Shown here: piece after piece, positions 1-36,833 of the stretch
Layout: each line of letters begins with the position of its first letter
Numbering within the stretch: position 1 is the first letter of the stretch
DNA from: a virus
Strand: one strand, 5' to 3'
IMG/VR virus record: IMGVR_UViG_3300034072_000461
Span: 1-36,833 of that record
DNA: 36,833 bases
Notes under the pieces: generated by a model
Told to the model about the DNA's origin: nothing
Database searches by the model: none
What the model saw: the letters and a program-made list of their open reading frames with translations, nothing else
Program-made: the position numbers and the translations under genes

Positions 1-260
1 TAGTGTCCCCCAATCGGAACCACTTGGCCCTAGCAAATACAGGCACTTAGCGCCGGTGTGCCAAGCTATCGCGCCAGACCCCCCGCCCCACAATCCGCGC
101 CTAGTGCGCCGCCGTAGGGGCATGATCTCTTGTATATCAATGGGTTAGGCTTTCCGCGCGGCTTAGGCGTTGCCGACGGCACCCCCTATGGGGGGAAGGG
201 GGGATCGACGCTCCGCGTTATCCCACTTCGGATTTTTGCAGCAAAACTAACCGACCCCCC

Positions 261-279
261 AATTAGGCCGCACCCTCGG
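261..279 (+). promoter_or_regulatory. Phage RNA polymerase promoter P7, reversed orientation
   Basis: The 19 bases AATTAGGCCGCACCCTCGG match exactly the promoter at 23188-23206 but lie on the opposite strand. Alignment to the T7 consensus, with the final GG as the start site, gives transcription to the right. That is against all phage genes and antisense to the large terminase. A GTTACA/TGTAAC hairpin begins about 9 bases downstream. Confidence 0.75.
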
Positions 280-367
280 AGGAGGGTGTTACATTAAGTG
301 TAACTGGGGACCCGGCACAGAGGTGCTCCTCCGGTTGCCCTCCAGGTCCACCCATGCACACCCTCGG

Positions 368-414
368 GTGATCCTCGGGAGAACGGGGGTGGGTGGGGGT
401 GAGGAGAGGATCAC
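368..414 (+). other. Stem-loop with G-quadruplex motif in the loop
   Basis: Perfect 9-base arms GTGATCCTC (368-376) and GAGGATCAC (406-414) enclose a 29-base spacer. Within it four G runs (377-379, 385-389, 391-393, 395-399) separated by 5, 1 and 1 bases satisfy the canonical G-quadruplex pattern on the plus strand. No U-rich tail follows, so it is not an ordinary intrinsic terminator. It lies about 90-135 bases downstream of the reversed promoter and outside any gene. Confidence 0.5.
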
Positions 415-502
415 TCCCCTCCCCAGCCCCTCCCTTCCAGATCACCCCCTGTGGCCCGCCAGGATGGCCCAGGATTGACGATCTGGCTTGTGGCGGTGTT
501 GA

Positions 503-2224
503 CTAGCGGCGACCCCGGATCGGCCTTCCTCGGCCCCGAGAGAGGGCGTTAGGGAACCGGGGACGGTGGTGGGCAAAGAGCTGGCCCTCGAACAGCCGAC
601 GCTCGAACTCGGCATCGGCCTTACGCTTGCGCTCCTCCTCGGCCTTCTTGGCGTCGGCGTTGAGGTATTCCGCCCAGTGGGCGACGGAGGCGGACAGGAC
701 TTCCACCATGTCGTCGTGCTTGAGCGATCCCCGCGCCTCGCTGATGTGCGTGAGCTGGTGGAGGCCACAGTGCTCCCGCTCGCGGCGGAGGTCGCCCCGG
801 ATGACCGTCTGGTCCATGACGAGCCGGTGCTGCCGCATGACGGGCTCCAGGGCGCCGATGATGCGGAGCTCCTTCTGCCCGGTCACTCGCTTGCCCTCGA
901 TCCGGCAAGGCCGGAGAGCGTGGACGTAGGGTTCGAGCAGCTTGCCGAACATCCCGTCACCGAAGTTGTCCTCGGGGACGATGAGGTTCACCTCCTCCTC
1001 GGCTGCGATCTGGGCGATGGCCTGGAGGGTCTCGGGACCATACCCGTCCTTGAACCCGCCCCACCGGCGCACGAAGATGTAGCCCTGGAGGAACTTGGTG
1101 ACGCAGTAGGTCGTGAGGTCGCGGCCTCGACCGGACGGGTCGATGTGCATCACCGAGCCGGTGTATTCCAGGAACTCGTCCGAGCGGAACATCGGGCGGT
1201 AGAAGCGGTCCCCATCGAAGCCCACGTTGTCGAGGTCCTTGATCTCCAGGTCGGGACCAGCCCCCCACACCAGGCGACCAGGGGCCACCTTCCGGTCCAC
1301 ATCGGTGACGATGAGGTCGCGGGTCTTGAGTGGATACTTCTCGGCGTCGGACAGCGTGGTGTCGAGCATGAACTGGAGCATGAAGCCAGCGGCTCGATAC
1401 TCCGTCTCGCGCTCGATCAGGTCCAGATCGGTGAACCGCCGGGGGTCCGTAGGTGCGCCGCCGAGGGTGCTGCCGACGGGCTTGATGAGGCCCGGATCGC
1501 GGGCGATGTCGTCCCGCAGGAGCGGCGCAAGCTGGCTCCCGTAGATGGGCAGCTTGGCCTCCGAGGGATACCGAGCGGGCCAGATGCGAACGTCGTAGCC
1601 CTTCGAGGGCAGCTCGCGGTAGATCGACTGCTCGGTCTGCGGCGTTCCCAGGTAGACGATCTCGCCACCCGGCTTGGTGATCGCCGCGTATTCGTTGGTC
1701 TTGGCGGCGAGCTTCTCGCGCATCGCCTCGGTCTCCGAGTTCTTCGGGACCTCCACGTCGTCCGAGATCGTCAGGTCGGCGCGCGACCCGGTGAGCTGGC
1801 CGACGATCGACATGGCCTTCACTGACGGGGACTTGTCGGGCTTCGCCGCGCCCACGTCGAAGGCCAGGGTGGACTGCCGCTGCTTCGGCCCAGGGCGCAG
1901 CTCGGGCCACAGCTCGTCCCCCTCGGGGTGGTCGATGATCTGCTTGATGAAGCCCGCGATCTCGACCGCGAGGCTCTCGTTGGCGGACACGATGGCGACC
2001 TTGAGGTCGGGGTTCCGCCAGAGCCGCCAGACCACGTAGGCGGCGGTGATGAAGGTCTTGCCGACCCCTCGGAACGCCTGGATGAACCGGCGGCGGGGAC
2101 CCTCGGCAAGATACCGGGCGATGTCCAACTGGATACGGGTGGGCTCCGGGAGGAGCAGCACCCGCGTCCAGATGAACCAGAGGAACTTGAGGAAGTTCCC
2201 CTGGAGTATTTCCTTCGAGCTCAC
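503..2224 (-). CDS. terL: Terminase large subunit (T7 gp19-like DNA maturase B)
   Basis: ATP-driven motor that packages phage DNA through the portal and cuts concatemers. The 573-residue product (T7 gp19 is 586) has a Walker A-type FRGVGKT at residues 51-57 and a Walker B-type LTISDDVE at 151-158. The nuclease half contains HIDPSGRGRD, with Asp362 a likely metal ligand, and HDDMVE near the C-terminus. The C-terminal tail is strongly basic (about the last 25 residues, rich in Arg). It starts with GTG directly after the TAA of the small subunit (TAAGTG), so the two are translationally coupled. It is the last gene of the late operon. The reversed promoter P7 would make antisense RNA to its 3' end. 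Confidence 0.95.
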   Translation of the reverse strand: MSSKEILQGNFLKFLWFIWTRVLLLPEPTRIQLDIARYLAEGPRRRFIQAFRGVGKTFITAAYVVWRLWRNPDLKVAIVSANESLAVEIAGFIKQIIDHPEGDELWPELRPGPKQRQSTLAFDVGAAKPDKSPSVKAMSIVGQLTGSRADLTISDDVEVPKNSETEAMREKLAAKTNEYAAITKPGGEIVYLGTPQTEQSIYRELPSKGYDVRIWPARYPSEAKLPIYGSQLAPLLRDDIARDPGLIKPVGSTLGGAPTDPRRFTDLDLIERETEYRAAGFMLQFMLDTTLSDAEKYPLKTRDLIVTDVDRKVAPGRLVWGAGPDLEIKDLDNVGFDGDRFYRPMFRSDEFLEYTGSVMHIDPSGRGRDLTTYCVTKFLQGYIFVRRWGGFKDGYGPETLQAIAQIAAEEEVNLIVPEDNFGDGMFGKLLEPYVHALRPCRIEGKRVTGQKELRIIGALEPVMRQHRLVMDQTVIRGDLRREREHCGLHQLTHISEARGSLKHDDMVEVLSASVAHWAEYLNADAKKAEEERKRKADAEFERRLFEGQLFAHHRPRFPNALSRGRGRPIRGRR

Positions 2225-2500
2225 TTAGTTGAGGCTGGCCTCGAACGCGACATCATCGAGGTCGAGCTGGCCGAGTTCGATCGCCAGGGTGTCGACCTTC
2301 TTGTTCGACTTCGGTGCGTCGATGCCGTTGTCCTTGAGGAACTTGAGGCACTTGTCGATGAGCTGCGGGTTGAGCGGGGCGTAGTTCGGGTCGTCCTTCG
2401 GGAGGGCCGCCCGCTCCGCCGCGCGCTGGAGCTCCTCGGTCAGGCTGGTCGCAACCAGCCCGTGCAGGAGGTCCATGATGTTGGCGTCAGCTCTGCTCAT
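2225..2500 (-). CDS. terS: Terminase small subunit (T7 gp18-like DNA maturase A)
   Basis: DNA-recognition partner of the large terminase. The product is 91 residues, close to T7 gp18 (89). The segment NPQLIDKCLKFLKDNGIDAP at about residues 52-71 is typical of the gp18 family in T7-like phages, and the C-terminus is acidic, as expected for contact with the large subunit. It lies immediately upstream of the large subunit, with the large subunit's GTG abutting its TAA stop. The family assignment rests on this motif, length and gene order. Confidence 0.85.
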   Translation of the reverse strand: MSRADANIMDLLHGLVATSLTEELQRAAERAALPKDDPNYAPLNPQLIDKCLKFLKDNGIDAPKSNKKVDTLAIELGQLDLDDVAFEASLN

Positions 2501-2509
2501 GGGGGTGTC

Positions 2510-2704
2510 CTATTCGTTGGGATCGGGGAGACCGGCGAGGTCCGGCGAGGGGCCGACGTAGTTCACGCCGTCCCCGCCGTGCGCCTCGACGGCCGCCAGG
2601 GCGAGCTCCACGGTGAAGCCCTCGTCTCCCGGCTGGAGAACCTGCCGGTCGTCATAGAGGGCGCCCGTGGGGACGCCCTCCTTGGTGATCTGCCAGAGAG
2701 CCAT
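2510..2704 (-). CDS. Small phage protein, unknown function
   Basis: A 64-residue acidic protein that begins MALWQITKEGVPTGALYD and ends in an Asp/Glu/Pro-rich stretch. I chose the ATG at 2704. A GTG at 2713-2711 overlapping the upstream TGA is in frame and would add three residues, and neither has a clear ribosome-binding site. No membrane segment or catalytic motif is visible. It sits between the 405-residue structural protein and the small terminase, the position of small fibre or lysis accessory genes in T7-like phages. I do not recognise a function. Confidence 0.65.
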   Translation of the reverse strand: MALWQITKEGVPTGALYDDRQVLQPGDEGFTVELALAAVEAHGGDGVNYVGPSPDLAGLPDPNE

Positions 2705-2709
2705 AGGGA

Positions 2710-3927
2710 TCACGCGAACAGCAGGAGGACCACCACCTCGTTCGCACCGATCGCGGTGTTGTCCGCGTCGGCCGGACCGGCGGTGATCGCGTAGGCGATA
2801 CCGGCGGCGAAGTGGATGCCATACTGGTCGAACAACGCCCCGAGGTCCACCGACGAGTTCGGCGGCAAGCCGATCGTGGCGAACGGAACGTCAGTCGGGA
2901 TCACCGGCGCCGAGTTCTTGCTGAACAGCTTGAGGTAGCGCCAAGAGGCCGATGCGTTGGTCACGATCCCGCCGCTGATGCGACCGGCCGTGGTCTTTAC
3001 GCTGGTCAGGTTGGTGCTCGCCGCCGAGATCAGCTTGTGCGCCGTAAGGCCGTTGGTCGTTGCCACGGCGGCCCCGCTCACGCCCGTGGTGCCGCTGATC
3101 GACACAGGGGTCGCTGCACCGCCCGCTGCGATGACGACAGGGACCGACTGGGAGGGGGTCTGGTTCCCGCGCCCGCCACCGACTTCCGCCTGGAGCTCCT
3201 GGATGTCGAGCGCCACGATGCGGTTGAGGGTGACGTTGGTGTTCGACGCCGGGGCCGCGACGTTGCGGACCCAAACGAACGGCGCGTAAGCCAGGTCCGG
3301 GTTCGGGACCACGACCGAGCTGCGAGCCGAGCCGGTGGTGCGGACCGCGTTGCTGTCGGCGACGCCGGACAGGATCGTCACGTCCTCATTGCGAACTTCG
3401 ATCGAGTAGTCCGCCGCAGCGGCCGTCGTCGCCATGTTCGCCGCCGCTAGGGCGCGCGGCGACGCAAGGTTGTCCGCCAGGGTTTCGAGGGTTGCGGTGG
3501 TCGCGGTGGTGCCGGTGAACAGCATCGCCGCGTAGTTGGCGAAGGAGCCCGCCAGGGAACCGTGGGGGATCGGGAGGCCGGTCGAAGGGTCGACCGCCAC
3601 ATAGCCGACGCGGACCTCGTTCGCAGCGAGACGCTGGGAGAGCGCCAACACGGCCGTCAGGTTCGCCGGGATCGTCTGACGCGCAGGGCCGACCATCAGG
3701 AACTCGCTGCCGTTCGTGGTCCCAAGACCGAGAACGAGCGAGCCGTTGTTCAGGGTGACGGTGATCCCGTTCGAGCGGACGATACGCCAGCCACGGGCAA
3801 TGAGGGCGTCGATGCTCGGCTGGCCTGCGGCAGCCGCCACACCGGCAAAGTTGTCGGCAAACTTCCCTCGGGTGGTGCCGACCTGCAAGACTTCCCGCTC
3901 GCTCGGCAGGAAGGTCGTGGTGCTCAC
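2710..3927 (-). CDS. Probable virion appendage or fibre-associated protein
   Basis: A 405-residue protein rich in Ala, Thr, Val, Asn and Ser, without cysteine clusters or membrane segments. This composition is typical of beta-rich phage appendage proteins. The last 90 residues (from about RYLKLFSKNSAPVIPTDVPF) resemble C-terminal segments found in other phage structural proteins, but I cannot name a family. It starts at GTG 3927, overlapping the TGA of the upstream gene by four bases (GTGA). It lies downstream of the tail-fibre genes and upstream of the terminase pair, which favours a role in host contact or in decorating the particle. An enzyme is unlikely because no catalytic signature is visible. 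Confidence 0.6.
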   Translation of the reverse strand: MSTTTFLPSEREVLQVGTTRGKFADNFAGVAAAAGQPSIDALIARGWRIVRSNGITVTLNNGSLVLGLGTTNGSEFLMVGPARQTIPANLTAVLALSQRLAANEVRVGYVAVDPSTGLPIPHGSLAGSFANYAAMLFTGTTATTATLETLADNLASPRALAAANMATTAAAADYSIEVRNEDVTILSGVADSNAVRTTGSARSSVVVPNPDLAYAPFVWVRNVAAPASNTNVTLNRIVALDIQELQAEVGGGRGNQTPSQSVPVVIAAGGAATPVSISGTTGVSGAAVATTNGLTAHKLISAASTNLTSVKTTAGRISGGIVTNASASWRYLKLFSKNSAPVIPTDVPFATIGLPPNSSVDLGALFDQYGIHFAAGIAYAITAGPADADNTAIGANEVVVLLLFA

Positions 3928-4151
3928 TTAGTGTTCTCCATCTTGGTTTCGAGGCGGGCGACGGTCTCGCGGGTCTCCGCTACGTCGTCGGCGATCTTGT
4001 CGAGCTTGGGACCGAGCTCCTCGATCTGCTCGATGCGGGTATCCTGCTTGGCGTCGTTGACGGCGTTGGTGATGACCATGCCGCCCCCGCCGAGCAGGGA
4101 AGCTGCGGCGACCGCTTCGATCAGCCGCTCCTTGAGGACGCTCCAGTCCAC
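3924..4151 (-). CDS. Small membrane protein with C-terminal coiled coil, holin candidate
   Basis: A 75-residue protein with a short, weakly hydrophobic N-terminal helix (about residues 12-28, AVAAASLLGGGGMVITN), followed by a long charged helix with heptad-like spacing (IEQIEELGPKLDKIADDVAETRE). T7 places its holin gp17.5 between the fibre gene and gp18, and this gene has the same neighbourhood. The hydrophobic part is short and Gly-rich, so a holin role is possible but not proven. The start is GTG 4151, just downstream of the stop of the 33-residue membrane peptide. A second and stronger holin candidate lies at 25947-26207. Confidence 0.55.
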   Translation of the reverse strand: MDWSVLKERLIEAVAAASLLGGGGMVITNAVNDAKQDTRIEQIEELGPKLDKIADDVAETRETVARLETKMENTK

Positions 4152-4158
4152 GGGAGGA

Positions 4159-4260
4159 TTACCCTTCGCTCACCGGGGGCTCACCCCGGAGCAGCGCCAG
4201 GAGCCCGTAGGCGAAGCCCACGAGGCAGAGAATGGCGATGAAAAGTCCGATGTATTCCAT
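4159..4260 (-). CDS. 33-residue single-pass membrane peptide
   Basis: This short frame encodes MEYIGLFIAILCLVGFAYGLLALL followed by RGEPPVSEG. It is one strong transmembrane helix with a short polar tail. The ATG at 4260 is preceded by AAGGACAGAAGATCA, a good ribosome-binding site, and the next gene begins 7 bases after its stop. It sits between the fibre gene and the coiled-coil holin candidate, so it may be a lysis accessory such as a second small holin or antiholin. That role is inferred only from topology and position. Confidence 0.6.
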   Translation of the reverse strand: MEYIGLFIAILCLVGFAYGLLALLRGEPPVSEG

Positions 4261-4275
4261 TGATCTTCTGTCCTT

Positions 4276-4318
4276 ATTCGAGAGGAGCCCGGCTCATTAC
4301 TGGCCGGGGCTCCCGAAT
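4276..4318 (-). other. Strong stem-loop after the tail-fibre gene
   Basis: On the minus strand ATTCG and GGAGCCCCGGC pair with GCCGGGCTCC and CGAAT, with one bulged C and a small internal loop. The ribosome-binding site of the 33-residue membrane peptide follows directly. There is no U-run, so it looks more like an RNA-processing or mRNA-stabilising structure than an intrinsic terminator. Confidence 0.55.
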
Positions 4319-4332
4319 ACTTCCGCGCTCGA

Positions 4333-6450
4333 TCACCACCCGATTGCGAACCAGCGGGTGCTGATGCCCACGTCGATCCCGTTGGTGATGCTGGCGTTGA
4401 AGTTGTTGAACGAGGACACGGCAGGGCCGTTGTCCTGGCGGTTGGTGACGGTCTCGCCGCCGTCCGCGATTACGATGAACGCGGCGTTGGGGAACGAGAT
4501 CGGGTAGGTCACGGTGGCCGTGCTGTTCGCGGTGATGAACACCGACCCCCACTGGAGGATCAGCCCGCCGGGGAGCCGCTGGTAGCCGTTGGCGGTGAGC
4601 GACTGCCGCCCAGAGCCGTTGTATTCCGACCACGGGACGCGGGCATCGAGCGCGCCCTGGAGACCGGACACATCGCCGATCCCATGACCGTGGACGAGCG
4701 CCGCGCGGCTGCCGGGATCGAAGTTGCCCGAGTGCCAGACGGTGTTCCCGTTGTAGGTCAGCGCGCCGCCTGCGACCGCACCCAACAGTGAGTTCCCAGG
4801 GCCGTTGCCGAAGTTGACGTAGCCTCGGTCCGCGTTCTGCTGGCCGACGACGTAGACGGTGTTCCCGGAGTTGAGGTCCATCAGGCGAACGTCGTCGCCG
4901 ATCCAGATCGTGCTTCGGGCCACCACCTCCGCTGCGTCAATCCCGGCCGCGAGCCCCAACCACCCGTTGTTCAGGTTCAGCGTCATGGGCCAGCGGCCGT
5001 TGATCTGCTGACCGTCCCAGTTCGGGTTGTTGGTCCCGCCTCGCATGAAGTAGGCGATGTCGTCGTTGACGTGGATGCCGAAGGCTCGGTGGTTTGTGTC
5101 CCGCCACCAAATCGTCGGAGCCGCAGAATTGAGGAAGATCGTGTTCCCGTTAAGGGTCAGGTCTCCCCAGTTCTCCAGCCACATGATGCCTGCGTCGGAG
5201 GCGTTCCGCCATTCGTAACCGTTGGGCGACCCGAAGAACGTCCGCCCGTTGTTCCCGAAGAAGAACCGACTGCGGCCGTCAGTCGAGGTGATCCACTGAT
5301 CCACGCCCCGCAGGAGGCGATTATCCAACGCCGCCTGGAGGCCGGACACGTCGGCGATAGCGTGGCCGTGGGCCGCTGGCGTGAACGTCGACGGACGGCC
5401 GACGATGTTACCCCAGGCCACCGCACCGGCGGTTCCCTGGATGTCGATCGGCCAGACCTTCCCGAAGTTCGTGCTGTCCACCTGGAGCCGCAGACCGTCC
5501 CCCGAGGTGTGCCACCCGATGAACAGCTTGTTGGCGCCCTGATCCGTTCCCCCGCCCTGCTGCACCGGGGTGAACCCGATGTTGTTCTGCTTGGCATCGA
5601 GGGCGGCTTGCAGGCCCGTCACTTGGGCGATGGTGTGGGTGTGGGTCAGCGGAGCGCGCGCGTCGAGCGCGGTCTGGAGGCCCGTCACTTGGGCGATGGT
5701 GTGGGTGTGGGTGGCGTCCGCCTTGGCCGCGATCTGGGCCGTGATAGTCGCCGCAAAGTTAGGGTTGTTGCCAAGAGCCGCCGCCAACTCATTGAGAGTA
5801 TTCAGCGTTCCCGGCGCGGCGCCTACGAGGGCGTTCAGCTCCGCCTGGAGTTCCGCCTTGGTCGCCAGCGTCGCCGGGTTGATCGACGCCGCAGCGGCCT
5901 GGGCCTGATCCCGCGCCACCTCGGCGGCCACTCGGGCAGCCTGGGCGGCCGTCGCCTGCTGCGACGCGGTGATCTGCGACAGGCCCGCGTTGGTCTCGCT
6001 CGTCGCGGCCGCGTTGGCTCGGGCCGTCGCCGTATCCCGCGCCGCCTCGGCTCCGCTGCGGGCCGCACCGGCAGCCGCGTTGGAAGCGGCGGCCTCGTCC
6101 CGGAACACCTCCGCCTCATCGCGGAGCTGCTGCGTCAGGGCGCGCGCGGAGGCCGCTGCGGTGTTCTGCTGGGTCGCCTGGAGCGCCTGGTTGACCGCCT
6201 GGGCGAGAGCCTCCTCGGCCGCCTCCTGCGCCTCCAGGGAGACACCCGCCGGTCCTGCCACGGTGTCCGCCAGCTTGGCGGGGCAGTCGACCAGGAAGGT
6301 GTCTCCGTTGGCGTTGGTCAGGGGATACTTCCCGTCCCCGTTCGGGCCGCCGGTGGCGGTCCCTGCCAGCCAATCCCGGAACTCGCGCTCGCGCTCATTC
6401 CAGGACGACAGCAAGGCCGTCACCTGGGCCATAAGCTGCGAGGTCGACAT
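4333..6450 (-). CDS. Tail fibre / receptor-binding protein
   Basis: A 705-residue fibre. The N-terminal 50 residues are globular. A long Ala-rich coiled-coil region follows (about residues 70-190) with repeated AAxARxxAExAR patterns. The central part has four copies of an HxHxIxxV(T/S)GLQxALDx(R/K) repeat. Two are adjacent (DNA around 5600-5720), one is near 5330-5370 and one near 4645-4690. Such His-x-His repeats bind metal along trimeric fibre shafts in T4 gp37-type proteins. The C-terminal tip (GYQRLPGGLILQWGS then YPISFPNAAFIVIADG) is the terminal domain common on many phage fibres. It probably attaches through the gp17-type anchor at 6948-8765 and carries host specificity. Tip regions like this often exchange between phages. 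Confidence 0.85.
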   Translation of the reverse strand: MSTSQLMAQVTALLSSWNEREREFRDWLAGTATGGPNGDGKYPLTNANGDTFLVDCPAKLADTVAGPAGVSLEAQEAAEEALAQAVNQALQATQQNTAAASARALTQQLRDEAEVFRDEAAASNAAAGAARSGAEAARDTATARANAAATSETNAGLSQITASQQATAAQAARVAAEVARDQAQAAAASINPATLATKAELQAELNALVGAAPGTLNTLNELAAALGNNPNFAATITAQIAAKADATHTHTIAQVTGLQTALDARAPLTHTHTIAQVTGLQAALDAKQNNIGFTPVQQGGGTDQGANKLFIGWHTSGDGLRLQVDSTNFGKVWPIDIQGTAGAVAWGNIVGRPSTFTPAAHGHAIADVSGLQAALDNRLLRGVDQWITSTDGRSRFFFGNNGRTFFGSPNGYEWRNASDAGIMWLENWGDLTLNGNTIFLNSAAPTIWWRDTNHRAFGIHVNDDIAYFMRGGTNNPNWDGQQINGRWPMTLNLNNGWLGLAAGIDAAEVVARSTIWIGDDVRLMDLNSGNTVYVVGQQNADRGYVNFGNGPGNSLLGAVAGGALTYNGNTVWHSGNFDPGSRAALVHGHGIGDVSGLQGALDARVPWSEYNGSGRQSLTANGYQRLPGGLILQWGSVFITANSTATVTYPISFPNAAFIVIADGGETVTNRQDNGPAVSSFNNFNASITNGIDVGISTRWFAIGW
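5612..5712 (-). repeat. 35-base direct repeat encoding the HxH fibre repeats
   Basis: Positions 5612-5646 and 5678-5712 are identical over 35 bases, offset by 66 bases (22 codons). Each encodes the HTHTIAQVTGLQ unit. Recombination between the copies would remove or add exactly one 22-residue shaft unit while keeping the frame. Confidence 0.85.
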
Positions 6451-6456
6451 CGGGAC

Positions 6457-6615
6457 TTACTCGCTCGGCTGGGCTTCGGCGGCCGCCTTCTGCTGCTCGT
6501 GTGCCAGGATCGCGCCGATCTGGCCGAGCCGCTGGTCAATGGCGTCGAGCTCGTCCTTGAGGAGGGCCTTGCGGGCGAGGAGGGCGAGCTGCTGCTGCTG
6601 GAGCTGTTCGATCAT
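6457..6615 (-). CDS. Small coiled-coil protein, possible fibre accessory
   Basis: A 52-residue protein starting MIEQLQQQQLALLARKALL and predicted from its heptads to be almost entirely helical, with an Ala/Glu/Gln-rich tail. Its ATG at 6615 has a good upstream site (AGAAGGTGAAC) and lies just after the stop of the 108-residue gene. It precedes the tail-fibre gene. Short coiled-coil proteins in this position could be trimerisation or assembly helpers for fibres, but I recognise no family and the role is inferred from position. Confidence 0.65.
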   Translation of the reverse strand: MIEQLQQQQLALLARKALLKDELDAIDQRLGQIGAILAHEQQKAAAEAQPSE

Positions 6616-6617
6616 GT

Positions 6618-6944
6618 TCACCTTCTGATGTGGTAGGCGTGGAGGATCATTTCGTTGACGGAGCCGGACCCGGCGATGCGCCGGACCTGGAGGACGTAGG
6701 TGTAGTTCCCGTCGGCCGGGATGCTGTCGTCCACCCAGGTCCAGCTTCGGAGGTCGTTGGCGCCTGTCATGGTGAGCTCGGGGGTCCCCGGCAGGATGTG
6801 ATCCGGGAAGCCCGAGCGGCGCCGCACGATGCGCCACGCGGAACGATCGTTGTCGCCGCCCGTGCGGACGGCGCAGATGTTCCAGGTGATGACCGTGCGG
6901 CCCCCTGCCGAGCACGGGAGGGTTACTGCTGCGGTGTTGGACAT
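6618..6944 (-). CDS. Small beta-rich virion protein, unknown
   Basis: A 108-residue protein with alternating hydrophobic and polar segments (RTVITWNICAV, NYTYVLQVRR, MILHAYHIRR), which suggests a single beta-sandwich domain. It has no signal peptide or transmembrane helix. The ATG at 6944 follows the stop of the fibre anchor by a few bases, and the 52-residue coiled-coil gene follows directly. Its place between the fibre anchor and the fibre suggests an adaptor or tip subunit of the tail appendage. That is inference from position and fold type. Confidence 0.65.
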   Translation of the reverse strand: MSNTAAVTLPCSAGGRTVITWNICAVRTGGDNDRSAWRIVRRRSGFPDHILPGTPELTMTGANDLRSWTWVDDSIPADGNYTYVLQVRRIAGSGSVNEMILHAYHIRR

Positions 6945-6947
6945 AGG

Positions 6948-8765
6948 TTACTGCAAGTTGACCTCGAAGCCGCCGCCACCGCCGCCAGACCCGCCGCCGC
7001 CGCCGCCGCCGCCGCCGGACGTGGCCGTGCTGAAATCGACCCAGACGTTCTGCGGAAAGGAGCTCATGGCTCCCCCGAAAGCGGTCTGCCAGTAGGCCGA
7101 GGTGGACACGGCGTTCTGCTGGATGGCGACGGTCTGCACCGTGCCGCCCACTAGGAGGTTGCCGTTGACGCGGACGCTGCCGGTCATGCTGATGTCGGTG
7201 CCGTTGATCTCGAACACCGTGCGTGGGGATTGCCCCGGCACCACCACCCGGAAGCGGTCGGCTAGGATGTCGAAGGTCCCCGAGGTGCCGTTGTTGTTCT
7301 GGACGAAGCCGGTGACGTAGCCGTTGACATCGAGGCTCACCCCGTAGCGCGCGGCGATGCCGTTCACCGACTGGGAGAGCGTGGACACGCTCGCCTGGAG
7401 CGGACCGACCTGGGACGAGACGACGCTGATCTGCTGGGAGAGCGCGCTGTCCGCGTTCGCCCGCGCGGTCGCCTCGTTGACGATCGCCGCCGCGTTGTTC
7501 CCCAGAGCCACGTCGATCCCGGACAGGCGCGTGGCTAGGGAGGTCGAGCCGTCCACCTGGACCCGGTTCATGTCGAGGACCCAGCCCTGACCGTTGCCGG
7601 TGCGGGCGCCGAGTAGCGCGAAGTTCTGCGCGAACACCGCGTCGGCGTTGGCCCGGACCGTGCTCTCGGTCTGGATCGCGGCGCTGTTGTTGTTCACCTG
7701 CGTGGCGAGTGACTGCCGTGCCTGGGCCTCGGCTTGGTCGCCTGCGATCCGGGCGTTCCGCTCGGTCACGATGGCGGCCGCGTTGTCGTCGACCCGGACA
7801 CCCAGGGCGGAGATCGAGGACGCCAGCGCGGTGTCGCCGCTGATCCTCGCGGTCTCCTCCGACGTGATCGCCGCCTCGGCGTCGTCTAGGCGCACATCGA
7901 GCGCGCTGATCGAGGAAGCCAGAGCGGCGTCCTGCGTGATCCGCGCGGTCTGCTCTGCGGTGATCGCAGCCGAGTTCGCCGCGTCAGTCGCCGAGAGGGC
8001 GCTGAACCGCTGCGCCAGGGTCTCCGTCGGGGACACCCGAGCGGTGTTGAGGTTGAACACGAAAGCCAGGTTGTCGCCACTCTTGGCCCCGATCAGGGCC
8101 AAGGTCTGCGCCAGCGCGGTGTCACCGGCGATACGCTCGGTGCTCTCCTGCTGGATCAGAGTGGCGATGCCGGTGCCGGGGTCCCCACCGAGCAAGGCGT
8201 CCACCGTCTCAACGAGCAGATCGTGCTCCTGCCGGAGCGTCGCCAGTGCGCCGCCGGTCTCCTGGAGACCGAGCGCCTGGTCAATGATCGCCTGGGCGTT
8301 GAGGTCGATGTCGGCGATGGCCTGCCGGAAGGTGTCGAGCACCTGCTGCTCCAGCACCATTTCGGCGATCTGCTGGGCGACACCTTCGGGGGTCGTGACG
8401 ATCCCGAGGTTGGACGCGATGCGGACCTGGGCCGCCTTCAAGCTCCCGTTGTAGAGGGCCGTCACTTCCTGCTGACGGTAGAGGAGCTGCTGCACGGCGA
8501 GGTTCAAGTCCTCCTGGGTGAGGACTGCGCCGTTCTGAAACTTCACGAGTGCCTGGTCTATGGGGGTCTCGCGCTGGAGCACCACGCTCTCCCCGCCAGC
8601 CAGGGGGGTGGCGATACGCAAGCGCGCACCGCCGACCCACTCCTGGATGGGGGTGATTACACCGTTGACCAGGACCTCGACGTGGCTCCGGTTGATGAAG
8701 GGGAACGGGACATCAAACTCCCGCTGCCCCGCCGTCGCCACGTAAAGGGCCGGTGAGTAGCTCAA
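6948..8765 (-). CDS. T7 gp17-type fibre anchor fused to a lambda-J-like (DUF1983) domain
   Basis: A 605-residue protein in three parts. Residues 1 to about 150 match the T7 tail-fibre N-terminal domain that docks on the tail tube (GQREFDVPFPFINRSHVEVL, then LVKFQNGAVLTQEDLNLAVQ). Residues about 180-470 form a coiled-coil region with repeats of the type AAIxxExxARIxGDxALA and two related 34-residue blocks (GAKSGDNLAFVFNLN and GARTGNGQGWVLDMN). Residues about 470-590 resemble the DUF1983 domain of lambda gpJ-type tip proteins (YGVSLDVNGYVTGF, DRFRVV). The C-terminus is a poly-Gly tract ending FEVNLQ. It starts with TTG 8765 after a strong AAGGAG site. The receptor-binding tip is probably supplied by the separate fibre gene. 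Confidence 0.85.
   Translation of the reverse strand: MSYSPALYVATAGQREFDVPFPFINRSHVEVLVNGVITPIQEWVGGARLRIATPLAGGESVVLQRETPIDQALVKFQNGAVLTQEDLNLAVQQLLYRQQEVTALYNGSLKAAQVRIASNLGIVTTPEGVAQQIAEMVLEQQVLDTFRQAIADIDLNAQAIIDQALGLQETGGALATLRQEHDLLVETVDALLGGDPGTGIATLIQQESTERIAGDTALAQTLALIGAKSGDNLAFVFNLNTARVSPTETLAQRFSALSATDAANSAAITAEQTARITQDAALASSISALDVRLDDAEAAITSEETARISGDTALASSISALGVRVDDNAAAIVTERNARIAGDQAEAQARQSLATQVNNNSAAIQTESTVRANADAVFAQNFALLGARTGNGQGWVLDMNRVQVDGSTSLATRLSGIDVALGNNAAAIVNEATARANADSALSQQISVVSSQVGPLQASVSTLSQSVNGIAARYGVSLDVNGYVTGFVQNNNGTSGTFDILADRFRVVVPGQSPRTVFEINGTDISMTGSVRVNGNLLVGGTVQTVAIQQNAVSTSAYWQTAFGGAMSSFPQNVWVDFSTATSGGGGGGGGGSGGGGGGFEVNLQ
6991..7018 (-). repeat. GCC/GGC trinucleotide run encoding poly-Gly
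   Basis: Nine consecutive CCG-type triplets encode a run of nine Gly near the C-terminus of the fibre anchor. A second, imperfect Gly run lies after one Ser. Slippage would change tract length in steps of one residue without a frameshift, altering a flexible or polyglycine-II segment. Confidence 0.7.
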
Positions 8766-8780
8766 GGTTCTCCTTGCTGG

Positions 8781-11700
8781 TTACAGTCGTTCGGACGGTT
8801 CGAGACCCATTTCCTCGACCAAGGCGTTCGCCTCGCGGCGAGCCTCGTCGGTGCTCATGCCGTCCTTGAGGTAGTCGAAGAACGCCCGATGGGCTTCTCG
8901 CTCCGACTGGTAGCGGGGGTTCCGCTCCTCGTAGATGACACGGGCCTTCTCGTTGTAGGACGACATGACATCCATGACGGCCTGCCGCTTGGCTTCCTTC
9001 GACTTGAGCCCCTGGAACCAGGGGTCCGCGAACAGGTCAGCCAGGGCCTCCTTCATGGTCATGCCCCACTCGTTCGTCGCCTCGTTGCCCCGGATCGTGC
9101 GGAGATCGGAGAGCTCCTGCGCGGTCAGGCGGAAGCCTTGACCGGCCGGGTCCCGCTTCTCCAGGTTGCTGATGTTGATCTGGAGCTCGGCGAGCTGGCG
9201 AGTGACCTCATCGGTGTCGTCGGTGCGACCGAAGGTGATCCCCAGGTCGCGCCCCTCGACGGGGTTGCCCACTGCGTCGATCCGGTCGGGCAGGCCGTAG
9301 CCCAGCCCAGGCACCGCGCGGAACAACTGGTCCATGACCGAGACCGCCTCCGGCGCGTTCTGCCGCAGGGTATCGTTGATGGTCCGGCTGAACCCCGAGG
9401 TCGGGATCGCGCGCATCATGGCGTTGGCGTAGATTTTCCCCGCCGCTGCCGCGCCGCCCTCCCCGCCTTCCGAGGTCGTGGCCTTCAACAGGTCCCGGAA
9501 CGAGGTCATGTAGGTTTTCTCGAAGATCGCGTCGCGCACCGCCAGGTAGGCGATGTCGGTCGCGGCCTTGAACGCCTCCTCGGTTCCGAAGGTCTTGTTG
9601 TCCTCGTAGGTCCGAAGCGCCTGCCCGAGGAAACCCCCGAGCGCCAGCGTCATGGCGAACGGATCGAGCCGGTTGAGCTCGACGAAGTTGTCGCCGATCT
9701 GGATGCGGTTCGGTGGAGCCACGAGGTTGGCCGAGTTGTCATACCCGCCGTTGGTCAGGACGATCGCGCCGGAGAACCCGGCGGCTGCGCCGAGACCGAT
9801 GAGCATGGTCCCGATCTCCATCCGCGCCTTCTCCAGCTCGGCCTCCATCCCGCCCTTCGACAGGATCGCCTGGACCTCCTTGGCCTTGGCGCCCCACGGG
9901 GTGTAGTGGACCAGGCCGCGCTCGAAGATGCGCGTCGGGGTCTTAACGTAGGTCATGAGGATGCCCTCGACCTGGCCGAGACCGACCGCACGGTCGAGCC
10001 ACTTGGCCCCCTTCATGAACGCCTGCCCCGGTGCCGAGGTCGGCGCGTCGAGGAACAAGGTGCGCTGGGCCTCCTTCTCGATCGCGTAGTCCCGCGAGGC
10101 GAGGAACCGCTCCTCGGCGGTCAGGTCTTGACCGCGCGCGATGCGCTCCTCGATCTGCTCCAGGATGTCCACCGAGGGACGCTCGGCGAGCTCCTGGGCG
10201 CGGCGGCTGGCATACTTGGCGAGCTGGTCCTCGGGGAGCCCGAGGTCCATCGCTTCGGAGATCGCCTGCCGTGCCGCGAGGGCGTAGCCTTCCTTGAGCC
10301 GGATGAACTCCTGGCCCATGTCGTCCAGGGCGCCGACGGTGATCCGGCCGATCGCCATACCCATCGCATCGACGGTGTTGGCGGCCGTCGCCCCGGCGCG
10401 CTCCATCTGGTAGACCAGGCGGGCGAACGCACCACCGCCTCGCTCGGCGAGCCGCTGCTCGGCCCGCGCGTTGAAGCGGCTGGGGTCGAAGGCAAGCCGA
10501 CCGAGTTCCGCCTGCTCGCGCTGGGCGGCCGGACGGAAGCCTCCGGCGATCATCGCGCGCTGCGCGGCGGATGCCCGGAGAGCTGCGCGGCCGGTGGGGT
10601 TGAAGATGCCGGTGATGCGATACACGTCATCCCAGAACTCCCACTTGATGCGATCCGCGAAGGCGGCCATGCCGCGCTTCCACGCGGTCCAGTAGACCGA
10701 CCGCTCCACCTCGTTCATGAAGCGGAGCTTCATCGCCTCGTCGGCGCGACCGGCCAGCTCGTAGTTGCGGGCCGCCCACGCGCGCGCGGCGCGGTTGCGG
10801 AATAGGTCGTGGATCACGAAGCCGACCGTGTTGAACAGGCCGGTGGCCGGGGTCAGCGAGTTCGACTTGATGTAGGCCGACACGCTGTTCATGGCGCGGT
10901 TCCAGAGCGTGAGCTGCTTGGCGTTGTCGGCGTTGAGGAGGACTGCCTCCACCTCCGCCACGTCGTCGAGCGTCCGCATCCGGGCGAGCAGGCTGGCGAG
11001 CTCGGTGTTGCCGAGCTCCTTCATAGCCGCGCTGACGCGGGCCTTGATGCTCTCGACACTCTCGGTCTCGATCACCTCCTCGGTGGTGTCCGCCCAGGCC
11101 AGCTTGTCGCGCTGCCCGAGGACCCCTAGGGATCGACCGAGCTTCGACTTCATGGCGCGCGCGTAAGCGAACGTCTCGATCGCCTTGGACAGCTCGCGGG
11201 CCATCGCCTCGCGGGCTTCCTCATCCCCGTCGAGGACGCGGGTGAGATACTTGTCCTTGGCCCGGAGGAACTGGAGCGCCCCCACCATCGACTGATGGTT
11301 CGCAAGGCGCGCGTCCTTCTCCAGGTCCGCGTGGCGAGCCAGCGCGGCCTTCATGTCCTCCGGCGAGGCCGCGTCCCCGTAGCGCCGGATGAACTCCTCG
11401 CGCATCGTCTTGGCGGTCTTGGTGCCGTAGCCCGCCGCCTCCATGATGGCGTCGGTGGCTTCCTCCAGGTTCGTCGCCGCGCGGCGAATGTCGTCCTGGT
11501 CGATGTTCGGGTCGTCGATGTCGATCCCGAGCAGGCTGCGGTAGTGCGGGTCGTTGACGAGGGTGCCTTCGGCTTCGGCCTTCTCGATCCGCTTGGCCCA
11601 CTCCTGGGCCTGCTGCGGGGTCAGCCGCGAGAGCCGCTTGGCGACCGCCTGCCGTGCCGCCTCGACGGGACCGAGGAGCTCCTTGGTGGACAGGATCGCG

Positions 11701-12503
11701 CCCTCCGGCACGACATCCTCGTCGACCCCGTTGAGGTCGTTCCACCGCTTCGGCTGGGCCGCCGCGTCGTCGGCCAGGGCGTCCGCCTGCTGGGCCGCCG
11801 TCCGGGCAACCGAAGGGGTCGCCAGCTCGTCCACCGCGTTGGCCGCCGGGGCAGCCGTGCGGGGGGACGGCGTGAAGGAGGCTTCGATGCGGGGGGTCCG
11901 ACCACGCCGGACCAGCGCCCCGATCCGGTTCCCTGCCGTGCGTAGACCGGGCAGGATCACCGAGCCGAGCACCAGGCCGCCGCCCGCGCCCCAGGCCGCA
12001 CCCACGGCGGCACCGCGCAGGCGCTCATAGTCGAACAGCCGGTCACTCTCGGCGGAGCCCATGCCATAGAGGCCGCCCTGCACCGCCCCGGCTGCGACCA
12101 TACCGCCAGTCCCGGAGATCAGGCGGCCCGAGCGGACCGCACCGGCGACGCGGCCGCCCCATCCGAGGAACGGGACGAAGCCGCCCGCGACCTGACCGGC
12201 GATGAACGTGCCGGTGTATTCGTCGTTCAGGTGCTTGAGGAACCGCCGGTTCTCCCGGAGCTGCTCCTCGTAGCTGACGCCGTAAATCTTGCTGTCGACC
12301 CACGCCCCGGCCTCATCGAGATAGCCGAAGGTGATGGTGTCGGCAGCGCCGTAGAGCGCGGCTTCGAGGTGGCTGCCGTTTCCGTAACGGACGTAGTTCC
12401 CCCGCGTCTCCTTGACGGGGACCTGACGGCGCGTGGTGGGCCGCTGCTGCGGCGCCGATCCGCGCTGCGTGTCGAGCTTCCGATATTCGTCAACAAGAGA
12501 CAC
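8781..12503 (-). CDS. Large internal virion / DNA ejection protein (T7 gp16 position)
   Basis: A 1240-residue protein in the place of T7 gp16 (1318 residues), which forms the periplasm-spanning ejection channel. The N-terminal 180 residues contain Gly/Ala-rich hydrophobic segments (TGTFIAGQVAGGFVPFLGWGG, AVGAAWGAGGGLVLGSVILPG), typical of ejection proteins. Residues 230-900 are mostly charged helices, and another hydrophobic stretch lies near residue 915 (MLIGLGAAAGFSGAIVL). Unlike T7 gp16 it has no N-terminal lytic transglycosylase domain, and that activity sits in the next gene upstream. It starts at GTG 12503 with an AAAGGAA site. Assignment rests on length, order and these hydrophobic segments. 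Confidence 0.8.
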   Translation of the reverse strand: MSLVDEYRKLDTQRGSAPQQRPTTRRQVPVKETRGNYVRYGNGSHLEAALYGAADTITFGYLDEAGAWVDSKIYGVSYEEQLRENRRFLKHLNDEYTGTFIAGQVAGGFVPFLGWGGRVAGAVRSGRLISGTGGMVAAGAVQGGLYGMGSAESDRLFDYERLRGAAVGAAWGAGGGLVLGSVILPGLRTAGNRIGALVRRGRTPRIEASFTPSPRTAAPAANAVDELATPSVARTAAQQADALADDAAAQPKRWNDLNGVDEDVVPEGAILSTKELLGPVEAARQAVAKRLSRLTPQQAQEWAKRIEKAEAEGTLVNDPHYRSLLGIDIDDPNIDQDDIRRAATNLEEATDAIMEAAGYGTKTAKTMREEFIRRYGDAASPEDMKAALARHADLEKDARLANHQSMVGALQFLRAKDKYLTRVLDGDEEAREAMARELSKAIETFAYARAMKSKLGRSLGVLGQRDKLAWADTTEEVIETESVESIKARVSAAMKELGNTELASLLARMRTLDDVAEVEAVLLNADNAKQLTLWNRAMNSVSAYIKSNSLTPATGLFNTVGFVIHDLFRNRAARAWAARNYELAGRADEAMKLRFMNEVERSVYWTAWKRGMAAFADRIKWEFWDDVYRITGIFNPTGRAALRASAAQRAMIAGGFRPAAQREQAELGRLAFDPSRFNARAEQRLAERGGGAFARLVYQMERAGATAANTVDAMGMAIGRITVGALDDMGQEFIRLKEGYALAARQAISEAMDLGLPEDQLAKYASRRAQELAERPSVDILEQIEERIARGQDLTAEERFLASRDYAIEKEAQRTLFLDAPTSAPGQAFMKGAKWLDRAVGLGQVEGILMTYVKTPTRIFERGLVHYTPWGAKAKEVQAILSKGGMEAELEKARMEIGTMLIGLGAAAGFSGAIVLTNGGYDNSANLVAPPNRIQIGDNFVELNRLDPFAMTLALGGFLGQALRTYEDNKTFGTEEAFKAATDIAYLAVRDAIFEKTYMTSFRDLLKATTSEGGEGGAAAAGKIYANAMMRAIPTSGFSRTINDTLRQNAPEAVSVMDQLFRAVPGLGYGLPDRIDAVGNPVEGRDLGITFGRTDDTDEVTRQLAELQINISNLEKRDPAGQGFRLTAQELSDLRTIRGNEATNEWGMTMKEALADLFADPWFQGLKSKEAKRQAVMDVMSSYNEKARVIYEERNPRYQSEREAHRAFFDYLKDGMSTDEARREANALVEEMGLEPSERL

Positions 12504-12517
12504 GGGGGTTCCTTTCG

Positions 12518-14857
12518 TTACTTCTTCTGCTGCGGGTAGAAGCCGCTCATGCGGCTATGGATGCGAGACACCTCTGCGCTCGCTGCGGCTGCGGGGTCCT
12601 TGCCGTCGATGATCGCCTGGGCGAACCGGGCGCGGGACTTGTTGAGCTCGGTGGTGAGCACCGTCTGCGCTTCGGCTCGGCGGCTGGCCGGGACAAGGCG
12701 GAGGTTCGAGGAGAGCATGACCTCCAGGTCATCGAACTCGTCGAGCTTGGCCCGCGCTGCGGGGTTGTCCTTGCGGAGGTTCTCGATCGAGTTAAGCCCG
12801 CTGTCCACGCTGCTCATGACGGCCGAGCGGACGACGGGATCGCGGATCGACATGGCCTCGGTGAGAAGCCGCTGCCGCGCCTGACCGGGCGTCATCTTCC
12901 CCGACAGGACACCGCCGGTGTAGCGGGAGGTGATCGCCTCGACCTGATCCTCACGGGCCTGGGCTTCCGCCTCGTCGGCTTCGGCCTCGACCCGCTGGTC
13001 GTAGGTGTATTCCCGGTTCGCGTTCTCGCGCACCTGATCGAGCAGCGCCATCTGCTGCTGCGGGCTAATCATGTCCGCCTCGGCAGCCGCGTCGATCTCC
13101 GCCACGGTGAGCGGTTCGCCGCGTCCGTAGAGCCGGAGCTGCATCGCCCAAGCCGTCTCGCTCTGGCGCTCGGTCCGCTCGCGGTTCCAGTCGGAACGGA
13201 TGCGCGAGGCAAGCCCGTTGCGGAACTCGAACAGGTTGAGCCGCTGCTCCTCGTCGAGGTTCACCAGACCATCCAGCGAGGCCACCATCGTGGGCGACAT
13301 CCCGCTCTCGGCCTGCTCGACCGGATCGAGGGGCTCGCCGGGGGCGCGGAAGCCGGGGTTGGTGCCGATCGGATCGGACATCCCGAGCGGGCCGTCGGTG
13401 CCGGTCACGCCGCCCGCCTGCCCACCCACGGCCTTGCTGATGGCCGCGAGCGCCTGACCGACGGTCTTGCCGCCGCCCAGGTAGGTCGGGTTCTTGGCGA
13501 TCTCGTCCGAGTTGAAGAACCGGCTGACGGGGGCGCCCTGGTCCGCCTTGAGCAGGCGGGCCGCGCGCTTCGCGCCAGCAAAGTGGGCGACGTAGAGGTT
13601 CGCGGTGGTGAGGTCGATGCCCTCCTTGCGGAGGACCTCGGCATTGTCATCGAGCAGCCGATCCATCAGCCGCTCCTGCACCTCGGGATCGAACCGCTTG
13701 TTCGCCCAGGCACGGCCAGCCTCCGTCCGGCTCACCCCGTAGACCTTCATGTAGGTGTCGAGGAAGGTCGGGCGGGTGAACTGGTAGCGGCCGCTGGCGC
13801 TCGAACCCATCTGGTTCGTCGCGTTGTCGTTGCCGTTGCTCTCGGGGCGCGCGATGGCCGCCTTGACGGCCGCGCGGTCGAAGGTGGTGATGGGCTGCCG
13901 GTCAGCCTGCGGGGCTCCTGCCGGTGCCGCCTGGGTGGCTGAGGGGAGCGCGATCCGCTCGATCGGCCGGACGCTGCCGGGGTTGGCCGGGTCCACGCCG
14001 GAGGCGATGCCGAGCGCCTGGTCGATGAGGGCGATGGCCTCGGCCCCACGGTTGTTCCGTTCGAGCTCCACGGCGGCGGTCTTGAGGGCGCTCTCGAAGC
14101 GAGCACCGACGCGCTCTGCGCTGATCCCGTCGGGCAGACCCTCCAGGGCCTCCGAAAGGGTCTCGGTGGTGAGCCCTCGGCCGGACGTGATGGCGCCCCG
14201 GACGGTGGCCCCGAAGTTGTCGAGGCTCTCCTCCTGGAACCGCTCCTCGATCCGGGAGCCCGCCTTCATCTGCATTTCGGCGCGGGTGCTGCTGACCCGC
14301 TCGGCCAGCCAGGTGAAGGCGCGGGGCGACCCGAAGTTGCGAACGTCGCCGGTCTCGGGGTCCTTGATGAAGTCCGAGAAGGTGGTCTCGAACCACTCGT
14401 TCACCTCGGCTTCGCGCTCCTCCATCGTGAGCTGCTTCTGGTTCTCCAGGAGCTCCCGGAGCTCGGGCTCCTTCTCCTGGAGGAAGTCATACCAGGCGCG
14501 CTGCGCGCGGCCGGTGGCGACCGCATCGGAGTAGGCGCGGGACTTCGCCATGCGCTCCTCGTCGACCTTGCCAGCGAGCTGGTCGGCCGCACCCTGGGCG
14601 GCGTTGTCTGCCTCCTCGCGCTCGAAGCGGGCGTTGGCGTAGTTCTGGAAATCCTTGGCGGCGTCCCCGGCAAGCCCGAAGATTTGGCGGAGCTGGTCTG
14701 CCCCGCCCACGTCGCCCCGCCGAGCGTTCCGCAGGTCGGCATTGTATTCGCGCCGGGGAGCCTCGACGTTGCGACGCTCCGGCAGGATGCCCCTGCGGTT
14801 ACGCAGGATGCGGTCCTCACGCCCGACGCGGGCCTGGACCTGGGAAAGATCGGTCAT
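12518..14857 (-). CDS. Internal virion protein with lytic transglycosylase domain (T7 gp15 position)
   Basis: A 779-residue protein (T7 gp15 is 747) in the internal-core gene order. About residues 330-480 form an SLT-type lytic transglycosylase domain. ARPESNG carries the probable catalytic Glu339, followed by MGSSASGRYQFTRPTFLDTY and NLYVAHFAG, the usual downstream motifs. The remaining sequence is charged and helical and fits a core or ejection protein. On injection it would open peptidoglycan for the ejection channel. In T7 this domain is at the N-terminus of gp16, so its location here is an exchange of domain between core proteins. It begins with ATG 14857 shortly after the gp14-like gene. 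Confidence 0.85.
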   Translation of the reverse strand: MTDLSQVQARVGREDRILRNRRGILPERRNVEAPRREYNADLRNARRGDVGGADQLRQIFGLAGDAAKDFQNYANARFEREEADNAAQGAADQLAGKVDEERMAKSRAYSDAVATGRAQRAWYDFLQEKEPELRELLENQKQLTMEEREAEVNEWFETTFSDFIKDPETGDVRNFGSPRAFTWLAERVSSTRAEMQMKAGSRIEERFQEESLDNFGATVRGAITSGRGLTTETLSEALEGLPDGISAERVGARFESALKTAAVELERNNRGAEAIALIDQALGIASGVDPANPGSVRPIERIALPSATQAAPAGAPQADRQPITTFDRAAVKAAIARPESNGNDNATNQMGSSASGRYQFTRPTFLDTYMKVYGVSRTEAGRAWANKRFDPEVQERLMDRLLDDNAEVLRKEGIDLTTANLYVAHFAGAKRAARLLKADQGAPVSRFFNSDEIAKNPTYLGGGKTVGQALAAISKAVGGQAGGVTGTDGPLGMSDPIGTNPGFRAPGEPLDPVEQAESGMSPTMVASLDGLVNLDEEQRLNLFEFRNGLASRIRSDWNRERTERQSETAWAMQLRLYGRGEPLTVAEIDAAAEADMISPQQQMALLDQVRENANREYTYDQRVEAEADEAEAQAREDQVEAITSRYTGGVLSGKMTPGQARQRLLTEAMSIRDPVVRSAVMSSVDSGLNSIENLRKDNPAARAKLDEFDDLEVMLSSNLRLVPASRRAEAQTVLTTELNKSRARFAQAIIDGKDPAAAASAEVSRIHSRMSGFYPQQKK

Positions 14858-14867
14858 GGATTACCCT

Positions 14868-15350
14868 CTATTTGCTGGGTCGTGTCTGGATTTTCGCCTG
14901 CTGCACCCCCGACCAGCCACTCGCAGCGGCCGAGGCCAGGGACAGGCCAGCGCCCAGGGCGGTCGGCCGCTGGACTTGCGAGAGCGCGCTCTCCGCCGCT
15001 GCCGTGTTGGCTCGGTGGCGGCTCTCCATGTTGGCGATCGTGCGGTCGCGCGACAGCTCCATCTGCATGGCGCTGTCCATCAGGAGACCCTCGATCGAGC
15101 CGGACGCAAGCGACAGGCCCGCCTCACCGGCGGCCGATCTGATTTTCGCCTGCTCGCGGCGGGCGGCCCGCATATCGTCGAAAAGCTGCGAGGTGGCGAG
15201 CTGGCGGGTCTCCTCCCGCTCGATCGCCTGCTGCTCTCGGATCGCGCGCTCCTGGGCCTTGGCGTTCTTGGAGGCGGCGATGAGCTGTGCGCCCGTCGAT
15301 GCGACGGTGGTGACGCCGACGACGACGGCCGCAGTAACGGGATCACACAT
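14868..15350 (-). CDS. Internal virion protein (T7 gp14-like)
   Basis: A 160-residue protein starting MCDPVTAAVVVGVTTVASTGAQLIAA, a hydrophobic N-terminus followed by a long charged helix (residues 30-100) and an Ala/Ser/Gly-rich C-terminus. T7 gp14 is 196 residues, has the same arrangement, and is ejected to form the outer-membrane pore. The ATG at 15350 overlaps the end of the gp13-like gene by eight bases, which supports this start over longer in-frame extensions that run through the upstream gene. Gene order gp13, gp14, gp15, gp16 is kept. Confidence 0.85.
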   Translation of the reverse strand: MCDPVTAAVVVGVTTVASTGAQLIAASKNAKAQERAIREQQAIEREETRQLATSQLFDDMRAARREQAKIRSAAGEAGLSLASGSIEGLLMDSAMQMELSRDRTIANMESRHRANTAAAESALSQVQRPTALGAGLSLASAAASGWSGVQQAKIQTRPSK

Positions 15351-15828
15351 GAAACTGGGTCCTTGCGAAGGTGTGGAACAGGAGCCCCTCGGGTCCGACG
15401 CGGTGGTCGCCCAGGAGCTCGAAGCCGCCCCACCGGAGCCAGCGCATCGACAGCTCGTTGCGGGCGTCGATGTAGTTCCAGAGGATCGGGTAGGCGGCGT
15501 TGAGTTCGTCGAGGTAGCGCCGGGTGTGGCGCGCGATGTGCCGCGCCTCCAGGCGGATGCCGTCGGTCCCCAGCATCCACGCGATGCCCACCTCGGGCAG
15601 CGGGTGCGGGGCAGCCCCGAACAGCGCCACCGGCCCCACCCGATCGCTCTCGATGCAGTAGGCATGGGTCGACAGGGCAAGGCTGGTGTGGAGCGCGGAG
15701 TGCGGCGAGAGGCCGCTGGAGGCGGCCACCTCCTCGACATCGCTGTCCCGGAGGTGGTCGGCTATGTGGTCGGCCCACGCCTCCGCCACGTCGGCGGGGA
15801 CGCGGCGAAGGTCATGGACTTGGATCAC
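15343..15828 (-). CDS. Internal virion protein A (T7 gp13-like, GNAT-type fold)
   Basis: A 161-residue protein comparable to T7 gp13 (138). The segment AAYPILWNYIDARNELSMRW followed by GFELL matches the gp13 pattern LWNYVWVGNTSHIRFLKTIGA in T7, which belongs to a GNAT-like DUF2833-type family. The proposed GTG start at 15828 shares one base with the TAG stop of the tail tubular B gene. An upstream in-frame start at 15879 exists but would overlap that gene by 51 bases. In T7, gp13 is needed for particle morphogenesis and is lost from mature virions. Confidence 0.8.
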   Translation of the reverse strand: MIQVHDLRRVPADVAEAWADHIADHLRDSDVEEVAASSGLSPHSALHTSLALSTHAYCIESDRVGPVALFGAAPHPLPEVGIAWMLGTDGIRLEARHIARHTRRYLDELNAAYPILWNYIDARNELSMRWLRWGGFELLGDHRVGPEGLLFHTFARTQFHV

Positions 15829-17996
15829 TAGCTGCGCCGGTAGTAGAAGCCCTCCCACTCGGCAGACACGAAGGTGCATCCGACGTGCGTGTCGTTGGTG
15901 AGGGTGATGGTGGCCTGGGCCGCGTCGCCATAGACCTGGAAGCTGTAGCTCCCGGTGTGCTTGACGGGCCGGTTGAGGATCAGGTCAGCGCGCCCCACCA
16001 CCTTGCCGGTGAAGTCCGCCAGCTTCGCCGGGATCACGTCCTGCTGGTCCGGCGCCAGCGCAGCGCCGTAGGGCGCCACCTTGGTGCGGAAGTAGGCGGT
16101 GTCGGTGAAGTAGACCGTGAAGGTCCGAAGCTGGAGACGGCCGGTGGTAACGGGCCGGTTCTGGAAGTCGACCGGGAACTGGCGGCTGAACTGGAGCTCC
16201 ATGTCGTAGGTCTCGCCCCCGGTGCAGACGCCGAGCTCGTTCCCCGGCACCCGGAACACCGAAGGCCCGAACCAGGTGTAGGTCGAGGGATCGACCAGGG
16301 AGCCCGGTCGGCTCGGGTGGCTGCCGCTGCGGACGAGCTGGAAGCGCGCCTGGTTCGCCGCGTAGGGGATCACGAACTGCGTGTAGTCGTTCACCGGGTC
16401 ATAGGTGCCAGTGAGCGCCACGCGCCGGTCGAGGTAGACCTGATCGAGCTGCTCGGCAGGCTTCGCGCCGATCTCCAGGTTGATCTTCTGGAGCGACACG
16501 GTGCCGCCTCGGCGCACGATGAGGTAAAGCTCCCCGTCGATGTGGGTGCCGGACAGCACGTCGCCGTCGAAGCGCCACTCGCGCCACGCGCTCTGGAGCT
16601 TCTCGTTCCCGTTCCAGTAGAACTGGTAAGGGAACAGCGAGGGACCGCCGGTGACAGCAAACAGCGCGCGGTTGTTGGCCGCCGGGATGAGCTGCTTGAG
16701 CCCCTTCGGGAGATACCGAGGGACGTGCGCCGTGATCTCGGCCGCCGCCAGGGCCTCGGCCTCCTCCATGCGGGTGTATTCCCAGACCACCGAGCTGGAG
16801 TTCTGGTCGCCGCAGAAGTAGACCTCGGTGCCGATCTGGACCGGCCGGACCTCGGGGTTGACCTCGTAGTGCATCACCGGCTGGATCGCCACGCTCTCCG
16901 GGGTCAGCCCGTCCTCGCCGTTGGTGAGCGAGAACTGGGTCTGGTCGGCGAAGCACAGGATGCCGTGGTTCATAGGGACGGCGTAGTTGAGCAGCGCCAC
17001 GTTCTTGGTCGCGGCCGCCACGTCGACCACATCGGTCGCCACGTAGTCGAGCACGGTGTTGCGCCAGAAGTTGCCGAAGTCACCCGAGCAGGAGAACACC
17101 ACATTCTCATCGACCAGGAAGCCTAGGCGGTTCTGGTAGAAGAACACGTCCCGGATCGTCCGGCCGATGAAGGTGGGTGCGGGGTTGGTCTGCTCGTCGC
17201 CGACACGACGCGGAGCCCACGAGAAGGGGGCGAAGGTGAACGTGCCGTCGGCCTCGCGCACCAGACAGTGCGGCAGGGTCTCCGACTTGAGAGCGTTGAT
17301 CTGGTTCGGGGCCACCGTCTCGTCCCAAACGGCGCCGTTGCGGCGCACCCAGAACGACACGAAGCCCGTCTCGATCGAGCCCGTGATCTTGTAGAGCGCA
17401 CCGTTGGGTGCGGTCTCGGGGAGCTTTTCGATGCTCGGCACCTCGCCAGCGAACGAGCCGCCGGGAGGGTTGATGCGATACTGGAGCTCCGAACCGCTAA
17501 GGATCGCCATACCCAGGGCGGCCCACGCCGCGTCCGCGCCGGTGAGCTGGTTGTTGGGCCAGCGGTAATAGGACGGGTCGGCGGTGGTGTCAGCACCGGC
17601 CGGGGCCAGCTCGCACTGGCGTTCGGTGTTCACGATGAAGGTGTAGTCGGCCACCGTCACGGCGCGGAACTTGCCGCCCGCGAGGTAGCCATAACCGCCG
17701 GGGGCGTTCACCGTCTGCTGCGCGCCGGTGCGCTGATCGTAGACCCGAACTACGGTCTGGTCGATCACGACCACGAACCGCTCGTTCACGTCTCGGTTGA
17801 TGTGGTGGACCAGGGCGTCGTTGCTGATCGCCCCCAGGTCCGCGATCCACTCCGACGGGGGACGCTTGGAGACACCTTCGGACAGGACTGCCCAGGTGTT
17901 GAGCTCGCGCTCGTGCTGGTCCGGCGAGCGCAGGATCGGGGGCTGCTGCGACACCCCGTTATAGAGAGCGGGCAGGACCCGCGAGCGGAGGCTCAT
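15828..17996 (-). CDS. Tail tubular protein B (T7 gp12-like)
   Basis: Forms the nozzle of the short tail. The 722-residue product (T7 gp12 is 794) begins LRSRVLPALYNGVSQQPPILRSPDQHERELN, where the NGVSQQP signature and the following NxxxxxxEGVSKRPP are diagnostic of the gp12 family. Most of the protein is beta-rich, as expected for a nozzle with a propeller. ATG 17996 lies three bases after the stop of tail tubular A, and its own stop overlaps the gp13-like start, so the structural genes are tightly coupled. Confidence 0.95.
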   Translation of the reverse strand: MSLRSRVLPALYNGVSQQPPILRSPDQHERELNTWAVLSEGVSKRPPSEWIADLGAISNDALVHHINRDVNERFVVVIDQTVVRVYDQRTGAQQTVNAPGGYGYLAGGKFRAVTVADYTFIVNTERQCELAPAGADTTADPSYYRWPNNQLTGADAAWAALGMAILSGSELQYRINPPGGSFAGEVPSIEKLPETAPNGALYKITGSIETGFVSFWVRRNGAVWDETVAPNQINALKSETLPHCLVREADGTFTFAPFSWAPRRVGDEQTNPAPTFIGRTIRDVFFYQNRLGFLVDENVVFSCSGDFGNFWRNTVLDYVATDVVDVAAATKNVALLNYAVPMNHGILCFADQTQFSLTNGEDGLTPESVAIQPVMHYEVNPEVRPVQIGTEVYFCGDQNSSSVVWEYTRMEEAEALAAAEITAHVPRYLPKGLKQLIPAANNRALFAVTGGPSLFPYQFYWNGNEKLQSAWREWRFDGDVLSGTHIDGELYLIVRRGGTVSLQKINLEIGAKPAEQLDQVYLDRRVALTGTYDPVNDYTQFVIPYAANQARFQLVRSGSHPSRPGSLVDPSTYTWFGPSVFRVPGNELGVCTGGETYDMELQFSRQFPVDFQNRPVTTGRLQLRTFTVYFTDTAYFRTKVAPYGAALAPDQQDVIPAKLADFTGKVVGRADLILNRPVKHTGSYSFQVYGDAAQATITLTNDTHVGCTFVSAEWEGFYYRRS

Positions 17997-17999
17997 GTG

Positions 18000-18596
18000 T
18001 CAGTATGTCCGGTTGAGATACCGGCCCATCGAGGCGTTGCGGCGGAACAGGTTGGTGTCCCGGCTGGCGCGCTCCTCGCGCTCCAAGAGCACGTAGGCGC
18101 GCATTTCGTCCTCTTGCTGGAACCGATCGAGGATTTGCGAACCGATCACCCGGCTCTGGAACTTACGTCCGGCCGAGGTGGCGATGTAGCACCGCGCGGT
18201 CTCCGGGAGGTCCTCGAAGGGGAAGCCCCAGATGATCTTCACGGTGACGGGAGCAGGGAACACGAACGAGCGCCGGTCGCGGCTGTAGAGGCAGCGACCC
18301 TTGGTCTCGTGCCGCCGCTCGATGATGTTCTCCGAGGGGTCCTCTGCGTCCACCCGAAGGGCGTTGACGGGGACCCGGACGTGACCGTCCACGTCGCGCG
18401 AGAGCTCGTAGCCCTCGTCGGTGTTGAAGTTCCAGCCCTGCGACTGAACTCGGCGGGAGACCTTGGCGAGTTCCCCGAGCGCGATGTTCACGTCGGTGAT
18501 GCCGGACACTTCGAGCGTCGAGACCGGGGCCTGTCCGATGGACATCAGCATTTCGTTGACGGCTTCGAGCTCGGTCATGGGGGTGATGATGCTCAT
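18000..18596 (-). CDS. Tail tubular protein A (T7 gp11-like)
   Basis: Gatekeeper ring joining the portal to the nozzle and fibres. The 198-residue product (T7 gp11 is 196) contains TELEAVNEMLMSIGQAPVST near the N-terminus and VQSQGWNFNTDEGYEL at about residues 52-67, both hallmark segments of gp11. It is the first gene after the capsid terminator, with GGAG in its ribosome-binding region only a few bases past the terminator U-run. Its expression therefore depends on read-through from upstream, since I see no promoter between capsid and this gene. Confidence 0.95.
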   Translation of the reverse strand: MSIITPMTELEAVNEMLMSIGQAPVSTLEVSGITDVNIALGELAKVSRRVQSQGWNFNTDEGYELSRDVDGHVRVPVNALRVDAEDPSENIIERRHETKGRCLYSRDRRSFVFPAPVTVKIIWGFPFEDLPETARCYIATSAGRKFQSRVIGSQILDRFQQEDEMRAYVLLEREERASRDTNLFRRNASMGRYLNRTY

Positions 18597-18610
18597 GGGA
18601 TAAGCTCCGG

Positions 18611-18646
18611 GAAAAAATAGGAGGCCCCCGCGCTAAGGCGGGGACC
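18611..18646 (-). terminator. Intrinsic terminator after the capsid gene (T7 T-phi equivalent)
   Basis: Read on the minus strand, a stem of GGTCCCCGC pairing with GCGGGGGCC (nine pairs, one T-G wobble) with a six-base loop is followed by TCCTATTTTTT. It lies 12 bases past the capsid stop and just before the tail tubular A gene. This is the same place as the T7 late terminator T-phi behind gene 10, and it would set a high capsid-to-tail transcript ratio. Confidence 0.85.
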
Positions 18647-18657
18647 CCCATCAAGGC

Positions 18658-19623
18658 TTACACAGGCGGCGCAGCCGTCCGCAGCTCGACCGCGCACTTG
18701 GTGCGGAGGGTGCGAGTGCCGACCATCATGCGCGAGATCATCAGGGTTCCCTGCTTCTCGGGCTGGTCGACGATCTGGAACGACGGCTCCTGCACGATCG
18801 CCGAGCAGACCGCGTAGGGGGTCCACACGACACCGACCGTGGTGTCGAAGCGCGCGCGATAGGCGGCCGGGATGGTCGCGTTCGCGGCATCGTTCACACC
18901 GAACACGGTGCTGGCGATGTTCGACTTGTGGATCATGATGTCGTCGATCGTGGTCAGCGTCATGCGCCGGATCGAGGCGTCGCCGCTGTTGAAGTCGGCG
19001 TTCAGGTTCTTGTCGCTGCGAGCGATCAGATACCACTGGGCCGGACGGAGCAGGCCGTGGACCGGCATCGAAGCCACCGGCACGTCCTTCTCATCCATCA
19101 CCTGCTTCGCCTGCGAGAAGGCGTCGATGAGCAGGTTGGCGTCAGTCGCCAGCGAGGCGTTCTGAACCGCACCACCGCCCTGGTCGCCAGCGAACAGCGC
19201 CGGACCACGCGAGGCGAGGATCAGCGAGCGCATGATGTTCGCGTCGAAGTGACGCGCCAGGAACTCGCCGAGCTCCGTGGTGTAGGGCTGGCGAATGTCG
19301 TAGTGGTTCATCAGCTCGTCGATGTCGGCGACGAACACCGAGCTGACGAGCTTGTCGTCCGGCACCACGACGATCTCGGTGTGCGGGATCACATCGCCGA
19401 GGATTTCGGTGCCAGGGGTGTGGTAGCCGCCGTTCGCGCGCCAGATGGCCGGGAAGCGGAAGCTCTTGCCACGGGCGAGGGTCTTGGTGGTATGCTTGTC
19501 GCGCAGAATGGCGCTGCGCTCGAAGGCGGTGACGACTTCACCGCCGAACAGGTCGAGCATCAGGGCGCGCGGATCACCGGCGCCGAGGTTCTGACCCGGA
19601 CGGGAGGGGATGCTGTTGGACAT
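18658..19623 (-). CDS. Major capsid protein (T7 gp10-like)
   Basis: A 321-residue shell protein with HK97-type fold expected (T7 gp10A is 345). Family features include RPGQNLGAGDPRALMLDLFGGEVVTAFERS at the N-terminus, FRFPAIWRANGGYHTPGTEI near residues 55-75, and an acidic VFVADIDELMNHYDIRQPYT segment near 96-115. It starts at ATG 19623 with a strong AGAAGGAAG site. It follows scaffold across a 284-base spacer and ends just before the strong terminator. I see no sign of a gp10B-like frameshift extension because the terminator follows directly. Confidence 0.93.
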   Translation of the reverse strand: MSNSIPSRPGQNLGAGDPRALMLDLFGGEVVTAFERSAILRDKHTTKTLARGKSFRFPAIWRANGGYHTPGTEILGDVIPHTEIVVVPDDKLVSSVFVADIDELMNHYDIRQPYTTELGEFLARHFDANIMRSLILASRGPALFAGDQGGGAVQNASLATDANLLIDAFSQAKQVMDEKDVPVASMPVHGLLRPAQWYLIARSDKNLNADFNSGDASIRRMTLTTIDDIMIHKSNIASTVFGVNDAANATIPAAYRARFDTTVGVVWTPYAVCSAIVQEPSFQIVDQPEKQGTLMISRMMVGTRTLRTKCAVELRTAAPPV

Positions 19624-19907
19624 CTTCCTTCTGGGGTTGAGGTTGGGTTTGGGGTTGCTGCAACCGCCGCCTCAAGGCCCACGCTCGGTTATCCCGGAGT
19701 GCCGGGGCCGAGGGGATGGGTTATCTCGGGAGAACGGTGTTCCCCTCTGGCGACCAAACCAGAGAGGCTGCCAATCGGGGACCCGCCCTCGCTGGTCAGG
19801 CGAGGGGTCGGGCTGCCGAAGGCGGGAAAAAGACCCCCGTGGTGCGCGTGGATTTACGACCGGCCTTGTTATCCGGCACACCAGAAGGCGTCGGGGGTTC
19901 GATTAGG
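19624..19907. other. Structured spacer between scaffold and capsid genes
   Basis: No credible gene is present. The spacer has GGTTATCCCGGAG (19687-19699) and GGTTATCTCGGGAG (19719-19732) as near repeats, with a weaker GTTATCCGGC at 19868-19877. There are also inverted repeats CTCTGG/CCAGAG around 19755-19775 and CCCTCGC/GCGAGGG around 19787-19807. A long minus-strand stem ACCCCCG/CGGGGGT (19892-19898 with 19833-19839) is followed by CTTTTT, a possible weak terminator. No copy of the phage promoter is here, although T7 places phi-10 at this spot. Confidence 0.5.
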
Positions 19908-20810
19908 TCAGCGACCGAGCGAGTAGCTCTCGCGCTCGAAGATGCTGCGAGGCGCCATCGAGAAGCCAGCGGCCTGCGAACGAGCCAGCTTGGCAGCCAC
20001 CTCGGCGCGATAGCTCGCATCCTTCTGGTAGCGCGGATCACGCATCGCCTGGAGGTAGTCCTCCTTCGAGCTGAACACGTCACCGGCCGCAGCCGGGGTG
20101 CCACTCGGGCCGATCAGGTTGCCTTCCGAAGGACGGGCCTTCTGGAACTTCGCCTGGAGACCCAGGATCGCCGCTTCGCGCAGCGCGGGGTTGTCGAGCG
20201 CCGAGTTGAAGGCGTCGATCTCCTCCGCCGACAGAGCGCCAGCGGCCCAGGTCGTCATGGCGTTGTAGGCTTCCTCGCCGCCCGCGATCTTGTAGATCGC
20301 TTCGACGTTCGCGGCGGTCTGCGCCTTCACGCCCTCCAGGTAGAGGTCGAAGATTTCGCGGGGGATACCGGCAGCTTCGAGCGCCGCCACCGCGTCCTCG
20401 CTCACCGCCTGACCCGAGGCCCACTCCTCGCGGGCGCGGGCGATAGCTTCGGTCAGCGGGTTCGGCTGATCCTTCGGCTCCTCCTTCGGGGCCTCGATCT
20501 TGCCGTCCGGGCGGGTCGCGGGCTGCTGCTGCGGCTCCTGCTGGGGCTGGCTGCGGGTGCGCTCCAGCTCACCGTAGGACTTCGCAAGGGCCTCGTAGTT
20601 GGCCTCGCCCTTCTCGGCGTTCCAGAACTTCTCGGGCAGCCAATCGGGACGCTGCGGTGCCTGCTGCTGCTGCGGCAGGGCGGTCACATTCTGCGGCTCG
20701 GAGAACCCCTCGCGCGCCTTCTGGACCGCCGCCTGTTCCGCTTCGGTCAGCGAGGGGACACCCGGCTGCTGCGCCGGGGTCCCGCTCGTGTCATTCGTGG
20801 GGATCGTCAC
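19908..20810 (-). CDS. Capsid scaffolding protein (T7 gp9-like)
   Basis: A 300-residue, Gln/Glu/Pro-rich protein (T7 gp9 is 307), flexible at the N-terminus and helical at the C-terminus. Characteristic segments are QRPDWLPEKFWNAEKGEANYEALAKSYGELER at about residues 52-83 and a C-terminal region KEDYLQAMRDPRYQKDASYRAEV at about 248-270. These resemble the conserved scaffold motifs of podophages (WLPEKF..., AMRDPRY...). It guides capsid assembly and then leaves. It begins with GTG overlapping the previous stop by four bases (GTGA) and ends 284 bases before the capsid start. Confidence 0.93.
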   Translation of the reverse strand: MTIPTNDTSGTPAQQPGVPSLTEAEQAAVQKAREGFSEPQNVTALPQQQQAPQRPDWLPEKFWNAEKGEANYEALAKSYGELERTRSQPQQEPQQQPATRPDGKIEAPKEEPKDQPNPLTEAIARAREEWASGQAVSEDAVAALEAAGIPREIFDLYLEGVKAQTAANVEAIYKIAGGEEAYNAMTTWAAGALSAEEIDAFNSALDNPALREAAILGLQAKFQKARPSEGNLIGPSGTPAAAGDVFSSKEDYLQAMRDPRYQKDASYRAEVAAKLARSQAAGFSMAPRSIFERESYSLGR

Positions 20811-20998
20811 TCGTAGCTCACGATCGTCAGGCCAGTGGCTTCATCGAGACGCTCGGTCTCCTTCGCCGCCGGGGCCGGAGCCTCCTCGGCGTTGGTGTTG
20901 TCCGCGATCTCGAAGCCGGTGTCCTTGGCCGGTGCGGGTTCAGCGGCCTTGGCTTCGGCCTTGGCCCCCTTCGGGGCGGCCTCCTTGGGTTGGGTCAT
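20807..20998 (-). CDS. Small Ala/Pro/Lys-rich protein between portal and scaffold
   Basis: A 63-residue low-complexity protein, very rich in Ala, Glu, Lys and Pro, ending ERLDEATGLTIVSYE. Its ATG at 20998 follows the portal stop by three bases, and its TGA overlaps the GTG of the scaffold gene. No fold or catalytic feature is visible. T7 has small tail-assembly and head genes near the portal (such as gp7.3), so a head or tail assembly helper is plausible, but this is inferred from position only. Confidence 0.65.
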   Translation of the reverse strand: MTQPKEAAPKGAKAEAKAAEPAPAKDTGFEIADNTNAEEAPAPAAKETERLDEATGLTIVSYE

Positions 20999-21001
20999 GT
21001 G

Positions 21002-22576
21002 TTACTCCTCTGGGGGTAGCTGCCCGACATCTTCGGGAGCTGCGTTGAAAGCATCGACGGCGCCCTTGGCGAGCTGCGGGGCGGCAGCCATGACAGCCTG
21101 CTGGGCCATCTGGGCTTGACCATCCTCGGCCACCTGGGCGGCGTTCTTGATGAGTGCGTCCACGGCCTCGATGCCGTAGCTGTCGGCGAACCGGCGGCCG
21201 ACCTCGGACGGGTCGGTGATCTGCTGAACCACCTCGGGTCCGTAGATCGCGGTCATGTCGTTCATCCACATCCGCAGCTTGTTGGCGGAGTGGTTCCGAC
21301 CGAGGGCCTCGAAGCCGGTGTTGATGGTCGGCTGGACCTCTTTCGGCAGCTCGGGGACCTCGTTCTCGCGGACGAGCAAGTAGAGCAGACGACGCACCAG
21401 CGGGAGCTGGAACTCGGTCGACAGGACGGTGTAGACCCCGCCCAGGACGTTCTCCAACTCCTGCGCCATCGCGCGGATTTCCTCCGCCGTGACACGCTCG
21501 GCGTTACGGACGGTGCCGCTCTGGAGCATGAAGGCGTGAGACAGGCGGAGCTCGATCCGCGACGCCACCTCGGACGCCACGGTGAAGTCCATGCTCTTGT
21601 CGAGCTGGAGCGCCTTGATCTTGTCCCAGTAGCCGGTGAGGAAGTCGCCGGTCTCGGCGGCGGCCAGCTCCTCCACGTCGATCATCGCGTTCGGATCGAC
21701 GATGTGGATGATCCGCGAGGCGACGGCAGCGAACTGCACGATCGCCTTCGAGAGGTCCTCCAGGGACAGAAGGTCGCCGACGTATTCGGAGACGTGGGCG
21801 CGGCCGTAGTCCGAGCCGGGGATCGCCTGCCAGCGCAGCGCCATCCAGCCCGCACGGTCACGCGGGGCCTGCCCTTCGGAGCCCGGAACGAGCTTGCCGT
21901 TGAGCTCCTGGTAGTGCCGGAGGTTGTCCCCGTCGAGCTTGACGTGGGTGTAGAGGTCGAGGAGCTTGGACTTCTCCTTGCCTGGTTCGACTTCAACACC
22001 GCAGGCGGCGAGCACCGAGGGATCGAGCGCGGCCGGGTAGACCCGCTCGTGAACGACAGCCTCAAGCAGACGACCGCGCTCATCGCGCAGCGCCACATAC
22101 TGATCGAGCCGCCACATTCGGGGCGGACCCGCTTCCAGCGGAACGTGGAGCAGGCAGTTGCCCGCGACGATCAGGTGCCGCAGCGCCTCCATGAAGATGG
22201 GGCGGCTGGCGCTCGTCTCGACGCGGAGCTGGGCTTTCGAGGCAATCCGGTTGAGACCGGCCTTGATGACGGCCAGGTCCGCGCCCAGCTCGTCGGCGGT
22301 GTCCTCGTGGATCGAGAGCCGGAAGAAGTGCTGGTCCGGCGGAAACAGCGTCACGAGCAGCCACGAGGCCAGGTTGTTCACGGCGCGGGCGCCGAGGCTC
22401 TGGTAAGGCTGCGAGAAGCTGGAGTTGGCGTCCTGCCCGTCGCGCGGGATCAGGCCGGGAATGGTCAGGTCCGCATTATCGCGGGCGCGCTGGAGCGCGG
22501 TGGTCCGCGCCGAGGTCAGCTCGTTGTATCGCTGCCTCGCAGTCGGCAGCGTCGTTTCGCTGCCTGCTTGGGTCAA
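21002..22576 (-). CDS. Portal / head-tail connector protein (T7 gp8-like)
   Basis: Dodecameric ring at the packaging vertex. The 524-residue product (T7 gp8 is 536) has family segments ARQRYNELTSARTTALQRARD at the N-terminus, YQSLGARAVNNLASWLLVTLFPPDQHFFRL near residues 50-80, and ERVTAEEIRAMAQELENVLGGVYTVLSTEFQLPLV in the C-terminal half. These are the signatures of the T7-like connector. The start is TTG 22576, supported by AAGGAG eight bases upstream. It follows two small genes behind promoter P6 and leads the structural operon. Confidence 0.95.
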   Translation of the reverse strand: MTQAGSETTLPTARQRYNELTSARTTALQRARDNADLTIPGLIPRDGQDANSSFSQPYQSLGARAVNNLASWLLVTLFPPDQHFFRLSIHEDTADELGADLAVIKAGLNRIASKAQLRVETSASRPIFMEALRHLIVAGNCLLHVPLEAGPPRMWRLDQYVALRDERGRLLEAVVHERVYPAALDPSVLAACGVEVEPGKEKSKLLDLYTHVKLDGDNLRHYQELNGKLVPGSEGQAPRDRAGWMALRWQAIPGSDYGRAHVSEYVGDLLSLEDLSKAIVQFAAVASRIIHIVDPNAMIDVEELAAAETGDFLTGYWDKIKALQLDKSMDFTVASEVASRIELRLSHAFMLQSGTVRNAERVTAEEIRAMAQELENVLGGVYTVLSTEFQLPLVRRLLYLLVRENEVPELPKEVQPTINTGFEALGRNHSANKLRMWMNDMTAIYGPEVVQQITDPSEVGRRFADSYGIEAVDALIKNAAQVAEDGQAQMAQQAVMAAAPQLAKGAVDAFNAAPEDVGQLPPEE

Positions 22577-22588
22577 CGGGCGAGCTCC

Positions 22589-22894
22589 TTAGAACGGTCG
22601 GATGTAGAGGTCGGAGATCGGCCGACCCCCGCCCATAGGCGGCGTGATCCCCGGCAGCACCGGCCCTGGCGACCGGGGGGCGGGGGGAGAGGTCGGCGTC
22701 GGCGCCGTCATGATCGGCGGCGCAGAGGGGCGGACCGAGGAGGCCCGCGAACGGTCGATGCGGAGACTGGAGCGCCCCTGGCGGGACGCGCGCGTGGCCG
22801 GGTCCACCCCGTCGAGATAGGGGTTACGGATGATGGTCGGCTCCGGCGGCTTGTTGTCCGACGGCTTGATCTTCGGGGTCTTAACTACGCACAC
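22589..22894 (-). CDS. Proline-rich small phage protein, unknown
   Basis: A 101-residue protein beginning MCVVKTPKIKPSDNKPPEPTII, rich in Pro, Ser and Arg and probably largely disordered. Its GTG start (22894) overlaps the end of the 64-residue gene by 14 bases, and the portal gene follows after 12 bases. Similar MCVVxxPKxP-type starts occur in T7-like phage proteins beside the portal, which suggests a virion or head-assembly component. The function is unknown. Confidence 0.7.
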   Translation of the reverse strand: MCVVKTPKIKPSDNKPPEPTIIRNPYLDGVDPATRASRQGRSSLRIDRSRASSVRPSAPPIMTAPTPTSPPAPRSPGPVLPGITPPMGGGRPISDLYIRPF

Positions 22895-23075
22895 GGGCGG
22901 ACCCCTTCATGGTCAAGGCGGACTGCTCCATCCACCGCTTGAGAAACAGGACGAGCTCGCGCTTGGCGGCGTGGCGCTGGATCGTCACCATGTCGTCTCC
23001 CGGTTCGGGGACCCGCTCGGGGACAAGGCGATCCAGCTCCGCCACCAGCTCGCGGGCGAGGTGGGGAAACTTCAC
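22881..23075 (-). CDS. Small unknown protein, first gene after promoter P6
   Basis: A 64-residue protein starting MKFPHLARELVAELDRLVPERVPEPGDD, predicted to be two helices with a basic C-terminus. It starts at GTG 23075 with GGAG seven bases upstream, immediately after the terminator-like hairpin at 23093-23140. It overlaps the next gene by 14 bases. In T7 the equivalent place holds gp6.5 and gp6.7, which are small and of limited known function. I do not recognise a family. Confidence 0.7.
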   Translation of the reverse strand: MKFPHLARELVAELDRLVPERVPEPGDDMVTIQRHAAKRELVLFLKRWMEQSALTMKGSARVRS

Positions 23076-23092
23076 GGGAGAACTCCAGGGTG

Positions 23093-23140
23093 AAAAAATA
23101 GGGGCTGCTCAAGCCGACGATCTGGTCAGCGAGCAGCCCC
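23093..23140 (-). terminator. Terminator-like hairpin just after promoter P6
   Basis: On the minus strand GGGGCTGCTC (23140-23131) pairs perfectly with GAGCAGCCCC (23110-23101) across a 20-base loop, followed by TATTTTTTC. Structurally it is a strong intrinsic terminator. It lies about 47 bases downstream of the P6 start site and before the structural genes, where T7 places its RNase III site R6.5 after promoter phi-6.5. Confidence 0.75.
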
Positions 23141-23187
23141 TTGGTTGCGCCAAAGGAGGCGGAGCGGAACCAAAAGGTTCTCTTTCT

Positions 23188-23206
23188 CCGAGGGTGCGGC
23201 CTAATT
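23188..23206 (-). promoter_or_regulatory. Phage RNA polymerase promoter P6
   Basis: AATTAGGCCGCACCCTCGG on the minus strand matches the seven-member phage promoter family. The TAG stop of the exonuclease gene lies inside it (AATTAGG). It is followed by a short GAACC/GGTTC hairpin and then the terminator-like hairpin at 23093-23140. It is the only phage promoter I find upstream of the whole structural operon. Confidence 0.85.
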
Positions 23207-24064
23207 GGCCTTCGGGCTCCACGGCCGGACGGTGCGTCCGTCCCAGTCTCCGTGGCGCAGGATGCGGGCGAGGTTCGCCTGGACGAGTGCGTGGCTCTCG
23301 GTCAGACCCGCGCGGGCGTATGCCGACAGAACGGCAGACCAGGGGGTCCATTCGTGCAGCGCGTCCTCCAACTTCCACTTCACCTCGATCTCACCGGCGC
23401 GCTTGCCTCGGGTGATCTCCCGCTCGTGGCGGAAGTATTCCATGTTGTGATCGAGGAGCTGCTCGGCGGCCTTCGGACCGATCCCAGGGCAGCCGGGGTA
23501 GCCGTCCACCTGGTCGCCCACGAGGGTCTGCCAGAGGTGGAAGCGGTTGGCCTCCTCCAGGGAGATCGAGCGGACCTTGGCCTTGTCGTCGAGCGGTCGA
23601 TAGAGCAGGCCGGGGATGGTCTGCATATCCTTGTCGAGCGAGACCATGATCCGGTCGCCAGTGTGCGGCTCGGTCGCCATCATGCCGATCACATCATCGG
23701 CTTCCAGGCGTTGCTCCATGCGCGCCGGGTATGTCTCGGCCAGCCACTCCTTGAGATCGTAGAGGTGGATCGGCCGCTCGGTGCTGGCGCGGTTGGACTT
23801 GTAGGCCGGGTAGATGTCGAGCCGGAAGTTGTCGAAGTCGTCCGACAGACACACCACCAGGTTGGTGCCGTCGAGGCGGGTCATGAGGTCCTCGATGTAG
23901 TCCGAGGCGGCGCGCTTGGCGGCGTCGAAGTCGGCGGTGTGCGACTGGACCCCCTCGCCCCAGTCGATCCGTTCCTCGTTGGAGACGGAGCAGCGGTAGG
24001 CGAGGAGGTCGGCGTCGATCAGGAGGGTGCGGCTCAAGCGAACCGCGCCTTGATTGCCTCCCAC
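23201..24064 (-). CDS. 5'-3' exonuclease (T7 gp6-like)
   Basis: Degrades host DNA and removes RNA primers during replication. The protein shows the metal-binding pattern of the PIN/FEN exonuclease fold: LLIDADLLAYRCS near the N-terminus, VVCLSDDFDNFRLDIYPAYKSNR, EADDVIGMMA, IMVSLDKDMQTI, then LVGDQVDGYPGCPGIGPKAA, where the last part is the helix-3-turn DNA-binding motif. T7 gp6 is 300 residues. Two starts are possible: GTG 24064 (287 residues) or TTG 24037, which overlaps the TGA of the upstream gene as TTGA (278 residues). I list the longer one. The stop codon is embedded in promoter P6. Confidence 0.92.
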   Translation of the reverse strand: MGGNQGAVRLSRTLLIDADLLAYRCSVSNEERIDWGEGVQSHTADFDAAKRAASDYIEDLMTRLDGTNLVVCLSDDFDNFRLDIYPAYKSNRASTERPIHLYDLKEWLAETYPARMEQRLEADDVIGMMATEPHTGDRIMVSLDKDMQTIPGLLYRPLDDKAKVRSISLEEANRFHLWQTLVGDQVDGYPGCPGIGPKAAEQLLDHNMEYFRHEREITRGKRAGEIEVKWKLEDALHEWTPWSAVLSAYARAGLTESHALVQANLARILRHGDWDGRTVRPWSPKAN

Positions 24065-24273
24065 ACGCTCCGCCCGTTGAACAGGCGGCGGATCGCGTAG
24101 GACCGGACCAGAGAGATCGTCGTGAAGAACGCCCCGATCAGGAGGTTCTGGCCGAGCGTCATGCTCACGCCGAGCACAGCGGGCAGGATGACCCAGTTGG
24201 CTAGGGTCGAGATCACGAGGCCGATGACGATGTTCGTCACCGCCTCCATCAGACTGTCGATGCGTGACTGCAT
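24034..24273 (-). CDS. Phage membrane protein, DUF7220-like
   Basis: A 79-residue protein with two probable transmembrane helices (VTNIVIGLVISTLANWVILPAVL and NLLIGAFFTTISLVRSYAI) and a short basic tail. The pattern SRIDSLMEAxTNxxxGxxxS is what I know from a family of small phage inner-membrane proteins (DUF7220), whose function is not established. The ATG at 24273 has an AAAGGA site. It overlaps the preceding gene by 25 bases and the exonuclease start downstream. It lies next to the spanin genes, so a link with lysis or membrane remodelling is possible. Confidence 0.75.
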   Translation of the reverse strand: MQSRIDSLMEAVTNIVIGLVISTLANWVILPAVLGVSMTLGQNLLIGAFFTTISLVRSYAIRRLFNGRSVWEAIKARFA

Positions 24274-24422
24274 GGGCGGTCCTTTCGGAAGTCCTTGAGC
24301 CCCTTCGAGTTTTTCAGGCGCTCGTATTGGCTGTGGCTGGGCGCCATGCACACCACGGCCCCGTCGTCTCGGACGACGCGCAGGTGCCGGGGGTGCAGGT
24401 AGTTGATGTGCGTCGCCCTCAC
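24249..24422 (-). CDS. Small basic protein, unknown
   Basis: A 57-residue protein (MRATHINYLHPRHLRVVRDDG, ending SHASTV), His/Arg-rich, with a segment HSQYERLKNSKGLKDF near the C-terminus. The GTG start at 24422 overlaps the upstream TGA by four bases (GTGA), and its end overlaps the DUF7220-like gene by 25 bases. Longer in-frame starts would run deep into the upstream gene and are less likely. No family is recognised. Confidence 0.6.
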   Translation of the reverse strand: MRATHINYLHPRHLRVVRDDGAVVCMAPSHSQYERLKNSKGLKDFRKDRPCSHASTV

Positions 24423-24757
24423 CGGCGGAAGATGTAGAAGGCGAGCGCGGCCACGACGGCGAGCGACAGCACGAGGACGCCGACGGCGGCCCCGGCGTCC
24501 GCGCCGGTGTCCTGGCTGGTCCATTCGGCGCTGTCACCGCGACCGGCCGAGGCGCCGATGTAGGCGGCGGTGCCGACCAGGACCGGGTTCACCGGGTCGA
24601 AGTCCGGGGTCTTGGAGTAGGGTTTGGTGTAGGTCGGCTTCGCCGGGACCGTCACCTTCGGCGTGTAGGCGGGCTTCGACGGGATGTAGCTCGGGCGCGA
24701 GAAGCTCGACGGCCGCGAGAACGACGAAACGGACGGGCGGGCGGTGAAGGTAGGCAT
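24419..24757 (-). CDS. Ser/Pro-rich protein with C-terminal transmembrane anchor
   Basis: A 112-residue protein. The first 55 residues are Ser/Pro/Tyr/Lys-rich with SRPS and KPAY/KPTY repeats, then a Gly/Ala stretch follows. The C-terminus AGAAVGVLVLSLAVVAALAFYIFRR is one clear membrane helix ending in two Arg. Its ATG shares one base with the Rz1-like stop (TGATG). It is encoded within the spanin cluster, so it may be a lysis-related membrane protein, but the family is unknown and the orientation in the membrane is uncertain. Confidence 0.7.
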   Translation of the reverse strand: MPTFTARPSVSSFSRPSSFSRPSYIPSKPAYTPKVTVPAKPTYTKPYSKTPDFDPVNPVLVGTAAYIGASAGRGDSAEWTSQDTGADAGAAVGVLVLSLAVVAALAFYIFRR

Positions 24758-25053
24758 CAGGGGGTCTCCTTTGGTGCGGGACAGGGGTTGGTGTTGGCGG
24801 CGCGCAGGCGCTCGTTCTCGGCAAGCAGTAGCTTGACCCGAGCAGCGGCGACCTGGGCGAGCTCGAAGATGTCGGCGTCGGCCGACGCGACGGGCAGTTC
24901 GGTCCGCTCCACCTGCTCGACTTCGCAGGGGACCGGGACCGGCACCAGGACCTCCTCGGGGAGGCGCTGGCCGGTGGTGGCGCAGGCGGCGAGGCCCAGG
25001 GGCGAGAGGAAAATGAGCCCCCGGAGCAGCCAGTAGCGGAGCAGGCGGGTCAC
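24757..25053 (-). CDS. Rz1-like outer-membrane spanin lipoprotein
   Basis: A 98-residue protein with an N-terminal signal (RLLRYWLLRGLIFLSPLGLAAC) that ends in a lipobox L-A-A-C, making Cys24 the lipidation site. The mature part is Pro/Val-rich (VLVPVPVPCEVEQVER) followed by a helical segment. This is the layout of outer-membrane spanins, which join the inner-membrane spanin to disrupt the outer membrane in the last step of lysis. GTG 25053 overlaps the Rz-like TGA by four bases. Here the lipoprotein gene follows the Rz-like gene rather than being embedded inside it as in lambda. Confidence 0.8.
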   Translation of the reverse strand: MTRLLRYWLLRGLIFLSPLGLAACATTGQRLPEEVLVPVPVPCEVEQVERTELPVASADADIFELAQVAAARVKLLLAENERLRAANTNPCPAPKETP

Positions 25054-25421
25054 TGTGTCACCTCCTTGAGGATGTCGGCAGCGGCGTCGCAGCGCGCGGC
25101 CGGATCGGCGGGCGGCTGCATCGCCATGATCCGCTCGGCGCCCACCTCCAGGCGGATCGCGCGCCGGTTGGCTGCGTCGAGACCGGCCAGGTAGACCTCG
25201 CGGTTCGCCTCGGCGGCCGCCTTCCACGCCGCGACCGCGCCGTTCTGGCGTTCGATCGAGGCAGACAGGGAGGCGACCTTGATGTTCGCCGCGTCGCGCT
25301 CGGCGGTGCGCTCGTCGAGGCGGGCGTTGAGGATCGCCAGCGGGATCAGCGACAGGCCAGCGGCGAGCAGCGCGCCGAGCAGGAGCCCGAGCCAGTTGGT
25401 CGTGAGGAAGCGGTGGATCAC
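25050..25421 (-). CDS. Rz-like inner-membrane spanin
   Basis: A 123-residue protein with one N-terminal transmembrane helix (LGLLLGALLAAGLSLIPLAIL), a long periplasmic charged coiled coil (LDERTAERDAANIKVASLSASIERQ), and a C-terminal RCDAAADILKEV segment, a pattern I associate with phage Rz-type spanins. It should span the periplasm and pair with the adjacent lipoprotein. The start is GTG 25421, overlapping the upstream TGA by four bases. T7 keeps its Rz (gp18.5) next to the terminase, whereas here it lies between polymerase and exonuclease. Confidence 0.8.
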   Translation of the reverse strand: MIHRFLTTNWLGLLLGALLAAGLSLIPLAILNARLDERTAERDAANIKVASLSASIERQNGAVAAWKAAAEANREVYLAGLDAANRRAIRLEVGAERIMAMQPPADPAARCDAAADILKEVTQ

Positions 25422-25669
25422 GGCGTCACCCCCAGAGCCAGGAGCTCGGCCTCGATCGCAACGCGGCGGGCTTCGAGGATGTCGAGCGTTACCTCGCGGT
25501 CCAGGCTGACGCGGACCCGATCCGGGTGGATCGTGGGGACAGCGAAGTCCTCGCCGATGAGGTGGAAGTCCAGCATCTTGGGCTTCTCGCGGATCGCCTT
25601 GAGAGCCCGCTCGACTTGCTCGGCTTGGCGCATCAGCGCGGCAGCCTTCTGCACAGTGGCGCGGTTCAT
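25418..25669 (-). CDS. Unknown small protein in the lysis cluster
   Basis: An 83-residue helical protein starting MNRATVQKAAALMRQAEQVERALKAIREKP, then a short beta-like segment MLDFHLIGEDFAVPTIHPDRVRVSL and a final helix. The ATG at 25669 overlaps the previous stop by four bases (ATGA), and its own TGA overlaps the Rz-like GTG. No family is recognised. The helix-strand-helix pattern could be a small nucleic-acid or protein-binding module, but this is a guess. Confidence 0.65.
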   Translation of the reverse strand: MNRATVQKAAALMRQAEQVERALKAIREKPKMLDFHLIGEDFAVPTIHPDRVRVSLDREVTLDILEARRVAIEAELLALGVTP

Positions 25670-25938
25670 TCGTCCACCCCCACGTCGTAGCTCGTCAGGA
25701 ACGTCTCGTAGCGTTCGCAGAGGAACGCCAGGAGCGCCTGGGTCTCGTCGGCCGTGAGCGGAAGCGTGTAGGTTTTCTTCTCGGTGTCGATCTTGATCTG
25801 CCCCTCCTTGATCTGCTGGAGCAGGGGACGGATCGACGCCAAGCGTTCGGCGCTCCGCCCGATCTGACGGGCCTCGCGCAGGGTCAGCGACGGACCCAGG
25901 GATTCCGGGTCGCGCCGCAGGAGCACATCCTTTGGCAT
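25666..25938 (-). CDS. Unknown small protein in the lysis cluster
   Basis: A 90-residue protein. Helical segments at residues 17-50 (LTLREARQIGRSAERLASIRPLLQQIK) are followed by a beta hairpin (IKIDTEKKTYTLPLTADETQALLAFL) and an acidic C-terminus. Its ATG has GAGG eight bases upstream, and its stop overlaps the next ATG by four bases. It has no membrane segment. It may form a complex with its coupled neighbour at 25418-25669, which is inferred only from the tight coupling. Confidence 0.65.
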   Translation of the reverse strand: MPKDVLLRRDPESLGPSLTLREARQIGRSAERLASIRPLLQQIKEGQIKIDTEKKTYTLPLTADETQALLAFLCERYETFLTSYDVGVDE

Positions 25939-25946
25939 GAATTACC

Positions 25947-26207
25947 TCACTCGGGTTCGCACTTGGCCTTGAGGCCGAGCGCCGCACCGATCGCAGCCAA
26001 GAGGGCGGCGGCGCCGGTGCCGTAGTTGGTGGGATCGAAGGGCGCGTTCTGGACCACGATGGCCCACCCGGCGTTCAGGATGAACTGGACCCCGATGAGG
26101 AGGCCCAGGATGCGGACGACATCAGGGGTGGTGTTGTCCTTGCCGGTGGTCAGGTGGCGGAGCCAGGTGGCTTGCTTCCCAATCCAGGTAGAAATCAGAG
26201 ATCGCAC
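25947..26207 (-). CDS. Holin-like membrane protein
   Basis: An 86-residue protein with two hydrophobic helices (VVRILGLLIGVQFILNAGWAIVV and GAAALLAAIGAALGL) joined by a short polar loop, and a charged C-terminus KAKCEPE. This is the layout of a class II holin, which makes lesions in the inner membrane so that endolysin can act. The GTG start at 26207 has an excellent site (GGAGGA, five bases spacing), although it lies inside the 3' end of the HNH gene in another frame. Being next to the spanin genes strengthens the lysis assignment. Confidence 0.75.
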   Translation of the reverse strand: MRSLISTWIGKQATWLRHLTTGKDNTTPDVVRILGLLIGVQFILNAGWAIVVQNAPFDPTNYGTGAAALLAAIGAALGLKAKCEPE

Positions 26208-26472
26208 GGAGCTCCTCCAGGGTTGCGTCAGACTTGATGCGGTTGGCGCGGCCGCTCACGATCAGCACGTTGCCGGGGACGTAGCCCCGTTCCCGGACCA
26301 CGCAGTCGAGCGAGGGTCCGTCGTCGCGGGGACCCCGCCCCTCCCCCACATGGAGGCGGAGCGGGATGCCCAGGACAGGACAGTGTGTCGGGAGGATCGA
26401 CCGCAGGTGTTCGATCGTGAGAGCGAACGGGACGCCGAAGCGTCGAGCACGGTATCGAGCGTTGCGGAGCAT
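26122..26472 (-). CDS. HNH-like phage endonuclease
   Basis: A 116-residue protein of a small family often found as free-standing phage nucleases. The pattern HCPVLGIPL, then PSLDCVVRERGYVPGNVLIVSGRAN, then IKSDATLEEL is recognisable. The usual form has SLDRIxxxxGYxxGNV, and here the Arg-Ile of that motif is Cys-Val, so the active site may be altered. The ATG at 26472 lacks a good ribosome-binding site. It directly follows the DNA polymerase gene and overlaps the holin start by 86 bases. It may be a selfish homing-type element or a recombination nuclease. Confidence 0.7.
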   Translation of the reverse strand: MLRNARYRARRFGVPFALTIEHLRSILPTHCPVLGIPLRLHVGEGRGPRDDGPSLDCVVRERGYVPGNVLIVSGRANRIKSDATLEELRAISDFYLDWEASHLAPPPDHRQGQHHP

Positions 26473-26488
26473 CCCCGCTAGGACGACA

Positions 26489-28492
26489 TCAGTGGGTGTC
26501 CGCCCACGTTCTGCCGATCGCAAACGAGCCCGCGAGCGGGCAACGGAGATCGAACGCTTCGCCCGCGCGACGGATCGCATCCGCCGCGAGGTTGCCGATT
26601 TCCTCGGCAAGTTCCTCTGGCACCTCCATCTGGAACTCGTCGTGGACGTTGGCGACGAAGCCGATCACCTGGTCGCCCCGGCGCAGCTCGCCGGTGAACA
26701 GGTTGGGCTCGAACCCCAGGTCCACGAGGTTGTTGAACAGGATGACGAGGGCCTTCTTCATCACGATCGCGCCGCCGCCCTGGAGCAGGGTGTTGAGCGC
26801 GGAGTGCTGGGCTCGAACCTTGAGCCGCCCCCCGTCGAGGGTCTTGAGGTAGCCGCGCTTCGACAGCTTCTTCACGCGGTCCTGGAGCGCGCCGAGTGCG
26901 GGCAGGCCCTCCTCGATGCGCGTCCGGGCTCGCAGACCCAGACGTGTAAGGGCGCGCTCGCGCGCAGCCCCGGCCTCGTGCTTGGCGTTGAACGCTTCAC
27001 GGGCCTCTGGTTTCATGTCCTCGTAAATAATCGAGCCGAGCTTCAAGTTACCCGCCCCGTAAAGGTAGGCATAGATGAAGGTCTTGGCGCTCTCTCGACT
27101 GTTGAGGCCCACGATCTTTTGGTTGACGGTGTGGACATCGGTGCCTTTCGACTTGTCGCCGTTGACCACCGCGTCGGCGTATGCCCCGCCGTCATACTTC
27201 GCCATGTAGTGACCGAGCATCCGCAGCTCCAGGCCCTCGGCGTCACAGCCGCAGAGGAGCCGGGTCTTGAGCGGAACGTAGAACAGCTCGCGGCACTCCT
27301 TTCCGAACGGCACCACCCCCTTCGCGTTCTTGATCGAGGGGACCTGGGCCACGTTCGGGTCGGAGTGGGTCATGCGCCGAGTGATGGCGCCGAGCGTGTT
27401 CACGCGGCCGTGGATGCGGCCATTGTCGCGCACCTTGCCCAGCCACGCCGCCTTGCCGGTGGCGAGCTGACCGAGGCGCTTCTCGACGGTCAGGTAGTCG
27501 ATGAGGACCTGGGCGGCCGGGATGTGGTCCAGCGCGCCGAGCGTCGTTTCGTCGACCTTCGGCTGCCCGGTCTCGGTGAACTCCACCGGCGTCCAGCCAT
27601 AGAGCTGGATCAGGCGGTTGGCGATCTGCGGGCGGCTGGCGGGGTTGAACGAGACCAGCTTGAGCTTCTCGTAGGTCTCACCCTTCTGGACCTCGATGTG
27701 ATACTCGTTGCCGTCCTCGTCCCACCGGCGAACCTTGGTGCGGCGCTGGGCGACCTTGACGACCGGCTGGCCCTTGTATCGCTCGGGCTCGACCCACGGC
27801 TTGAAGGCGGACCGGAGCTCGTCCTCCAGCTCGGCCTTGCGGGCGAGCAGGGTGACGTGCAGCTTCTCGGCGGCCTCGCGGTTGAAGCCGAAGCCGAACC
27901 GCTCCTGCATGGTGATCGCCACCTGCACGTCGTGCTCCAGGCGGGCGGCCTCCTCGCAAAAGCCCTTCTCCACGATCTTGTTCCAGAGCGCGCGAGTGAC
28001 CACCGGGTCCTGCTCGGCGTAGTCCTCCATGATCGGGGTGAAGTGCTCCCAGGGTCCGTCGAAGGTCCCCTTGAGGACCCCGAGCCGGATGCCCCAGGCT
28101 TCGAGCTTGTGGCTGCCGATGAGCTGGCCGAAGTCGTCCGGGCGCTTGCCCTTCGACATGGCGCGCTGGTCGATCTGCTTGAGGTCCGGCCAGATCAGGC
28201 GGGCGTAGACCATCGTGTCGTGCAGCCGCCCCCGCCAGGTGAAGTCGGGGTGGAGCTTGAGGATGGCGGGCAAGTCGTAGCCGATGATGTTGTGGCCGCA
28301 GATGTCGTCGGCCTCGGACAGGAGCCCGATGCCTTCGGCAAGGCAGCCGTCGCGCGGGGCCTTGCTGCCGTCGGCGAAGAAGCCCTCGTTGAAGCGGAGG
28401 GCGCGCTCCTTCTCGGTGTCGATCAGGTGCAGGGTGTGGATGCGCGTCAGCTCATCCAGAAGCCCATCGGCTTCCAGGTCGAAGATCAGCAT
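26489..28492 (-). CDS. T7-type (family A) DNA polymerase (gp5-like)
   Basis: Replicative polymerase of 667 residues (T7 gp5 is 704). The N-terminal 3'-5' exonuclease has IFDLEADG (Asp5 and Glu7), CGHNIIGYDLPAIL, and DYAEQDPVVT. Polymerase motif A is CDAEGLELRML with Asp417, motif B is KTFIYAYLYGAG, and motif C is VHDEFQM with Asp618. The region homologous to the T7 thioredoxin-binding loop (about residues 250-305) is roughly 22 residues shorter. The start is ATG 28492 with an AAGGAGAACCG site. It works with primase/helicase and SSB. Plain family-A homology here argues against any specialised base-modified genome replication. Confidence 0.95.
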   Translation of the reverse strand: MLIFDLEADGLLDELTRIHTLHLIDTEKERALRFNEGFFADGSKAPRDGCLAEGIGLLSEADDICGHNIIGYDLPAILKLHPDFTWRGRLHDTMVYARLIWPDLKQIDQRAMSKGKRPDDFGQLIGSHKLEAWGIRLGVLKGTFDGPWEHFTPIMEDYAEQDPVVTRALWNKIVEKGFCEEAARLEHDVQVAITMQERFGFGFNREAAEKLHVTLLARKAELEDELRSAFKPWVEPERYKGQPVVKVAQRRTKVRRWDEDGNEYHIEVQKGETYEKLKLVSFNPASRPQIANRLIQLYGWTPVEFTETGQPKVDETTLGALDHIPAAQVLIDYLTVEKRLGQLATGKAAWLGKVRDNGRIHGRVNTLGAITRRMTHSDPNVAQVPSIKNAKGVVPFGKECRELFYVPLKTRLLCGCDAEGLELRMLGHYMAKYDGGAYADAVVNGDKSKGTDVHTVNQKIVGLNSRESAKTFIYAYLYGAGNLKLGSIIYEDMKPEAREAFNAKHEAGAARERALTRLGLRARTRIEEGLPALGALQDRVKKLSKRGYLKTLDGGRLKVRAQHSALNTLLQGGGAIVMKKALVILFNNLVDLGFEPNLFTGELRRGDQVIGFVANVHDEFQMEVPEELAEEIGNLAADAIRRAGEAFDLRCPLAGSFAIGRTWADTH

Positions 28493-28600
28493 CGGTTCTC
28501 CTTGGCGATGTGTAGGGGCCGAGGCGCTGCCCGTGGTGGGCGCGGTTTATCCCCTGTTCCCCGCCGCAAGGGACGGAGGCGGGCTCGGGAGGAAACTTGA

Positions 28601-28620
28601 GGGGGACCCGGAGGTCCCCC
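28601..28620 (-). terminator. Hairpin upstream of the DNA polymerase gene, possible weak terminator
   Basis: Minus-strand arms GGGGGACC and GGTCCCCC with a four-base loop give a very stable eight-pair stem. The tail TCAAGTTTCC has only a short U stretch, so termination would be weak. It lies just after the 89-residue gene and before the DNA polymerase ribosome-binding site. Confidence 0.55.
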
Positions 28621-28625
28621 GTGGG

Positions 28626-28895
28626 TCAGCCGAGGATGGCGTTGACCCGTTCGCGGACGGCGAGCGCCCGGTCTCGCGCGGCATAGGCCGAGCTGGCGCG
28701 GTCGAGCGCGGCTTCGGCCTCGGCGACGGCTGCTTCACCGGCGGCGGCGTGGCGATCCGCGTAGGCTTCGAGGCGCTCCGAGACGAGACCCAGGGTCTCG
28801 ATGATGCGATCGAGGTTGCCCACGAGGAAGCGGGCGAGCGTCTGCGAGACGAGCGCCCAGAGGAACGACAGGACAGAGGTAGCAATCGACTTCAT
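28626..28895 (-). CDS. Small membrane-associated coiled-coil protein
   Basis: An 89-residue protein with an N-terminal amphipathic or membrane helix (ATSVLSFLWALVSQTLARFLVG) followed by a long charged helix of Ala/Glu/Arg heptads (YADRHAAAGEAAVAEAEAALDRASSAYAARDRALA). The ATG at 28895 has AAGGAGA eight bases upstream and lies directly behind promoter P5, so it is the first gene of that transcript. Such layouts occur in membrane-anchoring phage proteins, but I recognise no family. Confidence 0.7.
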   Translation of the reverse strand: MKSIATSVLSFLWALVSQTLARFLVGNLDRIIETLGLVSERLEAYADRHAAAGEAAVAEAEAALDRASSAYAARDRALAVRERVNAILG

Positions 28896-28913
28896 GCGGG
28901 TGTTCTCCTTAGA

Positions 28914-28932
28914 CCGAGGGTGCGGCCTATTC
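28914..28932 (-). promoter_or_regulatory. Phage RNA polymerase promoter P5
   Basis: GAATAGGCCGCACCCTCGG on the minus strand fits the promoter family with one changed base in the upstream part. The +1 region is followed within a few bases by the AAGGAG ribosome-binding site of the 89-residue gene, with no intervening hairpin. Confidence 0.8.
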
Positions 28933-28942
28933 GGTGGGTGGA

Positions 28943-29461
28943 TCAGAAGGGGCGGTCGCGGGACGCGCGGGAGGGCGGCAGGCCGAGGTCGCGCTCCAGC
29001 TCCTCCTGGAGCATGGCGAGCGCGCGCCAAGCGAGGCGGGCGGTGTGCCGGACGCCCCGGCCGTCGAGCTTCCCGGCGTCGACCAGGTGACGCACGATCT
29101 TGTTCTCGTGGTCGGTGCTCTTGTTGCGCGCCCAGTGCATCGGCTGGCCGGGGTTGTGCTGGTCGTTCCCGATCTTCGACACCTTCGCCACCTCGGCGAG
29201 GGCGTTGGGGAAGTAGGCGAGCAGCCCGTCGAACATCGGGTAGTCGCCGCGCACGGCATCCTCGTCGGGCAGCGCCAGGTCCGCCGGGTGCGGCTGGGTC
29301 AGCACCGGCACGGGGTCCGGCTGGCGGGGCGCCCAGTTGCTCGGGCGGGCGATCCCGTCGGTCTCGCAGGTGGAGCAGGGCTTGGCGTCAGCCGGGACAT
29401 CCCGGAACGCGCAGGCCCCACAGGTCCGGGCATACCAGCCCGGTCGATCAGAGGTCGTCAT
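28943..29461 (-). CDS. DUF5664-like (dATP/dGTP diphosphohydrolase N-terminal) protein with a zinc motif
   Basis: A 172-residue protein. The N-terminus has two CxxC pairs (Cys14/Cys17 and Cys29/Cys32), a probable zinc ribbon. The C-terminal part, YFPNALAEVAKVSKIGNDQHNPGQPMHW then HENKIVRHLVDAG and ARLAWRALAMLQEELER, resembles the DUF5664 family found in phages, labelled dATP/dGTP diphosphohydrolase N-terminal. That could act on deoxynucleotide pools, but I see only the small N-terminal-type domain. Its ATG overlaps the primase/helicase end by 14 bases, placing it in the replication operon. Catalytic activity is not established from sequence. Confidence 0.7.
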   Translation of the reverse strand: MTTSDRPGWYARTCGACAFRDVPADAKPCSTCETDGIARPSNWAPRQPDPVPVLTQPHPADLALPDEDAVRGDYPMFDGLLAYFPNALAEVAKVSKIGNDQHNPGQPMHWARNKSTDHENKIVRHLVDAGKLDGRGVRHTARLAWRALAMLQEELERDLGLPPSRASRDRPF

Positions 29462-31121
29462 CGGTTTCGTCTCCGAATGGTGCGTCGTCGTCGGTGGGGA
29501 GCGGGACCTCGCGCATCAGGCCGGTCTCGCGGTCGTATTGGACGGCAATGAAGGGACCCACGGCGTCGCCGGTCAGGCGATCCTTGAGGCCCCGGAAGGT
29601 GGTCGGACAGGCAGGGTCCTGCTTGTTCCGCTCCAGGCCGATCATGAAGTGCGCCCAGTAGGCGACCGATCGGGAGCCGCGAAAATGCTTCTCGGCAATC
29701 CGTCCGCCGTCCTCGTGGCTCTTGCCCTCCGGCGTGGAGAGGTGGCTCACGAGGTGGATGGTGATGTCGAGCTCCTCGGCCAGACCGGCGAGCTCGCACA
29801 TCATGGCGTCGAGCGCGCGCCGCTCGTCCTCGACCGTGGCGACCAGTGCGGTCATCGGGTCGATGAAGAAATCGCGGACGCCCTCGGCGTGGACGAGGTA
29901 GCGGATGTTGGACTTCACCTCCTCGAAGTCCCGCGAGCGCAGGGCCAGCGGAAAGTAGAGGCCCTTGAAGCTCTCCATCGCCTCGCGGTGCGCCGCCCGG
30001 TCATACTCGGTGCCGGGGACGTGGACCCGCTTGCGGATCGCCATGCCGCCCAGGGTCTTGAGGGTGTGCTTCGGCTGCTCCTCGAAGAACAGCGAGGCCA
30101 CCTTGCGGGGCTCGGAGGTGAGCCCGAGGACGGCGTGATCCTCGCCCAGGTCCGGCCGCATGGCGTGGACCATGAGCTGCTTCATGAGCGTGGTCTTGCC
30201 GCTGCCGGTGCCTGCGCCCCAGACGTAGAGAGCACCTCGGCGGATGCCGTAGGTGTTCCGCGTCATCGTGACCCAGGGCCAGGGCAGGCCCCAGCTCGCC
30301 TCGGCGGCGGCCTCGTCGATGATGTCGTCGAGGTCCACGATGGCGTCCGGGCGATAGGCCCGAGCGCCCCAGATGGCGTCGACCAGCTCCTTCGAGCGGC
30401 GGGCCTTCACCATTTCGTTGGCGTCCTTGAGGGGCAGCTTGCCGACGAACGCCTTGCCGGGGGTCAGGAGCGGCAGGCAGTCATCGAGCGCCTTGCGGCC
30501 GTGCTCGTCCTCGTCGAACAGGAACACGACCTTCTCGAACTTCTCCAGGAACCCGAGGGCCTTGGAGATCGCCTTCTTCGCGCCCTGCGCGCCGTTCGGC
30601 AGGGACACGGCAGGCCAGTTGAGGCCCATCGCCTGCGTCACCGACATCGCGTCGATCTCGCCTTCGGTGATGACGATGAGCTTGCCGCCGTCCCGGCAGA
30701 GCTGCTGCCCGAACAGCGGGAGCGCCTGCTTGAGATCGCCGAGGACCGTGAAGTCCTTGCCGGGGAAGCGGAGCTTCTGCGCCACGATCCGCCCGGTCTC
30801 GTCGTAATAGGGGGCGATGTGGCACTTCTTGCCGTTGTAGCGGCCGACCTGATAGCCGAACTTCTCGCACGTCCGGTCATCGAGGCCACGGTTGGGGATC
30901 GGCTCGATCTCGCCGGAGATCAGCTCGTCAGACACCGGGGTCCTCCTTGGCTTTCGGGTGGGGGTGTCCTCCTGCTCGTGGCCGTCCACCCAGCCATGCG
31001 GCTCGGGACACCCCGCACTGAAACAGTGGAAGTGGCCGTCGTCGTAGACGGCGCGGGCGTCGCTGCTTCCGCAGGCTGGGCAGTTGGTCTTGAACAGGAG
31101 CTCGCTTGAGCCCTCGCTCAC
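29448..31121 (-). CDS. DNA primase/helicase (T7 gp4-like)
   Basis: Bifunctional replication protein of 557 residues (T7 gp4A is 566). The N-terminal zinc-binding domain has Cys14, Cys17, Cys33 and Cys38. The TOPRIM primase shows ITEGEIDAMS (Glu153) and FLFDEDEHG (Asp203 and Asp205). The RecA-like helicase has Walker A GAGTGSGKT at 302-310. It unwinds DNA ahead of the polymerase and lays down primers. GTG 31121 overlaps the TGA of the upstream 58-residue gene by four bases. No internal start for a short helicase-only form is evident at a clear ribosome-binding site. Confidence 0.95.
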   Translation of the reverse strand: MSEGSSELLFKTNCPACGSSDARAVYDDGHFHCFSAGCPEPHGWVDGHEQEDTPTRKPRRTPVSDELISGEIEPIPNRGLDDRTCEKFGYQVGRYNGKKCHIAPYYDETGRIVAQKLRFPGKDFTVLGDLKQALPLFGQQLCRDGGKLIVITEGEIDAMSVTQAMGLNWPAVSLPNGAQGAKKAISKALGFLEKFEKVVFLFDEDEHGRKALDDCLPLLTPGKAFVGKLPLKDANEMVKARRSKELVDAIWGARAYRPDAIVDLDDIIDEAAAEASWGLPWPWVTMTRNTYGIRRGALYVWGAGTGSGKTTLMKQLMVHAMRPDLGEDHAVLGLTSEPRKVASLFFEEQPKHTLKTLGGMAIRKRVHVPGTEYDRAAHREAMESFKGLYFPLALRSRDFEEVKSNIRYLVHAEGVRDFFIDPMTALVATVEDERRALDAMMCELAGLAEELDITIHLVSHLSTPEGKSHEDGGRIAEKHFRGSRSVAYWAHFMIGLERNKQDPACPTTFRGLKDRLTGDAVGPFIAVQYDRETGLMREVPLPTDDDAPFGDETDDDL

Positions 31122-31294
31122 TTGCGAGGAGCGCGGCGGCTCACGGTCCAGGTCGGCTCACGCTTGACCGGGACCCGGACGTTGGTGGTGTCGACGCCGA
31201 GCGACTGGGCCAGGGCCACGAGGCCGTCGGCCAGCGCGGTGGTGCGGCGGATCAGCGGGCGCTGGGCGCCCTTGTGGTGCTTGCCCTTGCCCAT
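31118..31294 (-). CDS. Small basic protein, unknown
   Basis: A 58-residue protein, highly basic, starting MGKGKHHKGAQRPLIRRTTALADG and ending with a cluster of Arg and Lys. ATG 31294 shares one base with the preceding TGA (TGATG). It is followed directly by the primase/helicase gene. The charge pattern would suit nucleic-acid binding, but I recognise no family. Confidence 0.65.
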   Translation of the reverse strand: MGKGKHHKGAQRPLIRRTTALADGLVALAQSLGVDTTNVRVPVKREPTWTVSRRAPRK

Positions 31295-31530
31295 CACGCC
31301 ACCTCGCGGAGCTGCCACTCGGCGTAGCGGTTGCCGGAGGTGTCCTCCTTCATCACGGTCACGATCTCGTGGCCGATCGGGATGAGCTCCGGCTTGCGGT
31401 GCTTGATGCGCCAGATGGCGCTGGCGACCTGGACGCGGCCGAGTTCGGCCATCGCCTTGGCTTCGGTGATCGCGCCCTGCGATTTCAGGATCGCCATCAC
31501 CTGCTGTTCACGGGTGGCATGACGGGTCAT
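31294..31530 (-). CDS. Helix-turn-helix domain protein
   Basis: A 78-residue protein resembling small phage HTH domains. REQQVMAILKSQGAITEAKAMAELGRVQVASAIWRIKHR forms a helix-turn-helix, and ELIPIGHEIVTVMKEDTSGNRYAEWQL gives the wing. It might regulate transcription, but this single domain lacks any oligomerisation or sensor part, and a replication accessory role is also possible. It starts at ATG 31530 with AAGGAG. It lies between the amidase and a small basic gene, ahead of primase. Confidence 0.75.
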   Translation of the reverse strand: MTRHATREQQVMAILKSQGAITEAKAMAELGRVQVASAIWRIKHRKPELIPIGHEIVTVMKEDTSGNRYAEWQLREVA

Positions 31531-31540
31531 GGGGTTCTCC

Positions 31541-31981
31541 TTATGGCTTGTTGGCGGCCCACCACGCCTTCGCGTCGAAGGAGGGGCAGGCTTTGCGGAC
31601 ACCAGGCACGTCCCGGTGGCCGATCACTTCGGCGCGCGGGTGGCGGGCATGGAGCTCGCGGACGAGTTTGCGGAGGGAGGCCCACTGGGCGTCGGTGTAG
31701 TTGTCCTCACCGAGACCCTTGCGGGCGGCTGCGGAGCCAGCGGGCGGCGAACCGCCGACGAGGCAGACCGCAATGGAGCGGCGGTTGATCTGGGGTTCGT
31801 GGGCTCCCGGCTGATTGTCGGGGCGGCCCTTCTCGATCGTGCCGTCGCGCCGGATGACGTAGTGGTAGCCGATGTCGCGCCAGCCCTTCTCACGGTGCCA
31901 GCGGCGAATGTCGGCCGCACCGATGTCACGATCCGCCGGGGTTGCCGAGCAATGGATCGCAATGAAGTCGATGCGGTTCAT
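31541..31981 (-). CDS. N-acetylmuramoyl-L-alanine amidase (T7 lysozyme, gp3.5-like)
   Basis: A 146-residue zinc amidase (T7 gp3.5 is 151) that cuts peptidoglycan at lysis and, in T7, also binds and inhibits the phage RNA polymerase. Zinc ligands are His10 (IAIHCSAT), His122 (IGHRD) and Cys132 (KACPSF). Tyr39 (IGYHY) and Lys130 match T7 Tyr46 and Lys128. The start ATG 31981 fits the T7-type N-terminus, and longer in-frame starts extend into the upstream resolvase. Whether it inhibits this polymerase is unknown. It is in the replication module, as in T7, but separate from the holin and spanins. Confidence 0.9.
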   Translation of the reverse strand: MNRIDFIAIHCSATPADRDIGAADIRRWHREKGWRDIGYHYVIRRDGTIEKGRPDNQPGAHEPQINRRSIAVCLVGGSPPAGSAAARKGLGEDNYTDAQWASLRKLVRELHARHPRAEVIGHRDVPGVRKACPSFDAKAWWAANKP

Positions 31982-31992
31982 GGTCTGGAACT

Positions 31993-32400
31993 TCACTCCT
32001 CGGATAGGGTGATGTGGATGCCGGGTCGGTCGGCCCACCGCTTGATCGCGGAGAGCTCGACGACCTGGGTGTCGTCGGCCCAGAAGCGCCCGTCCTTGGT
32101 GATGCAGTCGAGGATCGACTTGACGTAGTTGTCGAGGTCGGGCTTCGGGGCGGCGAGCTTGGTGGACTTCGGGCGCTGCACGTCGAACACGAGGTCGACG
32201 GTGACAGGCCCGGAGAATGACACCGCCTCGATCCGCTTGAGCAGATCGGCGGCTTCCTTCTGCCAGGTCTGGTAGTCCTTCGGGTTGTAGACCGTGGCGA
32301 TGGGCTTGCGCCCCGGCAGGGCAATCACCCGTGTGCGGGGCCGGGGCGCAGGCTTCGGTTCGAGGGGAAGGAAGAACGACAGGAGGTTAGATGTCGTCAT
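31993..32400 (-). CDS. rusA: RusA-like Holliday junction resolvase
   Basis: A 135-residue endonuclease with the RusA signature PKPDLDNYVKSILD at about residues 86-98 (Asp88 and Asp90) and further acidic residues near 109-110 (WADDTQVVE), compatible with the catalytic Asp triad. Resolves branched DNA during replication and recombination before packaging. T7 uses the unrelated endonuclease I (gp3) here, so this is a non-homologous replacement at the same position. Its ATG overlaps the end of the SSB gene by 14 bases. Confidence 0.85.
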   Translation of the reverse strand: MTTSNLLSFFLPLEPKPAPRPRTRVIALPGRKPIATVYNPKDYQTWQKEAADLLKRIEAVSFSGPVTVDLVFDVQRPKSTKLAAPKPDLDNYVKSILDCITKDGRFWADDTQVVELSAIKRWADRPGIHITLSEE

Positions 32401-33067
32401 CCTCGTCGCCGTCATCGCCGTCGTCGGCGAAGTCGTCGTCGTCCCCGTAGCCGGACAGATCGTCCCCGTCCTCCTCGGCCTCGAAGCCGTAGTCGGAGGC
32501 GTCACGCTGGCCGTAGGAGACGAGCTTCACCACCTGCACCGCTTCCAGGCGCAGGCTGACGCCGACCTCCTTGTCCTTCTGGTTGAAGTAGGGGAACAGC
32601 TCGACGTTCAGCTTGAGCACCGAGCCCGAGCCGATGTTCGGCGGGTTCTTGATGAGGTTGCCGAAGGCGTCGTAGATGTTCGGCTTGCGCTTCCACGACT
32701 TGCCGGTCTTTTCGCTGACGCCCGAGGCGGTCATCCCGGCGTTGATGATGATGCGGCCGGTCAGCTCGCCGGTCTCGGCGTCCTCCTCCTCCTTGAAGGG
32801 CGACGCCTTGACGATCTTCTTGGCGAGCGCGGCCTTGCCCGAGGACTTGAGCTTCTCGGCCTCCTCCTCGTAGCGCGCCTCGATCAGCGCCTCGACCTTC
32901 TCGACCATCGCCTTGAACTGCGGCGTGGCCTGCGCCTCCTCGTCGAAGGCGAGCTTGGTCGAATACTTGCCCTCCTTCTTCCACTTGGTGTCGGGGGTGT
33001 TGAGGTGCGGCCAGATGGCGACACCGCGCGCCGTGGTCAGGCGCGGGAACTTCTGCTTGTCGGACAT
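32387..33067 (-). CDS. Single-stranded DNA-binding protein (T7 gp2.5-like)
   Basis: A 226-residue protein equivalent to T7 gp2.5 (232). The core beginning ARGVAIWPHLNTPDTKWKKEGKYSTKLAF suits an OB fold with basic, aromatic contacts to single-stranded DNA. The C-terminal 30 residues are a nearly pure Asp/Glu tail (DDDDFADDGDDGDEDDDI), which in T7 recruits polymerase and helicase. It starts with ATG 33067. It lies upstream of the resolvase and overlaps it, consistent with coordinated recombination and replication roles. Confidence 0.93.
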   Translation of the reverse strand: MSDKQKFPRLTTARGVAIWPHLNTPDTKWKKEGKYSTKLAFDEEAQATPQFKAMVEKVEALIEARYEEEAEKLKSSGKAALAKKIVKASPFKEEEDAETGELTGRIIINAGMTASGVSEKTGKSWKRKPNIYDAFGNLIKNPPNIGSGSVLKLNVELFPYFNQKDKEVGVSLRLEAVQVVKLVSYGQRDASDYGFEAEEDGDDLSGYGDDDDFADDGDDGDEDDDI

Positions 33068-33090
33068 AGGTTCTCCGTCTTGTGGAACGA

Positions 33091-33363
33091 TCAGTTGCGC
33101 GGGGGGAACGGGATCACGTTGTCACCGAAGGGCAGCTCGGGCTGCGCCGCGCCGCCCGCCGGGGGCTGGGGCTCCAGGTCCACCGGCAGACCGGCGATCT
33201 CCAGCACCCAGCCCAGGAGCTCGACCACCTCCTCGGCGGTAACGGTCTGCTCCAGCGGGAACTTGAGGCTGCCCTCTCCGGTGAGGACGATCTCGATCAC
33301 CGAGGCAGCGAGCTGGGTCGCCAAGGTCGGCTTGTTGGTGGGGATGGTGCGAACGTCGGTCAT
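33091..33363 (-). CDS. Unknown small acidic protein
   Basis: A 90-residue protein starting MTDVRTIPTNKPTLATQLAASVIEIVL, followed by a helical VTAEEVVELLGWVLEIAGL segment and a Pro-rich end. Its ATG overlaps the previous stop by four bases (ATGA). It sits between the promoter pair and SSB, the region that in T7 encodes many small early proteins. No family is recognised. Confidence 0.65.
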   Translation of the reverse strand: MTDVRTIPTNKPTLATQLAASVIEIVLTGEGSLKFPLEQTVTAEEVVELLGWVLEIAGLPVDLEPQPPAGGAAQPELPFGDNVIPFPPRN

Positions 33364-33638
33364 GCAAGTTCTCCTTTGGCGTAGTCGCGGATGGCGTCGA
33401 TGAGCGGGACCTTGCCCGCCTCGGCATCGGCGATCTGGCGCCGAGCCCGGACGATCATGGCGTGGGGGTCCAGGTTGAGGGTCTGGGCGATGATCGCAGC
33501 GGTGAGGAACAGAGCCTCGACCTGGGCGGCGGTATCGCGGGCGGATTGGAGCGCGTTGATGATGAGGAAGCTCGGCTCCCGGAGCTTCCCGATGTTCGAG
33601 TTGAAGGCGATCCGGTCGCGGATCGACGAAGCGTCCAT
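33360..33638 (-). CDS. Unknown small helical protein
   Basis: A 92-residue protein that seems almost wholly helical (AFNSNIGKLREPSFLIINALQ, then AAQVEALFLTAAIIAQTLNLD, then ARRQIADAEAGKVPLIDAIRDYA). It is the first gene downstream of promoter P4, with AAGGAGGT just before its ATG at 33638. It is coupled to the next gene by a four-base overlap. A host-interaction role is possible from position alone, but I see no domain signature. Confidence 0.65.
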   Translation of the reverse strand: MDASSIRDRIAFNSNIGKLREPSFLIINALQSARDTAAQVEALFLTAAIIAQTLNLDPHAMIVRARRQIADAEAGKVPLIDAIRDYAKGELA

Positions 33639-33678
33639 GTGACCTCCTTGGCTGGCTGGGACTGGCGGGTTTCATCCG

Positions 33679-33697
33679 CCGAGGGTGCGTCCTAATC
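33679..33697 (-). promoter_or_regulatory. Phage RNA polymerase promoter P4
   Basis: GATTAGGACGCACCCTCGG on the minus strand. It shares the 19-base pattern and forms a tandem pair with P3, 61 bases apart. It leads into the ribosome-binding site of the 92-residue gene. Confidence 0.85.
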
Positions 33698-33710
33698 GAC
33701 GCGATCCGGC

Positions 33711-33738
33711 GGGGAGGAACACTAAGGGTGTTCTCCCC
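33711..33738 (-). other. Hairpin in the leader of promoter P3 transcripts
   Basis: On the minus strand GGGGA and GAACAC pair with GTGTTC and TCCCC around a five-base loop, with one bulged base. The structure begins within a few bases of the P3 start site. There is no U-run, so it is more likely an RNA-stabilising or RNase-processing structure than a terminator. Confidence 0.6.
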
Positions 33739-33739
33739 A

Positions 33740-33758
33740 CCGAGGGTGCGGCTTAATT
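33740..33758 (-). promoter_or_regulatory. Phage RNA polymerase promoter P3
   Basis: AATTAAGCCGCACCCTCGG on the minus strand. It differs from the consensus by an A at one position, which supplies the TAA stop of the 44-residue gene inside the promoter. The transcript begins with the hairpin at 33711-33738. Confidence 0.8.
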
Positions 33759-33887
33759 GACGTAGTTGGCGCGCTGGTTCTCCGCCGGTGCGCCAGTCTC
33801 GCCACCGAAGTTGGTGACGACGCCGGTGTTCTCGGCGATCTGGCGGGCGATGCGGGCGCGGGCTTCACGGGACAGTTGGGTCTGCAT
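33753..33887 (-). CDS. 44-residue protein behind RNA polymerase
   Basis: The reading frame gives MQTQLSREARARIARQIAENT and ends ENQRANYVN, a small mainly helical protein. The start ATG 33887 is preceded by AAAGGACCCGACA, and the TAA stop lies inside promoter P3. T7 encodes gp1.1 (42 residues) in the same place behind gene 1. The N-terminal SREARARIARQIAENTG resembles the pattern of such small gp1.1-type proteins only by position and length, so the assignment is tentative. Confidence 0.65.
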   Translation of the reverse strand: MQTQLSREARARIARQIAENTGVVTNFGGETGAPAENQRANYVN

Positions 33888-33905
33888 TGTCGGGTCCTTT
33901 ATTGC

Positions 33906-33920
33906 GTGATGTGGAACTAT
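33906..33920 (-). repeat. 15-base repeat copy downstream of RNA polymerase
   Basis: ATAGTTCCACATCAC on the minus strand begins one base from the RNA polymerase stop (TAATAG). It is identical to 36622-36636, upstream of the polymerase gene. Confidence 0.85.
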
Positions 33921-36415
33921 TAGGCGAACGTGTAGGTGGATTTCAGGATGGTCTTGAGGTCGAGCTCGCCCATGACTGGCGGCTTCGGCAGGCGATCTTC
34001 GATGTCCTCGATGTCGCCCTTGAGCTGCTCGACCAGCTCCTCGTAGAAGTCCTGGAGGACGTTGCCCTGGTATTGCTCGACCAGGGTTTCCCGCAGGATT
34101 TCCGCAAGGCGCGTGGTGTCAGCGGCATGGGTGCCGAAGCTGTCATGGATCACGGCGAGGTGGTTGATGCCCTCCTCCCGCGCGCGCAGGGCCACCGCTT
34201 GCAGGTGGCAGGCGTCGAGCGAGTGGACGAAGTTGGGCGCCACGCCGTTCGCCTGCTGGCGGCGGTTGATGCTCTGGCTGTCCACCTCGATCATGAGGTC
34301 GACACGCTGGCCGCACCAGTGCGCCTTCACCCGCTTGCCCTCCTGCTTCTTGTATTCCTGGAGGATCGGCAGGCCGAGCGGCGTGGTCCACCAGAGCGGG
34401 AGGTCCACCTCGGCGGCGACGGCGGCGGCATTACGCAGCCAGTCCATCGCCTCGGCCGCTGCCCGAACAGTGTGTCTAACGGAACTATAGATCACATGGG
34501 ACAGCCAGACCGACGCCTGGTAGTTGTCCGCTCCGCCCAGGTGCGGGGGCTCGCCCCGCCGCTCGGCTTCACGGTCCAGCTCCTTGAGCGTCTGGTGGAT
34601 CATGCCCTGCATCCCGAACCGGGTGGCCGAGTAGCAGAACGTCATGGTCGGGCGCTTGGCGATAGCGCGCGTGACCTTCCCGTTCATCCAGGGGTTTTCC
34701 ATCGTGACTTCCTCTCCCGTCTGGGGGTGGATGTAGGTGAACGTGGGGGTGGCGTCGGCCTCCTCCTGCGCTCGCCGCGCGACCTCGGAGTAGATGTCCT
34801 GCGGCTTGTCGGAGGGGACCAGGTTGACCGCCCTGCCCCCGGCTTCATCCCGGAGCATGGCCGAGAAGTGCTGGAGGCCGGAGCACGAACCGTCGAGCGC
34901 GATCGGGATGCGGCTCTCGTATTCGCTGGGGTCAGCCAGGGCCGTAGCGTCGGCCAGCTCCATGCAGGCCGCAAGGGCGCAGTAGGGGCTGTCGGCGGTG
35001 GTCCAGAAGCGTTCCCCATCGAGCGGGTTCATGCCGCTGTCGAGCAGCGCGGCGGCGTTCTCCTGCACCCAGGCGATCCGGTCGGCGAAGCTCACCTTGT
35101 CCACCCCGAACAGGTTGGCGGTGTGGACCATGAGCCAGCGCAGGCCGTCTTTCCCGAGCGGCTTGGCGTCGGCGAACTCGATCAGCGCCTTCTGCCAGTC
35201 CGAACCCTGCGGGCTCGGGCCGAACAGCGCAATCGGATAGACACGGCCCCGGAAGTCCAGCTCGTGCGGGTAGAAGATGCGATCCTCACCGGCGAACTTG
35301 CGGGCGACCCAGAGCCCCTGATGCAGGGACATACGGGCGGACACCCGCTCGGCGTTCCGCTGATAGACGGCGGCAGCCTCACGCTTCCACACAGCCTTCG
35401 CCTCCTCGTTCGTCTCGATGTCGACCGGCTTCTCCGGCAGGGGCTCGTCATGGCGGACCGGCAGTCCACCGAGGGTGCCGCCCTCGGTCCACACGCGGTC
35501 GATCACTTCGAGCACCCGCTGGTTCACCCGCCAGGGGGTGTCCTGGATGTGGTTCACGGCGGCGTAGACCGGCCGGATGTCGGCGTTGGCGAGCTCCTCG
35601 TGATAGGCGCGGTTGCGCTGCTTGATGAAGCGGTTGCCCGGACGGCGGGTCAGGTAGCCCCCGAACGTCGGGGTGCGCCACCGGCGGGGACGGATCACCA
35701 TCGGCAGGTTGATCGGCGCGAGTAGCGAGCACCGCGCGTGTTCCTCGTCGAGCCACTTCTGGAGCGTCTCGGCGGGGCGCACGGCGTAGGCGTGGCCGCG
35801 CGACCGGCGCACCTTCTCGATGGTGAACAGGCCGGTGCTCTCGACCACGAGCTCGATGCACTTGGTCCCGATCGCCACCTTCTCGTTGCTGGCGACCTCG
35901 ACCATCACGCCCTCGCTCGCAAAGAGCTTCTTCACGGCGCTCCGGCGCTGGCGGCTGTAGCCACGGGCGGCCTGCTTCTTGAGGTAGCCAGCGTAGCCGA
36001 CGCGGTTCTGTTCGCGGAAGGCGTGGAACTCCAGGTTCTCGATGATCGCCTCGGTCACGCGCAGCGCCGCCGTCTGGAGCAGCGACCCGGCGATGGACTG
36101 GTTCACCAGCACACGCAGCGTGAGGTAGGCGATCTCCTCGGGCTCCGTCAGGAGCAGGAAATCGGCGGCAAGGTGGCGACGACCGGCCTTCCCGGAGCAC
36201 ACCTCGGCGAGGAACTGGTCGACCGCCTCGGTCACGGCGGGGATGGCGACCTTCATCAGCCGCTTGCCGGGGGGCAGGTTCGCTTCCTCCTCGGGAGCGC
36301 CCGCCTCCACCTTCCACGGCAGCTTGCGGGCGTGATAGCGGCTCTGGCCGAGCGCGCGGCTCTCATCCTCCAGCTCGATCTGGCGGCGAATGAGGTCACG
36401 GGTAGCGTCGATCAT
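33920..36415 (-). CDS. Single-subunit phage RNA polymerase (T7 gp1-like)
   Basis: An 831-residue T7-type polymerase (T7 is 883) that transcribes middle and late genes from the phage promoters. Catalytic residues are visible: Asp508 in ALDGSCSGLQHF (T7 Asp537), Lys587 and Tyr595 in AKRPTMTFCY (T7 Lys631 and Tyr639), and Asp758 in IHDSFGT (T7 Asp812). DFRGRVYP and the terminal KSTYTFA match T7 patterns. The start ATG 36415 has a strong AAGGAAGGA site. It is the first gene of the phage, so host polymerase must make it, perhaps from a promoter in the upstream non-coding block or by read-through from the tRNA. A patch near 34465-34500 uses codons (AGT, AGA, ACT) unlike the rest. Confidence 0.95.
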   Translation of the reverse strand: MIDATRDLIRRQIELEDESRALGQSRYHARKLPWKVEAGAPEEEANLPPGKRLMKVAIPAVTEAVDQFLAEVCSGKAGRRHLAADFLLLTEPEEIAYLTLRVLVNQSIAGSLLQTAALRVTEAIIENLEFHAFREQNRVGYAGYLKKQAARGYSRQRRSAVKKLFASEGVMVEVASNEKVAIGTKCIELVVESTGLFTIEKVRRSRGHAYAVRPAETLQKWLDEEHARCSLLAPINLPMVIRPRRWRTPTFGGYLTRRPGNRFIKQRNRAYHEELANADIRPVYAAVNHIQDTPWRVNQRVLEVIDRVWTEGGTLGGLPVRHDEPLPEKPVDIETNEEAKAVWKREAAAVYQRNAERVSARMSLHQGLWVARKFAGEDRIFYPHELDFRGRVYPIALFGPSPQGSDWQKALIEFADAKPLGKDGLRWLMVHTANLFGVDKVSFADRIAWVQENAAALLDSGMNPLDGERFWTTADSPYCALAACMELADATALADPSEYESRIPIALDGSCSGLQHFSAMLRDEAGGRAVNLVPSDKPQDIYSEVARRAQEEADATPTFTYIHPQTGEEVTMENPWMNGKVTRAIAKRPTMTFCYSATRFGMQGMIHQTLKELDREAERRGEPPHLGGADNYQASVWLSHVIYSSVRHTVRAAAEAMDWLRNAAAVAAEVDLPLWWTTPLGLPILQEYKKQEGKRVKAHWCGQRVDLMIEVDSQSINRRQQANGVAPNFVHSLDACHLQAVALRAREEGINHLAVIHDSFGTHAADTTRLAEILRETLVEQYQGNVLQDFYEELVEQLKGDIEDIEDRLPKPPVMGELDLKTILKSTYTFA

Positions 36416-36473
36416 CGTTGTCCTTCCTTGTCAGGGATTGAGGCGCCGCTTCGCAGCGCCAAAGGTTCACAGG

Positions 36474-36492
36474 CCGAGGGTGCGGCCCAATC
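36474..36492 (-). promoter_or_regulatory. Phage RNA polymerase promoter P2
   Basis: GATTGGGCCGCACCCTCGG on the minus strand, one base off the consensus. It lies 72 bases downstream of P1 and directly upstream of the polymerase gene, so the polymerase could amplify its own transcript. A GC-rich hairpin follows, and both P1 and P2 leaders share TGAACYTTYGG. Confidence 0.8.
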
Positions 36493-36545
36493 GTGAGGGG
36501 TGCGGGGAAAGGGGGCAGCCCACGGCCACCGAAAGTTCACCACCG

Positions 36546-36564
36546 CCGAGGGTGCGTCCTAATC
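36546..36564 (-). promoter_or_regulatory. Phage RNA polymerase promoter P1
   Basis: GATTAGGACGCACCCTCGG on the minus strand, identical to P4. It is the first phage promoter after the palindrome cluster, and with P2 forms a tandem pair ahead of the polymerase gene. Confidence 0.85.
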
Positions 36565-36579
36565 GGCTGGTCTCGTGGG

Positions 36580-36644
36580 CTGGCACGATCGTGGCACAGT
36601 CGGGCGGTCGCCCACTGTTCTGTGATGTGGAACTATCGTGCCAG
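36580..36644. repeat. Nested inverted repeat
   Basis: Outer perfect 10-base arms CTGGCACGAT (36580-36589) and ATCGTGCCAG (36635-36644) enclose an inner hairpin of ACAGT and GGGCG pairing with CGCCC and ACTGT (36596-36618, one bulged base). The copy of the 15-base repeat lies inside, next to the right arm. Confidence 0.85.
36622..36636 (-). repeat. 15-base repeat copy upstream of RNA polymerase
   Basis: ATAGTTCCACATCAC on the minus strand, identical to the copy at 33906-33920. The two copies flank the RNA polymerase gene in the same orientation. Confidence 0.85.
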
Positions 36645-36656
36645 AACGTGCCGAAA

Positions 36657-36687
36657 GGTGTGCCAAAGCATCGTGCCTTGGCACACC
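36657..36687. repeat. Perfect inverted repeat GGTGTGCCAA / TTGGCACACC
   Basis: Ten-base perfect arms around an 11-base spacer that itself contains CGTGCC. The arm GGTGTGCCAA also occurs once at 55-64, at the other end of the phage. A dyad this size suits a dimeric DNA-binding protein. Confidence 0.85.
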
Positions 36688-36696
36688 CCGATCGTG

Positions 36697-36714
36697 CCAA
36701 GCGTAAATGCTTGG
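36697..36714 (+). terminator. Terminator-like stem on the plus strand beside the tRNA
   Basis: CCAAGC and GCTTGG form a six-pair stem with a six-base loop, followed on the plus strand by ATTTTCGTG then TTTTTT. It would stop transcription entering the tRNA from the phage side on the plus strand. It could instead be a third palindrome of the cluster. Confidence 0.5.
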
Positions 36715-36739
36715 ATTTTCGTGTGTTTTTTCAGGGATT

Positions 36740-36816
36740 TGGTAGCGGAGGAGGGACTCGAACCCCCGACACGCGGATTATGATTCCGCTGCTCTAACCG
36801 GCTGAGCTACTCCGCC
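36740..36816 (-). tRNA. tRNA-Met (CAT anticodon, elongator type)
   Basis: A complete 77-base cloverleaf. The acceptor strands GGCGGAG and CTCCGCT pair with a G-T at position 1-72, the anticodon stem GCGGA/TCCGC encloses the loop ATCATAA with anticodon CAT, the T-arm loop contains TTCGAGT, and CCA is encoded. Sequence and acceptor fit an alphaproteobacterial elongator methionine tRNA. I cannot exclude a CAU-type isoleucine tRNA from sequence alone. It reads leftward toward the phage RNA polymerase, with its 3' end facing the phage, as in tRNA-targeted integration sites. Confidence 0.95.
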
Positions 36817-36833
36817 CCATGGGCATCCGGCGT

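Follow-up and report, generated by a model that had tools for sequence, protein, structure and literature searches.

T7-like phages were long regarded as strictly lytic. In phage lambda, both the P and the P' arm of the attachment site contain arm-type sites, which are bound by the N-terminal domain of the integrase, and IHF sites are located between these sites and the core (PMC4880445). The temperate T7-like phages LUZ100, Pasto and HTVC019P carry a MarR-like gene, an integrase gene and the RNA polymerase gene in a row, and for LUZ100 a hypothesis of MarR-based control has been published (PMC10134795). In the T7-like cyanophages that integrate into tRNA-Leu the integrase gene is followed by an attP identical to part of the tRNA; neither stable lysogens nor a repressor were found for these phages, whereas the sphingomonad phages described below occur as prophages in genomes (PMC8776855 for the cyanophages). 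The arm-type site is a well-known kind of site; the case of a T7-like phage, however, we did not find described in the literature searched, the coverage of which mostly left out subscription journals.

Judged from its sequence, the stretch of DNA analysed here (36,833 nucleotides, henceforth the window) comes from a T7-like phage integrated in a sphingomonad chromosome; the integrase end of this prophage lies beyond the record, and attL is the only junction present. The long annotated genes (T7-like RNA polymerase, primase/helicase, DNA polymerase, portal, capsid, tail and terminase) are on the minus strand, and on this strand the host tRNA, the array that is the subject of this work, two promoter-like repeats and the RNA polymerase gene follow each other in this order. 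The tRNA-Met(CAT) was identified by ARAGORN at 36740..36816 (minus strand), and its 3' end represents the attachment core region of attL. Together with its flank, i.e. the last 17 bases of the window up to position 36833, it matches the chromosome of a sphingomonad (G265) with 100% identity over 95 nt; the tRNA query was matched in 396 of the 398 genomes of the family, G265 being the best. In the empty site of G265, unrelated host sequence follows the tRNA, so the divergence of the window sets in exactly at the tRNA 3' end. Since both the tRNA and the flank match host DNA, the right end of the window must be the phage-host junction, and the idea that the tRNA is encoded by the phage was dropped because of the host origin of the flank. 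A nucleotide search of phage records returned, among the matches listed, only tRNA matches.

The RNA polymerase gene adjoining the array is at 33920..36415 (minus strand; PHROG 414, E 4.9e-246), and the two promoter-like copies of the direct repeat D1 are at 36545..36565 and 36473..36493 (both minus strand). Similar sequences were found upstream of the RNA polymerase gene in relatives. Comparison of the left end of the window with relatives suggests that about 3.5 kb, the MarR-like gene and the integrase gene are missing from the record. The integrase is not seen in the window since the record ends short of the opposite prophage end; attR also lies beyond the record, and only one side of the att site is present.

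The array extends from 36580 to 36714 (135 bp), and, in agreement with the initial annotation, we found no plausible gene there. Exact GTGCCA/TGGCAC words start at six positions (36581, 36592, 36638, 36660, 36679 and 36694), and with two additional five-base GTGCC words at 36648 and 36673 the number of GTGCC/GGCAC words rises to eight, thus the cluster of about eight words noticed previously is real. Ten exact words are scattered over the rest of the window. When the whole window was shuffled 300 times with conservation of dinucleotides, the densest 135-bp cluster contained at most 3 exact words (mean 1.7) as compared to the 6 observed, and none of 5000 shuffles of 36580-36714 reached six words (mean 0.25). 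Two of the three dyads claimed for this region were confirmed (36580-36598/36626-36644, 84% complementary, and 36657-36670/36674-36687, 93%), while the third one, near 36697-36714, is weak.

Starting from the tRNA side, the first element is a degenerate IHF-like site (ATCCAAGCATTTA, 36704..36716, minus strand), at a place where relatives have WATCAANNNNTTR in the same register, -73 from the C element described below. The window copy contains two mismatches, so its function here is doubtful. It is followed by a TGGCAC word at 36694..36699 (TTGGCACGATC, minus strand), an inverted pair of putative arm words at 36672..36684 (GTGCCAAGGCACG on the minus strand, GTGCCANNTGGCAC at this place in relatives), a second TGGCAC word at 36660..36665 (TTGGCACACC, minus strand) and a CGGCACG word at 36647..36653 (minus strand), 10 bp before the C element. 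The word of the C element itself (TGGCACGATAGTTCC, 36638..36643, minus strand) is the best-conserved part of the array. Two distal TGGCAC words are on the plus strand, at 36592..36597, shifted relative to relatives, and at 36581..36586. The inverted pair is 2 bp tighter than in relatives and the distal words are displaced; it is possible that the array of the window is a diverged or weakened arm. Between the C element and the distal words the window has a hairpin-like stretch (36596-36625), which relatives lack there. Two other identities considered for the C element were set aside: in a sigma-54 promoter (TGGCAC-N5-TTGC) the -12 GC would be replaced by CC, CG or CT, and the -24 GG is missing from the L007 locus, and for a host promoter no convincing -10 was seen.

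Relatives were collected from phage contigs and Sphingomonadaceae genomes by RNA polymerase searches; several loci share contigs, and the statistics were meant to count each phage once. The initial annotation had proposed to look for the array in related prophages, and we found the same array in about 20 related T7-like phages, either just past a tyrosine integrase gene or with an intact tRNA (Gly, Pro, Ala or Ser) as its neighbour. Contigs spanning the region contain a MarR-like gene, a tyrosine integrase gene, a tRNA-end sequence, the array, a promoter and the RNA polymerase gene in a row. The complete chromosome G030 has one prophage of about 42 kb with both junctions present: tRNA-Gly, the array and the RNA polymerase gene are at one end, the integrase gene and a 14-bp tRNA-end repeat (TCACCCGCTCCAGA) at the other. 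The mean density of the words is 8.4/kb near the integrase stop and 0.5/kb elsewhere, a 16-fold difference, and the words are concentrated there in all 15 phages of 15; six of seven relatives without an integrase at this place have no words in the 1 kb upstream of the RNA polymerase gene. The distance of the array is 128-163 bp from the integrase stop and 146-1601 bp from the RNA polymerase start (7 phages).

The spacing within the array is rigid. In most phages there are words near -43, -35, -10, 0 and +30 relative to the C element, and, as the C element serving as the anchor of the layout was picked by pattern, only the remaining positions count as independent evidence. A perfect IHF consensus occurs at -73/-74 from the C element in 7 of 19 relatives but in 0.4% of random windows, and if up to one mismatch is allowed, in 10 of 19 relatives and 1.1% of random windows. 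In relatives with a complete attP or attR the core is flanked by arm words on each side. In several relatives (L003, L004, L009, L030, L072, L075 and L077) the words of the P arm are part of the integrase gene, within its variable C-terminal codons. In S2B, an isolated Caulobacter phage whose genes are related, the integrase gene is likewise followed by TGGCAC words and an IHF consensus.

Some loci show different arrangements. In L071 (5541-5777) another phage occupies the same tRNA-Met gene with its integrase end toward the intact tRNA, so that its core has the opposite orientation to that of the window. Genes resembling antirepressors (Rha/KilAC in L007) separate the array from the RNA polymerase gene in L007 (304-1029) and in L027-L029. 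In L021 (5998-8632), which is from a Sphingomonadaceae MAG, a truncated RNA polymerase gene runs into integrase fragments beside a tRNA-Ser; this locus is apparently a decayed prophage.

Most likely, the array at 36580-36714 represents the P' arm in the attachment site of a lambda-type integrase, present here as attL, with the GTGCCA/TGGCAC words as its arm-type sites. The observations on which this reading is based are the host junction, the link between integrase and att, the rigid layout, the two-sided words and the IHF consensus in relatives, and the domain plan of the integrase. One of the possibilities listed initially was an attachment site with binding sites for an unseen recombinase, and it is this suggestion which the host junction and the association with integrase and att strongly support. 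The integrases of the relatives contain a Phage_integrase domain. In the structure model, which was predicted from shallow alignments (23 sequences), a b-b-b-a N-terminal domain is followed by core-binding and catalytic parts, and the best PDB match of the model is full-length lambda integrase. We infer that the integrase is the protein which binds the words, and that the words serve integration and excision. The GTGCCA/TGGCAC words would be bound by the small N-terminal domain of the integrase, and its catalytic part would work on the core within the tRNA 3' end. Between the core and the array, where many relatives have an IHF consensus, the DNA would be bent, and the arm folded back in this way would allow integrase subunits to bridge core and arm.

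It is useful to compare this arrangement with the known systems. The locus resembles the P' arm of lambda attP (PMC4880445) in that short words are repeated next to the core, with a candidate bend site separating the two and words on both arms, and also in the integrase, which has an N-terminal domain similar to the arm-binding one. It differs from lambda in the word itself (TGGCACGAT), in the presence of an inverted pair and a tandem pair, in belonging to a T7-like phage and in the tRNA core, and the arm sites are putative here. LUZ100, Pasto and HTVC019P share the order of MarR-like gene, integrase and RNA polymerase (PMC10134795), but we did not see a GTGCCA arm array in them. In LUZ100 (L137, 3800-4048) CGACAC/GTGTCG words flank a perfect IHF consensus after the integrase gene, an analogous arm layout with another word, and the gaps between the integrase and the next gene of Pasto and HTVC019P are without a clear arm array.

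Besides the integrase and attR lying outside the record, the mismatches of the IHF-like site and the displaced distal words of the window, one further finding speaks against a pure arm-site reading. As reported in the initial annotation, the arm word GGTGTGCCAA recurs at 55-64, and this copy proved to be a member of a conserved pair of words 13 bp apart (11-13 bp across relatives), which forms a second cluster at 55..78 (TGGCGCGATAGCTTGGCACACC, minus strand). The cluster is kept in relatives (at 448 in L068, 353 in L072, 647 in L075, 559 in L077 and 475 in L078); a conserved TTTTGCTGCAAAAATCCGAAG element follows the terminase gene, and the cluster is located some 150 bp beyond it. It is not part of att, and the function of arm sites leaves it unexplained. 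At the matching place S2B has a 259-bp terminal repeat, and the second cluster may belong to the virion end.

The alternative that survives best is that the GTGCCA words are operators of a MarR-like regulator, which represses the early promoter and the RNA polymerase gene and thereby keeps lysogeny. The promoter-like repeats and the RNA polymerase gene come directly after the array, the MarR-like gene always precedes the integrase gene in relatives, and a MarR-based control through sites on either side of the polymerase promoter has been suggested for related phages (PMC10134795); the recurrence of the word at a second, non-att place would also fit. We nevertheless think this unlikely. The sites are not tied to the promoter, the array stays beside the integrase gene even when it is up to 1.6 kb away from the RNA polymerase gene, and in phages with such a distant array it is a TTCC-type motif that recurs near the RNA polymerase promoter, not the GTGCCA word. 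Moreover, S2B keeps the GTGCCA word while its TTCC-type motif has changed. The repressor operator array suggested previously is therefore not favoured for words which remain with integrase and att rather than with the polymerase promoter. Binding of the array by a host regulator could be considered as well, because similar words are common to phages of several sphingomonad genera and of Caulobacter, but sites tied to the integrase gene, rigidly spaced and present on both sides of the core make this very improbable, and nothing indicates a host protein. We give practically no chance to a packaging or virion-end element, in spite of the word at 55-64 near the probable virion end and the terminal repeat of S2B there, as in S2B and in the integrase-bearing relatives the array is kilobases inside the genome, between the integrase and RNA polymerase genes; of the termini-related role suggested earlier, only the part concerning the 55-64 copy may hold.

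Returning to the arm-site reading of the array, the TTCC-type motif overlapping it appears to be a separate element. In the window this 9-mer (GATGTGGAA / TTCCACATC, 36624..36632, minus strand) directly follows the C element, and a second exact copy of TTCCACATC is found just past the RNA polymerase stop. In the prophage of N. lindaniclasticum TTCCACTAG is the most over-represented 9-mer (11 copies vs 0.24 expected), and TTCCACAA-type words head the list of over-represented words in G030; in shuffles neither occurred more than once. S2B has TTGCGTCA at matching places, 13 copies compared to at most 2 in shuffles. The att arms, the region past the RNA polymerase stop and the spaces between early genes contain such sites, mostly oriented along transcription (forward/reverse 10/1 for TTCCACTAG, 9/3 for TTCCACAA[AG] and 11/2 for the S2B variant). 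Matches within the RNA polymerase gene were not used as proof, they may reflect conserved protein sequence. Dispersed phage-specific variants of the motif (TTCCACTAG, TTCCACAAG and TTGCGTCAG) were seen in L131-L133, L129-L130 and L136.

From its distribution, the TTCC-type motif may be the operator of the MarR-like regulator, and the copy at 36624-36632 seems a better operator candidate than the GTGCCA words. The MarR-like protein encoded beside the integrase would be the natural candidate to bind it. The motif, though not the GTGCCA word, resembles the stoperators of mycobacteriophage L5 (PMC9283540) in being asymmetric, dispersed, mostly aligned with transcription and often intergenic, but it is also present in the att arms, and its binder and roadblock role are putative. 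It is likewise only the TTCC-type motif that can be compared with the sites of phage 186 Apl (PMC7498355), a single motif being shared by att and the early promoters, as would suit a protein that is both regulator and excisionase; the Apl sites, however, are direct repeats one helix turn apart, whereas the TTCC-type sites are single and dispersed, with a putative binder. Tentatively, we propose that temperate T7-like phages might use one dispersed, phage-specific set of TTCC-type operators for a MarR-like repressor, distributed over both att arms, the gaps between early genes and the region following the RNA polymerase gene; stoperator-like roadblocks would hold lysogeny and the same protein would influence excision at att, a scheme we regard as possible rather than probable.

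The array described here bears on how integrase-bearing T7-like phages integrate, excise and are kept silent. With its arm word, IHF register and dispersed companion motif, the conserved att layout opens the integrase complex and the candidate repressor of these prophages to direct tests, and it helps to locate attachment sites and prophage ends in sequence data.
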